Shown: positions 1-40,052 of the stretch, one piece after another
Layout of the letters: each line of letters begins with the position of its first letter
Numbering within the stretch: the stretch's first letter is position 1
Assembly (NCBI GenBank): GCA_019745975.1
Contig: JAIESQ010000029.1
Coordinates: 1-40,052 of the forward strand
DNA from: Pirellulales bacterium
GTDB taxonomy: Bacteria > Planctomycetota > Planctomycetia > Pirellulales > JAEUIK01
DNA: 40,052 nt
Direction of reading: 5' to 3'
The notes under the pieces: generated by a model
The model's database searches: none
What the model saw: only the letters and a program-made list of their open reading frames with translations
Told to the model about the DNA's origin: nothing
Translations under genes and position numbers: made by a program

Positions 1-1578
1 ACGGTGTTGTTCGGCGCGCTGGCCGTCGGGTTGTTGCTAGCCGTAATTGTCGGCTTCCGCGTCCACCAAGTGGTCGACCGGCGAGCGCCGTTTCCGCCCC
101 CGCCCGGGGAAGTTAGCGCGCCGTCGACGATCGATTCTTCGGTGCTCGAGCTTCGTTTAAGTCCGCGTCTATGCCGACAACGAGAAATCAAAGCAAGTGA
201 AATTGCCACCGCGCTCTTGGTGCTTGTGAACGAGGCCGCTACGGCGGATGAGGTTGATGCTACTGCTCGAACACGGCACGGCGACGAGCCGTGGCGCGCG
301 TGGGGGCGGACGCAGCTGCGCTCCCAAGGTCGACACCCGTTGACGTTAGGGGATATCGCGCGGTTGAGTCGCCGCCATCCGTTGGGTGGCCGCCGCAATC
401 CGATCGAGGCAATCGTCATGCGCGTCGATCATTCCGGCTTCGCCAGCAATTCGTTCAACTATGCTCAACTGTTGGTCGAGAGCGCCCAGCACTTGCTCGC
501 GTCGGTTGCGACGTCGCGGACCGCCGCGATTGGCATGCCGTCGTTTCGCGTGGTAATGGACGGTAGTGCGCTGGTTCTCTGGCTGCCCGACGCGGCGACG
601 GCGACTGAATCGTTCGTCCACGCCCAGATTGGTGAATCGCTTGTCCGGTCGATTTCAGCGATCGAGATCGAACTGGCGGCGCGCGGCTGGGAAAACCAAC
701 TCGAGAATACTGTCCGCGAGCTGGCCGAGAAGCCAATCGAGGCAGCTCATTCCGTGGGCGAGTGGCTAGCGGCCGTATATCTCGCTGAGGCCACGCTGGA
801 TGGGATGCTGGGGGCCAAGAGTTGGCCGGGCGAGCAGCCGGCAATCGCTCCGATCCAGCGTATCGATCCGCTTGTCGAACTTCCGAGTATTCCGACTCCC
901 CGCATCGCCAGCGACGCGGCGCCCATTGTGCCGCCTGCGCCTCGGGTGGAAGCCGTTGAAGCGGTCGCGATGGCGCGGCGCGATACCGCCGCAACTCCCG
1001 TCGTGGCCGCGGCTGCGACGACGCCCGTGGCAACCGTTGGCGGCGCCCGCCCAAGCTGGGTGGATAACCCACCGGAACAACGCGTCGGCGCCGATGGAGT
1101 CTATCGCCTGGTTGGCACGACGCAGCCGTTGTATGCGACGCCGCAATTGAGCCAGATCGAGGCCGACGTGGTCGTACACGAGTTGTTCAACCAATATACG
1201 CGGCGGCTGTACGGCGACGAGCTCGTTGGCAAAGTGCGCCTACCTCGCGAGATCAATGCCAGAAAAGTTGTCACGTGGACGGAGGGTAGCGAGTCGCCAG
1301 CAACTGGCCTGACGATGTACGAAACGCACGTCATGCTTGCCCTCGACGACCATGATCGGCAGTTGATCGAGGAACGTCTTCAAACACTTGAGATCGATCG
1401 CCGAGTGCATCTGGCTGGCGGCAGCGCGATTCTTGTATTAGGCCTGATCGCCACGCTCTGGGGCTATTTGCGTCTCGACACCGCCTCGCGCGGTTACTAC
1501 AGCGGTCGGCTCAAAGTGGGGGCCGTCGCCGCGGCCGCGCTCGTGGCTGGAGCCGCGGTGCACATTGCGAAAGGGTGA
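1..1578 (+). CDS. Membrane-anchored hypothetical protein, 5' end cut by window
   Basis: I do not recognise this family. The open frame runs to the first base, so the true start probably lies outside the window; the first possible start inside is a GTG at 4. The N-terminus is a hydrophobic helix (about residues 3-22), followed by a long soluble region. An Ala/Pro/Val-rich linker lies at about 290-345. A conserved-looking segment at about 350-460 follows, and two hydrophobic segments close the protein (about 470-490 and 502-520). The topology suggests a membrane protein with a large domain on one side. It lies 86 bp upstream of a sigma factor and its small partner on the same strand, so a role in the same signalling unit is possible but is only inferred from position. 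Confidence 0.6.
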   Translation, partial: TVLFGALAVGLLLAVIVGFRVHQVVDRRAPFPPPPGEVSAPSTIDSSVLELRLSPRLCRQREIKASEIATALLVLVNEAATADEVDATARTRHGDEPWRAWGRTQLRSQGRHPLTLGDIARLSRRHPLGGRRNPIEAIVMRVDHSGFASNSFNYAQLLVESAQHLLASVATSRTAAIGMPSFRVVMDGSALVLWLPDAATATESFVHAQIGESLVRSISAIEIELAARGWENQLENTVRELAEKPIEAAHSVGEWLAAVYLAEATLDGMLGAKSWPGEQPAIAPIQRIDPLVELPSIPTPRIASDAAPIVPPAPRVEAVEAVAMARRDTAATPVVAAAATTPVATVGGARPSWVDNPPEQRVGADGVYRLVGTTQPLYATPQLSQIEADVVVHELFNQYTRRLYGDELVGKVRLPREINARKVVTWTEGSESPATGLTMYETHVMLALDDHDRQLIEERLQTLEIDRRVHLAGGSAILVLGLIATLWGYLRLDTASRGYYSGRLKVGAVAAAALVAGAAVHIAKG

Positions 1579-1664
1579 CCCTGCAAGCCTTGCCTATGGA
1601 CTTCCGGCGCATTGTTGGTGAGTTTTGCAGATCGATGACTAGAATGAGCGGATAGTCCCGCCGC

Positions 1665-2345
1665 ATGCTGGCGGGCAAGCTTGGGAGCGGTAGCGTGGCC
1701 GCCGAATCTGCGAACCAGTTCGACCGAGTGTTGATCGAACGCGTTCGCGCGGCCGATGCCGAGGCGTGGAACGAGCTCATCGGCCGCTACGAGGGGCGGC
1801 TCTTGGCCTTTGTCGAGAGTCGGTTGGGCAACCGCGCCACGAGCGAGGACGTCGTTCAAGAGACGTTTATCGGACTGCTGACAAGCTTGCCCAACTTTGA
1901 CGGCGGGCGGCCCTTGGAAAGCTACCTGTTCAGCATCGCCGCCCACAAGCTCACCGATCAATTGCGGCGATCCGGGCGCCGGCCAACCGTGCCGCTCCAA
2001 GCCAGCGCCGCGAGTTCAAGTGGCTGGGACGTCAGTGGCTCTCAGCGCGGAGCCAGCACGATGCTACGCAGCGGAGAACGGCGCGCACTCGAAGAGGGCG
2101 CGCTCGTGCGCGCCCTGGCCGACGAAATCCAGCGATATCGGCAACGTAGCGATTGGGACAAGCTGAAGTGCGCGGAGTTGCTGTTCGTACGTGGACGCGC
2201 CAACAAGGATGTCGCCCGGCAACTAGGCCTGACCGAACAAACCGTGGCAAACTACAAGTTTGAGTTTCTGGCCCGCTTGCGCTCCGCGCTCGGTAAGCTG
2301 CAATTATCGCCCGATGTGTTTCCTGAATTGATGGCTCAGCAATAG
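1665..2345 (+). CDS. ECF-type RNA polymerase sigma factor
   Basis: A sigma-70 family protein of about 226 residues with the short ECF layout: region 2 at about residues 20-95 and region 4 at about 160-205, joined by a variable Ser/Arg-rich linker, with no region 1 or 3. Region 2 shows the typical 'SEDVVQETFIGLL' helix and the Leu/Arg-rich 'KLTDQLRRSGRR' that follows it. Region 4 shows the helix-turn-helix 'NKDVARQLGLTEQTVANYK'. The start is either ATG 1665 or the in-frame GTG at 1695; the conserved part begins after both. The next gene encodes a small zinc-type protein that is probably its anti-sigma factor. The target promoters cannot be read from the window. Confidence 0.85.
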   Translation: MLAGKLGSGSVAAESANQFDRVLIERVRAADAEAWNELIGRYEGRLLAFVESRLGNRATSEDVVQETFIGLLTSLPNFDGGRPLESYLFSIAAHKLTDQLRRSGRRPTVPLQASAASSSGWDVSGSQRGASTMLRSGERRALEEGALVRALADEIQRYRQRSDWDKLKCAELLFVRGRANKDVARQLGLTEQTVANYKFEFLARLRSALGKLQLSPDVFPELMAQQ

Positions 2346-2371
2346 CTGGTCGAGTGATTGGCAGGCAAGCA

Positions 2372-2779
2372 ATGTCGCACGTGGTCACCGACGCCGATCT
2401 GGAAGGTTACTTCGACGAAGCCCTTCCTGCCGAAGAAATGACGCGGCTCGAGGGGCTGTTGCGTGGCGATGCCGCGCTGCGTCAGCGCTTGGCGGAGCTC
2501 GTGATGCGGCGCGACGAAGGGTCGCACAGCCTGGGAGCGATTTGGCGCCGGCATCGTCTGACGTGCCCTTCTCGCGAGCAGCTCGGCAGCTATTTGCTGG
2601 GAACGTTGGAGTTGGGCGCGCGCGACCATTTGGAATTTCATGTCTCGATCGCCGGCTGCAGTCTCTGTAGTGCCAATCTGGCCGACCTGCGCCGGCAGCA
2701 GGCGGAATCGCTCGAGTCAACGCAGATTCGCCGTCGCAAGTATTTTCAATCGAGCGCCGGTTACTTGCGCAAGGCGTAA
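2372..2779 (+). CDS. Probable zinc-binding anti-sigma factor (soluble)
   Basis: A protein of 135 residues directly after the ECF-like sigma gene. ATG 2372 is chosen over the upstream GTG 2354 because the conserved 'TDADLEGYFDEALPAEEM' begins right after it. The N-terminal half is an acidic helical segment. The second half carries Cys65, His86, His90, Cys96 and Cys99. The His90/Cys96/Cys99 set recalls the His-X3-Cys-X2-Cys site of zinc-binding anti-sigma factors, but here the first spacing is five residues. No membrane helix is present, so it would act in the cytoplasm, holding the sigma factor until a signal releases it. The function is inferred from gene order and the metal-site pattern. Confidence 0.6.
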   Translation: MSHVVTDADLEGYFDEALPAEEMTRLEGLLRGDAALRQRLAELVMRRDEGSHSLGAIWRRHRLTCPSREQLGSYLLGTLELGARDHLEFHVSIAGCSLCSANLADLRRQQAESLESTQIRRRKYFQSSAGYLRKA

Positions 2780-2963
2780 GCTAGCCTGCCATTCTCAACG
2801 GCGCGAAACCCGTGTCGATGGCCCATCGGTCCTCGAATTGCGCTTTGTAGGCCGTTGCCACGGGCCTCGGGAAGCGAGCACTCAACGCTCGTCATGGTTC
2901 GCCGCGTTGACGCTGCACGGGCGCCTTCCTAAACTCAGCGGACCAGGTCAATAAGGAGCATGA

Positions 2964-5018
2964 ATGGCGGATTCCTCGGCGAATCTTGATCAATTGGCGA
3001 TCGATACCATCCGCACCCTAGCCATGGATGCGGTCGAGCAGGCCAAGAGTGGCCACCCTGGCACGCCAATGGCGCTGGCGCCAGTGGCTTTCACGCTGTG
3101 GAATGAGTTTTTGGCATACGATCCAGCGCATCCGCTTTGGCCAGGTCGCGATCGCTTCGTGCTCTCATGCGGTCACGCCTCGATGCTGCTCTACGCGCTC
3201 TTGCATTTGGCCGGCGCGCGTCAAACGACGTCCGACGGACGCACGCTCGACGAGCCCGCCGTGCCACTGGCCGAGATACGCCGCTTTCGACAACTAGGGA
3301 GCCGCTGCCCTGGCCACCCCGAGCATGGGCTGACCGGCGGTGTGGAAACAACCACCGGTCCCCTGGGGCAAGGCGTCGGCAACAGCGTCGGTATGGCAAT
3401 CGCCCAGCGCTGGCTGGCGGCACATTTCCATCGGCCGGGCTGTGAACTTTGGAATTATCGCGTTTGGGCGCTGTGCAGCGACGGTGATCTCATGGAGGGA
3501 ATCAGCCATGAAGCGGCCTCGCTGGCCGGGCATCTGAAGCTAGCCAGTCTCTGCTGGATCTATGACGACAACCGCATCACGATCGAAGGGAAGACCGATC
3601 TGGCGTATAGCGATCGGACAGCAGAACGGTTCGCCGCCTATGGCTGGGATATCATTGAGTTGCCCGACGCCAACGATCTCCACGCGTTGCGGCGGGCATA
3701 CGCTCGCGTGGCGCGTTCCAGCCAGCGCCCGACATTGATCGTTGTGCGCAGCCACATTGCCTATGGCGCGCCAAACAAACAGGACACGCACGACGCTCAT
3801 GGTGCGCCGCTGGGATCCGACGAGATCGCTTTGACAAAGGCGGCGTATCATTGGCCGCCGGACGCGCAATTCCTCGTACCAGCCGAGGTGATCGAGCACA
3901 TGGCCGCCGGGCTGGGCGCGCGCGGTGCCCGATTGCATGCTGCTTGGTCTGCTCAATTCGCCTCGTACGCGCGCGAGTTCCCTGAGTTGGCCGAGCGCTG
4001 GCGGCTCATGAATAAACGACAACTCCCGCAAGGCTGGGACACGGACTTGCCGGTGTTTCCCGCGAGCGGTAAGGGTGACGCGACGCGTAACACATCAGGA
4101 AAGGCACTCAATGCGATTGCCAAACGCGTGCCTTGGCTGCTCGGTGGTTCGGCGGACCTGGCTCCCTCGACCAAGACCTTGATCGCCGGCGAAGCGAGTT
4201 TTTCGGCAGACAACCCTGTCGCGCGAAACCTGCATTTCGGGATCCGCGAACATGGCATGGCGGCAGCGCTCAACGGCATGGCGCTATCGGGGCTGCGCCC
4301 CTACGGCGCGACCTTTCTGGTGTTTAGCGACTATTGTCGGCCGTCGATTCGGCTCGCCGCGATCATGGAGCTGCCGGTTGTTTATGTCTTCACGCACGAC
4401 TCGATCGGAGTCGGCGAAGATGGGCCGACACACGAACCGATCGAGCACCTGGCGGCGCTGCGGTCGATTCCCAACTTGCTCGTGATGCGCCCCGCGGATG
4501 CCAACGAAGTTAGCCAGTGCTGGCGCGCAGCGCTGCTCGAGCGAGCGCGCCCCGTAGCCCTGGTGCTAACAAGGCAGAATGTGCCGACCTTCGATCGCGA
4601 CAAGTTGGGTGGGGCGACCGGAGTCGCGCGCGGTGCGTACGTGCTTGCCGACCCCCCCAGCGGGCAGCCGGCGGTGATCTTGATGGCCACGGGGAGCGAA
4701 GTTTCGCTCTGCGTGGCTGCCTACGAGCAATTGCTGAAAGCTGGCGTTCCCGCACGCGTTGTCAGCATGCCTTGCTGGGAATTGTTTGACGAGCAGCCGA
4801 CAAGTTATCGCCACGAGATCTTGCCGCCCGGGATCAAAGCGCGCGTCGGCGTGGAGGCTGGAATCGAGCAGGGCTGGAGGAAATACCTGGGCTCTCAGGG
4901 GCGGTTTATCGGGATGCACGGGTACGGCGCCTCGGCGCCCGCGGATGTGTTATTCGAACATTTCGGCCTTACGCCGGCCCACGTCGTCTCAGCGGCGCGA
5001 GCCTCTTTGGAACACTGA
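2964..5018 (+). CDS. tkt: Transketolase
   Basis: A thiamine-diphosphate enzyme of the pentose phosphate pathway, transferring two-carbon ketol units between sugar phosphates in the cytoplasm. Its 684 residues are close to the usual family length (about 660-690). Visible landmarks in order: 'SGHPGTPM' near the start, 'DRFVLSCGHASML', 'GPLGQGVGNSVGMA', the cofactor motif 'SDGDLMEGISHEAASLAGH' ending in 'IYDDN', the pyrimidine-domain 'FGIREHGMAAALNGMAL' with its catalytic Glu, and 'THDSIGVGEDGPTHEPIEH'. The start is fixed by an AAGGAG ribosome site about 6-10 bases upstream of ATG 2964. It stands alone on its strand, with about 180 bp of non-coding sequence before it and an inverted-repeat element directly after it. 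Confidence 0.97.
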   Translation: MADSSANLDQLAIDTIRTLAMDAVEQAKSGHPGTPMALAPVAFTLWNEFLAYDPAHPLWPGRDRFVLSCGHASMLLYALLHLAGARQTTSDGRTLDEPAVPLAEIRRFRQLGSRCPGHPEHGLTGGVETTTGPLGQGVGNSVGMAIAQRWLAAHFHRPGCELWNYRVWALCSDGDLMEGISHEAASLAGHLKLASLCWIYDDNRITIEGKTDLAYSDRTAERFAAYGWDIIELPDANDLHALRRAYARVARSSQRPTLIVVRSHIAYGAPNKQDTHDAHGAPLGSDEIALTKAAYHWPPDAQFLVPAEVIEHMAAGLGARGARLHAAWSAQFASYAREFPELAERWRLMNKRQLPQGWDTDLPVFPASGKGDATRNTSGKALNAIAKRVPWLLGGSADLAPSTKTLIAGEASFSADNPVARNLHFGIREHGMAAALNGMALSGLRPYGATFLVFSDYCRPSIRLAAIMELPVVYVFTHDSIGVGEDGPTHEPIEHLAALRSIPNLLVMRPADANEVSQCWRAALLERARPVALVLTRQNVPTFDRDKLGGATGVARGAYVLADPPSGQPAVILMATGSEVSLCVAAYEQLLKAGVPARVVSMPCWELFDEQPTSYRHEILPPGIKARVGVEAGIEQGWRKYLGSQGRFIGMHGYGASAPADVLFEHFGLTPAHVVSAARASLEH

Positions 5019-5029
5019 GCGTCGGCGGC

Positions 5030-5213
5030 CTAGCCCGCATTTCTCACCAGCCATCTGCTACGCGGAGCCCAAGTGCTTGGATGGCGGCGTCGCCGGGTGC
5101 GTCTCGATCCTCAACGTATGAGCCAATACGCTTCCGGTCGATCCACACTCTGCTTCTTGCCATCCAAGCACTTAACTCCGCTCGCGACGAAGTTGGTGAG
5201 AAATGCGGCCTAG
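5030..5213. repeat. 184-bp imperfect inverted repeat (MITE-like)
   Basis: The left arm (5030-5119) and right arm (5126-5213) are imperfect reverse complements along their whole length. The outer ends match at 19 of 20 positions (5030-5049 against 5194-5213). An inner block matches at 15 of 15 (5071-5085 against 5159-5173). A GCGGAG/CTCCGC block lies between them, and the centre is a small hairpin CGTAT/ATACG around a six-base loop. It fills almost the whole gap between tkt and the convergent acetyltransferase gene. It could be a miniature transposable element, two inverted copies of a lost element end, or a large transcribed hairpin. No coding capacity is evident. Confidence 0.75.
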
Positions 5214-5252
5214 AGCAAGGCTTGTCAATCCGGTGGCAATCGCTGTCGCGCG

Positions 5253-6782
5253 TTAACCGCTTCCCATTAATACGGTGTCGAGCGGCGAGTGCCACAGCGG
5301 CAGCATCGGGAAGAGCACTCGTGCGATATCCGCGGCGAGCTTAGTCGAGCTTTCGAGGCGACCGGCCTCCAGCGGCTCGTCCGCGCCTGAGTGCCCCAGT
5401 AGAAGTCGTGTGAGCTCGGCCCAGTTGCAGCTCAAATAGCTGCGGCCGAGCTTGCCCGGCACGAGCTTTGCGCTGCGGCGCGTCAGGATGATCTGCCAGC
5501 GCTCCCCTTCGACCAAAAGCCCTAACTCGCACGGCCGGTCGAGTCGTGCTGCTTCGGCGCGGGCATGCCAAAGTGGAACCATCCGGCCCAGAAAGGCCTG
5601 TGGAGCTAGCAAGCGAACCATGGTCACTTCGCCTTGGTCGACTTCGTGCCAGTGTCGATGACCACCTACGGCTGCAAAGGTGTCGTGAAGCGGATGGTCG
5701 GGAGCGGCATGCAGGACGACGGAAATGTGCGGGTCGCGCTCCAATGCATCGCTGCAGGCGCGGGCCAACAGGTGGGCGGCGGCGTCGGGGTGCTCGGCCG
5801 CGACCATGAGTTCCAGTACCTGCTGTTCGGGTCGAGCACGGTCTTGGCGCGTGATCGCATAGCCAACTATCGAAGTGGGATCGTCGGCCAACTCGCAGCG
5901 ATCGGGACCATTCACGGCGACCAGAACCTGATCGAATGCGCGGCTCCCCAAGAGCCAGCGCCAATAGGCTTCCCTACGTACGAATCGACCAAACGCGCCG
6001 GCCGAATCATTTCCGTAGAGCCGCATCAGGGCTGGCAGCTCAACTTGCCGCCAGGGCCGTACGCGATACGGGACCGTAGTCAGATCCCACTCCAAGGGGG
6101 CCAATCGAGCCATAACGGCCCGAGCGCCTGCCCGACTGTAGCTATGGCGTCCGCAACAAGCCCAACCATGCGGCCGGAAAAAATGCGGTATCCGCGTGCG
6201 CAGAAAACCCAGTTGTGCCCCATCGGCAAGCAGTTGGCCAGTGGCCGATGCCAATAGAGATTGCGCCAGACCCCTGCCGCGAACCTCGGGTACCGTTCCT
6301 AGCCAGGCGACTCCACCCGCGGGAAGCGTGAATGCCCCGAAATGTACCTCGCGCTGCGTGGCGTGGATGTGCGCAAGGATGCGATGCCGGTCCTTGACCA
6401 CAAGCCGATTGCGCGGCTCGTAAAAGGGATCTTCGTTGGAAGCGGCAAAGTGATCGGAACTCGGGCCCTGAAAAACCGCCTGCAAGAACTGATAAATGAC
6501 ACCGTGGTCGCCGGCCGCGGCTTCCACCACCGTGTGAGGCAAGGGCTCAAGCGGTACGCGTTCCTGCGGGTCGGCTTCTGGCGTGGGGTTGCGATCGTTT
6601 AGGGTTAGCGTTGGCCCGGGCGGAGCCGCCAACCGTCGGCGTGGCGACTTGATGAACGATCTGGCGGCGACCTTCCCGGAACCGGGGGATTTGCCGCGGT
6701 GAGACTTGGCGCGGAGCTTCCTGGCCCGACGTTTTCTGAGCGTTGCCGCACCCGCCGCGCGCCGCAAACGACCCTTGCGCAT
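5253..6782 (-). CDS. Eis-like GNAT N-acetyltransferase with basic N-terminal tail
   Basis: Resembles Eis-family acetyltransferases: two GNAT folds in tandem followed by a C-terminal SCP2-like domain. With the start at 6782 it has 509 residues. The acetyl-CoA loop is 'VRGRGLA' (about 167-173) after the strand 'GGVAWLGTVPE'. The second, degenerate GNAT fold spans about 235-400, and the C-terminal domain ends in 'PLWHSPLDTV'. ATG 6782 is preferred because AGGAAGGGA lies about 11 bases before it; a GTG at 6830 would sit 3 bp after the upstream stop. The first ~60 residues are extremely Lys/Arg-rich and are not part of any Eis I know. It is the last gene of the minus-strand operon with the BshC-like and glycosyltransferase genes. 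The substrate is unknown. Confidence 0.75.
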   Translation of the reverse strand: MRKGRLRRAAGAATLRKRRARKLRAKSHRGKSPGSGKVAARSFIKSPRRRLAAPPGPTLTLNDRNPTPEADPQERVPLEPLPHTVVEAAAGDHGVIYQFLQAVFQGPSSDHFAASNEDPFYEPRNRLVVKDRHRILAHIHATQREVHFGAFTLPAGGVAWLGTVPEVRGRGLAQSLLASATGQLLADGAQLGFLRTRIPHFFRPHGWACCGRHSYSRAGARAVMARLAPLEWDLTTVPYRVRPWRQVELPALMRLYGNDSAGAFGRFVRREAYWRWLLGSRAFDQVLVAVNGPDRCELADDPTSIVGYAITRQDRARPEQQVLELMVAAEHPDAAAHLLARACSDALERDPHISVVLHAAPDHPLHDTFAAVGGHRHWHEVDQGEVTMVRLLAPQAFLGRMVPLWHARAEAARLDRPCELGLLVEGERWQIILTRRSAKLVPGKLGRSYLSCNWAELTRLLLGHSGADEPLEAGRLESSTKLAADIARVLFPMLPLWHSPLDTVLMGSG

Positions 6783-6833
6783 CGGTCGGAATCCCTTCCT
6801 CGGCTGGAGTTCTAATCCCTCATTGGGCACAGG

Positions 6834-8480
6834 TTATCGCGAAGATGGACAGATTTCCAGCAAAAAATCCTGCAACTGTGAACTTGGGTAAAGACAAAAG
6901 GCATACTCGCGACCGGCCAAGACCTGCTCCGCCCCCAGCGCTTGCACGACTTGGTGGCGCTGTGCGGCTGTCCGACGCTGCTCCTCGCCGAGCGCCGAAT
7001 GCAAGCAGCCGTTGACGTTGCGGATTGCCCGGCAACGAAGCCGAGCATTCTCACGCGTTTGCGACTCCGCGATCCAGTGCTTTTTCTCGCGAATCAGTTC
7101 CCCGATGGTTGTGTCGTTGCTGTTGGACGAACAGGTAATCGGCTCATGTGCGCGCGACTCGGAAATAAACTGCTCAGGATGAAACTTCAGCTCGCGCAGC
7201 CGGCGATCGACAGCGCGAAGGTCGTCGGCTCCCACCGGCGGGCGAGCAATCGGCAATCGCAACGTCGCGGACAAGACGAGATAGCCTGGAGGTTCGATTC
7301 CATAGAAGCGACGCACGATGGCGTCGGTCAGTTCGTCGTATTTCGCCCCGCCGATGCCGTGGATGAACAAGTCCCCGACAAATACGCGGGCGAACATCGT
7401 CGTCGCCAAAGCTCGGCTGCGCAGCTTTACGCCCCGTACGGGCAAGGCCAGGATCCGCTCGACAAAGGTACGAGCATCGACCGGGCCAGCCGAGAGCTCG
7501 TGGCGCCAGCCGGCGCGATCGGCCAACTCCCAGGCAGCGCCGCGTCGCCGAACGTACAAGCGTCGTCGTCGCGGGTTTTCGCGCGTCCAGATCCAAAACG
7601 GCATTTCAATGCCGTTCTCATCTTTGCTCAATTCGGGCACGGGGTGATTGGCGCTGCGAATGTGATATTGGCGGCGGTACCGCTGCAGCGCGTGATTGTG
7701 CACACTGCGAAATCGTTCCGCCTCGGCGAACAGATGCGCGGCGAACCATGCGAACGAATCGAGCGCGCAGACGCGGCTTTGCGGCAGCTCGAGCGTGGTC
7801 AGCCCCCAATCCCCTTCCAGTTCGTGCCGCGCCTGAGCAAAGCACGCACCGATTAAAGACTCGTGTTGCGAGCGCGCGAGCACGCGCGGCCAATATTCTG
7901 CTATCAACGGGTCGCGCACCAGGCTTGCCAGGTGATGTTGCACGCGGTCGCCAAAGGTGCACCACGATTCACGATCGACGATCGTGCGCTGCTCATACGG
8001 GATTTCAGGCCCTGGCGCGTCGAACGGCACTTCCTCGACGCGGGGACGAGCCAGATCGCCGGTCGGCACCCGAATTGTTGAGCGCTTGAGGGTGTCGCTG
8101 TCGACGAGCAAGTTGACGGCGACTCCGCGAGTACCTGTCGCCAATCGCGAGAGGGCGAAGTTCTTTGCCCATACTCCCGGATGAAACAACTCCGGTTGAT
8201 GGCCGGCGAGGAATACTCGGTCGAGATTGGGCTGCGCTGGAATATCTCGGTAGGTCGCAGAATACGCGCGGGCGGCAGCAACGACTTCCGCACGAGCTCG
8301 GCGCGAAAGCTCTGCCATCGAAAGGCCTGCCCACTCGCGACCTGTCGCCTCGCCGCGACGGGCGAGATTTGCCGCCAGTAGGTCGCCGATTTCCGACCAG
8401 GGTGGGTCGATCAGTACCGATCGGTCAGCGGCAGGTGCCCGAAACCGACGCTCGCGGGGCGTCGACGAAGCGGAGGTCAT
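6834..8480 (-). CDS. Divergent BshC-like protein
   Basis: I read this as a distant relative of BshC, the enzyme that adds cysteine to GlcN-malate in bacillithiol synthesis. Its 548 residues are close to BshC length (about 540). 'GHQPELFHPGVWAKNF' (about 93-108) takes the place of the BshC 'GQQPGLF' motif. 'RALATTMFARVFVGDLFIHGIGG' positions 356-378 parallel the BshC segment around its 'GPGEIAYW' region. The C-terminus is a charged helical stretch ending in 'LYPSSQLQDFL', like the 'PGGxLQER' end of BshC. Identity to true BshC looks low, so the substrate may differ. The start ATG overlaps the stop of the glycosyltransferase (ATGA), and the acetyltransferase follows, so the three are probably translated together. 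Confidence 0.55.
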   Translation of the reverse strand: MTSASSTPRERRFRAPAADRSVLIDPPWSEIGDLLAANLARRGEATGREWAGLSMAELSRRARAEVVAAARAYSATYRDIPAQPNLDRVFLAGHQPELFHPGVWAKNFALSRLATGTRGVAVNLLVDSDTLKRSTIRVPTGDLARPRVEEVPFDAPGPEIPYEQRTIVDRESWCTFGDRVQHHLASLVRDPLIAEYWPRVLARSQHESLIGACFAQARHELEGDWGLTTLELPQSRVCALDSFAWFAAHLFAEAERFRSVHNHALQRYRRQYHIRSANHPVPELSKDENGIEMPFWIWTRENPRRRRLYVRRRGAAWELADRAGWRHELSAGPVDARTFVERILALPVRGVKLRSRALATTMFARVFVGDLFIHGIGGAKYDELTDAIVRRFYGIEPPGYLVLSATLRLPIARPPVGADDLRAVDRRLRELKFHPEQFISESRAHEPITCSSNSNDTTIGELIREKKHWIAESQTRENARLRCRAIRNVNGCLHSALGEEQRRTAAQRHQVVQALGAEQVLAGREYAFCLYPSSQLQDFLLEICPSSR

Positions 8481-9226
8481 CCCGCCGCTTCTCCACAGAG
8501 AGTGCCCGACCAGATCTCGCCGGCCGGCACGCCGATGGCGGCCAGACTGCGGTCAAGCACGAGGTGATAGTATTCCAGCCGCGTGGCAGCATCATCAAGT
8601 GCGCCGCCAAAGGAGCGCTTCTCGTCCAGATATATCAACGGTACCGGCAGTTCGACGACTTGGAGGCCGGCCGCGGCCGCCTGCACCCACAACTCGAGCG
8701 GCATGGCGTAGCCCGCCTCGGATAGTCGCAAGCGCTTAAGTCCGGGGACGCGGTAAGCCTTAAAGCCGCAAAACGCATCGGTGAGATTCAGGCATAGGCG
8801 CCGGTTCAGATCGGCGGTGATTTGCAGATTGATCCGGCGACGATCCGCTGGCGGCGCGCTGTCGCCGTCGTAGTGTTTCAAGTACCTGCTCCCCGAGACG
8901 ATGTCGGCATTGTCGCAAGCCGCGACAAAACGAGGAATTCGCTGCGGCTCGTGTTGGCCGTCGCAGTCAATCGTGACGAGGATTTCGTAGCTGTCGGCGA
9001 TTGACCGCTCGAAGGCGGTTGCCAGCGCGGTGCCATAACCCCGATTCTGGGGATGTCGAATCACCTGGATATCGCGGCGTTGAGCCAATCGCTCCGACGT
9101 GCCGTCGGTCGATCCGTCGTCGACGACGAGGACATCCGCACAATGTCGCAACACCTCGTCGAGCACCGCGTCGACGTGCGCGACTTCATTGTAAACCGGC
9201 AGCGCCGTCAGCACGCGTCGAGTCAT
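8477..9226 (-). CDS. Family 2 glycosyltransferase (DPM1/polyprenyl-phosphate type)
   Basis: A GT-A fold glycosyltransferase of 249 residues. 'LPVYNEVAHVDAVLDEV' at the N-terminus, 'VLVVDDGSTDGT', the nucleotide-sugar segment 'HPQNRGYGTALATAF' and the metal-binding 'TIDCDGQHEP' follow the order seen in dolichol/undecaprenyl-phosphate sugar transferases. No membrane helix is visible, so it would act at the cytoplasmic side of a membrane or on a soluble acceptor. It is the first gene of the operon with the BshC-like and Eis-like genes; its stop overlaps the next start by four bases. The acceptor and sugar cannot be read. A weak hairpin (9281-9294) lies upstream, between it and the NIF3-family gene. 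Confidence 0.88.
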   Translation of the reverse strand: MTRRVLTALPVYNEVAHVDAVLDEVLRHCADVLVVDDGSTDGTSERLAQRRDIQVIRHPQNRGYGTALATAFERSIADSYEILVTIDCDGQHEPQRIPRFVAACDNADIVSGSRYLKHYDGDSAPPADRRRINLQITADLNRRLCLNLTDAFCGFKAYRVPGLKRLRLSEAGYAMPLELWVQAAAAGLQVVELPVPLIYLDEKRSFGGALDDAATRLEYYHLVLDRSLAAIGVPAGEIWSGTLCGEAAG

Positions 9227-9309
9227 CGCGCGTCTCTTCTGGGGAGTATCAGGATCGCGACACGGTTCATTCTAGATGTCGACTCCCCCGAGTCAACGAG
9301 CGGCACACT

Positions 9310-10092
9310 CTAAAGCCAACGCAGTGGGTCGCGTTCGCGGCGGCTCGCCCAAGTCTCGATGGACGGATACTTTCGGGCGAGGACCGCGGCCAGATGCTCG
9401 ACTCCGGGGCGCTCTGATGCGTAGTGGCCAACCAGCAAGAGCGCGATGCCGAGAGCTTCGGCCTCCAGGCAATCGTGAAAGCGTGACTCGCCGGTTAGCA
9501 AGACCTGACAGCCGGCGGCATAGGCTGCGGGAATCAAGTCGGCCGCGCTCCCGCAAGTGATCGCGACTCTGGAAATGCTTGCGGTTGGATCGCCGACGAG
9601 TTGCAGATGATTGATTGCCAGAGAGCGCTGCACCTGTCGGGCCAGCTCATCAAGTTGACAAGGTTGATCCAGCTCGCCGTGGCGCCCGGCACCGAACCCC
9701 GTGGGATGTGGTACGAGCGGTTGGGCGTGGCGCAATTGTAACTTCGAGGCCAATAGCGCGTTGATGCCGTCGGCGGCTGAATCGAACGCCGTGTGCGGAC
9801 TGAAAACAGCGACGCCTGCGCCGGCTAATTGCCAGAGCAAGCGCCCCGCGGTGGCGTCGGTCGTTAATGTGCGAAGCGGCCGAAATGGCAGCGGATGATG
9901 CGACACGATTAACTGTGCGCGCGCGGCGCATGCTTCCGCCACGCTGTGGGGTGTAATCGTCAGACAAGTCATCACTCGCTCAACAGGCGCTGCGCGGTCG
10001 CCGAGGAGCAGACCGACATTGTCCCAGTCGGCCGCTAACTCAAGCGGAGCAAAGGATTCGAGAAACTGCGCGATTTCGCCAACGGTAATCAT
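9310..10092 (-). CDS. NIF3-like dinuclear metal protein (YbgI/GTP cyclohydrolase type 2 family)
   Basis: A member of the NIF3/YbgI family, hexameric proteins with a two-metal site whose physiological role is still debated. It has 260 residues from ATG 10092; a TTG at 10101 is possible but the family start is 'MITVGEIAQFLE'. Metal ligands are visible: His-His in 'IVSHHPLPF', His and Asp in 'SPHTAFDSA', and His and Glu in the C-terminal 'GHYASERPGVEHL'. 'WDNVGLLLGD' near the start is the family signature. It is divergent from the isomerase-like gene at 10238 and lies upstream of the glycosyltransferase operon on the same strand, with an 83-bp gap. Confidence 0.92.
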   Translation of the reverse strand: MITVGEIAQFLESFAPLELAADWDNVGLLLGDRAAPVERVMTCLTITPHSVAEACAARAQLIVSHHPLPFRPLRTLTTDATAGRLLWQLAGAGVAVFSPHTAFDSAADGINALLASKLQLRHAQPLVPHPTGFGAGRHGELDQPCQLDELARQVQRSLAINHLQLVGDPTASISRVAITCGSAADLIPAAYAAGCQVLLTGESRFHDCLEAEALGIALLLVGHYASERPGVEHLAAVLARKYPSIETWASRRERDPLRWL

Positions 10093-10237
10093 TACCCGCA
10101 ACGATGACGCCGGCCGGTGAGCTTGTCAATCTTGGCGGGCGTGGGATAGTGAACCGTAGTTAGTGCACACCTTGGCTGCCGGATGCAGACATTCACGGCA
10201 GCGCTTGTGTCATCAGTTCTTTCCAGGAATCGTCGTC

Positions 10238-11014
10238 TTGCCGCCGCTGAAGATCGCCTTGAAAACTCGCCACTTGCGAATGCCGCTCCGCAAGGCGCTG
10301 GTCGCTGCCGCTGAGTTGGGCTGCGAGGGCGTTGAACTCGATGCGCGCAACGAGGTGCCGTATCGCGAGTTCTCACAAACTGCCGTGAGGCAGTTGCGAG
10401 TGCAGCTTGCCGACTTGAGACTGAGAGTGGCGGCGTTGAGTTTCGTAACCCGGAGGGGCTACAACGTGATCGACGAGCTCGATCGCCGCGTTGACGCCAC
10501 GAAGCAGGTCATGAAACTCGCGCGCGCATTGGGAGCCGATCTGGTTATCAATCAAGTCGGGAGAGTACCGCAGAGCGCTGACGATCCGGATTGGCCCCTG
10601 CTGATCGAAGTACTGCGTGACTTGGGCGATTTTGGTCAGCACAGCGGGGCTTTGTTATGTGCGGAAACTGGTAGTGAGGCCGGACCAACGCTGCTGCATT
10701 TGATCGAGGCCTTGCCCGACGGGGCGCTCGGCGTCGCGCTCAACCCCGGAGCGTTGCTGTACCATGGCTTCGATCCCAACGAGGCCACCGACAAACTCGG
10801 TGCGTTCGTGCGACATGTGATGGCAGTCGACGGCGATCGGGCACGTGGTCGCGGTACGGTAGTGCCGCTCGGCAGCGGTTCCGTGGACTTTCCGGCGCTG
10901 CTTGGGGAATTGGAGGAATGCGACTATCGGGGCTACATCAGCGTGGCGCCGACCAACGCCGTCGAGCCGTTGGCGGAGGCACAGCGAGCCATCGGTTACT
11001 TGAGGAACCTGTAG
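10238..11014 (+). CDS. Sugar phosphate isomerase/epimerase-like TIM-barrel protein
   Basis: An AP-endonuclease-2-like barrel of about 258 residues. I choose TTG 10238 as the start: AGGAA lies about 9 bases upstream, and the sequence before it (from a possible start at 10163) has no family character. 'ELGCEGVELDAR' near the start, 'ALGADLVINQVG' and 'LLCAETGSEAG' match successive barrel strands. Some expected metal ligands look changed: 'VALNPGAL' has Asn where Asp is usual, and the last strand 'YISVAPTN' lacks the usual Glu. It may therefore bind metal differently or not be a typical isomerase. The gene is divergent from the NIF3-family gene; no substrate is indicated. Confidence 0.75.
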   Translation: MPPLKIALKTRHLRMPLRKALVAAAELGCEGVELDARNEVPYREFSQTAVRQLRVQLADLRLRVAALSFVTRRGYNVIDELDRRVDATKQVMKLARALGADLVINQVGRVPQSADDPDWPLLIEVLRDLGDFGQHSGALLCAETGSEAGPTLLHLIEALPDGALGVALNPGALLYHGFDPNEATDKLGAFVRHVMAVDGDRARGRGTVVPLGSGSVDFPALLGELEECDYRGYISVAPTNAVEPLAEAQRAIGYLRNL

Positions 11015-11135
11015 CATGCGATCGATTCGATTCGCCCATCGCAGGTGATATGCTCGCTATTCGGCAAACTTGGTAGGTTCAAGTGACGGTCAGCGGATGA
11101 AATTGGACAGTGCTTCGAGCACAGAAGGAGGACTC

Positions 11136-11711
11136 ATGTACGCTCGTATTCTGGGTCGAATGCTAATCGCGATGGCCGCGTCGGCGTGGGTTGCCAACGG
11201 CCTCGAGGCTGCGGAGCCGGCAGCCCCTGCCAGCGATGAGGCGAAACGTTCACCCGAGAAGCCTGCCGAACTTAGCCGCGAAGAGCTGGAGAAGCAGTTT
11301 GCCGAAATGCTCAGCGGAGCGCAACTCGTCGGCGTTTTTACGACGACCGGGCAGGAAAGCGAGAAAGCACCGCTTCCCGACAAGTACACGATCGACCGCG
11401 TCAAGAAGCTCAAGAACGATTTCTGGCTCTTCGAAGCTCGCATTCAATACAACAACAATGACGTCAAGGTGCCACTTCCGTTGGAAGTGAAATGGGCGGG
11501 TGACACCCCGGTCATTACGCTCACCAAGGTCCTTGTGCCGGGATTGGGAACGTTCACGGCTCGAGTGTTGTTCTACAACAACGAATATGCGGGCACTTGG
11601 AGCGCTGGCGATCATGGCGGCCACATGTATGGGAAAGTCGTCAAACTCCCCGCTGACGAAAAGCCAAGCGCCGGCGATGCGACAGGGTCAAGCGACGCGG
11701 ATAAGAACTGA
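11136..11711 (+). CDS. Secreted protein of unknown function
   Basis: A protein of 191 residues from ATG 11136, fixed by AAGGAGGA a few bases upstream; a small GTGCT-TCG-AGCAC hairpin (11110-11122) lies just before that ribosome site. The N-terminus is a signal peptide ('RMLIAMAASAWVANGLEAAEP', cleavage probably after 'LEA' near residue 26). An Ala/Pro/Glu-rich linker follows, then a helix ('SREELEKQFAEMLSG'), then a beta-rich domain at about 65-175 with repeated 'FEARIQY', 'VPLPLEVKW' and 'ARVLFYNNEYAGTW' strands, recalling a lipocalin- or lectin-like barrel. The tail is Ser/Asp-rich. I do not know the family. It converges with rsmE with a 40-bp gap. Confidence 0.75.
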   Translation: MYARILGRMLIAMAASAWVANGLEAAEPAAPASDEAKRSPEKPAELSREELEKQFAEMLSGAQLVGVFTTTGQESEKAPLPDKYTIDRVKKLKNDFWLFEARIQYNNNDVKVPLPLEVKWAGDTPVITLTKVLVPGLGTFTARVLFYNNEYAGTWSAGDHGGHMYGKVVKLPADEKPSAGDATGSSDADKN

Positions 11712-11751
11712 TAGACGGAACATTTACTGAACGCCGGTTGGTGAGCGCCAA

Positions 11752-12489
11752 TTACACGCTACGCTGATGCGGCAACTGGCCCAGGCCCGCCAGCGTGGCC
11801 ACGGCCAAGGCGGCGGTTTCGACCCGCAAGATGCGCGGTCCGAGGTCGAGGGGCCGCCAGCCCAGCTCTATCGCTCCCGAAACCTCACCCTCGGTGAAAC
11901 CCCCTTCGGGGCCGATCGCGGCAGAGATGCTCGACGGCGCAGGCTCCGATGGAGCCGCTTTGATCGTTCGTTCGTCGGTATTTGTCGTGGGGTGAGCGAT
12001 GTAGCGCTGCGTGTTAGCCGGCGCATCGCGTACGAAGTCCGCGAAATCGGCCAGCTTGATCTCCATCAGGCGATTGCGCCCGCATTGCTTCGATGCTTCG
12101 ATCACCGTGCGTCGCAGCCGTTCAAGCGTGTTGGCGTTTGGGCGAACTATCCCCCGCGAGACTTTCAGCACGACCAAACGCGCAACGCCTAACTCGACTG
12201 CCTTTTCGACGAGCCAGCGCTGGCGATCTCCTTTGGGGAGTGCGACTCCCAGCGTGACGGAAACCGACAATTCGCGATTGAGATCACGGCGCTCGAGAAT
12301 CGACAACTCGACGCGCTCGCGCACGGCTTGCGTAACGCGTGCGGGGAACTCGGCGCCCGTGCCGTCGAATAGGGTCACCTCGGCGCCAGGCTTTGCCCGC
12401 ATGACGTGCAGCAGGTGATGCGCCTCGGCGCCCTGGAGCGTGGCACTCGTTCCCAAGATCGGCTCGTCGACGAAGTAACGGTCGCCCAT
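11752..12489 (-). CDS. rsmE: 16S rRNA (uracil(1498)-N(3))-methyltransferase
   Basis: RsmE of the SPOUT superfamily, which methylates U1498 of 16S rRNA using S-adenosylmethionine. The N-terminal PUA-like part shows 'EAHHLLHVMRAKPGAEVTLFDG'. The middle has 'ALPKGDRQRWLVEKAVELGV', and the C-terminal trefoil knot shows 'IGPEGGFTEGEV' and 'RILRVETAALAV', the cofactor-binding loops. ATG 12489 is chosen ('MGDRYFV'), giving 245 residues, the usual length; a longer frame to 12549 would overlap the flippase gene. It is the last gene of the minus-strand polysaccharide arm, 22 bp after the flippase, and is probably a housekeeping passenger there. Confidence 0.95.
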   Translation of the reverse strand: MGDRYFVDEPILGTSATLQGAEAHHLLHVMRAKPGAEVTLFDGTGAEFPARVTQAVRERVELSILERRDLNRELSVSVTLGVALPKGDRQRWLVEKAVELGVARLVVLKVSRGIVRPNANTLERLRRTVIEASKQCGRNRLMEIKLADFADFVRDAPANTQRYIAHPTTNTDERTIKAAPSEPAPSSISAAIGPEGGFTEGEVSGAIELGWRPLDLGPRILRVETAALAVATLAGLGQLPHQRSV

Positions 12490-12511
12490 GGTCTCAATCG
12501 CGGACCGCACG

Positions 12512-14098
12512 TCAATCGGTTGGCGGTATGGCTCGAACTCGTCGCGCAAAGCGATTCAGTAGTCCTTGCACGCGAGCCCGGTCAACGGCGTCGAAACCGA
12601 TCGTCCAACCGAGCGCGGCACAGATCACTCCCATAATCGCGGTGCAAGCGATCAGGCTGGCGAGCGTATCTGGGGACACCAAGTAGTTCAGTGCTAGGCC
12701 GCCACAGCTTGCCAGCACAAGTACGATGAGCGGACGCGAGAAGCCTTCGAGCAAGTAACGGCCCGCCCCCAGGCCAGTCGCATTACCGACGTAAACGCTG
12801 ATCACGAGGGTTTGTGTCCAACCGGCAACGACGGCTGGCATGGCGACGCCGATGATACTGTAGTATCCCCAGCCGCGATGGTAGAGCCACCAGGTGCAAA
12901 CGACGCCAGCGATGACCGACAGTAGCCCGCCGATCAGTTGCACGATGGTAATGAAGCGGACGCGATTCAACCCGGTCATCACGAAGCCCTGGGTTTCGCG
13001 AACGTGCGTCGAGACGTCGGCCAGCGCCAGTGTCATCAAGACCCACGCGGTTGGTTCGTTATCGCCGACGAGCCACACGCGCACGATGGGAAAGGCGAAG
13101 CAAGTTAGCATCACGCAAAACGGCGTGCTCAACAAGATCGTCAGGCGCGTGCCGCGCAAGAGCACTTCGCGGATCGCGGCGCCCTCGCCTTGGGCGTCGT
13201 ACGCGGCAATCAAAGGCTTCATCTGACGGCTCAGGCCAGCCACGAACGGATAGGCCGAGGTCACCGCCATCTGTGCCGGGCGATAGAATCCCTGTCCGTT
13301 GGAAGATAGAAACCGCGAAATCACGGCTGGGTCGGTTAGATCGTTGATCTTGATCGCACTTTGATACAGGAATACCAGGCCACCGAGTGAGATCGTCTGT
13401 GCAATCGCATCGCGGCGAACATAGCGAGGACGCAGCGCCAAGGCCGGGCAGACGCGAAACGCTGCCGCCACGTTGATAACAGTAAGCACCACTTGAGCAA
13501 CCAGCAGGGCGAAGGCCCAGCCGTAGATCCCCCAGTTCATCACGCCGATCGCCAGAACCATCAGCACCAGACGCAGCAGTACTTCAGCGAGATGAGCGAA
13601 ATCCACTACGTCGAACCGGTGATACGCTTCGATCAAAGCGCCGAACGTTGGCGCCACAAAGGAGAGCATTACGCTCGCCGACACGAAGTAGCGCACGAGT
13701 ACAATCGCGTCGGCGCGCTGGCTCGGAGCGAAGTTCATCGCCTCGACCAACGGCTCGGCGGCAACCAGGCAAACGACCGCCAACACCGCACCGATCGCCA
13801 GCACGAAGGCCAGCGAGCTATTGAACAGTTCGTTGAGGCGTTGGTGGTTTCCCAGAGCGATTTGCTCGGCGACATGCCGCCCCAAAGCTGCGCGCAGGCC
13901 ACCGTCGCACAACAGCATGACCACGACGATCCAAGTCAGCAGGCTGACGGCGCCGAAACCTTCTTGACCTAGCTCCAGGCGTTGGTACCGCACCAGATAA
14001 ATGGCGACGACTGCCGCCAGCAAGCTCGAAAGCCATTTGGTAGCGGTATTCCAGGCAAGCCGGCTGGAAACGTTCAGTGCGGCGGAACTGGCAGGCAA
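12512..14098 (-). CDS. Polysaccharide flippase (Wzx/MOP superfamily)
   Basis: An integral membrane protein of 528 residues with about 12-14 hydrophobic segments along its length and no large soluble domain, as in Wzx/RfbX-type oligosaccharide transporters of the MOP superfamily. The first helix follows 'RLAWNTATKWLSSLLAAVVA', typical of the family N-terminus. It would flip lipid-linked sugar units across the cytoplasmic membrane. The start is a TTG at 14098; no ATG or GTG lies close by in frame, so the exact start is uncertain. It lies 65 bp downstream of the membrane-bound dehydratase gene and 22 bp upstream of rsmE, inside the minus-strand polysaccharide arm. Confidence 0.87.
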   Translation of the reverse strand: MPASSAALNVSSRLAWNTATKWLSSLLAAVVAIYLVRYQRLELGQEGFGAVSLLTWIVVVMLLCDGGLRAALGRHVAEQIALGNHQRLNELFNSSLAFVLAIGAVLAVVCLVAAEPLVEAMNFAPSQRADAIVLVRYFVSASVMLSFVAPTFGALIEAYHRFDVVDFAHLAEVLLRLVLMVLAIGVMNWGIYGWAFALLVAQVVLTVINVAAAFRVCPALALRPRYVRRDAIAQTISLGGLVFLYQSAIKINDLTDPAVISRFLSSNGQGFYRPAQMAVTSAYPFVAGLSRQMKPLIAAYDAQGEGAAIREVLLRGTRLTILLSTPFCVMLTCFAFPIVRVWLVGDNEPTAWVLMTLALADVSTHVRETQGFVMTGLNRVRFITIVQLIGGLLSVIAGVVCTWWLYHRGWGYYSIIGVAMPAVVAGWTQTLVISVYVGNATGLGAGRYLLEGFSRPLIVLVLASCGGLALNYLVSPDTLASLIACTAIMGVICAALGWTIGFDAVDRARVQGLLNRFARRVRAIPPTD

Positions 14099-14163
14099 GG
14101 TGGCCCAATCTACTTCAAGGGCAACTTCTCAGAAAGCCGCCGCGAGCCGCCATTTGAAATCGA

Positions 14164-16092
14164 TTAGGTGCGCACCGCGTCGACCACGGCCGGGGCTGCC
14201 GCAATCGCGCTGTTTTCTGCCGCCTGTTCTTGCTCGCGAAGCATGTGAGGCGGCGTCGCATATTCCGGGACGATTTCCTTGAGACGCGCCAAGAGACGGT
14301 CCGGCGAGCCGTCGGCCAAAGCCGCGAGCTCGTCGACCGCGCGAACGACATCGTCCAGGGCGTACGGCCGATGATAGGCCACGAAGACCTTGGGATGTGG
14401 CGTGGGAAGCTTTTCCTCGGTATCGAAATACAGTTCTTCGTAAAGCTTCTCGCCCGGTCGCAGCCCCGTGATCGCGATCTCGATATCCTCGTCGGGCTTG
14501 AGCCCCGACAGGCGAATCAGGTCGCGCGCCAGATCGACGATCTTCACGGGGTCTCCCATGTCGAGCACGAAGATTTGCCCGGCATTTCCCATGGCGGCGG
14601 CTTGCAGCACGAGCTGCGATGCCTCGGGAATCGTCATGAAGTAGCGCTCAATGTCGGCGTGTGTCACCGTTACCGGGCCGCCACGGCGGATCTGTTCCTG
14701 GAAGATCGGGACGACGCTTCCAGCCGAGGCCAGTACATTGCCAAACCGCACGACGACGAATTTTGTCGCCGATGTCTCGGCGAAGGCGTGCACGAACCGC
14801 TCGGCCAAGTGCTTTGACACGCCCATGATGCTGCTAGGATTGACCGCCTTATCGGTTGAAATCATCACGAAACTGCCGACGCCGAAGCGATCTGCCAATT
14901 CGACGAGCTGGCGTGTGCCCAGCACGTTGTTCTTGATCGCCTCGCCAGGATTGTCCTCCATCAGTGGCACGTGCTTGAATGCTGCCGCGTGGAAGATTAC
15001 ATCCGGACTGTACGTGCGAAGAATCTCCGACAGGCGAGCTTCGTCGCGAATATCGGCTACGCAGGCGCACAACGTCGCATCGTGCTGTCCGGCGCGCAGC
15101 TCACGCTCCACGAGAAACAAGCTATTCTCGCCGCGCTCGAGCAACACGAGTTTCTGCGGATGAAAGCGCAATACCTGCCGGCAGATCTCCGAGCCGATAC
15201 TGCCACCAGCTCCGGTGACCAGCACCGTGCGGCCGGCTAGCATTTGCTCAATGGCATCGCAATTCAACTCAACGGCGGAGCGGCCGAGCAAGTCGTTAAT
15301 GTCGACGTCGCGAACCTGGACGCGTACCGAACCGTGAAGCAACTCGTCGACGGCTGGCAGAACGCGCAACTTCAGTCCCGCTTCGTCGCAGCGCCGCATC
15401 AGCAGCCGCAGGCGCTTGCCCGGCAGATTCCCGCTAATGACGAGGATGTCCTCGGCCCCCAGTGCCGCGGCAAACTTGGGAGCATCGTCGGGCCGTCCCA
15501 GCACGGGGACGCCCCCCAATCGCGAGCCGTGTCGCGACTGGTCATCGTCGAGGTACCCCACGATCAAGTATTTCACCCGCGGATCGGATTGAATCTGCCG
15601 CGTGAGCGATTCGCCGGCAACATTAGCGCCTACGACGAGTGCTCGGCGATAGCCCTTACGCTCGAAGAGCGGTCGTATTTCCTGCAGCGCCAATCGTGGC
15701 AGGGCGCGCAATCCGCCCAAGAGAAATATCGAAATTCCCCAATCAAGCAACAGAATGCCGCGCGGTACATGGTAATGCTGGCCGCCGAAATAGTCGGCCG
15801 TGGCAATCGCCATCGAAGCCAGCGACGCAGAACCCAGTAAGCGCGCCAAATCGGCGAATGTCAGGTGCAACCACGAGCTATGGCATTGGCCCAGGGCATG
15901 GAAGAGCGTGAGCTTGATCACCACCACCATCGGCAGCGTGATGACGAAGAGCGGCCAAGCAAACTCCGGAAACGGCCAATCGAGCCGCACCAGAAATGCC
16001 AGGAAGTAAGCCACTGCAAACACGGCCGCGTGCAGCACCAGGAGTGCGAACACCCGCTTCGAGAAAGGCTGTCGCAGATGCAGCGTGTTCAT
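14164..16092 (-). CDS. Membrane-bound UDP-sugar 4,6-dehydratase (CapD/WbpM/PglF family)
   Basis: A protein of 642 residues in the full-length CapD/WbpM layout: four N-terminal membrane helices (about 12-125), a Rossmann-like domain ('RALVVGANVAGESL'), then a C-terminal short-chain dehydrogenase domain. The NAD(P) loop is 'VLVTGAGGSIGSEIC'. 'HAAAFKHVPLMEDN' and the catalytic stretch 'ISTDKAVNPSSIMGVSKHLAE' follow; the usual SDR Tyr is Met here, as is normal for this subfamily. It converts a UDP-HexNAc to its 4-keto-6-deoxy form, a precursor of modified sugars for the glycan. The extra C-terminal tail is Ala/Glu-rich. It stands between the EpsI and flippase genes. Confidence 0.93.
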   Translation of the reverse strand: MNTLHLRQPFSKRVFALLVLHAAVFAVAYFLAFLVRLDWPFPEFAWPLFVITLPMVVVIKLTLFHALGQCHSSWLHLTFADLARLLGSASLASMAIATADYFGGQHYHVPRGILLLDWGISIFLLGGLRALPRLALQEIRPLFERKGYRRALVVGANVAGESLTRQIQSDPRVKYLIVGYLDDDQSRHGSRLGGVPVLGRPDDAPKFAAALGAEDILVISGNLPGKRLRLLMRRCDEAGLKLRVLPAVDELLHGSVRVQVRDVDINDLLGRSAVELNCDAIEQMLAGRTVLVTGAGGSIGSEICRQVLRFHPQKLVLLERGENSLFLVERELRAGQHDATLCACVADIRDEARLSEILRTYSPDVIFHAAAFKHVPLMEDNPGEAIKNNVLGTRQLVELADRFGVGSFVMISTDKAVNPSSIMGVSKHLAERFVHAFAETSATKFVVVRFGNVLASAGSVVPIFQEQIRRGGPVTVTHADIERYFMTIPEASQLVLQAAAMGNAGQIFVLDMGDPVKIVDLARDLIRLSGLKPDEDIEIAITGLRPGEKLYEELYFDTEEKLPTPHPKVFVAYHRPYALDDVVRAVDELAALADGSPDRLLARLKEIVPEYATPPHMLREQEQAAENSAIAAAPAVVDAVRT

Positions 16093-16157
16093 GCGGCGCT
16101 ACGTGCTTTCAGGTTGGCGGAGATGGTACTCCGACGCGCGTGCAAACGACTCCTGGA

Positions 16158-16877
16158 TCAGGCGGCCTTCTCTAACGCTGCCGGCTGATCTGGCGTAGCA
16201 GGAGCTGCTGTCGGCGCGGATGACGGGAAGAGGATCGGGTCGACGACGGGCAGAAACTGCCTCAGGAAATCATTGATGGGATCTTCTGCCAGATTCTGGT
16301 CTTGATTGGAGATTTGGCGAATGGCGTACAGCTTGAAGAGGGCCGGATACCAATTCAGCGCGTACTTGCGGCCGGTTGGGGCAATCCACTTGTCGCCGCC
16401 ATTCCAACCCCAGAAAATCCGCAAAAACAAGATACCATCCTCGTTGTCCCGCCGGAACTTGCCGACGTTGAACGTGGCCTCCTTCTTATCGCCATATACC
16501 AACGTGTGAGGCGCCGTCTCTTCCTGCTTGAATCCGGCGGCCTTGTAGCATTTGTCAGGCGTGTGCACGCAAATGTTCTGCGAGCGTCCCGTGGCCAGAT
16601 AGATGCTCACAACGACGCCCGTCTTGCGATGCTTGTAGTCGCGTTGGACGACGCCAGCCACTTTCGCGATTTGAAGCTGCTTCGTGTTCTCTGCGCTGGG
16701 AGCGATGTCGGTGCCTTCCCACTCGCCGATCGTCGTGGGCACGCGCTTCAAGGCCTCCACGGCCCTGGCGACCGCTGCGCTGTCATGCCGGCCCCAGCGG
16801 TCGCTCATGAAGCCTTGATAAACGCCGGCGCCGACCATTAACACGCCTGCCAAGACGACGGGCAGAACTCGCAACAT
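16158..16877 (-). CDS. epsI: EpsI-type exosortase-associated protein (DUF3485)
   Basis: A protein of 239 residues with an N-terminal membrane anchor (about 3-22) and an extracytoplasmic domain. 'HTPDKCYKAAGF' (His105, Cys110) is the signature of EpsI/DUF3485 proteins, which accompany exosortases and are sometimes fused to them. 'IGEWEG' and 'FRIFWGWN'-like strands also fit. A Pro/Ala-rich tail ends the protein. The start ATG 16877 is supported by AGGAGC about 8-12 bases upstream. It lies 147 bp downstream of the chain-length/kinase gene, with the exosortase further upstream on the same strand. Its molecular role in exosortase systems is not established. Confidence 0.88.
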   Translation of the reverse strand: MLRVLPVVLAGVLMVGAGVYQGFMSDRWGRHDSAAVARAVEALKRVPTTIGEWEGTDIAPSAENTKQLQIAKVAGVVQRDYKHRKTGVVVSIYLATGRSQNICVHTPDKCYKAAGFKQEETAPHTLVYGDKKEATFNVGKFRRDNEDGILFLRIFWGWNGGDKWIAPTGRKYALNWYPALFKLYAIRQISNQDQNLAEDPINDFLRQFLPVVDPILFPSSAPTAAPATPDQPAALEKAA

Positions 16878-17024
16878 AACGGAAAGCTCCTAACAACTGT
16901 CAGAATTAACTCGTTTCAGCCGACCTGCTGGCTTCGAAGCGAGGCCGGCCCATCGTTCGTGTCAGCTATCCTGCCGACCCTTACCCAGGGCCGTTCACGC
17001 GCTGGGCGAACTCATCGCGGCCGA

Positions 17025-19427
17025 TTACGCAGTTGCCCGGGCGGGAAGTCTGGCCGCGCCGCGCCGCGACTTGACATCCTGCTTCATCCCGCCGAACACC
17101 ACCCCGAGAATGCGGACACCCACGCCACGCAGCCGGTCGCATGCCTCGTAGAGCTGTGGCACGCGACTGACATCGCGCAGGGCCGCCACGATCGCCGTGT
17201 CCACGTACTGCCCGATCACAAGCGGATCGGCCAAGGCCAAGACCGGCGCACTGTCAATGATGACGAAGTCGAAACCTGCCCGCAACTCCGCGAACATCTC
17301 GTGGACTTGCTCCTTGGCCAGGTCTTGCACGCTTTCATCGTCGCACTGTCCGGTTGTCAGCGCCCACAGGCCGCTGGCACGCGTCGGTCGAATTGCTTCG
17401 TCCAATTCGGCTTCGCGGCGCAGCACTTCGCCCAACCCGGGTTCCGGCGACAGCCCGAACAAGCGGTGTACGCTAGGTCGACGCAGGTCGCCGTCGATCA
17501 GCAACGTGCGGCGGCCGGCGCGGGCCAAGCTGGCGGCCAACTGGCTGGCAATTGTCGTCTTGCCCTCGTGATGCGCGGCGCTAGTCACCAGGACGACGCG
17601 CGTCCCCTCGGCAGCGGCATCACGCATCAGGGCCGTGCGCACGCCATCAATCGAATCGGCCAGGGCGCGTTGCAGGCCAGTCTCGCCGACGGGCGCGCCT
17701 TTGGCTTGAGCGGCCACGGCCTTCCGCCCGCTGCGCCCCACAAGTGGCGGCAGAATGCCTAGTGTCTTGACACCCAGGAGCGAAGCCGTCTCCTGCGCCG
17801 TGTTGACGCGGAACTGCTGGAAGTCCCAGAACGTGACGCCGAAAATTGGTAAGCAAAAGCCGAACAAGGCGGCAAAGCATACCGCCACGTATTTGAACAC
17901 TTCGCGATTTTCCTCGGGCGGCGTGGCGTCTTCCACCGAAGCCACGCGTAGCTGTGCGGTGTTCGCCACGTCGAGTTTGACCAGGTCGCCTTCGACGAGT
18001 CGTTGCTGGTCCTCGAGTCGACCGATCTGAGTCGTCAGTTCTTGGAGTTCGGGCGAGCGCTTGCCGAAGTTCGCTAGTTCAGCAACCAATTGGGCGTGCT
18101 TATCCTCTTCGGCCTTCAGCTCGGTTTCGTACGTTTCCTGCTTTTGCCGCTGGGCAGAGAGCTCGCCTTCGATCTTCTTCAGAGCAAACTGCCCGCCGGT
18201 GATGGCTTCGATCGCCCGCTGGCGGTGCTCGTCCACGTAATCCTGGATTTCAGTTTCGATGGCCTCAAGCTGCGTACGAACAACTTGCACGCTAGGGTGA
18301 TTTTCATTTTTCGAAAAGGAAAGTCGCTTGCGGTACTCGGCGGCTAGCTCGTCGCGCTCCTTCATTTTCTCTTCGAGGACGCGGTCCTTCATCAGGTAGT
18401 CGAGAATCTCCTGGTCCGAAGGGTTGGCGTTCTTCTGGGTGTCGAGCTTGCTTTGCAGCTCGATCAACGACGCGCGGATTTCAGCCAGTCTCAACTTGTA
18501 CTGGCTGATCGATTGACTGACCTGCGAGGCCAGCCCCATCTTGGTCTGGCGGCTGGCGGCCAGCGCTTCGGGATCGGAGACGCCCAAAGAATCGGCCAGG
18601 GTGTTGAGCGCCTTGCGCTTGGTCATCAGTTCGGTGGTAATCGTCGTCAGCTTGGACTTAACCTTATCAACACGGATGCCGCGCTCTTCCCCTTCGCCGG
18701 ACTGGGCTTGTGCGACGAAGGCTTCCTTGATGGCGTTAACGATCTTGGCGGCTTCCTTCGGATCCTTGCCGCGTAGCGAAATCATCATCAGTTCCGACTC
18801 GCCGGGGAACTCGACCGCCAGCGTGTCGATCAGGTACTGAATGGGGTCCTTCTGGAGGCGCAGCATGGGGAGCTTGTTGATCTCGAGCCCGCTATCCTTG
18901 TCGATCTTGTCGATCGCCGTTGCCAAATTTAGGCGCGACTTTACGCGGCCCGCCATCGTGCGCTGGAAGAGTTTGTATTCGTCGGGCTGCATGCGCTGCA
19001 CGGAATTCAACGGATCAATATCGCCCCGGCGAACCCAAACAACAGCGGTCACTTCGGTTTCGCTGGGAATCAGCACCCAAGCGCCGATCGCAAAGCCCGT
19101 GGCGATCAGAATGCCCAACCCGGCGCCAATCCACCAGCGCCGCCGCAGCGACGTGAGCAAGCCGCTAGCCGTGATAGCGGGCGCCACCGGCGCGGCGGGC
19201 GCCGCGTGCGGACGCCAAGGTGCCGGTAGGCCCGGAGTAACGTCTGTCGGAATCGGCATCAGGGTGCCGTACATGCGCGGTGACTCTTGTGCTACGGCGG
19301 CGCCATGCCCGTTAGCGGGGCCCTGGTTGTGGCCGTTGCCGTTCGTTCGTTGACCTGGAGCGTGGCCGCTGCCGTTCGAGGGTCTGCGCGGCGCGGTATG
19401 TGGTTCGATCGTGTAGGGAGGTAGCAC
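17025..19427 (-). CDS. Wzz/GumC chain-length protein fused to BY-type tyrosine kinase
   Basis: A polysaccharide co-polymerase joined to a bacterial tyrosine kinase, about 800 residues from GTG 19427. That start is chosen because sequence further upstream has no family character. A Pro/Gly/Asn-rich cytoplasmic leader comes first, then a membrane helix ('WIGAGLGILIATGFAIGAWVL'), a long periplasmic coiled-coil region (about 170-500), a second helix ('YVAVCFAALFGFCLPIFGV') and the kinase domain. The kinase shows Walker A 'HHEGKTT' (about residue 620), Walker A' 'LLIDGDLRRP' and Walker B 'FVIIDSAPVLALADP'. It would set chain length and drive polymer export with the Wza-like protein. The C-terminus lacks the usual tyrosine cluster. 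The exosortase gene is upstream across a 289-bp gap. Confidence 0.92.
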   Translation of the reverse strand: MLPPYTIEPHTAPRRPSNGSGHAPGQRTNGNGHNQGPANGHGAAVAQESPRMYGTLMPIPTDVTPGLPAPWRPHAAPAAPVAPAITASGLLTSLRRRWWIGAGLGILIATGFAIGAWVLIPSETEVTAVVWVRRGDIDPLNSVQRMQPDEYKLFQRTMAGRVKSRLNLATAIDKIDKDSGLEINKLPMLRLQKDPIQYLIDTLAVEFPGESELMMISLRGKDPKEAAKIVNAIKEAFVAQAQSGEGEERGIRVDKVKSKLTTITTELMTKRKALNTLADSLGVSDPEALAASRQTKMGLASQVSQSISQYKLRLAEIRASLIELQSKLDTQKNANPSDQEILDYLMKDRVLEEKMKERDELAAEYRKRLSFSKNENHPSVQVVRTQLEAIETEIQDYVDEHRQRAIEAITGGQFALKKIEGELSAQRQKQETYETELKAEEDKHAQLVAELANFGKRSPELQELTTQIGRLEDQQRLVEGDLVKLDVANTAQLRVASVEDATPPEENREVFKYVAVCFAALFGFCLPIFGVTFWDFQQFRVNTAQETASLLGVKTLGILPPLVGRSGRKAVAAQAKGAPVGETGLQRALADSIDGVRTALMRDAAAEGTRVVLVTSAAHHEGKTTIASQLAASLARAGRRTLLIDGDLRRPSVHRLFGLSPEPGLGEVLRREAELDEAIRPTRASGLWALTTGQCDDESVQDLAKEQVHEMFAELRAGFDFVIIDSAPVLALADPLVIGQYVDTAIVAALRDVSRVPQLYEACDRLRGVGVRILGVVFGGMKQDVKSRRGAARLPARATA

Positions 19428-19716
19428 GGCTCGCGTCTCTCTTGTTCTCGAAGGGCGCTGTGTCAAGGCGCGGGGCGTCACCGGTCCGCACACCTTTCGC
19501 CAAGCCGATGGCGAGGCGGAAAGTGTCGCCCACCAGACCACGGGGAGCGTCATGCGGGACCCGCAAACGGCGGGCCGACCTCGCAGGAATGCTCGATGTC
19601 AGACCTTAACTCGATGAGGGGCTTGCATCTCCTTGTTGTCGCCGCACCATTTCGTACCAGTCGGGAGTGTCTATTTTCTTCAACACGTTGTCGCGGAATG
19701 CGCTGCGCTACCAACG

Positions 19717-20823
19717 CTAAACCGCTGACCGCGCCGGTTGCGCGGTATCGATCAGTTCGGGGGGCAAATCCTCGTCCTCCAACACCAGGTGCGTGAGGAT
19801 CTGCCATTCGCAATACAGGATCCCTAATGCCAGCGGTATCATCACCAAGCCCGCCATATCGTGCACGGTTTCGCCCATCTTGGGATCGACTTGGTACAGC
19901 AATCCCGTCACGGTGATGCGAGTGACGTTGACGGCAAAGGCCACTGGCAAGCCGCTGAAAATGATCGCGACGCTCATCCAGATCGGCGGTTCGAGCAAGA
20001 GCACCAGGGCCACTGTTAGCGCGAATAGGATCGTCGCGCTGCGGAGTCCTGCGCACTGATCGACCACGCCCAGTCGCATCTCCCCCATCACGATGCGGTT
20101 ACCCTCGCGGTAAACCGCCAAGCCAAGCGTCTGCAGGCAGACCGTGCTGGCGATGCAGGCCCAATGCTGCATGCGGTTAAGCAACTCACGTTCGACAAAG
20201 TCGGGCAGTGGAAACATGAACAGCAAGATCAATAGCGCAGGCCATGCCCAGCGCAGGGCCTGCCAGCCGCCGACGAGCACGACTCCGCCCAGCAGGGCGG
20301 GCACAATCGAGACCATCTCGGGAATGCGCATCGCGAACTGTGTCGCTAACAATCGCAAACCAAGCGAGACTGCGAGAATCAAGAAACCCCACCAGCGTTC
20401 GGCCGCATTGACTTCGCGCAGCGGCACGGGCCCACTGACCACGATTGAGCCGGCCAGCACGAGCAGAATCGAGACGATGCTCAGACTCATCAAGCGATCG
20501 AGTTTCTCGGGGTAGTATTCGGTGATCTCTGGCACGAACGTCAGCAGCAAGGCAACCACGACGCCGACGCCGATCAACGTCCAACCGAGCTTGTTTTCGA
20601 AGTCGCTCACTTCCGACGGCTCCGGGCGGCGGAACCAGAGCAGGATGCAGGCGAACATCGGGATCAAGTAACCGTGTGAATACTCCGGTCGCGACCAGAA
20701 ATCGTTCTGGATAACTGCCAAGATGTTGGCATAAACGGTGACCACGCCCGCCAGCACAAGAAACAGCAGGCCACGTCGATCAAGCGGAAAGGGTCGGTTC
20801 GCGGTTGCGCTAAGTGTGGTCAT
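19717..20823 (-). CDS. Exosortase
   Basis: A polytopic transpeptidase-like membrane protein of 368 residues that cuts C-terminal sorting signals, the bacterial partner of PEP-CTERM-type proteins. About eight or nine hydrophobic helices are visible. The catalytic residues are in place: Cys257 in 'VVDQCAGLRS', Arg302 in 'AFAVNVTRI' and His321 in 'ETVHDMAG'. 'YSHGYLIP' near residue 48 is another family hallmark. It is the first gene of the minus-strand arm, starting at ATG 20823 beside the 913-bp divergent region. The subtype cannot be fixed by eye, and no protein with a clear sorting signal was found in the window. Confidence 0.95.
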   Translation of the reverse strand: MTTLSATANRPFPLDRRGLLFLVLAGVVTVYANILAVIQNDFWSRPEYSHGYLIPMFACILLWFRRPEPSEVSDFENKLGWTLIGVGVVVALLLTFVPEITEYYPEKLDRLMSLSIVSILLVLAGSIVVSGPVPLREVNAAERWWGFLILAVSLGLRLLATQFAMRIPEMVSIVPALLGGVVLVGGWQALRWAWPALLILLFMFPLPDFVERELLNRMQHWACIASTVCLQTLGLAVYREGNRIVMGEMRLGVVDQCAGLRSATILFALTVALVLLLEPPIWMSVAIIFSGLPVAFAVNVTRITVTGLLYQVDPKMGETVHDMAGLVMIPLALGILYCEWQILTHLVLEDEDLPPELIDTAQPARSAV

Positions 20824-21736
20824 CGTGGTGATGGAGTGAATTGTTGCCAGCTTGGATTGAATTGGTAGCGACGGGTGGATTTACCCACCGGCGATGGCTC
20901 TGGCCATCCTAGCGTGTAGTACTCATGGATACCGCTCGCACGCTGACGACTCAGACCCGTGACCGGGCGCCATCAGTCCGTCCGTGCTGCTGTCGTTGCC
21001 AGTCGTGCTCATGACGGCCCGTAGTCGCCCATCCAGTGGCAACCCTGCCACTCGATAAGTGCTAAGCCAAACCGCCACGAATCTTTCGGGCAGAGCCGAA
21101 GCGAGAGGTTGCCACGCGTTTCACCCGACTCGTGCCCGAACGCCACTGTCAGGGCAGAAACCGTAGCGCGTCTGTTCCGACTGACGTCTCCGTAGAACTA
21201 CTTGTCATATCAGCCGAACGGCTGCCGGTCATTCTGAGGAGTCCTGCCAGACAATCGACCGCTATCAACGCGTGTCCGGCAGATAGCTGCCAATAATCGC
21301 CCCCCTGCTGTTGGCGGAACTGGCCTTGCTCGTGGCGGTTCCACCCCCGGGCGTGCGTGAGAGCAATCTGCAGCTTCCTTCGTCTGCCAACATACCCATC
21401 CGTGTTGCTGCGTGTCAAACAGTTTCCCTCGCCTTGAGCGGGCAATTCTTGCTTGGCACCCGGGACCGAACGCCGTTCGCTGGAGCAGTTCGTTTAATCC
21501 GCCCAAGCCTACCGCGGTGCTCACCGGGTACAGGTGAAACGAAGGCTAGAAGAAGCCGTGTGTGCGACAGTTGCGACGGTTCGTTTAGCTATTCTCAGCA
21601 ATTTCAAGCAAGAGTTTGGCGAAGGTTGCCGATCATTGAGGCTGTATCGAATACGCAGACTTTGCGGACGCTTGCGCCGCAAGCAAACGAGCTGACGCGA
21701 TTGTCCCAGAACTGGCCAGCACTTTGAGGTCCGGCG
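20824..21736. other. 913-bp non-coding region between divergent polysaccharide arms
   Basis: This gap separates the start of the exosortase gene (minus) from that of the Wza-like gene (plus), so it must hold both promoters. I see no convincing gene: open frames here lack ribosome sites and any family character. Visible structure is limited to a perfect stem AGTGGCA-ACCC-TGCCACT at 21035-21052 and a dyad GCTTGCG-C-CGCAAGC at 21670-21684. The latter lies about 50 bp before the Wza-like start. I found no clean sigma-70 or sigma-54 promoter by eye. Confidence 0.6.
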
Positions 21737-22825
21737 ATGTTCCAAGCGGCTGTAGCCAAAAGACTTGCGACGCTGGTCCTGGTCGTGGGGCTAAGCTTGC
21801 CCCAGCTTGGGTGCACGATTTGGCACCGTAACAAGTATCTGGAACAGTCGATCCCGCCCGATGCCGGCATCCCGCGCGAGCTGGCCAAAACGACGCTGCC
21901 GGTTTATCGCATCGAGCCACCCGATATCCTGCTGATCGACGCGGTCAAGGTCATTCCCCGCGAGCCTTACAACATCGAGCCTTTGGACATTCTGCAGATT
22001 CTCGTCAGCGGTACCCTCGAAGGGGAACCGCCCATCTTGGGCGAGTATCGCGTCGAATCGAGTGGTATTGTCGCGCTGGGCCCGTCATATGGCACGGTAA
22101 AGGTCGCGGGCCTAACGCTTGAAGACGCCACGAAAGCAATTGAAGAGCATCTGTCGAAAATCCTGGCGAACCCAGGAGTGTCGGTCAGCTTGGCAGAACC
22201 TGCGGCCCAACAGCAGATCGCTGGCGAACATCTCGTGGGGCCCGACGGCACAGTCAATTTGGGCATTTACGGCAGCGTGCTGGTTTCTGGGATGACGCTG
22301 AAACAGGCCCGGGCGGCCCTTGAGCGGCACCTTTCGCAGTTCTTGCAAGACCCCGAAACCTCTGTCGATGTCGCGGCCTACAACAGCAAGGTCTACTACG
22401 TCGTTACTCAAGGGGCGGGCGAAGGCGACCAGATCATCCGGGTGCCGATTACCGGCAACGAAACGGTGCTCGACGCCATCTCGCAGCTCGGAGGCTTCAC
22501 GCAGGTCTCGTCGAAGTGCATGTGGGTCGCGCGTCCGGCGCCTCCGGGCCAATGCAAGGACCTCATTCTGCCGATCGACTGGAACGCGATTGTCCAGGGC
22601 GGTCGGACGGAAACGAACTTTCAGTTGCTACCAGGCGATCGTCTGTTCGTGGCCGAGGACAAGATGGTGCTGACCGACAACTTCGTGCAGAAGGCGACAG
22701 GGCCCTTCGAGCGGCTCTTCGGCTTCCTGCTGCTGGGAACGCAGACCATTCAGACCATCAATCGTTCGCCGTCCGGCTTCCGGGTGGGGAACAATTCAGT
22801 CAACCCCTTCCTTACAGGAACCTAA
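21737..22825 (+). CDS. Wza-like outer-membrane polysaccharide export lipoprotein
   Basis: A protein of 362 residues with a lipoprotein signal ('LVVGLSLPQLGC', lipid attachment at Cys26), so it is anchored to a membrane outside the cytoplasm. Two polysaccharide-export segments follow: 'PLDILQILVSGTLEGEPPILGEYRVESSGIV', split at about residues 83-113, and 'HLVGPDGTVNLGIYGSVLVSGMTLKQA'. An SLBB-type domain comes next ('VYYVVTQGAGEGDQIIRVPITGNETVLDAI') and a C-terminal segment ends with a short hydrophobic stretch. It would form the export channel that works with the Wzz/kinase fusion. It starts the plus arm and is followed by a strong terminator. Confidence 0.92.
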   Translation: MFQAAVAKRLATLVLVVGLSLPQLGCTIWHRNKYLEQSIPPDAGIPRELAKTTLPVYRIEPPDILLIDAVKVIPREPYNIEPLDILQILVSGTLEGEPPILGEYRVESSGIVALGPSYGTVKVAGLTLEDATKAIEEHLSKILANPGVSVSLAEPAAQQQIAGEHLVGPDGTVNLGIYGSVLVSGMTLKQARAALERHLSQFLQDPETSVDVAAYNSKVYYVVTQGAGEGDQIIRVPITGNETVLDAISQLGGFTQVSSKCMWVARPAPPGQCKDLILPIDWNAIVQGGRTETNFQLLPGDRLFVAEDKMVLTDNFVQKATGPFERLFGFLLLGTQTIQTINRSPSGFRVGNNSVNPFLTGT

Positions 22826-22853
22826 CGCGATCATCAGTTGAGACGCTTGGTTG

Positions 22854-22903
22854 ACGCCGGCCGAGAGCTGCCGACAGGGTGGCCCTCTGCCGGCGTTTAT
22901 TTG
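22854..22903 (+). terminator. Rho-independent terminator after the Wza-like gene
   Basis: The stem ACGCCGGC (22854-22861) pairs perfectly with GCCGGCGT (22889-22896), extended inside by GAGAG/CTCT after a one-base bulge. The run TTTATTTGTT follows. It lies 29 bp after the stop codon at 22825. Confidence 0.8.
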
Positions 22904-22915
22904 TTGTAATTACAA
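22904..22915. promoter_or_regulatory. Perfect 12-bp AT-rich palindrome
   Basis: TTGTAATTACAA is its own reverse complement and is the most AT-rich spot between the Wza-like gene and the secreted protein gene at 23126. Together with the terminator it makes up what can be read in this 300-bp gap. It could be an operator for the downstream gene or simply part of the terminator tail; no promoter boxes were clear. Confidence 0.3.
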
Positions 22916-23125
22916 TCGTCTGCCGCTGTCCGTGCCCGGATCCAAGCGGCGCCGCCGCTAAAGTCGTCTTTCGTCGCGAGTTTCGCAACACCCCAGCCGG
23001 ATGAGGTTTACGCGCGAAGACGTTGCTCTCGCTGTCACCGCCATGTAAATTCATATATGTGGCTGTGCGGGCATCGCCGATGGTTTTAGCGCGCTGCCAG
23101 GTCCGGTATTTCGGAGTGCGAACCG

Positions 23126-23575
23126 ATGACACGCCTGTCGAAACGAGTGCCCGTGGCCGTGGTTCTTGGACTGACGTTCGTGTATGTCGTCGACGGGCGG
23201 GTCGCCAGTGCGCAATCGCGACGAAGCAGCCGCGGAGTCAATTCGGCTCTTTATGCAGGCAACCCGCGGACGAATACGAATCCGGGTGCGTCGCTTTTAA
23301 ATCAAGCCCTGTACAACCGGCCAACGGTCAGTCCGTACTTGAACCTCACGCGGCCAGGCGGCGTGATCACGCCGAACTACCAGTCGCTAGTGCGTCCCCA
23401 GGTCGACCAGATGCGGGTGAATCGGGCACAACGACAAACCACCGCGAATCTGCAGCGCGAGATTAGTTCGTCGCGCCATCAGGCCGTGACGCCGGGTCAA
23501 CAGATCCGCGGCACGGGTCATGCGACGAACTACATGAGCTACTCACAGTACTTCAATACGATCACCGGAAGCTAG
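23126..23575 (+). CDS. Small secreted protein of a planctomycete-type family
   Basis: A protein of 149 residues with a signal peptide ('VPVAVVLGLTFVYVVDGRVASAQS', cleavage near residue 30). The mature part is rich in Asn, Arg, Gln and Pro. It contains 'SPYLNLTRPG' and 'NYQSLVRPQ', a pairing I remember from small secreted proteins of planctomycetes with no known function. The C-terminus has Tyr/Ser-rich 'NYMSYSQYFNTITGS' and no hydrophobic helix or basic tail, so it is not an obvious exosortase substrate. It lies between the Wza-like gene and the carbamoyltransferase on the same strand, and may be a surface or matrix component; that is inference from position. Confidence 0.7.
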   Translation: MTRLSKRVPVAVVLGLTFVYVVDGRVASAQSRRSSRGVNSALYAGNPRTNTNPGASLLNQALYNRPTVSPYLNLTRPGGVITPNYQSLVRPQVDQMRVNRAQRQTTANLQREISSSRHQAVTPGQQIRGTGHATNYMSYSQYFNTITGS

Positions 23576-23678
23576 GTCGGCCCGTGGCCTCAGGGTCGAT
23601 CCGCGCCATTCTCAGCATCAGAGCACACCGGCCAAATCGTATGTGCATTCCCGTTGACACGTCCGTCGGCGGGACGCC

Positions 23679-25421
23679 ATGAGCGTCATTCTGGGCATTA
23701 ACGCCTTTCACGCCGGCGCGTCGGCGGCGTTGGTCGTCGATGGCCAGCCAGTCGCCGCGATCGCTGAAGAACGTCTCAATCGCCAGAAGTACTATGCGGG
23801 CTTCCCTCATCAGGCGCTCCGTCGCTGCCTCGCGATAGCGGGGCTCAAATTCCGCGACATCGATCACGTCGCGATTGGCCGCGAGCCATCGGCCAACCGC
23901 GCTAAGAAGACCGAGTTCGTGCTGCGCAATCCTAGGCGGCTACTGAATCTGCTAAAGATCCGCGGTTCTCGAACGCGGCTCGACGATGCCCGCACGCTCA
24001 TCGCGGCCGGGGGCGACGTTGATCCCGCCGAGCTGCGGTTTCGACAGTGGAGCGTCGAGCATCATTTGGCCCACACGGCCAGTGCCTATTTTGCGGCACC
24101 CTGGGACGAGGCGGCTGGGTTCTCGGTCGACGGCTCGGGGGACTTCGTCACTTGCATGTTGTCGCAGTGCCGCGGAGACGAAATCACGGTCTTGCAGCGG
24201 ATCTTTGTGCCGCACTCGCTCGGCTCACTCTACACGATGATTGGCGAATTCATCGGCTTTGCGGGATACGGCGACGAAGGAAAAGTCATGGGGCTCTCGG
24301 CCCTCGGCTGCGACACGTTCCATGAACAATTCGATGAGATCGTCGCGTTCCGTGACGACGGGTTTGAGCTCAACACCAAGTACTTTCAGCCCTTTGGTTC
24401 CGGCCAGAGCATGTCGGTCGACGAGCATGGTCAAATTGTCGTGCATCGACACTACTCCGACCACGTGAGCGAAGTGTTCGGTCCACCGCGCTCTGCGGAT
24501 GGCGCGATCACCGAGCGCGACTGCGATCTAGCGTTCGGCGTGCAACGGCTATTCGAAGACGTCTACATGCACTTACTCAATCGACTTCACGGGCTGGCGC
24601 CGTCAACACGCGTGGCCATGGCGGGCGGCTGCTCCCTCAACAGTGTCGCCAACGGCAAGTTGTTCGATCGCACTCCTTTTGCGGAAACTTGCATTCAACC
24701 TGCCGCCGGCGACGATGGTTTGTCGCTGGGGGCGGCACTTTACGTCAGCCGAACCGGCTTGCGTGAGGGCCGGCGTTGGGTAATGAACGACGCGTATCTG
24801 GGCCCCGAGTTCTCCGAGGCCGAGTTGCGACAGGCTCTCGATGCCGTGGGAGTTACCTACGAAAAACTTGAGCGGGCGCCTCTGTTGGAGGCCACGGTTG
24901 ACGAAATCGTGCGTGGCTCCGTGGTGGGCTGGTTTCAGGGGCGTATGGAGTGGGGGCCAAGGGCGTTGGGCAACCGCTCCATCGTGGCGCATCCTGGTCT
25001 GCCGGATATGAAGGATGTCTTGAATGCGCGCATCAAACGGCGAGAAGCATTTCGGCCGTTCGCTCCCAGCGTCCTTGCCGAACGCCAACATGAAATGTTC
25101 GAACACACCCACCCGTCGCCTTTCATGTTGCACGTCTATCGCATTCGACCAGCTTGGCGCTCGCGGCTCGTGGCGGTAAACCACGTCGATAACACGGGCC
25201 GGCTACAGTCGGTGCGGCGCGATGAGAATCCGCTCTACTACGATCTGATCTCGGCGTTCGAGCGGCGCACCGGGCTGCCCGTGCTGCTCAATACGAGCTT
25301 CAATGAGAACGAACCGATCGTCTGCGCGCCGACGGAAGCGATTGAGTGTTTCCTGCGAACGCGAATGGATGTGCTCGTGCTGGGGCCGTTTGTTTGCCGT
25401 AAGCCGCCGGATCGTGGCTAA
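23679..25421 (+). CDS. NodU/CmcH-family carbamoyltransferase
   Basis: A 580-residue O-carbamoyltransferase. Carbamoyl phosphate is activated in a YrdC-related/Kae1-like fold and passed to a hydroxyl of the acceptor. The N-terminus shows 'ILGINAFHAGASAALV' and 'AIAEERLNRQKY'. 'VEHHLAHTASAYFAAP' carries the metal-binding histidines, and 'FSVDGSGDF' follows. The C-terminal domain has 'GRMEWGPRALGNRSI', 'AFRPFAPSVL' and 'VLLNTSFNENEPIV', all hallmarks of the family. Its place beside an export lipoprotein suggests it carbamoylates a sugar of the exported glycan, as NodU and related enzymes do for other carbohydrates. That acceptor is inferred. It converges with the next gene with a 31-bp gap. Confidence 0.93.
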   Translation: MSVILGINAFHAGASAALVVDGQPVAAIAEERLNRQKYYAGFPHQALRRCLAIAGLKFRDIDHVAIGREPSANRAKKTEFVLRNPRRLLNLLKIRGSRTRLDDARTLIAAGGDVDPAELRFRQWSVEHHLAHTASAYFAAPWDEAAGFSVDGSGDFVTCMLSQCRGDEITVLQRIFVPHSLGSLYTMIGEFIGFAGYGDEGKVMGLSALGCDTFHEQFDEIVAFRDDGFELNTKYFQPFGSGQSMSVDEHGQIVVHRHYSDHVSEVFGPPRSADGAITERDCDLAFGVQRLFEDVYMHLLNRLHGLAPSTRVAMAGGCSLNSVANGKLFDRTPFAETCIQPAAGDDGLSLGAALYVSRTGLREGRRWVMNDAYLGPEFSEAELRQALDAVGVTYEKLERAPLLEATVDEIVRGSVVGWFQGRMEWGPRALGNRSIVAHPGLPDMKDVLNARIKRREAFRPFAPSVLAERQHEMFEHTHPSPFMLHVYRIRPAWRSRLVAVNHVDNTGRLQSVRRDENPLYYDLISAFERRTGLPVLLNTSFNENEPIVCAPTEAIECFLRTRMDVLVLGPFVCRKPPDRG

Positions 25422-25452
25422 CTTCTAGCCCTATCGAGTCGGGTCCACGCGC

Positions 25453-26244
25453 TTAGGGCGTGAACATTACGCCGGCGCCCCAAGGGCCGGTATAAACGCT
25501 GAGGTTCGGCTTCGAGGGCTGGCGTTGGGGCCGACGTGGCGCGTATTGACTTTGAGACTGTGGATAAAAACTCTGGAACGAGCGCGGCTGCATCGCCGCT
25601 TGTTGTCGGGCCGAGGCTTGTTGCGCGCGGCGCTGGCGATCAGCCGCCACTTGCGATTGGCGGGCCTGGTCAAACGCCTCTTGAGCTTGCACGCGCGACG
25701 CCCTTCGGGCGTTGAACTGCGCGAGCTCCGCCTCGAGCTGCGAGGCGGTCATATTGACGATGTCGGGTCGCATCTTGGCCAGTTCTTCGTCGCTGTAGCG
25801 CGCCTGAGCGCCCAGGAAATTCCCCAGCCAGCGCCGGGCGTCGGCCGCCTCGGGGCTCATCAGCACGGTTAGCTTCGACTCCATGCGAACGAGCAATTGA
25901 CGCAATTCGGCGACCGACATTTTGGTGATCTTGGCGTCGAAGTCCTTGCGCATTTGCGCGACTTCAGCCGGTGTGTAAATCTGCTGAACGCTGAGCCATT
26001 CGTTCAGCCAGTGCGTTGCCTCGGCCCATCGCTCGCTCGAGAGAATCTCCAGCTTGGCTTTCTCCTCGGCCGACAACGTTGTCGCGGCCGCCGGAGCAGA
26101 CGCCGTCGCCGGCTTTGGCGGCGCGGCCTTGCTCGGCGGATCGGCCGCGCCGGCGAGGCCTACCAAGCCACTGGCGACAATAGCTGACAGAATCAGGCGA
26201 CTGCGAAGCAAGGTGCGCCCCTGGTTGTGTTTCTTCGTGGTCAT
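25453..26244 (-). CDS. Secreted protein with duplicated helical repeat
   Basis: A protein of 263 residues with a signal peptide ('LILSAIVASGLVGLAGAADP') and an Ala/Pro-rich linker, in no family I know. The core holds two copies of one pattern: about residues 68-122 ('RWAEATHWLNEWL', 'YTPAEVAQMRKDF', 'MSVAELRQLLVRM') and about 133-184 ('DARRWLGNFL', 'YSDEELAKMRPDI', 'MTASQLEAELAQF'). The tail is very rich in Gln, Arg, Ala, Ser and Pro and ends in 'GPWGAGVMFTP'. The repeats look all-helical and the tail disordered. The start is ATG 26244. A scaffold or binding protein outside the cytoplasm is a guess. Confidence 0.7.
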   Translation of the reverse strand: MTTKKHNQGRTLLRSRLILSAIVASGLVGLAGAADPPSKAAPPKPATASAPAAATTLSAEEKAKLEILSSERWAEATHWLNEWLSVQQIYTPAEVAQMRKDFDAKITKMSVAELRQLLVRMESKLTVLMSPEAADARRWLGNFLGAQARYSDEELAKMRPDIVNMTASQLEAELAQFNARRASRVQAQEAFDQARQSQVAADRQRRAQQASARQQAAMQPRSFQSFYPQSQSQYAPRRPQRQPSKPNLSVYTGPWGAGVMFTP

Positions 26245-26346
26245 GGAATCTGCTTCTCCGACGCTGTTTGCACCAATCTGCTAGTCGCCGCGCCCACGAC
26301 CGCCGTATACTTGGCGTACCAGCGGCGCAGTTCTTACCTCGTCTTG

Positions 26347-26367
26347 TTCAACTCAGTTGAGTGAACA
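26347..26367 (-). terminator. Stem-loop after the SnoaL-like gene
   Basis: GTTCA-A-CTCA-GT-TGAG-TGAAC folds into a nine-pair stem with one bulged base. It lies 33 bp past the stop of the minus-strand gene ending at 26400. No T-tract follows on the minus strand, so termination here is possible rather than sure. Confidence 0.35.
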
Positions 26368-26399
26368 CCCCCGAGTTCTGATACACTCCAACATCCAGA

Positions 26400-27365
26400 T
26401 TACCGCGCTGCGGGCTGACGGTGCAAAAACCGCACGCTACGGGCCGGCACGGTCTCCCCGTTGATCTTCGTTTCGGGCGCCGTCCAAACCATGTTGCCGG
26501 CCTCTTGTTTGTAGTTGCTCGTCATCGAAGCGCTACTGCCGTCGGCAAGGAGGCTGTCGTTTTTGACGACCCAGGCCCCTTCGACGAACTCCCAGTCCCC
26601 CTCGCTGCGGGTACCTTGCGAATCGAAGGTCCATGAGCGAATCGCTTTGCGATCAGCGTCCCAGCCGATGTACTGCGTCCCGTCAACGAGCGCTTGATCC
26701 TTCTCGCGAACCGCGAAGTGTCGCACGAGAAAGTGATTCCCATCCGTCCAGCGCACCGACAGCGAATAGATCAACCCCCCCGATTCACCAACCCAATCGC
26801 CGACCATCCAGGCCAGGGGTTCGAGTTGCTGGCCATCGGTAAGCGGGACGCTGCCATTTTCGCGGACGCAATCCAACAGCCATTTGTCGTTTTGCTTGAC
26901 CCAGATTGCCGTAAATCGACCGAGCGCCACTCCTCCCGTATCGGCAGCCGTCGTTTGTGTAAGCCCATCTTCCACCGCGACGTCGGGTGTGATCAGTCGG
27001 ATTCGGGATTGCTTGACCTCGATGTGATGCCGCGGCTCGTTCTTGCCTAAGCCACCGAAGTCCTCGCTAATCAGATCGCGCGCTTTGAAGTGCTCACCCG
27101 ACGAATCGACGTAGTCGCCCTCGGCGGTCCAAGCGGCCGCCAACGCCTGGGCGTTTCCCTCGTTCATGGCTGCAGCATAGGCGGCGCCCGCCGCGCGGAT
27201 CGCCTTTTCATCGGCGCTTTCTGGTGCGGCTGCTGCGGCGGGAGCGGCGGTTGCATCGGGTTTGGCATCTTGTGCGTCGGCCAAGGCGACTGTCGACGTA
27301 CCGAGGATCAGACATCCAAACCGCAGCCAGCGCGACGCGGAAAAGAACAGTACGTTCCAATCCAT
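26400..27365 (-). CDS. Secreted SnoaL-like (NTF2-fold) protein with C-terminal beta domain
   Basis: A protein of 321 residues. A signal peptide ('RFGCLILGTSTVALADAQ') and an Asp/Ala/Pro-rich linker lead into a SnoaL/SgcJ-like domain at about 52-170 ('IRAAGAAYAAAMNEGNAQALAAAWTAEGDYVD'), a small alpha-beta cone used by many enzymes and binding proteins. A second domain, about 175-318, has regular strands ('WMVGDWVGES', 'SVRWTDGNHFLVRHF', 'IRSWTFDSQGTRSEGDW') and recalls DUF1579-like or lipocalin-like folds. Fusions of this kind are common in planctomycetes. The ligand is unknown. It is divergent from the SufR-like regulator across 273 bp that must hold both promoters. Confidence 0.78.
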   Translation of the reverse strand: MDWNVLFFSASRWLRFGCLILGTSTVALADAQDAKPDATAAPAAAAAPESADEKAIRAAGAAYAAAMNEGNAQALAAAWTAEGDYVDSSGEHFKARDLISEDFGGLGKNEPRHHIEVKQSRIRLITPDVAVEDGLTQTTAADTGGVALGRFTAIWVKQNDKWLLDCVRENGSVPLTDGQQLEPLAWMVGDWVGESGGLIYSLSVRWTDGNHFLVRHFAVREKDQALVDGTQYIGWDADRKAIRSWTFDSQGTRSEGDWEFVEGAWVVKNDSLLADGSSASMTSNYKQEAGNMVWTAPETKINGETVPARSVRFLHRQPAAR

Positions 27366-27638
27366 TCTCTCAGCCCTCCCTCGAAAGCTGCCACCATCGC
27401 CCCCCGACTCGCCGGCGAATGACCGCGACCGGTTAGCGAAGCCTCGACTTGATCTTGGAATTCTTTACGCAAGTGTAGCTTGGTCAGCCTGATTCGCTGC
27501 GCGCCCAAACCGGGCATTTCCCCCGTCCTGGATGGCACTTTCCGAACATAGTTTGCCCCAACCGTTCCCGCGAGGGATAATGTCCGTTAAACTTGTAATA
27601 ATTCGCGGCCCCGATTCCTCGAGAGCGGATTCCTTCTA

Positions 27639-28289
27639 ATGAGTACGGCGGTTGTCACTCCTGCCGGGATGCGGATGATCCGACTGCTGGTAGGTCGCCC
27701 GCCGCAGCATATCGCGGATTTGGTGGCAGGTGCCGGCGTCACCCGTACCGCGGTTACCGAGCAATTAAACGAACTTGTCGAAGCCGGCTTCGTTCGCCGC
27801 ACGCTGGAACGGACGGGGCGTGGTCGCCCTCGCTACCGCTATGAAGCGACGGATGCGGCACTGTCGGCACTTTTTACCAACAACCAGCGACTGCTGGCCC
27901 CCGCCTTGTTGCGGGCCCTGAGGGAGATTGGCGGGCCTGAACTCTCGCAAGCTGTGCTCGATCGGGTCAGCCAAGCGCTGGCCGATCACTATAGCGGACG
28001 CATTCGCTCGACTCTGCCGCACGAGCGGTTGCGTGAGCTTGCCGAAGTCCTCCAGGATGAAGGGGTGCTCGTCGACTTCGAGGAGTCCCACGGCCGGTAT
28101 GTCATCCGCGAGCGAACCTGCCCCTATATCGATATGATCGACGAAGACAGGACTGTCTGCGCTGTAGAAAAACGGATGATGGAGCAGGTGACAGGGGGCC
28201 CAATCAAGGCCGTTGCCTGCCGCCTCGATGGCTGCCCGGGCTGCACCTTCGAAATGGAACTGGTCCCCCTGGCAGCACGCAGCTCATAA
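27639..28289 (+). CDS. SufR-like winged-helix regulator with C-terminal cysteines
   Basis: A DNA-binding protein of 216 residues. The N-terminal winged helix spans about 8-70: 'HIADLVAGAGVTRTAVTEQLNELVEAGFV' is the helix-turn-helix and 'GRGRPRYRYEAT' the wing. The C-terminal domain carries Cys161, Cys174, Cys194, Cys199 and Cys202. SufR proteins bind an iron-sulfur cluster through C-terminal cysteines and repress suf operons when the cluster is loaded. The Cys161-X12-Cys174 spacing matches what I recall for SufR, but the Cys194/199/202 part is different. No suf genes are visible nearby, so the targets are unknown. It is divergent from the SnoaL-like gene and followed by a hairpin at 28297-28324. 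Confidence 0.8.
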   Translation: MSTAVVTPAGMRMIRLLVGRPPQHIADLVAGAGVTRTAVTEQLNELVEAGFVRRTLERTGRGRPRYRYEATDAALSALFTNNQRLLAPALLRALREIGGPELSQAVLDRVSQALADHYSGRIRSTLPHERLRELAEVLQDEGVLVDFEESHGRYVIRERTCPYIDMIDEDRTVCAVEKRMMEQVTGGPIKAVACRLDGCPGCTFEMELVPLAARSS

Positions 28290-28296
28290 CCGCCTG

Positions 28297-28324
28297 GTTG
28301 GACCGATCTGCGTCGCCGTCCAAC
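28297..28324 (+). terminator. Stem-loop after the SufR-like gene
   Basis: GTTGGAC (28297-28303) pairs perfectly with GTCCAAC (28318-28324), with CGA/TCG pairing inside the loop. It is 8 bp past the stop codon. The following sequence is only weakly T-rich, so the terminator call is moderate. Confidence 0.45.
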
Positions 28325-28341
28325 TTCTACACAGAGTTTCT

Positions 28342-28374
28342 TTGTCCGCCCGGCTCAACTTGTTATACTGAGCC
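28342..28374 (+). promoter_or_regulatory. Sigma-70-like promoter overlapped by a dyad
   Basis: TTGTCC (28342-28347) and TATACT (28364-28369) are 16 bp apart, a good sigma-70-type pair, about 90 bp before the DUF1549/DUF1553 start. A perfect dyad GGCTCA (28352-28357) / TGAGCC (28369-28374) straddles the -10 box, so a repressor could bind here. Confidence 0.45.
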
Positions 28375-28461
28375 AGTTAACGACTGTCTTGCGTCGCTGC
28401 TGTCGCCCTGATGGCGACGCGCGGAGAGGCGACTTGGTGGGTCCATTCGGAGAGCAGGCGT

Positions 28462-30735
28462 ATGCGCTGGTTCCAGGCATGCTTGGTCGGCATGCTGGCA
28501 GGCTGCGTACTCTCTGCCGCGGCTGGCTCTGAGCCATACGGACGCTTCCAATTCGAAGAAAGCGACCGCGACCACTGGGCGTTTCGCAAGGTCGAGCGCC
28601 CAGAGGTACCAAAGCCGGTGGACGTGGCTTGGGTGCGGACGCCGATTGACGCGTTCGTCGCGGCCGAACTTCAGAGCCAGAAACTCACTACCGCCGCTCC
28701 GGCCGATCCGCTAACGCTGCTGCGCCGTGCCCATCTTGATCTAACAGGTCTTCCCCCGACGCCGGTCGAACAAAAAGCCTTCCTGGCCAATCCATCGCCC
28801 CAGCGCTACGCGGCGGTTGTCGACGCGCTCTTGGCCCGACCCGACTACGGCGAACGGTGGGGACGCCACTGGCTCGACGTGGTCCGCTACGCCGAATCGA
28901 ATGGCTATGAGCGCGACAACCTCAAGCCCCACGCCTGGCGATACCGCGACTACGTAATCGCGGCTTTCAACGACGACAAGCCATACGATCGGTTCGTAAT
29001 GGAACAGATTGCCGGCGACGAGCTCGCCGATTCGAATGCCGAGACGCAAATTGCCACGACTTTCTTGCGACTCGGCCCCTGGGACGACGAACCCGCCGAT
29101 CCCATCGTCGACCGTTACGATCAATTGGACGACGTCGTGGGCACCACGGCGGCCACTTTTCTGGCGATCACGCTCCGTTGCGCACGTTGTCACGATCACA
29201 AGTTCGAGCCTTTCAGCCAACGTGACTATTCGCGCGTGCTGGCAGTGTTTGAGCCGCTGAAGCGACCGCAGATTGGTCGCGACGATCTCGACCGTTTCGT
29301 CGGCCGGGCTGAAGACCTGGCTCAGTATCGCGCGGCGATCGCCCAGGCCGATCAGGTTGTGAGCGAACTGTCGCAGCGGCGCGACGAAATTGAGCGACAG
29401 GTGCGCGAGCGATTGTTCAACGAAGGCCGCACGAGCCTGTCACCGGAGTCCGTGAGCGCCTTTCAAACTCCGGCGAAAGATCGCAACGAAGCACAGAAGA
29501 AGCTGGTGGAAGAATTCCAGGGCAAGCTCGCCGAAGAAGTAAACGCGGCGTGCCGTCCCGAGGAACGTGGCGAAATGGATCGCTGCACTGCCGAGATCGC
29601 GGTGACAAATTCACACCGCCCGACGGAGCCACCACGCGGTTACGTCTGGTACGAAGACAGTCCACAAGCTCCACTGGCACATGTCTTCTTCCGAGGTGAT
29701 CCGCGTTCGCCGCGCGAGGCAGTCGAGCCCGGATTGCCGGCTGTGTTGGTGGACGCCGCGCCGCCTCTGCCCACGCCAACCGCTAGCAGCACCGGCCGTC
29801 GCCTGCAATTGGCCCATTGGATCGCCAGCCCCGACAATCCGCTCACCGCGCGAGTGATCGTTAATCGCATCTGGCAGGGACATTTTGGCCAGGGCATTTG
29901 CGGTACCGAGAACGACCTGGGCGTGATGGGCGATTCTCTGTCTCACGAGGAGTTGCTCGACTGGCTGGCCAGCGAGTTCGTGGCCGGCGGCTGGCGGATC
30001 AAGCCGCTGCATCGGCTGATCATGCTATCGAGCGCCTATCAACAGTCGGCCGTCGGGCAGCGGCCGCAGGCGGAACGAATCGACCCCGAGAATCGCTTGC
30101 TTTGGCACTGGCGGCCGCGGCGTCTCGAAGCCGAAGCGGTACGCGACTGCATCTTGCTCGCCTCGGGCGATCTGAGTCTCAAGCGTGGCGGCCCGAGCGT
30201 CATGCCGCGCATTTCAGAGGAAGTCTTGGCAGGCCAGTCGCGCCCCGGCAGCGGCTGGGCCCCTTCCGATCTGGCGGAGGCCAATCGCCGCAGCGTGTAC
30301 GTGTTCGTGAAGCGGACGCTGCCGCTACCGGAGCTCGAAGTGCTCGACTTTCCGAATACCAACCTAAGCTGCGAACAACGCAGTGTATCAACGATCGCCC
30401 CACAGGCGCTGACGTTCCTCAACGGAGCGTTTATGCAGGAACAGTCGCGGCACTTTGCCTCGCGGTTGCAGCGCGAGGCCGGGCCCGATTTGGCCGCCCA
30501 GCTCGACTTGGCGTTTCGCCTGGCACTGTCGAGACCGGCGACGGCGGACGAGGTGACAGAGATTCGCGATTTCATCGCCAGGCATGCCCGGCAAATTGAA
30601 GCCGACGAAAGTGCGACGACTGCCGCACAGTCGGCCGGTAAGTCTAGATCGGCGTCGAGCGACTACGAGCGCCGCGCCCTCGAAGCGTTCTGCCTGGTGC
30701 TCTTGAACTCCAATGAATTCGTCTATTTGAGGTAG
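28462..30735 (+). CDS. DUF1549/DUF1553 planctomycete cytochrome-type protein
   Basis: A protein of 757 residues from ATG 28462; a GGAGAG ribosome site lies just upstream, and an in-frame ATG at 28411 is less likely. A signal peptide ('LVGMLAGCVLSAAAGSEP') shows export. DUF1549 follows (about 55-265) with 'LLRRAHLDLTGLPPTP', 'YGERWGRHWLDVVRYAES' and 'CARCHDHKFEPF', a CXXCH haem-type motif. DUF1553 is at about 445-735 ('LQLAHWIASPDNPLTARVIVNRIWQGHFG'). There is no N-terminal PSCyt1 haem domain, which many relatives have. The reaction is unknown; planctomycetes carry many paralogs, always with DUF1501 partners or near them. The DUF1501 gene starts 2 bp after its stop, so the two are translationally linked. 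Confidence 0.92.
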   Translation: MRWFQACLVGMLAGCVLSAAAGSEPYGRFQFEESDRDHWAFRKVERPEVPKPVDVAWVRTPIDAFVAAELQSQKLTTAAPADPLTLLRRAHLDLTGLPPTPVEQKAFLANPSPQRYAAVVDALLARPDYGERWGRHWLDVVRYAESNGYERDNLKPHAWRYRDYVIAAFNDDKPYDRFVMEQIAGDELADSNAETQIATTFLRLGPWDDEPADPIVDRYDQLDDVVGTTAATFLAITLRCARCHDHKFEPFSQRDYSRVLAVFEPLKRPQIGRDDLDRFVGRAEDLAQYRAAIAQADQVVSELSQRRDEIERQVRERLFNEGRTSLSPESVSAFQTPAKDRNEAQKKLVEEFQGKLAEEVNAACRPEERGEMDRCTAEIAVTNSHRPTEPPRGYVWYEDSPQAPLAHVFFRGDPRSPREAVEPGLPAVLVDAAPPLPTPTASSTGRRLQLAHWIASPDNPLTARVIVNRIWQGHFGQGICGTENDLGVMGDSLSHEELLDWLASEFVAGGWRIKPLHRLIMLSSAYQQSAVGQRPQAERIDPENRLLWHWRPRRLEAEAVRDCILLASGDLSLKRGGPSVMPRISEEVLAGQSRPGSGWAPSDLAEANRRSVYVFVKRTLPLPELEVLDFPNTNLSCEQRSVSTIAPQALTFLNGAFMQEQSRHFASRLQREAGPDLAAQLDLAFRLALSRPATADEVTEIRDFIARHARQIEADESATTAAQSAGKSRSASSDYERRALEAFCLVLLNSNEFVYLR

Positions 30736-30737
30736 CT

Positions 30738-32249
30738 GTGAACACGCGGCTCGAAGCCAATTTGGGAACTACGTCGCGGCGGTCGGCTCGCGTGCCTCGC
30801 GCTCCCAATCTCTGTGGGCAGACGCGGCGCGAGTTCTTCTGGCAAGCCGGCGGGGGGTTCGCAGGCACGGCACTTAGCTGGATGCTGGCCCAAGACGGCT
30901 TCTTTGCCAGCGCGGCACGCGCCTGCGAGGTAGACGCCTTGTCCACGTCCGCGTTAGCACCTCGACCGTCGCACTTCGCGCCGCGCGCGAAGGCCTGCAT
31001 TTGCCTGTTCATGTACGGCGGTCCAAGTCAGGTCGATCTGTTCGACGCCAAGCCGGCGTTGGAGAAATACTCAGGCCAGCCGATCCCCACGCTCGACAGC
31101 GATCCGCTGTTCAAAGTGCGGAATCCCGGCACCCTGCTCCCCTCTGCGCACAAGTTCTTGCGCCATGGGCGATCGGGCGTCGAGGTGTCGAGCCTGTTTC
31201 CGAACCTGTCTCGGCACGTCGACGACATGGCGATCGTGCGGTCGTGCTATGCTGACAGCTTCGCGCACGGATCGGGCCTGTTGCAGATGAACACCGGTTT
31301 CCTGCGGCAGGGCTACCCGAGCCTAGGCTCCTGGGTCACCTACGGACTGGGGAGCGTGAATCAGGATCTACCAGCCTACGTCGTCATGCTCGATCATCGC
31401 GGCGGTCCGATCGGCGGCGCGCCGAACTGGGGCTCGGGCTTCATGCCGGCTACTTACCAGGGGACGCAATTCCGCACGACGGGCGAGCCGTTGATCGATC
31501 TGGCGCTCCCCGCCGGAGTGTCGCCGGCGCAGCGGCGACAACAACTCGATCTGCTAAGGCGGCTGGATGACATCCGTAGCGCCGGGCTGCCGCGGGCCCA
31601 CGAGCTCGAAGCGCGGCTGGCCAGCTATGAGCTCAGCTATCGCATGCAAGCGCACGCACCGGAAGCGGTCGACCTCTCCCAGGAGACAGCCGCCACGCAC
31701 GAGCGCTATGGCTTGAACAACGAGCGCACGGAAAAGTTCGGTCGCCGCTGCCTGATGGCGCGCCGGATGATCGAACGTGGCGTGCGGTTCGTGCAGGTCT
31801 ATTCAGGGGGTGGTCACAACGACGAAAACTGGGACGCCCACGGCGACGTCGTTGCGAATCATGAGTTGCACTGCGGCGAAACCGATCAGCCGATCGCCGC
31901 GCTGTTAAGCGATCTGAAGGAGCGCGGCTTGCTCGACGAAACGCTCGTCTTCTGGACGGGGGAGTTCGGCCGGACGCCCACTGCGCAAAACGGCAAAGGA
32001 CGCGATCACAATCCGCGCGGGTTCTCCTGCTGGCTTGCTGGCGGCGGAATTCAAGGCGGGCAGGCGTATGGCGCTACCGACGAGTTCGGTTTCGCGGCGG
32101 TCGACAACAAGGTGCACGTGCACGATTTGCACGCCACGATTCTGCACCTGATGGGGCTCAACCACGAAGAGTTGACTTACTTCTTCAGCGGCCGCGAGAT
32201 GCGGTTGACCGACGTGGAGGGGCGCGTGGTGCGGGAGTTGATCGCGTAG
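30738..32249 (+). CDS. Tat-exported DUF1501 protein
   Basis: A protein of 503 residues with a twin-arginine signal: Arg30-Arg31 in 'TRREFFWQAGGGFAGTAL', so it is probably exported folded. The DUF1501 domain, related to the alkaline phosphatase/sulfatase fold, shows 'FMYGGPSQVDLFDAKP', 'SCYADSFAHGSGLLQMNTG' and the C-terminal 'VFWTGEFGRTPTAQ' and 'GRDHNPRGFSCWLAGGG' metal-site-like segments. The GTG start at 30738 is 2 bp after the upstream stop, and its ribosome site (GAGG) lies inside the upstream gene. It is the usual partner of DUF1549/DUF1553 proteins; their common substrate is not known. Confidence 0.92.
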   Translation: MNTRLEANLGTTSRRSARVPRAPNLCGQTRREFFWQAGGGFAGTALSWMLAQDGFFASAARACEVDALSTSALAPRPSHFAPRAKACICLFMYGGPSQVDLFDAKPALEKYSGQPIPTLDSDPLFKVRNPGTLLPSAHKFLRHGRSGVEVSSLFPNLSRHVDDMAIVRSCYADSFAHGSGLLQMNTGFLRQGYPSLGSWVTYGLGSVNQDLPAYVVMLDHRGGPIGGAPNWGSGFMPATYQGTQFRTTGEPLIDLALPAGVSPAQRRQQLDLLRRLDDIRSAGLPRAHELEARLASYELSYRMQAHAPEAVDLSQETAATHERYGLNNERTEKFGRRCLMARRMIERGVRFVQVYSGGGHNDENWDAHGDVVANHELHCGETDQPIAALLSDLKERGLLDETLVFWTGEFGRTPTAQNGKGRDHNPRGFSCWLAGGGIQGGQAYGATDEFGFAAVDNKVHVHDLHATILHLMGLNHEELTYFFSGREMRLTDVEGRVVRELIA

Positions 32250-32304
32250 GCAGATTTCCGCGCGATCGTGAATCGAAGATCGCTTGCTTTCTGCCGAGTT
32301 GAAG

Positions 32305-32456
32305 AATCGCGGCGCCCGAGGCATCGCTGGGGATCAGCGTTCGCGTGACCATCGGCAGCCGGGTGACGAATTCGGGGTAATCGCATTCGTGCGAGACTCC
32401 GACGAGCTGATCGCCCAAACGATCTCGGTCGCGCTGGGCAATAGGGAGACGATTCG
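32305..32456 (-). pseudogene. Frameshifted fragment of a BtuF-like cobalamin-binding protein
   Basis: On the minus strand one frame reads 'RIVSLLPSATEIVWA' (32456-32412). The frame then shifts and the next reads 'LGDQLVGVSHECDYP' and on to 'LPMVTRTLIPSDASGAAI' (32418-32305). Together these match, in order, the N-terminus I remember for BtuF-type periplasmic binding proteins of cobalamin ABC transporters ('RIVSLxPSxTEI', then 'LGxxLVGxSxxCDxP'). A net loss of 3n+1 bases at the junction, where a TTGGGC-like sequence occurs, explains the break. No start codon, signal peptide or C-terminal domain remains. It fills most of the 261-bp gap between the DUF1501 gene and hemB. Confidence 0.65.
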
Positions 32457-32510
32457 CGCGTTTGCGGCTGTCTGGATTGTTTGGCTGGCGACACGCCCAT
32501 CACCGCAGCG

Positions 32511-33524
32511 TTATGCCCCCAACCAGCCGGCTACGTCCTTGGCCCAATAGGTCAGCACGATGCCGGCCCCAGCGCGGCGGATCGCGGTGAGCATTTCGAG
32601 CGCAGTCGCGCGTTCGTCGAGCCAACCCGCGGCAGCGGCCGCCTTGACCATGCTGAATTCGCCCGACACCTGATAGGCAGCCACTGGCACGCCCGGGAAC
32701 CGCTCGCGCACCGTGCGGATGATGTCGAGATAGGCAAGCGCCGGCTTGACCATCACGGCGTCGGCCCCTTCTGCCAAGTCGAGGTCCACCTCGCGCAGGG
32801 CCTGCCCGGCGGCGGCGGCAGCATCCATTTGATACCCACGGCGATCGCCAAAGGCGGGCGCGCTCTCGGCCGCCTCGCGGAAGGGGCCGTAAAAGGCGCT
32901 GGCGTACTTGGCCGCGTAGCTGAGGATCGGCGTCGCCGAAAAGCCAGCTTCGTCGAGCCCTTGGCGGATCGCGCCGACCATGCCATCGAGCATGCCGCTG
33001 GGGGCGATCACATCGACCCCCGCCCGCGCGTGGCTCACGGCCTGTTCGGCCAACAGCGGCAGCGTGGCATCGTTATCCAGTTCGTGTACGTCGCCACTCT
33101 TAGCTAGCACGCCACAATGCCCGTGATCGGTGTACTCGCAAAAACAGAGATCGGAGATCACGAGCAGTTCGGGCACGGAGTCTTTGATCGCGCGCGTGGC
33201 TTGCTGCACGACGCCGGCGTCAGCGAGGGCCGCGCTACCCTGTGGGTCCTTATGCTCTGGGATGCCGAACAGGATCACGCCACCGAGGCCTAGCCGCCGA
33301 GCGATGCGGGCTTCGTCGACCGCGAGATCGACTGAGAGTTGAGCATGACCGGGCATGGATGCGATCGGCCGCCGCTGGTCGCGACCAGCGCGCACAAACA
33401 AGGGCAGCACCAGCTCCGAGGGGGACAAGCGTGTCTCGCGCACCAGCTCGCGCCAAGCCACCGGCGCGCGCAGGCGACGCAGGCGCGTGATCGGAAAGCC
33501 GGGCTGAAGGTCGCGCGAAGTCAT
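32511..33524 (-). CDS. hemB: Porphobilinogen synthase (delta-aminolevulinic acid dehydratase)
   Basis: HemB joins two 5-aminolevulinate molecules to porphobilinogen, an early step of haem and other tetrapyrrole synthesis in the cytoplasm. Its 337 residues are a normal length. The two active-site lysines are in place: Lys206 in '[15 protein letters not shown]' and Lys260 in '[11 protein letters not shown]'. Cys127, Cys129 and Cys137 in '[14 protein letters not shown]' mark the zinc-dependent type. 'YQVSGEFSM' is also typical. The start is ATG 33524. The gene sits between two cytochrome-type modules whose proteins carry haem-like motifs, with the BtuF-like remnant just downstream. Confidence 0.97.
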
Positions 33525-33612
33525 CTTATTCCTGGCCGCGCGGTGAGTTAACCAACTTGAACTACGCTGCCGTGGAGCACACGGCCTTCCACGTGCTGAA
33601 TGTCGAGGACTG

Positions 33613-33643
33613 CGCGGCGACGATTATTCGATCATACGCCGCG
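33613..33643 (-). terminator. Stem-loop between the cytochrome operon and hemB
   Basis: CGCGGCG (33613-33619) pairs perfectly with CGCCGCG (33637-33643) around a 17-base loop. It lies 15 bp past the stop of the minus-strand gene ending at 33658. No T-tract follows on the minus strand, so its role as terminator is uncertain. Confidence 0.35.
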
Positions 33644-33657
33644 GCGGGTAGGATGCG

Positions 33658-36600
33658 CTATTTCTTTTCGCTCGGGGCGACCTGTTCGCTCGTCGCTGAC
33701 ACCTGAGCGACACTCGAAGGCCGGCGGACGTGCACCCATACGGGAGGCGACGCTTCGCCACCCGCGTCGGCCCCCACGGCGTGGGCTTGGCGTGACTGCT
33801 CGGGCACCCAGTCGCGCGCGGTGAGAAAAATCTGCCGCTCCGTCTCTTTCTCGCGAATCAGTACCCCGTTCAGCCCGATGTTGTCGACGATGACGCCATG
33901 CGGCAGGTTTTCCACGCTGAAGTTGATGCGATTGTCGAAGTCGTGTCGCTCCACTTTCAAGATTGCCGGCACAGATTGGCCGGGGGCAATCGTGATTTCC
34001 GCGGGCTCGAGCCGCACCAGCACGTTGCCGCGCGGAGCCAGCTTGATGTGGCCGAGGTTCCTGACCTCGCGGGTGACGGGCGAACCCGCAATGGCAGCCG
34101 TGGCTGTAATCTTCGAGTTGGCGGCGTTCTCCGCGGTCGGCTGAGGGGCGTCGGACGTGGCGAATAACACCGCAGCGGCGCTCGAGTGCCCGGCTGGGAT
34201 GACGACCGGAGTGGATATGGCGAAACCGGGAGGCAACCCCGTGACCTCGACGGTTATGTCGCCATCGAAGTCGTCGATCCGCTCGACGTTGAAGGCGATG
34301 TTGCGGCCGCCGCCCGCCTTGACCGTGGGATCGGACCCGGAGACCGAAACGCGGAAATCCGGGCGTGGTTCGCGAATCGTCAGACGATAGGCCAGCGCGT
34401 CGCCACCAAACCCGCGGACGTCGCTCACGCGCACGAGGTACTCACCGTCGGCTGGCGCGGTGAACGTCAATCGGCTATCACGCCCCAGCCGGCGGCGGCC
34501 ATCGTCGTCGTTTTCGTAGTACATGGTGAACACCGGCAAGCCGTTGGGCAGCAACTGCGTGCCGGGCGCATGCGGCTGGACGATATAGCACGGTTCGCCG
34601 ACGGCATGCACTGTGCCGCTGGTGTCGAAATAGTCGAGTCGTGAGCCCTGTGACGCATAGAACTGAAAACCGCTGTCGGGCCCTTGCGGCAGTCGGAAAA
34701 TCTTGCAAACCTCGCCGCCCAGATACATCAACTCGTTGAGCTCCATCTCCTCCCAGTTCTCGACGCGGACGTCGATCTGGCGCGAGTCGATGTTGCGAAA
34801 GGTGACCTGCGAATCGCGCGTGGCCTGCAGGAGGACGCGCTGGACAGGCCGCCCCGTCGCATCGAGTACGTCGATCTTCGTATCGAGCGGCGAACCGCGG
34901 CGCGCCGCCTCGGTTTCGATGATCCACGACTGACCTTTGCGGCTGGCGAATCGGAATAAATCGACATCGGGCGACGCGCCGGTCGACGCCGTCGTCGCCA
35001 TCCCATTCCAAATCCGCCCCCCCACGGTGCCAGGAACTGCGACCGTGGTCGCCTGCTCGGGTACCCCATTGGGCTCGGCTTCCAGCGTTTCAGGAAGTGC
35101 GCCGATGGCGACTTGGACGGACTTCCGCCCACGATACAGGTTCTGGTCAAGCGACTGCTCGGCATCGGTCTCCGGAGGGCCCGACGGCAAAGTAATCGTC
35201 GCCGGCGTCGGCAGGTTGAAACCAACCAGGGAAACCGTCGGGCTGGCACCGGCGGGAACGCTCAGGGGAAACCAGCCCGTCACATAGGGAAACGAACCAA
35301 TCGCAAGCCGATACGTGTGATCTGCCGAGCCGGCCTGCATCAAATCGCCGACGCGCAGCAGATACGCGCCCGACGTGGGCACCGTGAAGGCGCATAGTGC
35401 CACGGCCCCGTCGTCGAGTAGTTGACTGCGAGCGACAGAGCGCCCGGTGGCATCCGCCAGGATCAAAACGGCATCGAGCTTACTGCCGATCTCCTTGATG
35501 GCGGCTTCGCAAACGACCGTTTGCCCAGCCTGCAATTCGAAGCGGTAATAGTCGGCGTCCCCGGGCGCACCAATCACGCCCCAGTTAGTAATCGGCAGAC
35601 CGACCGTGGCTGCTTGTTGCGGGAGGTTGTTCGGCTCGCGCTCCACGTATTGGGACAGATCATCGACATACAGCGGGAGCCCGCCGCTCTTGCCCCCTGG
35701 CGTGATGACCGTCACGTCGTACTTGCCGCGTGCGGCGTCGGCTGCCACGGTAACGTCGACAATCAGCCGCTCACTCGCCGGCGCTACGTCGGAAGCGACG
35801 GCGAACTTCAACGCGGGATGACCGGCTTCAACGCCCTCGACGTCGACAAGGTGTTTTCCGGCGAGCTCGACGCGCACGGTACTGCCGCGCTGAATGCCGC
35901 GCGGTGACAATGCCAAAAGTTGCGGCTTGGGGCGCGGCGCCAGCTTACCCGTCGCCACGTCGTAAATCTCGAAGCTTCCATCCAGCCGGCCGGCCACGAG
36001 TTGCTTGCCGTCGGGTGAAAACGCGATGGACGCAGCCCAATCCGACTGTGGTGGCAACAACAATCGCTCTTCGACCGTCCCGGCGTTCCAAAGTTTGACG
36101 GTGCGATCCTCGGCCGATGAGGCGATTGTCTTGCCGTCCGGCGACCAAACGAGCCGCAGAATGGGTCCCTCATGCGCGAACCGCGACACCAACAGCGGAT
36201 TGGTCCCTTCGGCGGCCGATTCGCTCAGTTGCCAAAGACGGATGCGATTGTCGGCCCCACCGGCGACCACGCGGCGTGCGTCGGGCGAAAGTGCGACGGC
36301 ATTCACTTCGGCAAGTGCCTGCCCGAACGTCTCGAGTCGTTGGCGACTAGGGATGTCCCAGAGTTTGACCGTGCGATCGGCGCTGGCCGAAGCCAGCAGC
36401 TTGCCGTCGGCGCGCATCTGCAAGTCGAACACCGCGCCACTGTGACCGCTCAGAGTTGCTTGCTGTTGGCCGGAGACGGAGTCCCAGAGTACGATCTGCT
36501 GGTCGTAGCCGGCCGTCGCCAGTAGTTTGTCATCCGCCGACAGTGCCAACGCGTAGAGGCTGTCCTTATGTCCGCGCAGTGAACGCAGCAGGCTCCCAGT

Positions 36601-37320
36601 CGCAACCTCCCACACGCAGACTTCCCCAAACAGGCCTGGCTCGCCGCCGACGCCCCAGAGCTTCGAGCCGTCGGCCGAGAAGTACAAGTCAGTGATGTTG
36701 CCGGCGCCCCCATCGAGCACGCGCACTGTGCCGCGATCTTCGACCGAAACGAGTCGCGCGCTCCGATAGCCCCCGAGCGCTAAGAGCTTCCCATCGCGAG
36801 ACCAGGCGACGCTATGAACCGCGGCCCGCGGCGCTGCTCGCAGGGCAACACGCGGCACGACCAAAGCTGTCGGATCAGGAGGCACGCCGGTTGGGCCGTT
36901 TGCCCCGGCATCGATCCAGGCGACGAAGATTGCCAGCTCGTCCTTTGTCGGGGCTTCACTTCCCTCGGGCGGCATTTTCGGCTCGGCCTGGCCAGTGAGC
37001 ACCCGCATCAGACGGCTCTCGGCGCTGGCACCGCTGCGGATCACGGCACCATGTTCGCCGCCGGCCAGGAGGGTTTCAAATGATTCGAGAACGAGCCCTC
37101 CCTCTTTGTCATCCGCGTTATGGCATCCGACGCAGTACTTACGCAGTACGGCGCTAGCCGCGGCGAAATCATGCCCTGAGGCCGAAGGCCGGGCGGCGGC
37201 CTCAGGCGGTGCGGCCGGCCCAGGTTTTCCAGGCGGCTCGTCGCCCTGCAGGCCGCGCGCAGCCAATGCCAGCACTACCAGTGCCGTAAGCGACCAAGAA
37301 GTGCCACGTAGTCGAGACAT
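33658..37320 (-). CDS. Cytochrome-WD40-PPC multidomain exported protein
   Basis: A protein of 1220 residues from ATG 37320, where a signal peptide begins ('WSLTALVVLALAARGLQGDEP'). Domains in order: a planctomycete cytochrome C (PSCyt1) domain with 'YCVGCHNADDKEGGLVLESF' (CXXCH); about seven WD40 blades, with 'TVKLWD' and 'IVLWDS' ends, over about 170-470; then bacterial pre-peptidase C-terminal-like (PPC) domains marked by 'EREPNNLPQQA' and 'LEAEPNGVPEQA'; and Ig-like strands to the end. It probably sits in the periplasm or at the cell surface as a haem-bearing scaffold. The start follows the upstream DUF1549/DUF1553 stop by 10 bp, so the two form an operon. No catalytic role can be read. 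Confidence 0.9.
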   Translation of the reverse strand: MSRLRGTSWSLTALVVLALAARGLQGDEPPGKPGPAAPPEAAARPSASGHDFAAASAVLRKYCVGCHNADDKEGGLVLESFETLLAGGEHGAVIRSGASAESRLMRVLTGQAEPKMPPEGSEAPTKDELAIFVAWIDAGANGPTGVPPDPTALVVPRVALRAAPRAAVHSVAWSRDGKLLALGGYRSARLVSVEDRGTVRVLDGGAGNITDLYFSADGSKLWGVGGEPGLFGEVCVWEVATGSLLRSLRGHKDSLYALALSADDKLLATAGYDQQIVLWDSVSGQQQATLSGHSGAVFDLQMRADGKLLASASADRTVKLWDIPSRQRLETFGQALAEVNAVALSPDARRVVAGGADNRIRLWQLSESAAEGTNPLLVSRFAHEGPILRLVWSPDGKTIASSAEDRTVKLWNAGTVEERLLLPPQSDWAASIAFSPDGKQLVAGRLDGSFEIYDVATGKLAPRPKPQLLALSPRGIQRGSTVRVELAGKHLVDVEGVEAGHPALKFAVASDVAPASERLIVDVTVAADAARGKYDVTVITPGGKSGGLPLYVDDLSQYVEREPNNLPQQAATVGLPITNWGVIGAPGDADYYRFELQAGQTVVCEAAIKEIGSKLDAVLILADATGRSVARSQLLDDGAVALCAFTVPTSGAYLLRVGDLMQAGSADHTYRLAIGSFPYVTGWFPLSVPAGASPTVSLVGFNLPTPATITLPSGPPETDAEQSLDQNLYRGRKSVQVAIGALPETLEAEPNGVPEQATTVAVPGTVGGRIWNGMATTASTGASPDVDLFRFASRKGQSWIIETEAARRGSPLDTKIDVLDATGRPVQRVLLQATRDSQVTFRNIDSRQIDVRVENWEEMELNELMYLGGEVCKIFRLPQGPDSGFQFYASQGSRLDYFDTSGTVHAVGEPCYIVQPHAPGTQLLPNGLPVFTMYYENDDDGRRRLGRDSRLTFTAPADGEYLVRVSDVRGFGGDALAYRLTIREPRPDFRVSVSGSDPTVKAGGGRNIAFNVERIDDFDGDITVEVTGLPPGFAISTPVVIPAGHSSAAAVLFATSDAPQPTAENAANSKITATAAIAGSPVTREVRNLGHIKLAPRGNVLVRLEPAEITIAPGQSVPAILKVERHDFDNRINFSVENLPHGVIVDNIGLNGVLIREKETERQIFLTARDWVPEQSRQAHAVGADAGGEASPPVWVHVRRPSSVAQVSATSEQVAPSEKK

Positions 37321-37330
37321 GCTCCGCGCC

Positions 37331-39832
37331 CTAGTGGTTAAACAAGAATTCCTTGCTCGACAGGACGCTCCAGTACAAATCCTCGACCACCATGCGGCGC
37401 TCGAGATCGTCGGCCGCCAGGCGAATCTCGGCAGCCAGACGCGTCGATTCCTCGGCCGACGGCATTCGTGACAAGGCTCGCAGATACAAGTCTTCAACGA
37501 TTGCTTGGGGCGGAGCGTCCGTCGATAGCACCTGCTCGAGATGATTGCCTTTGGCTGCCAGCCGCGAGTTGATCGCGTCGCCATTGGTCAGGTGCAGCAC
37601 CTGTACCATGCTCGGCTCGCTCGTGCGTTCGCATTCGCATGTAATGACGCGGTCTGGGCGGCCAAACTTTTGCAGGAAGTAGTTAGCGATATTCGAATCC
37701 GGAAGCTGCAACGCGCGCCAACCCGCTGGATAGCCCGGATACTCGTTCGTCGTGCCGGCCACCTGCGCGATCGCGTCGGACAGCACCTCGGCCATCAACC
37801 TCCGCGGATAGTAGCGGGCATAAAAGCGCTTGTCCTCGGCGTTCTCGGGCAACGGCGAACTCGCCCGTTGATAGGTACTCGATTCCAGGATCAGGCGCAT
37901 CAGGGCTTTCAGGTCAAAGCTCTGCTCGGCAAGCCAGCGGGCCAAAGCTTGGTGGAGTTGCGGGTTACTGGCCGGGTTGCTCAGGCGAAGGTCGTCAACC
38001 GCCTCGACCAGACCAACGCCGAAGAAGTTCGCCCACACCCGATTGACGATCGCGCGGGCGAAGTAGGGGTTCTCCGGCGATGTCAGCCAGTCGGCCAGCG
38101 CCAGGCGTCGATCGGTCGGATCTTCGAGCGCAAGCGCTGGCGCGTCGAGCGGCGCAGGTGACTGCGGTCGCCCAGTCAAAGGTTGCACCAAGTCACCCGA
38201 GGCGCCCACGAAGAGTACCTGGTTCGCGGTTTCACCACCATTCTTGAGGCGTACGCGGGCGAATAGATTCGCCATCGCGTAATACTGATCGTTCGTCCAT
38301 TTTTCCAGGGGATGGTTATGGCATCGCGCGCAATTGATCGACATGCCCAACAGAGCGATCGACGTCGTCTCGGCGAGCTCGAGCGGGTCCTGGTGCAAAA
38401 CGTAGAAGTTGGCGGCGCCATTTTCGAGCGTGCTCCCCGTGGCGGTCACCAATTCACGCGCGATCTTGTCCCACGGCGTGTTGGCGGCCACGTGATTGCG
38501 AATCCAGTTGTAGTACGACCACATCGCGGGGGGCGGTAGTTTCTCGCTATTGACCAGCAACAGGTCCGACCACTTGTACGCCCAATAGTCGACGAACTCC
38601 GGGCGCGTGAGCAGCCCGTCGATCACGCGGCTACGCTTATCGGGCGAACTGTCGGCCAGAAACGCTCGCGCTTCGTCGGCCGGAGGGAGCAAGCCGATGG
38701 TATCGAGGTACGCTCGCCGTAGGAACTCGGCGTCCCCGGCCTGCGGCGACGGCGCCAGGTTCAGGTCCTTGAGCTTGTCTAGGATCATTTCGTCAATCAG
38801 GTTGTTGCGCGGCGCCGTGGTGAATGCTTCGGACGTGACCGGCGTGTCGTACGGAGATGTCACCGTGGCCGTTGCCACCTGGCTCAAGTACCAGGCGGTG
38901 AACGCGCCTTCGCCGTGCCCGGTCACCCGCACGAGCCCGGTATCATCGATGTCGCCAACCGTGGCGTTGGAAGCCGTGAACTTCGTCCAGCGAGTTACGT
39001 CTTCGGTATGGCCGTCGCTAAAGTGCGCCAAAGCCAAGAGCTGCTGTGCGTCGCTTGGTGCGAGGATGATCTGCGAGGGGAGAATCTCGAGGCGCGACAT
39101 TTTGGGATCGTCGTCGCGAGGCGCAGGAGCACCGGCCGCGATCCACTCGGCGAGAACTCGGTACTCCAGAGAGTTGACGTCGAATCGCAACCCTCCTCCA
39201 TGCGGAATGGCGCCCGTGGGCTTTGTCAGAATCAAGCTGCGGCCAGGGTCGTTGGGTACCGTACGGCGGCCGAGCGATTGACGCGTGAGCGTCGTGTAAT
39301 CGCGTAGTGGGTCATAGCCGCGCAGTGAGAGCTTGAAACCTCTTTTGCCAGACGCCGCGCCATGGCAAGCACCACTATTGCACCCGGCCCGCGTCAATAC
39401 GCTCTCCACGTGGTTGCGAAAGCTCCACGCGAACGGCTGATCGAGCCCGCGGACGGTCACGCGAATCGAGGACTGGCGGACACCGTCGGACGCGGTGACC
39501 GTTGTTTCGCCATTGTCGCGCGGTACCAGGATTCCTCCTTCGACCTGGGCGATCTGCGGATCAGCCGAAACAAGGGAGAAGCCCTCGGTCATCTGCCCCA
39601 CATAGCGGTCGTTTTGGCGGCGCTCCACGATCAGGCGCTGGCGGGCCTCTGGTCCAACTAAACCAGCCTCAGCCGGCAGGATGGCCAGCGATACTTCCTC
39701 TGCGCTGGGCTCGGTAGCGACCGTGCCTTCGGTGGGCCTTGCGCTCGTGGGGGGCGCTTCGTCGCCTCGAACCGAAACGGCGATCCCACCCGCCAGGCAC
39801 GCCAACAAGAGCCACCGCTGGATACTCACCAT
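37331..39832 (-). CDS. Big_2/DUF1549/DUF1553 planctomycete cytochrome-type protein
   Basis: A protein of 833 residues from ATG 39832, preceded by GGGGAG; sequence upstream of it in frame has no signal character. A signal peptide ('WLLLACLAGGIAVSVRG') is followed by an Ig-like Big_2 domain ('QIAQVEGGILVPRDNGETTVTAS'), a haem-type motif 'CNSGACHG' (CX4CH), and a second Ig-like segment ('LEILPSQIILAPSDAQQLLALA'). DUF1549 comes next ('FLRRAYLDTIGLLPPADEARAFL', 'CARCHNHPLEKW') and then DUF1553 ('LALADWLTSPENPYFARAIVNRVWANFFG'). It leads the minus-strand operon with the cytochrome-WD40 gene. Unlike the pair at 28-32 kb it has no DUF1501 gene beside it in the window. Confidence 0.92.
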   Translation of the reverse strand: MVSIQRWLLLACLAGGIAVSVRGDEAPPTSARPTEGTVATEPSAEEVSLAILPAEAGLVGPEARQRLIVERRQNDRYVGQMTEGFSLVSADPQIAQVEGGILVPRDNGETTVTASDGVRQSSIRVTVRGLDQPFAWSFRNHVESVLTRAGCNSGACHGAASGKRGFKLSLRGYDPLRDYTTLTRQSLGRRTVPNDPGRSLILTKPTGAIPHGGGLRFDVNSLEYRVLAEWIAAGAPAPRDDDPKMSRLEILPSQIILAPSDAQQLLALAHFSDGHTEDVTRWTKFTASNATVGDIDDTGLVRVTGHGEGAFTAWYLSQVATATVTSPYDTPVTSEAFTTAPRNNLIDEMILDKLKDLNLAPSPQAGDAEFLRRAYLDTIGLLPPADEARAFLADSSPDKRSRVIDGLLTRPEFVDYWAYKWSDLLLVNSEKLPPPAMWSYYNWIRNHVAANTPWDKIARELVTATGSTLENGAANFYVLHQDPLELAETTSIALLGMSINCARCHNHPLEKWTNDQYYAMANLFARVRLKNGGETANQVLFVGASGDLVQPLTGRPQSPAPLDAPALALEDPTDRRLALADWLTSPENPYFARAIVNRVWANFFGVGLVEAVDDLRLSNPASNPQLHQALARWLAEQSFDLKALMRLILESSTYQRASSPLPENAEDKRFYARYYPRRLMAEVLSDAIAQVAGTTNEYPGYPAGWRALQLPDSNIANYFLQKFGRPDRVITCECERTSEPSMVQVLHLTNGDAINSRLAAKGNHLEQVLSTDAPPQAIVEDLYLRALSRMPSAEESTRLAAEIRLAADDLERRMVVEDLYWSVLSSKEFLFNH

Positions 39833-39975
39833 CGCGGAATTTCTCCCCAGCGTGGCGTTCGTCGCACATTGAGCGGCGAACCGTACAAGGCAGCACCGTT
39901 GGCAAGACCGTGATCCGTGTGTCGCGACGCCAGCGCAACTTGTACCGTTATAACGACTAGCGGGGAGAATCGCCA

Positions 39976-39996
39976 CTAACCCGGATTATTCATGAG
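39976..39996. repeat. Motif resembling the end of the 5030-5213 inverted repeat
   Basis: The 21 bases from 39976 match the left end of the repeat at 5030 at 15 of 21 positions, including CTA-CCCG, ATT and TCA blocks. From here to the window end I see no gene. The motif may be the terminus of a mobile element that continues outside the window; alone it is weak evidence. Confidence 0.3.
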
Positions 39997-40052
39997 TTGA
40001 TTGGGGAGCGGGGTAGTGTGGGCGGCGAAGGTGTTGGGGGCGTGGTCGTACG

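Follow-up and report, generated by a model that had tools for sequence, protein, structure and literature searches.

Two neighbouring genes of a Pirellulales bacterium, together with a third encoded elsewhere in its genome, look like an unrecognised three-enzyme planctomycete route to a protective sulfur compound related to bacillithiol. We put the probability at roughly 0.6 that they specify a pathway of bacillithiol type, with a GT2 glycosyltransferase in the place of BshA and a divergent BshC-like ligase (BC) to add an amino acid, the product probably being a cysteinyl-glucosaminide thiol. The two genes lie beside an acetyltransferase gene in the window (the whole stretch of 40,052 nucleotides that was analysed). 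As the sequence-only reading had described, the three frames are tightly packed on the minus strand, with an ATGA overlap. The features of the window are:

8477-9226, minus strand: GT2 glycosyltransferase, 249 amino acids, DPM/PpgS-like; proposed BshA replacement
6834-8480, minus strand: BC, a putative BshC-like / class I aaRS-like ligase, 548 amino acids
5253-6830, minus strand: Eis-like acetyltransferase (GNAT), 525 amino acids; accessory gene
8477-8480, minus strand: ATGA shared by the GT2 stop and the BC start, 4 nt
8163-8204, minus strand: BC motif I, residues 93-106, GHQPELFHPGVWAK, from alignment A1 of 57 sequences
7335-7361, minus strand: BC motif HGIGGAKYD, residues 374-382, near the GGPxExxY of BshC in the global profile alignment
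12512-14098: MATE/SpoVB-like gene

The acetyltransferase frame begins 3 nt after BC if the listed GTG start is used. That start is doubtful because residues 4-82 nearly all have pLDDT values below 50 in the predicted model, and the true start is probably downstream.

We found that the pairing of GT2 and BC is widely kept. The GT2 gene was directly upstream of BC on the same strand in 76 of the 80 named loci, at a spacing of -28 to +247 nt, and in 41 of 61 neighbourhoods (the window plus 60 others). This arrangement exceeds chance, and it occurs in widely separate families. The acetyltransferase was present in 8 of the 61 neighbourhoods, and its frame started less than 400 nt from the BC stop in 47 of the 80 named loci; of the 32 loci that lacked it, 7 had less than 1 kb of contig remaining. 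The core is thus GT2 and BC, with the Eis-like acetyltransferase as an optional third gene. The expectation that all three genes stay together in relatives held for the first two, and for the third in only part of the clade. A scan of genome contigs with the single BC protein gave no match, whereas a scan with a closer alignment succeeded. Cultured planctomycetes with BC include Lacipirellula limnantheis and Aeoliella straminimaris (loci L157, L158).

BC is a distant relative of BshC, as judged by its predicted fold and by profile-profile comparison. Searches against Pfam and NCBIfam gave no match to BC at E 1, and the cut-offs of the BshC models TIGR03998 and PF10079 were not reached. The AlphaFold (AF2) model of BC (pLDDT 94.9, pTM 0.91) had Bacillus subtilis BshC (4wbd) as its top PDB match (Foldseek E 2.3e-12). 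The alignment covered 453 residues with a VIA Z of 26.3 and an rmsd of 6.6, giving a BshC fold over the whole length at an identity of 9%, and the comparison of predicted structures proposed earlier therefore came out in favour of a BshC-like middle protein. In hhalign, BC against BshC profiles had a probability figure of 94.5% and a score of 69.5, compared to at most 24.9 for reversed profiles, the GT2 profile and 20 shuffles, with motif I and the D127/D129 region aligned between the profiles. The figure was only 5.3% with the narrower alignment A4 (the window plus 65 of 76 complete BC proteins), and the profile evidence therefore rests on the broad alignment A1, which holds 57 of 61 BC proteins (L056, L078, L084 and L090, short or cut, were left out). 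No single one of the 61 BC proteins was significant against the BshC HMM (best E 0.032). Searches of PDB sequences with phmmer and hmmsearch found no real relative of BC; a match to a designed minibinder was a chance hit.

The conserved residues of BC are centred on motif I. In A1, G93, G102 and K106 were invariant and H94 and H100 nearly invariant, and no position conserved to that degree was a cysteine. Residues 93-104 read GHQPELFHPGVW. Planctomycete BshCs have GQQ...GGP where BC has H94 and an HxG element (H100-P-G). Alignment A5 comprised 18 of 23 BshCs read. The replacement of GQQ by GHQ, noted earlier from this one protein, tracks the partner enzyme: GHQ was found in all three GT2-partnered BshCs with a readable motif, and GQQ in all 63 other BshCs read. 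H100-P-G-V lies at a helix start and may correspond to the HIGH motif; no KMSKS was assigned. A further structural neighbour of the BC core is class I lysyl-tRNA synthetase (1irx; Z 20.2, rmsd 3.3), aligned over 279 of the 508 residues of that enzyme and with no match at the level of sequence. This likeness, together with the lack of a conserved cysteine and of bacilliredoxin in BC genomes (see below), would fit a BC that ligated an amino acid other than cysteine to give an amide metabolite (an osmolyte or signal) and no thiol. We regard this as rather improbable, given that BshC, a cysteine-adding enzyme, is the best match in structure over the whole length, and that MshC (Z 10.1) and CysRS follow in later rows, near Z 10.

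The GT2 protein matched PF00535 over its cut-off (E 2.9e-25; 89.6 bits, cut-off 23.3) and reached no NCBIfam equivalog cut-off. The partner GT2s, the window's among them, formed a single clade (98/98), separate from 12 other sampled planctomycete GT2s. Alignment A2 comprised 28 of 41 GT2s. Weaker GT2 genes (57-83 bits) lie beside canonical BshC at 13 loci of family f28, and the three placed in the tree fell outside the partner clade. The closest named relatives of the GT2 act on polyprenyl phosphates, which counts against the bacillithiol-type reading.

These relatives are the basis for a lipid-linked alternative, in which the GT2 would make polyprenyl-phosphate-GlcNAc, a PIG-L enzyme would deacetylate it and BC would aminoacylate the sugar for the envelope, with no redox thiol. 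The nearest NCBIfam model is PpgS, the closest solved structure is dolichol monophosphate mannose synthase (profile E 7e-23), with undecaprenyl phosphate glycosyltransferases also among the nearest, and the MATE/SpoVB-like gene lies in the window. However, what is shared with PpgS and dolichol-phosphate mannose synthase is the GT2 domain family, and the PpgS score is about a quarter of the equivalog cut-off (94.3 bits, cut-off 370). With tblastn, no match to the MATE-like gene was seen at any of the 80 named loci or in any of the 60 neighbourhoods besides the window, and the 20 annotated neighbour proteins (six of which had no Pfam family) included no flippase or GT-C. In addition, the deacetylase is BshB1-like, and the same GT2 family adjoins a BshC over the NCBIfam cut-off in two genomes (G310 and G318). 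We consider the lipid-linked alternative unlikely.

The bacillithiol-type reading calls for a deacetylase, and each of the 47 sampled GT2 genomes had one of BshB1 type. In the window's genome it lies on another contig (G000:C202, at about 24.2 kb) and scores 217.2 bits against an NCBIfam cut-off of 182.5; the earlier statement that BshB is absent, if meant for the whole genome, was therefore wrong. In a PIG-L tree of 79 of 80 stretches (one was unreadable), the 47 deacetylases of GT2 genomes formed one clade (100/99). It was joined at 98/97 by 13 BshBs from genomes with BshA, and the 19 remaining PIG-Ls lay outside this group. Alignment length was one of the criteria for picking the matches, and the sample took in no additional PIG-Ls from BshC genomes. 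With E 1e-53 as a proxy for the BshB1 cut-off, 31 of the 47 and all 13 BshBs reached it, and the best of the 19 others had 6e-43. A PIG-L gene beside BC in one genome (G307, locus L300) was outside the deacetylase clade and was not counted as operon evidence.

Across 392 Planctomycetota genomes, the distribution of the GT2 follows that of its proposed partners. The partner GT2 was present in 103 genomes: 99 with BC, four with BshC and none with neither. BC was present in 105 genomes and BshC over cut-off in 178 (reduced from 180 by dropping weak PF10079 matches of G362 and G378). Where BC had no adjacent GT2, a GT2 was found elsewhere in 20 of 22 genomes tested, at 274 bits or more, compared to none of nine BshC genomes (G318 apart) and none of six genomes with neither. 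No GT2 was found at E 1e-50 in six of the 105 BC genomes, four of them more than 90% complete; G374, among the BC genomes lacking GT2, also had no PIG-L. In three of the four GT2+BshC genomes the GT2 gene is directly after BshC, and in G310 BshC, GT2 and the PIG-L deacetylase of this clade are in a row (overlap of 14 nt, then a gap of 3 nt). Because presence and absence follow clades, the independent events are few, and such clade structure would also be seen if the pairing were clade history only, with GT2 and BC in unrelated processes. We find this hardly credible, given the adjacency across widely separate families, the reverse order beside BshC (GT2 following) in families f37 and f98, and the lack of any GT2 genome without a BshC-family partner.

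BshA (TIGR03999) was over cut-off in all 22 tested BshC genomes without GT2 and in none of 57 BC genomes, the window's included, which extends the absence of BshA noted for this locus. It was also missing, as was BC, from the four GT2+BshC genomes; for each of these the absence is weak evidence because three of them are only 61-73% complete. Bacilliredoxin (PF06491) was found in 20 of the 22 BshC genomes without GT2 (the exceptions being G011 and G050), and in none of the 57 BC genomes or the four GT2+BshC genomes, which argues against bacillithiol itself in BC genomes. It would thus be very unlikely that diverged enzymes, with GT2 standing in for BshA, make ordinary Cys-GlcN-malate. A BshB1-type deacetylase and BshC relatives are retained, as that would require, but the deacetylase consensus is GEPTPxGxPExR in GT2 genomes compared to GExGTRGTxETR, and GT2 enzymes invert, whereas bacillithiol and mycothiol are alpha-glycosides.

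The acetyltransferase matched PF13527 over cut-off (E 3.2e-15) and SCP2_2 weakly (14.9 bits, cut-off 23.2); the nearest NCBIfam model, NF002367, was far from reached (31.8 bits, cut-off 259). Its model folds like Eis, with a tandem GNAT and an SCP2-like domain, and Eis2 (6rfy) was the best Foldseek match (E 9.4e-21, TM 0.60/0.76). It matches the Eis structures 6rfy and 3ryo over about 440 columns, but at 14-17% identity, and the gene occurs in part of the BC clade only. Alignment A6 comprised the window's protein and 41 of 44 acetyltransferases. On these matches we reject an MshD-like reading, and the comparison drawn earlier with MshD of mycothiol synthesis is not supported. The mycothiol pathway likewise combines a glycosyltransferase, a deacetylase and a cysteine ligase, with MshA a GT4 enzyme and MshC CysRS-like; MshC is in the fold group of BC, but the acetyltransferase at the BC locus is not MshD.

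We propose the following route. The GT2 would move N-acetylglucosamine from a nucleotide sugar onto a small acceptor, and the product would be expected to be a beta-glycoside because GT2 enzymes invert. The BshB1-type PIG-L deacetylase encoded elsewhere, assigned by sequence to its family, would then free the amine. BC, by its modelled fold and its homology to BshC, would couple the freed amine to an amino acid, with cysteine the likeliest. Where members of the clade carry the Eis-like gene alongside, its enzyme may then acylate the product. The guess of a sugar-linked small molecule made from the window remains the best reading, given a BshC-like BC with a regular GT2 partner. The set of enzymes resembles BshA-BshB-BshC in having a glycosyltransferase, a BshB1-type PIG-L deacetylase and a BshC-family ligase; it differs in using a GT2 and not the GT4 enzyme BshA, in a BC outside the Pfam and NCBIfam BshC models, in GHQ instead of GQQ, and in planctomycete BC genomes without bacilliredoxin. 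The cysteinyl-glucosaminide would serve as the low-molecular-weight thiol of the BC/GT2 planctomycetes.

More tentatively, at less than even odds for the whole, much of Planctomycetota could have a third class of sugar-based thiol, a beta-linked glucosaminide with a non-malate aglycone and a cysteinyl amide, made by GT2, a BshB1-like deacetylase and a GHQ-type BshC or BC. As part of the same tentative picture, the difference in anomer or aglycone would be what the H/Q switch of motif I reads, and the HxG element would be the sign that BC is an adenylating BshC form resembling aaRSs.

A passage of Hiras et al. (2018, PMC6282198) places Planctomycetes among the lineages without a documented or predicted low-molecular-weight thiol. 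Our search of open-licence full-text literature, bioRxiv excluded, found no description of a GT2-based variant of the bacillithiol pathway or of a planctomycete thiol. Bacillithiol is now predicted in the genomes with BshC over cut-off, since BshA was found in every one tested that lacked GT2. The 105 BC genomes, previously without a candidate thiol pathway, now have a concrete three-gene candidate, which explains why searches based on BshA and BshC would miss the pathway. BC, as a BshC relative near class I aaRS folds, is useful for studying the mechanism of BshC. Our findings suggest that a thiol pathway can switch the class of its glycosyltransferase and yet keep its deacetylase and ligase families.

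The listing of open reading frames placed three minus-strand genes where the sequence-only reading had put them, with an ATGA overlap between the first two:

8477-9226, minus strand: partner glycosyltransferase (GT2; PF00535)
6834-8480, minus strand: BshC-like protein of 548 residues (BC)
5253-6830, minus strand: Eis-like acetyltransferase (PF13527)

Even at E 1, neither Pfam nor NCBIfam had a family that matched BC, and a PDB sequence search with the protein also gave no match. The single match in the window's genome was BC itself. We found relatives of BC by tblastn in 98 of 392 Planctomycetota genomes, and a profile search of 38 genomes added seven, giving 105 BC genomes by either method. 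In 57 aligned BC proteins, G93, G102, K106, N262, P294, W296, R305, R365, G375, G378, Y381 and R524 were invariant, and H94, H100, D127, D129, E292, D370, H374 and D382 were nearly so.

An AlphaFold model of BC, made from 66 sequences, had a pLDDT of 94.9 and a pTM of 0.91. Foldseek matched it to three PDB chains at E ≤1e-3: 4wbd, the BshC of B. subtilis (E 2.3e-12), and two chains of 1irx, a class I LysRS. By VIA-align, 4wbd aligned over 453 residues (Z 26.3, rmsd 6.6, identity 9%) and 1irx over 279 (Z 20.2, rmsd 3.3), below which scores formed a plateau near Z 10 that included GluRS, MshC and CysRS. A BC profile compared with a profile of 18 canonical BshCs of Planctomycetota gave 94.5% and a score of 69.5 (controls: reversed profiles, 22.1 and 24.9; GT2 profile, 19.3; 20 column shuffles, ≤21.4). 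A narrower BC alignment reached 5.3% against the BshC profile, which counts against homology, and no single BC protein matched the BshC HMM significantly (best E 0.032). Because of the structure matches and the profile comparison, weighed against these last two results, we conclude that BC belongs to the BshC/class I aaRS fold group and is distantly homologous to BshC; by the curated cut-off it is no BshC. The GHQP motif, singled out from the sequence, proved to be a marker: histidine occupied this place in 59 rows of a 61-row BC alignment, and GQQ was present in all 63 canonical BshCs read, from genomes without GT2 (174 such genomes exist). Beyond BshC, BC has an extra HxG (H100-P-G), located in the model at the start of a helix following a strand, that may correspond to the HIGH motif of aaRSs.

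GT2 was upstream of BC on the same strand, at -28 to +247 nt, in 76 of 80 named loci. The exceptions were L122 and L141, whose contigs begin within BC, L147, with GT2 6.7 kb from BC, and L114, with no GT2 found. In a second sample of 61 neighbourhoods (the window and 60 stretches), GT2 adjoined BC in 41. Twenty of 22 tested BC genomes without an adjacent GT2 hold one elsewhere, at 274 bits or more (G267 and G374 do not); comparison scores were ≤143 bits in nine BshC genomes and ≤112 bits in six genomes with neither ligase. GT2 C-terminal tails are variable, often with at least one cysteine near the end, and some are cysteine-rich (window 8477-8520; L041, L048, L056, L085). In 47 of 80 named loci the acetyltransferase frame started ≤400 nt past the end of BC, and in 8 of 61 neighbourhoods the gene was present. 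The gene is therefore accessory. Its modelled structure matches those of Eis proteins. At the start of the listed frame, 80-95 codons (6545-6830, minus strand) are basic, of low model confidence and unconserved in the alignment consensus, and for the latter two reasons the real start may lie downstream. The L141 contig, labelled Candidatus Nealsonbacteria, carries a BC (48% identical) and an acetyltransferase; the label is probably a binning error.

In the window, GT2 is preceded on its own strand, at a distance of 83 nt, by a NIF3/DUF34 gene (9310-10101, minus strand); of 80 named loci, 23 have such a match ≤0.4 kb upstream of GT2. Further upstream in the window is a gene for a MATE/SpoVB-like membrane protein (12512-14098, minus strand; weak match, SpoVB 47 bits), which was not kept as a neighbour at the other loci examined. 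In 7 of 61 neighbourhoods (L036 10037-10699 and six others; one member annotated), an Fe/Mn superoxide dismutase gene is found some 1 kb upstream of BC and points the opposite way. In G354 a gene for a beta-eliminating lyase (PF01212) begins 9 nt past BC (L069 9193-10620, plus strand), and two f96 genomes (L058, L060) encode MutS immediately upstream of BC.

Canonical BshC (PF10079) was present in 180 of 392 genomes, 178 over the cut-off, and partner GT2, called by the GT2 alignment profile at E 1e-50, in 103; these sets, like that of BC, depend on thresholds. GT2 and BC occurred together in 99 genomes, and BC never shared a genome with any of the 178 BshCs. The more sensitive BC profile search covered just 38 genomes, and found no BC in the 16 of these that were BshC genomes. 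Neither ligase was present in 109 genomes, none of which had GT2. At E 1e-50, GT2 was not found in 6 of 105 BC genomes (G114, G267, G328, G364, G370, G374). Because the distribution follows clades, Fisher P values for co-occurrence overstate independence. Of 23 BshC genomes tested, 22 had BshA over the cut-off and one, G310, itself a GT2 genome, did not. None of 57 BC genomes had BshA over the cut-off.

The four GT2 genomes without BC (G094, G341, G310, G318) all had a PF10079 match. Of these BshCs, three had the length needed for scoring and passed the NCBIfam BshC equivalog cut-off (314.2, 310.8 and 293.3 vs 265.8); that of G341, at the end of a contig, is fragmentary (57 bits). None of the four genomes had BshA over the cut-off, bacilliredoxin or BC, with G341, G310 and G318 just 61, 64 and 73% complete. 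In these last three, GT2 directly followed BshC, the reverse of the GT2-BC order, and in G310 a PIG-L deacetylase gene came next:

L204 6083-7717, minus strand: BshC, first in the row
L204 5329-6096, minus strand: GT2, after BshC
L204 4639-5325, minus strand: PIG-L, directly after GT2

GHQP was present in all three GT2-partnered BshCs with a legible motif, which represents one or two events, not three, given a possible common origin of families f37 and f98. A tree of 64 GT2s joined the partner GT2s in one clade (98/98), with the four BshC-partnered GT2s inside as their own subclade (100/99) and 12 other planctomycete GT2s outside. Thirteen f28 genomes (L186, L179, L185 and ten further BshC loci) have another GT2 next to canonical BshC, scoring 57-83 bits against the partner profile.

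PIG-L was over the cut-off in 51 of 52 BC genomes, 3 of 3 GT2-BshC genomes and 14 of 14 BshC genomes tested, and PIG-L genes were legible in 79 of 80 fetched stretches. For the tree, PIG-L was picked by alignment length in most genomes and extra PIG-Ls of BshC genomes were left out. The 47 deacetylases of 47 GT2 genomes, including those of the window's genome, G310 and G094, formed one clade (100/99), which grouped with 13 BshBs of BshA genomes (98/97); 19 other PIG-Ls fell outside. Eleven of these BshBs are beside BshA (exceptions, G022 and G086). In seven genomes with a single PIG-L match (G002, G034, G172, G278, G337, G360, G094), it was inside the clade each time. All 47 matched the BshB1 model at E 1e-30; with E 1e-53 as a proxy for the equivalog cut-off, about 31 of 47 reached it, as did 13 of 13 BshBs; the lowest E among the 19 others was 6e-43. 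A PIG-L paralog after BC in G307 (L068 5697-6617, minus strand; L300) was outside the BshB-like clade. The PIG-L of the window's genome scored 217.2 against a BshB1 cut-off of 182.5, and BshB1 (6p2t) was among its nearest solved structures. By curated models this genome therefore has BshB1 without BshA or BshC, and has GT2 and BC in their place.

For GT2, BC and PIG-L we observed co-occurrence, adjacency, folds and family membership. We infer the donor, the acceptor, the anomer and the amino acid of a proposed bacillithiol-type pathway, and that its product works as a thiol. GT2 enzymes invert, and the predicted product of GT2 is therefore a beta-glycoside; BshA and MshA are both GT4 glycosyltransferases of the retaining type. 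The deacetylase consensus at about residues 45-56 is GEPTPxGxPExR in GT2 genomes and GExGTRGTxETR in BshB, and bacilliredoxin was absent from 57 of 57 BC genomes but present in 20 of 22 BshC genomes without GT2. These two differences point to a product other than bacillithiol. The nearest named relatives of GT2 act on polyprenyl phosphates, making a lipid-linked route the main rival to the bacillithiol-type pathway.

A search of open-licence full texts found no description of a GT2-based variant of the bacillithiol pathway. One study places Planctomycetes among the groups for which no thiol is documented or predicted (PMC6282198). Another surveyed complete BshA-BshB-BshC sets (PMC12719100), among which BC genomes would not count.
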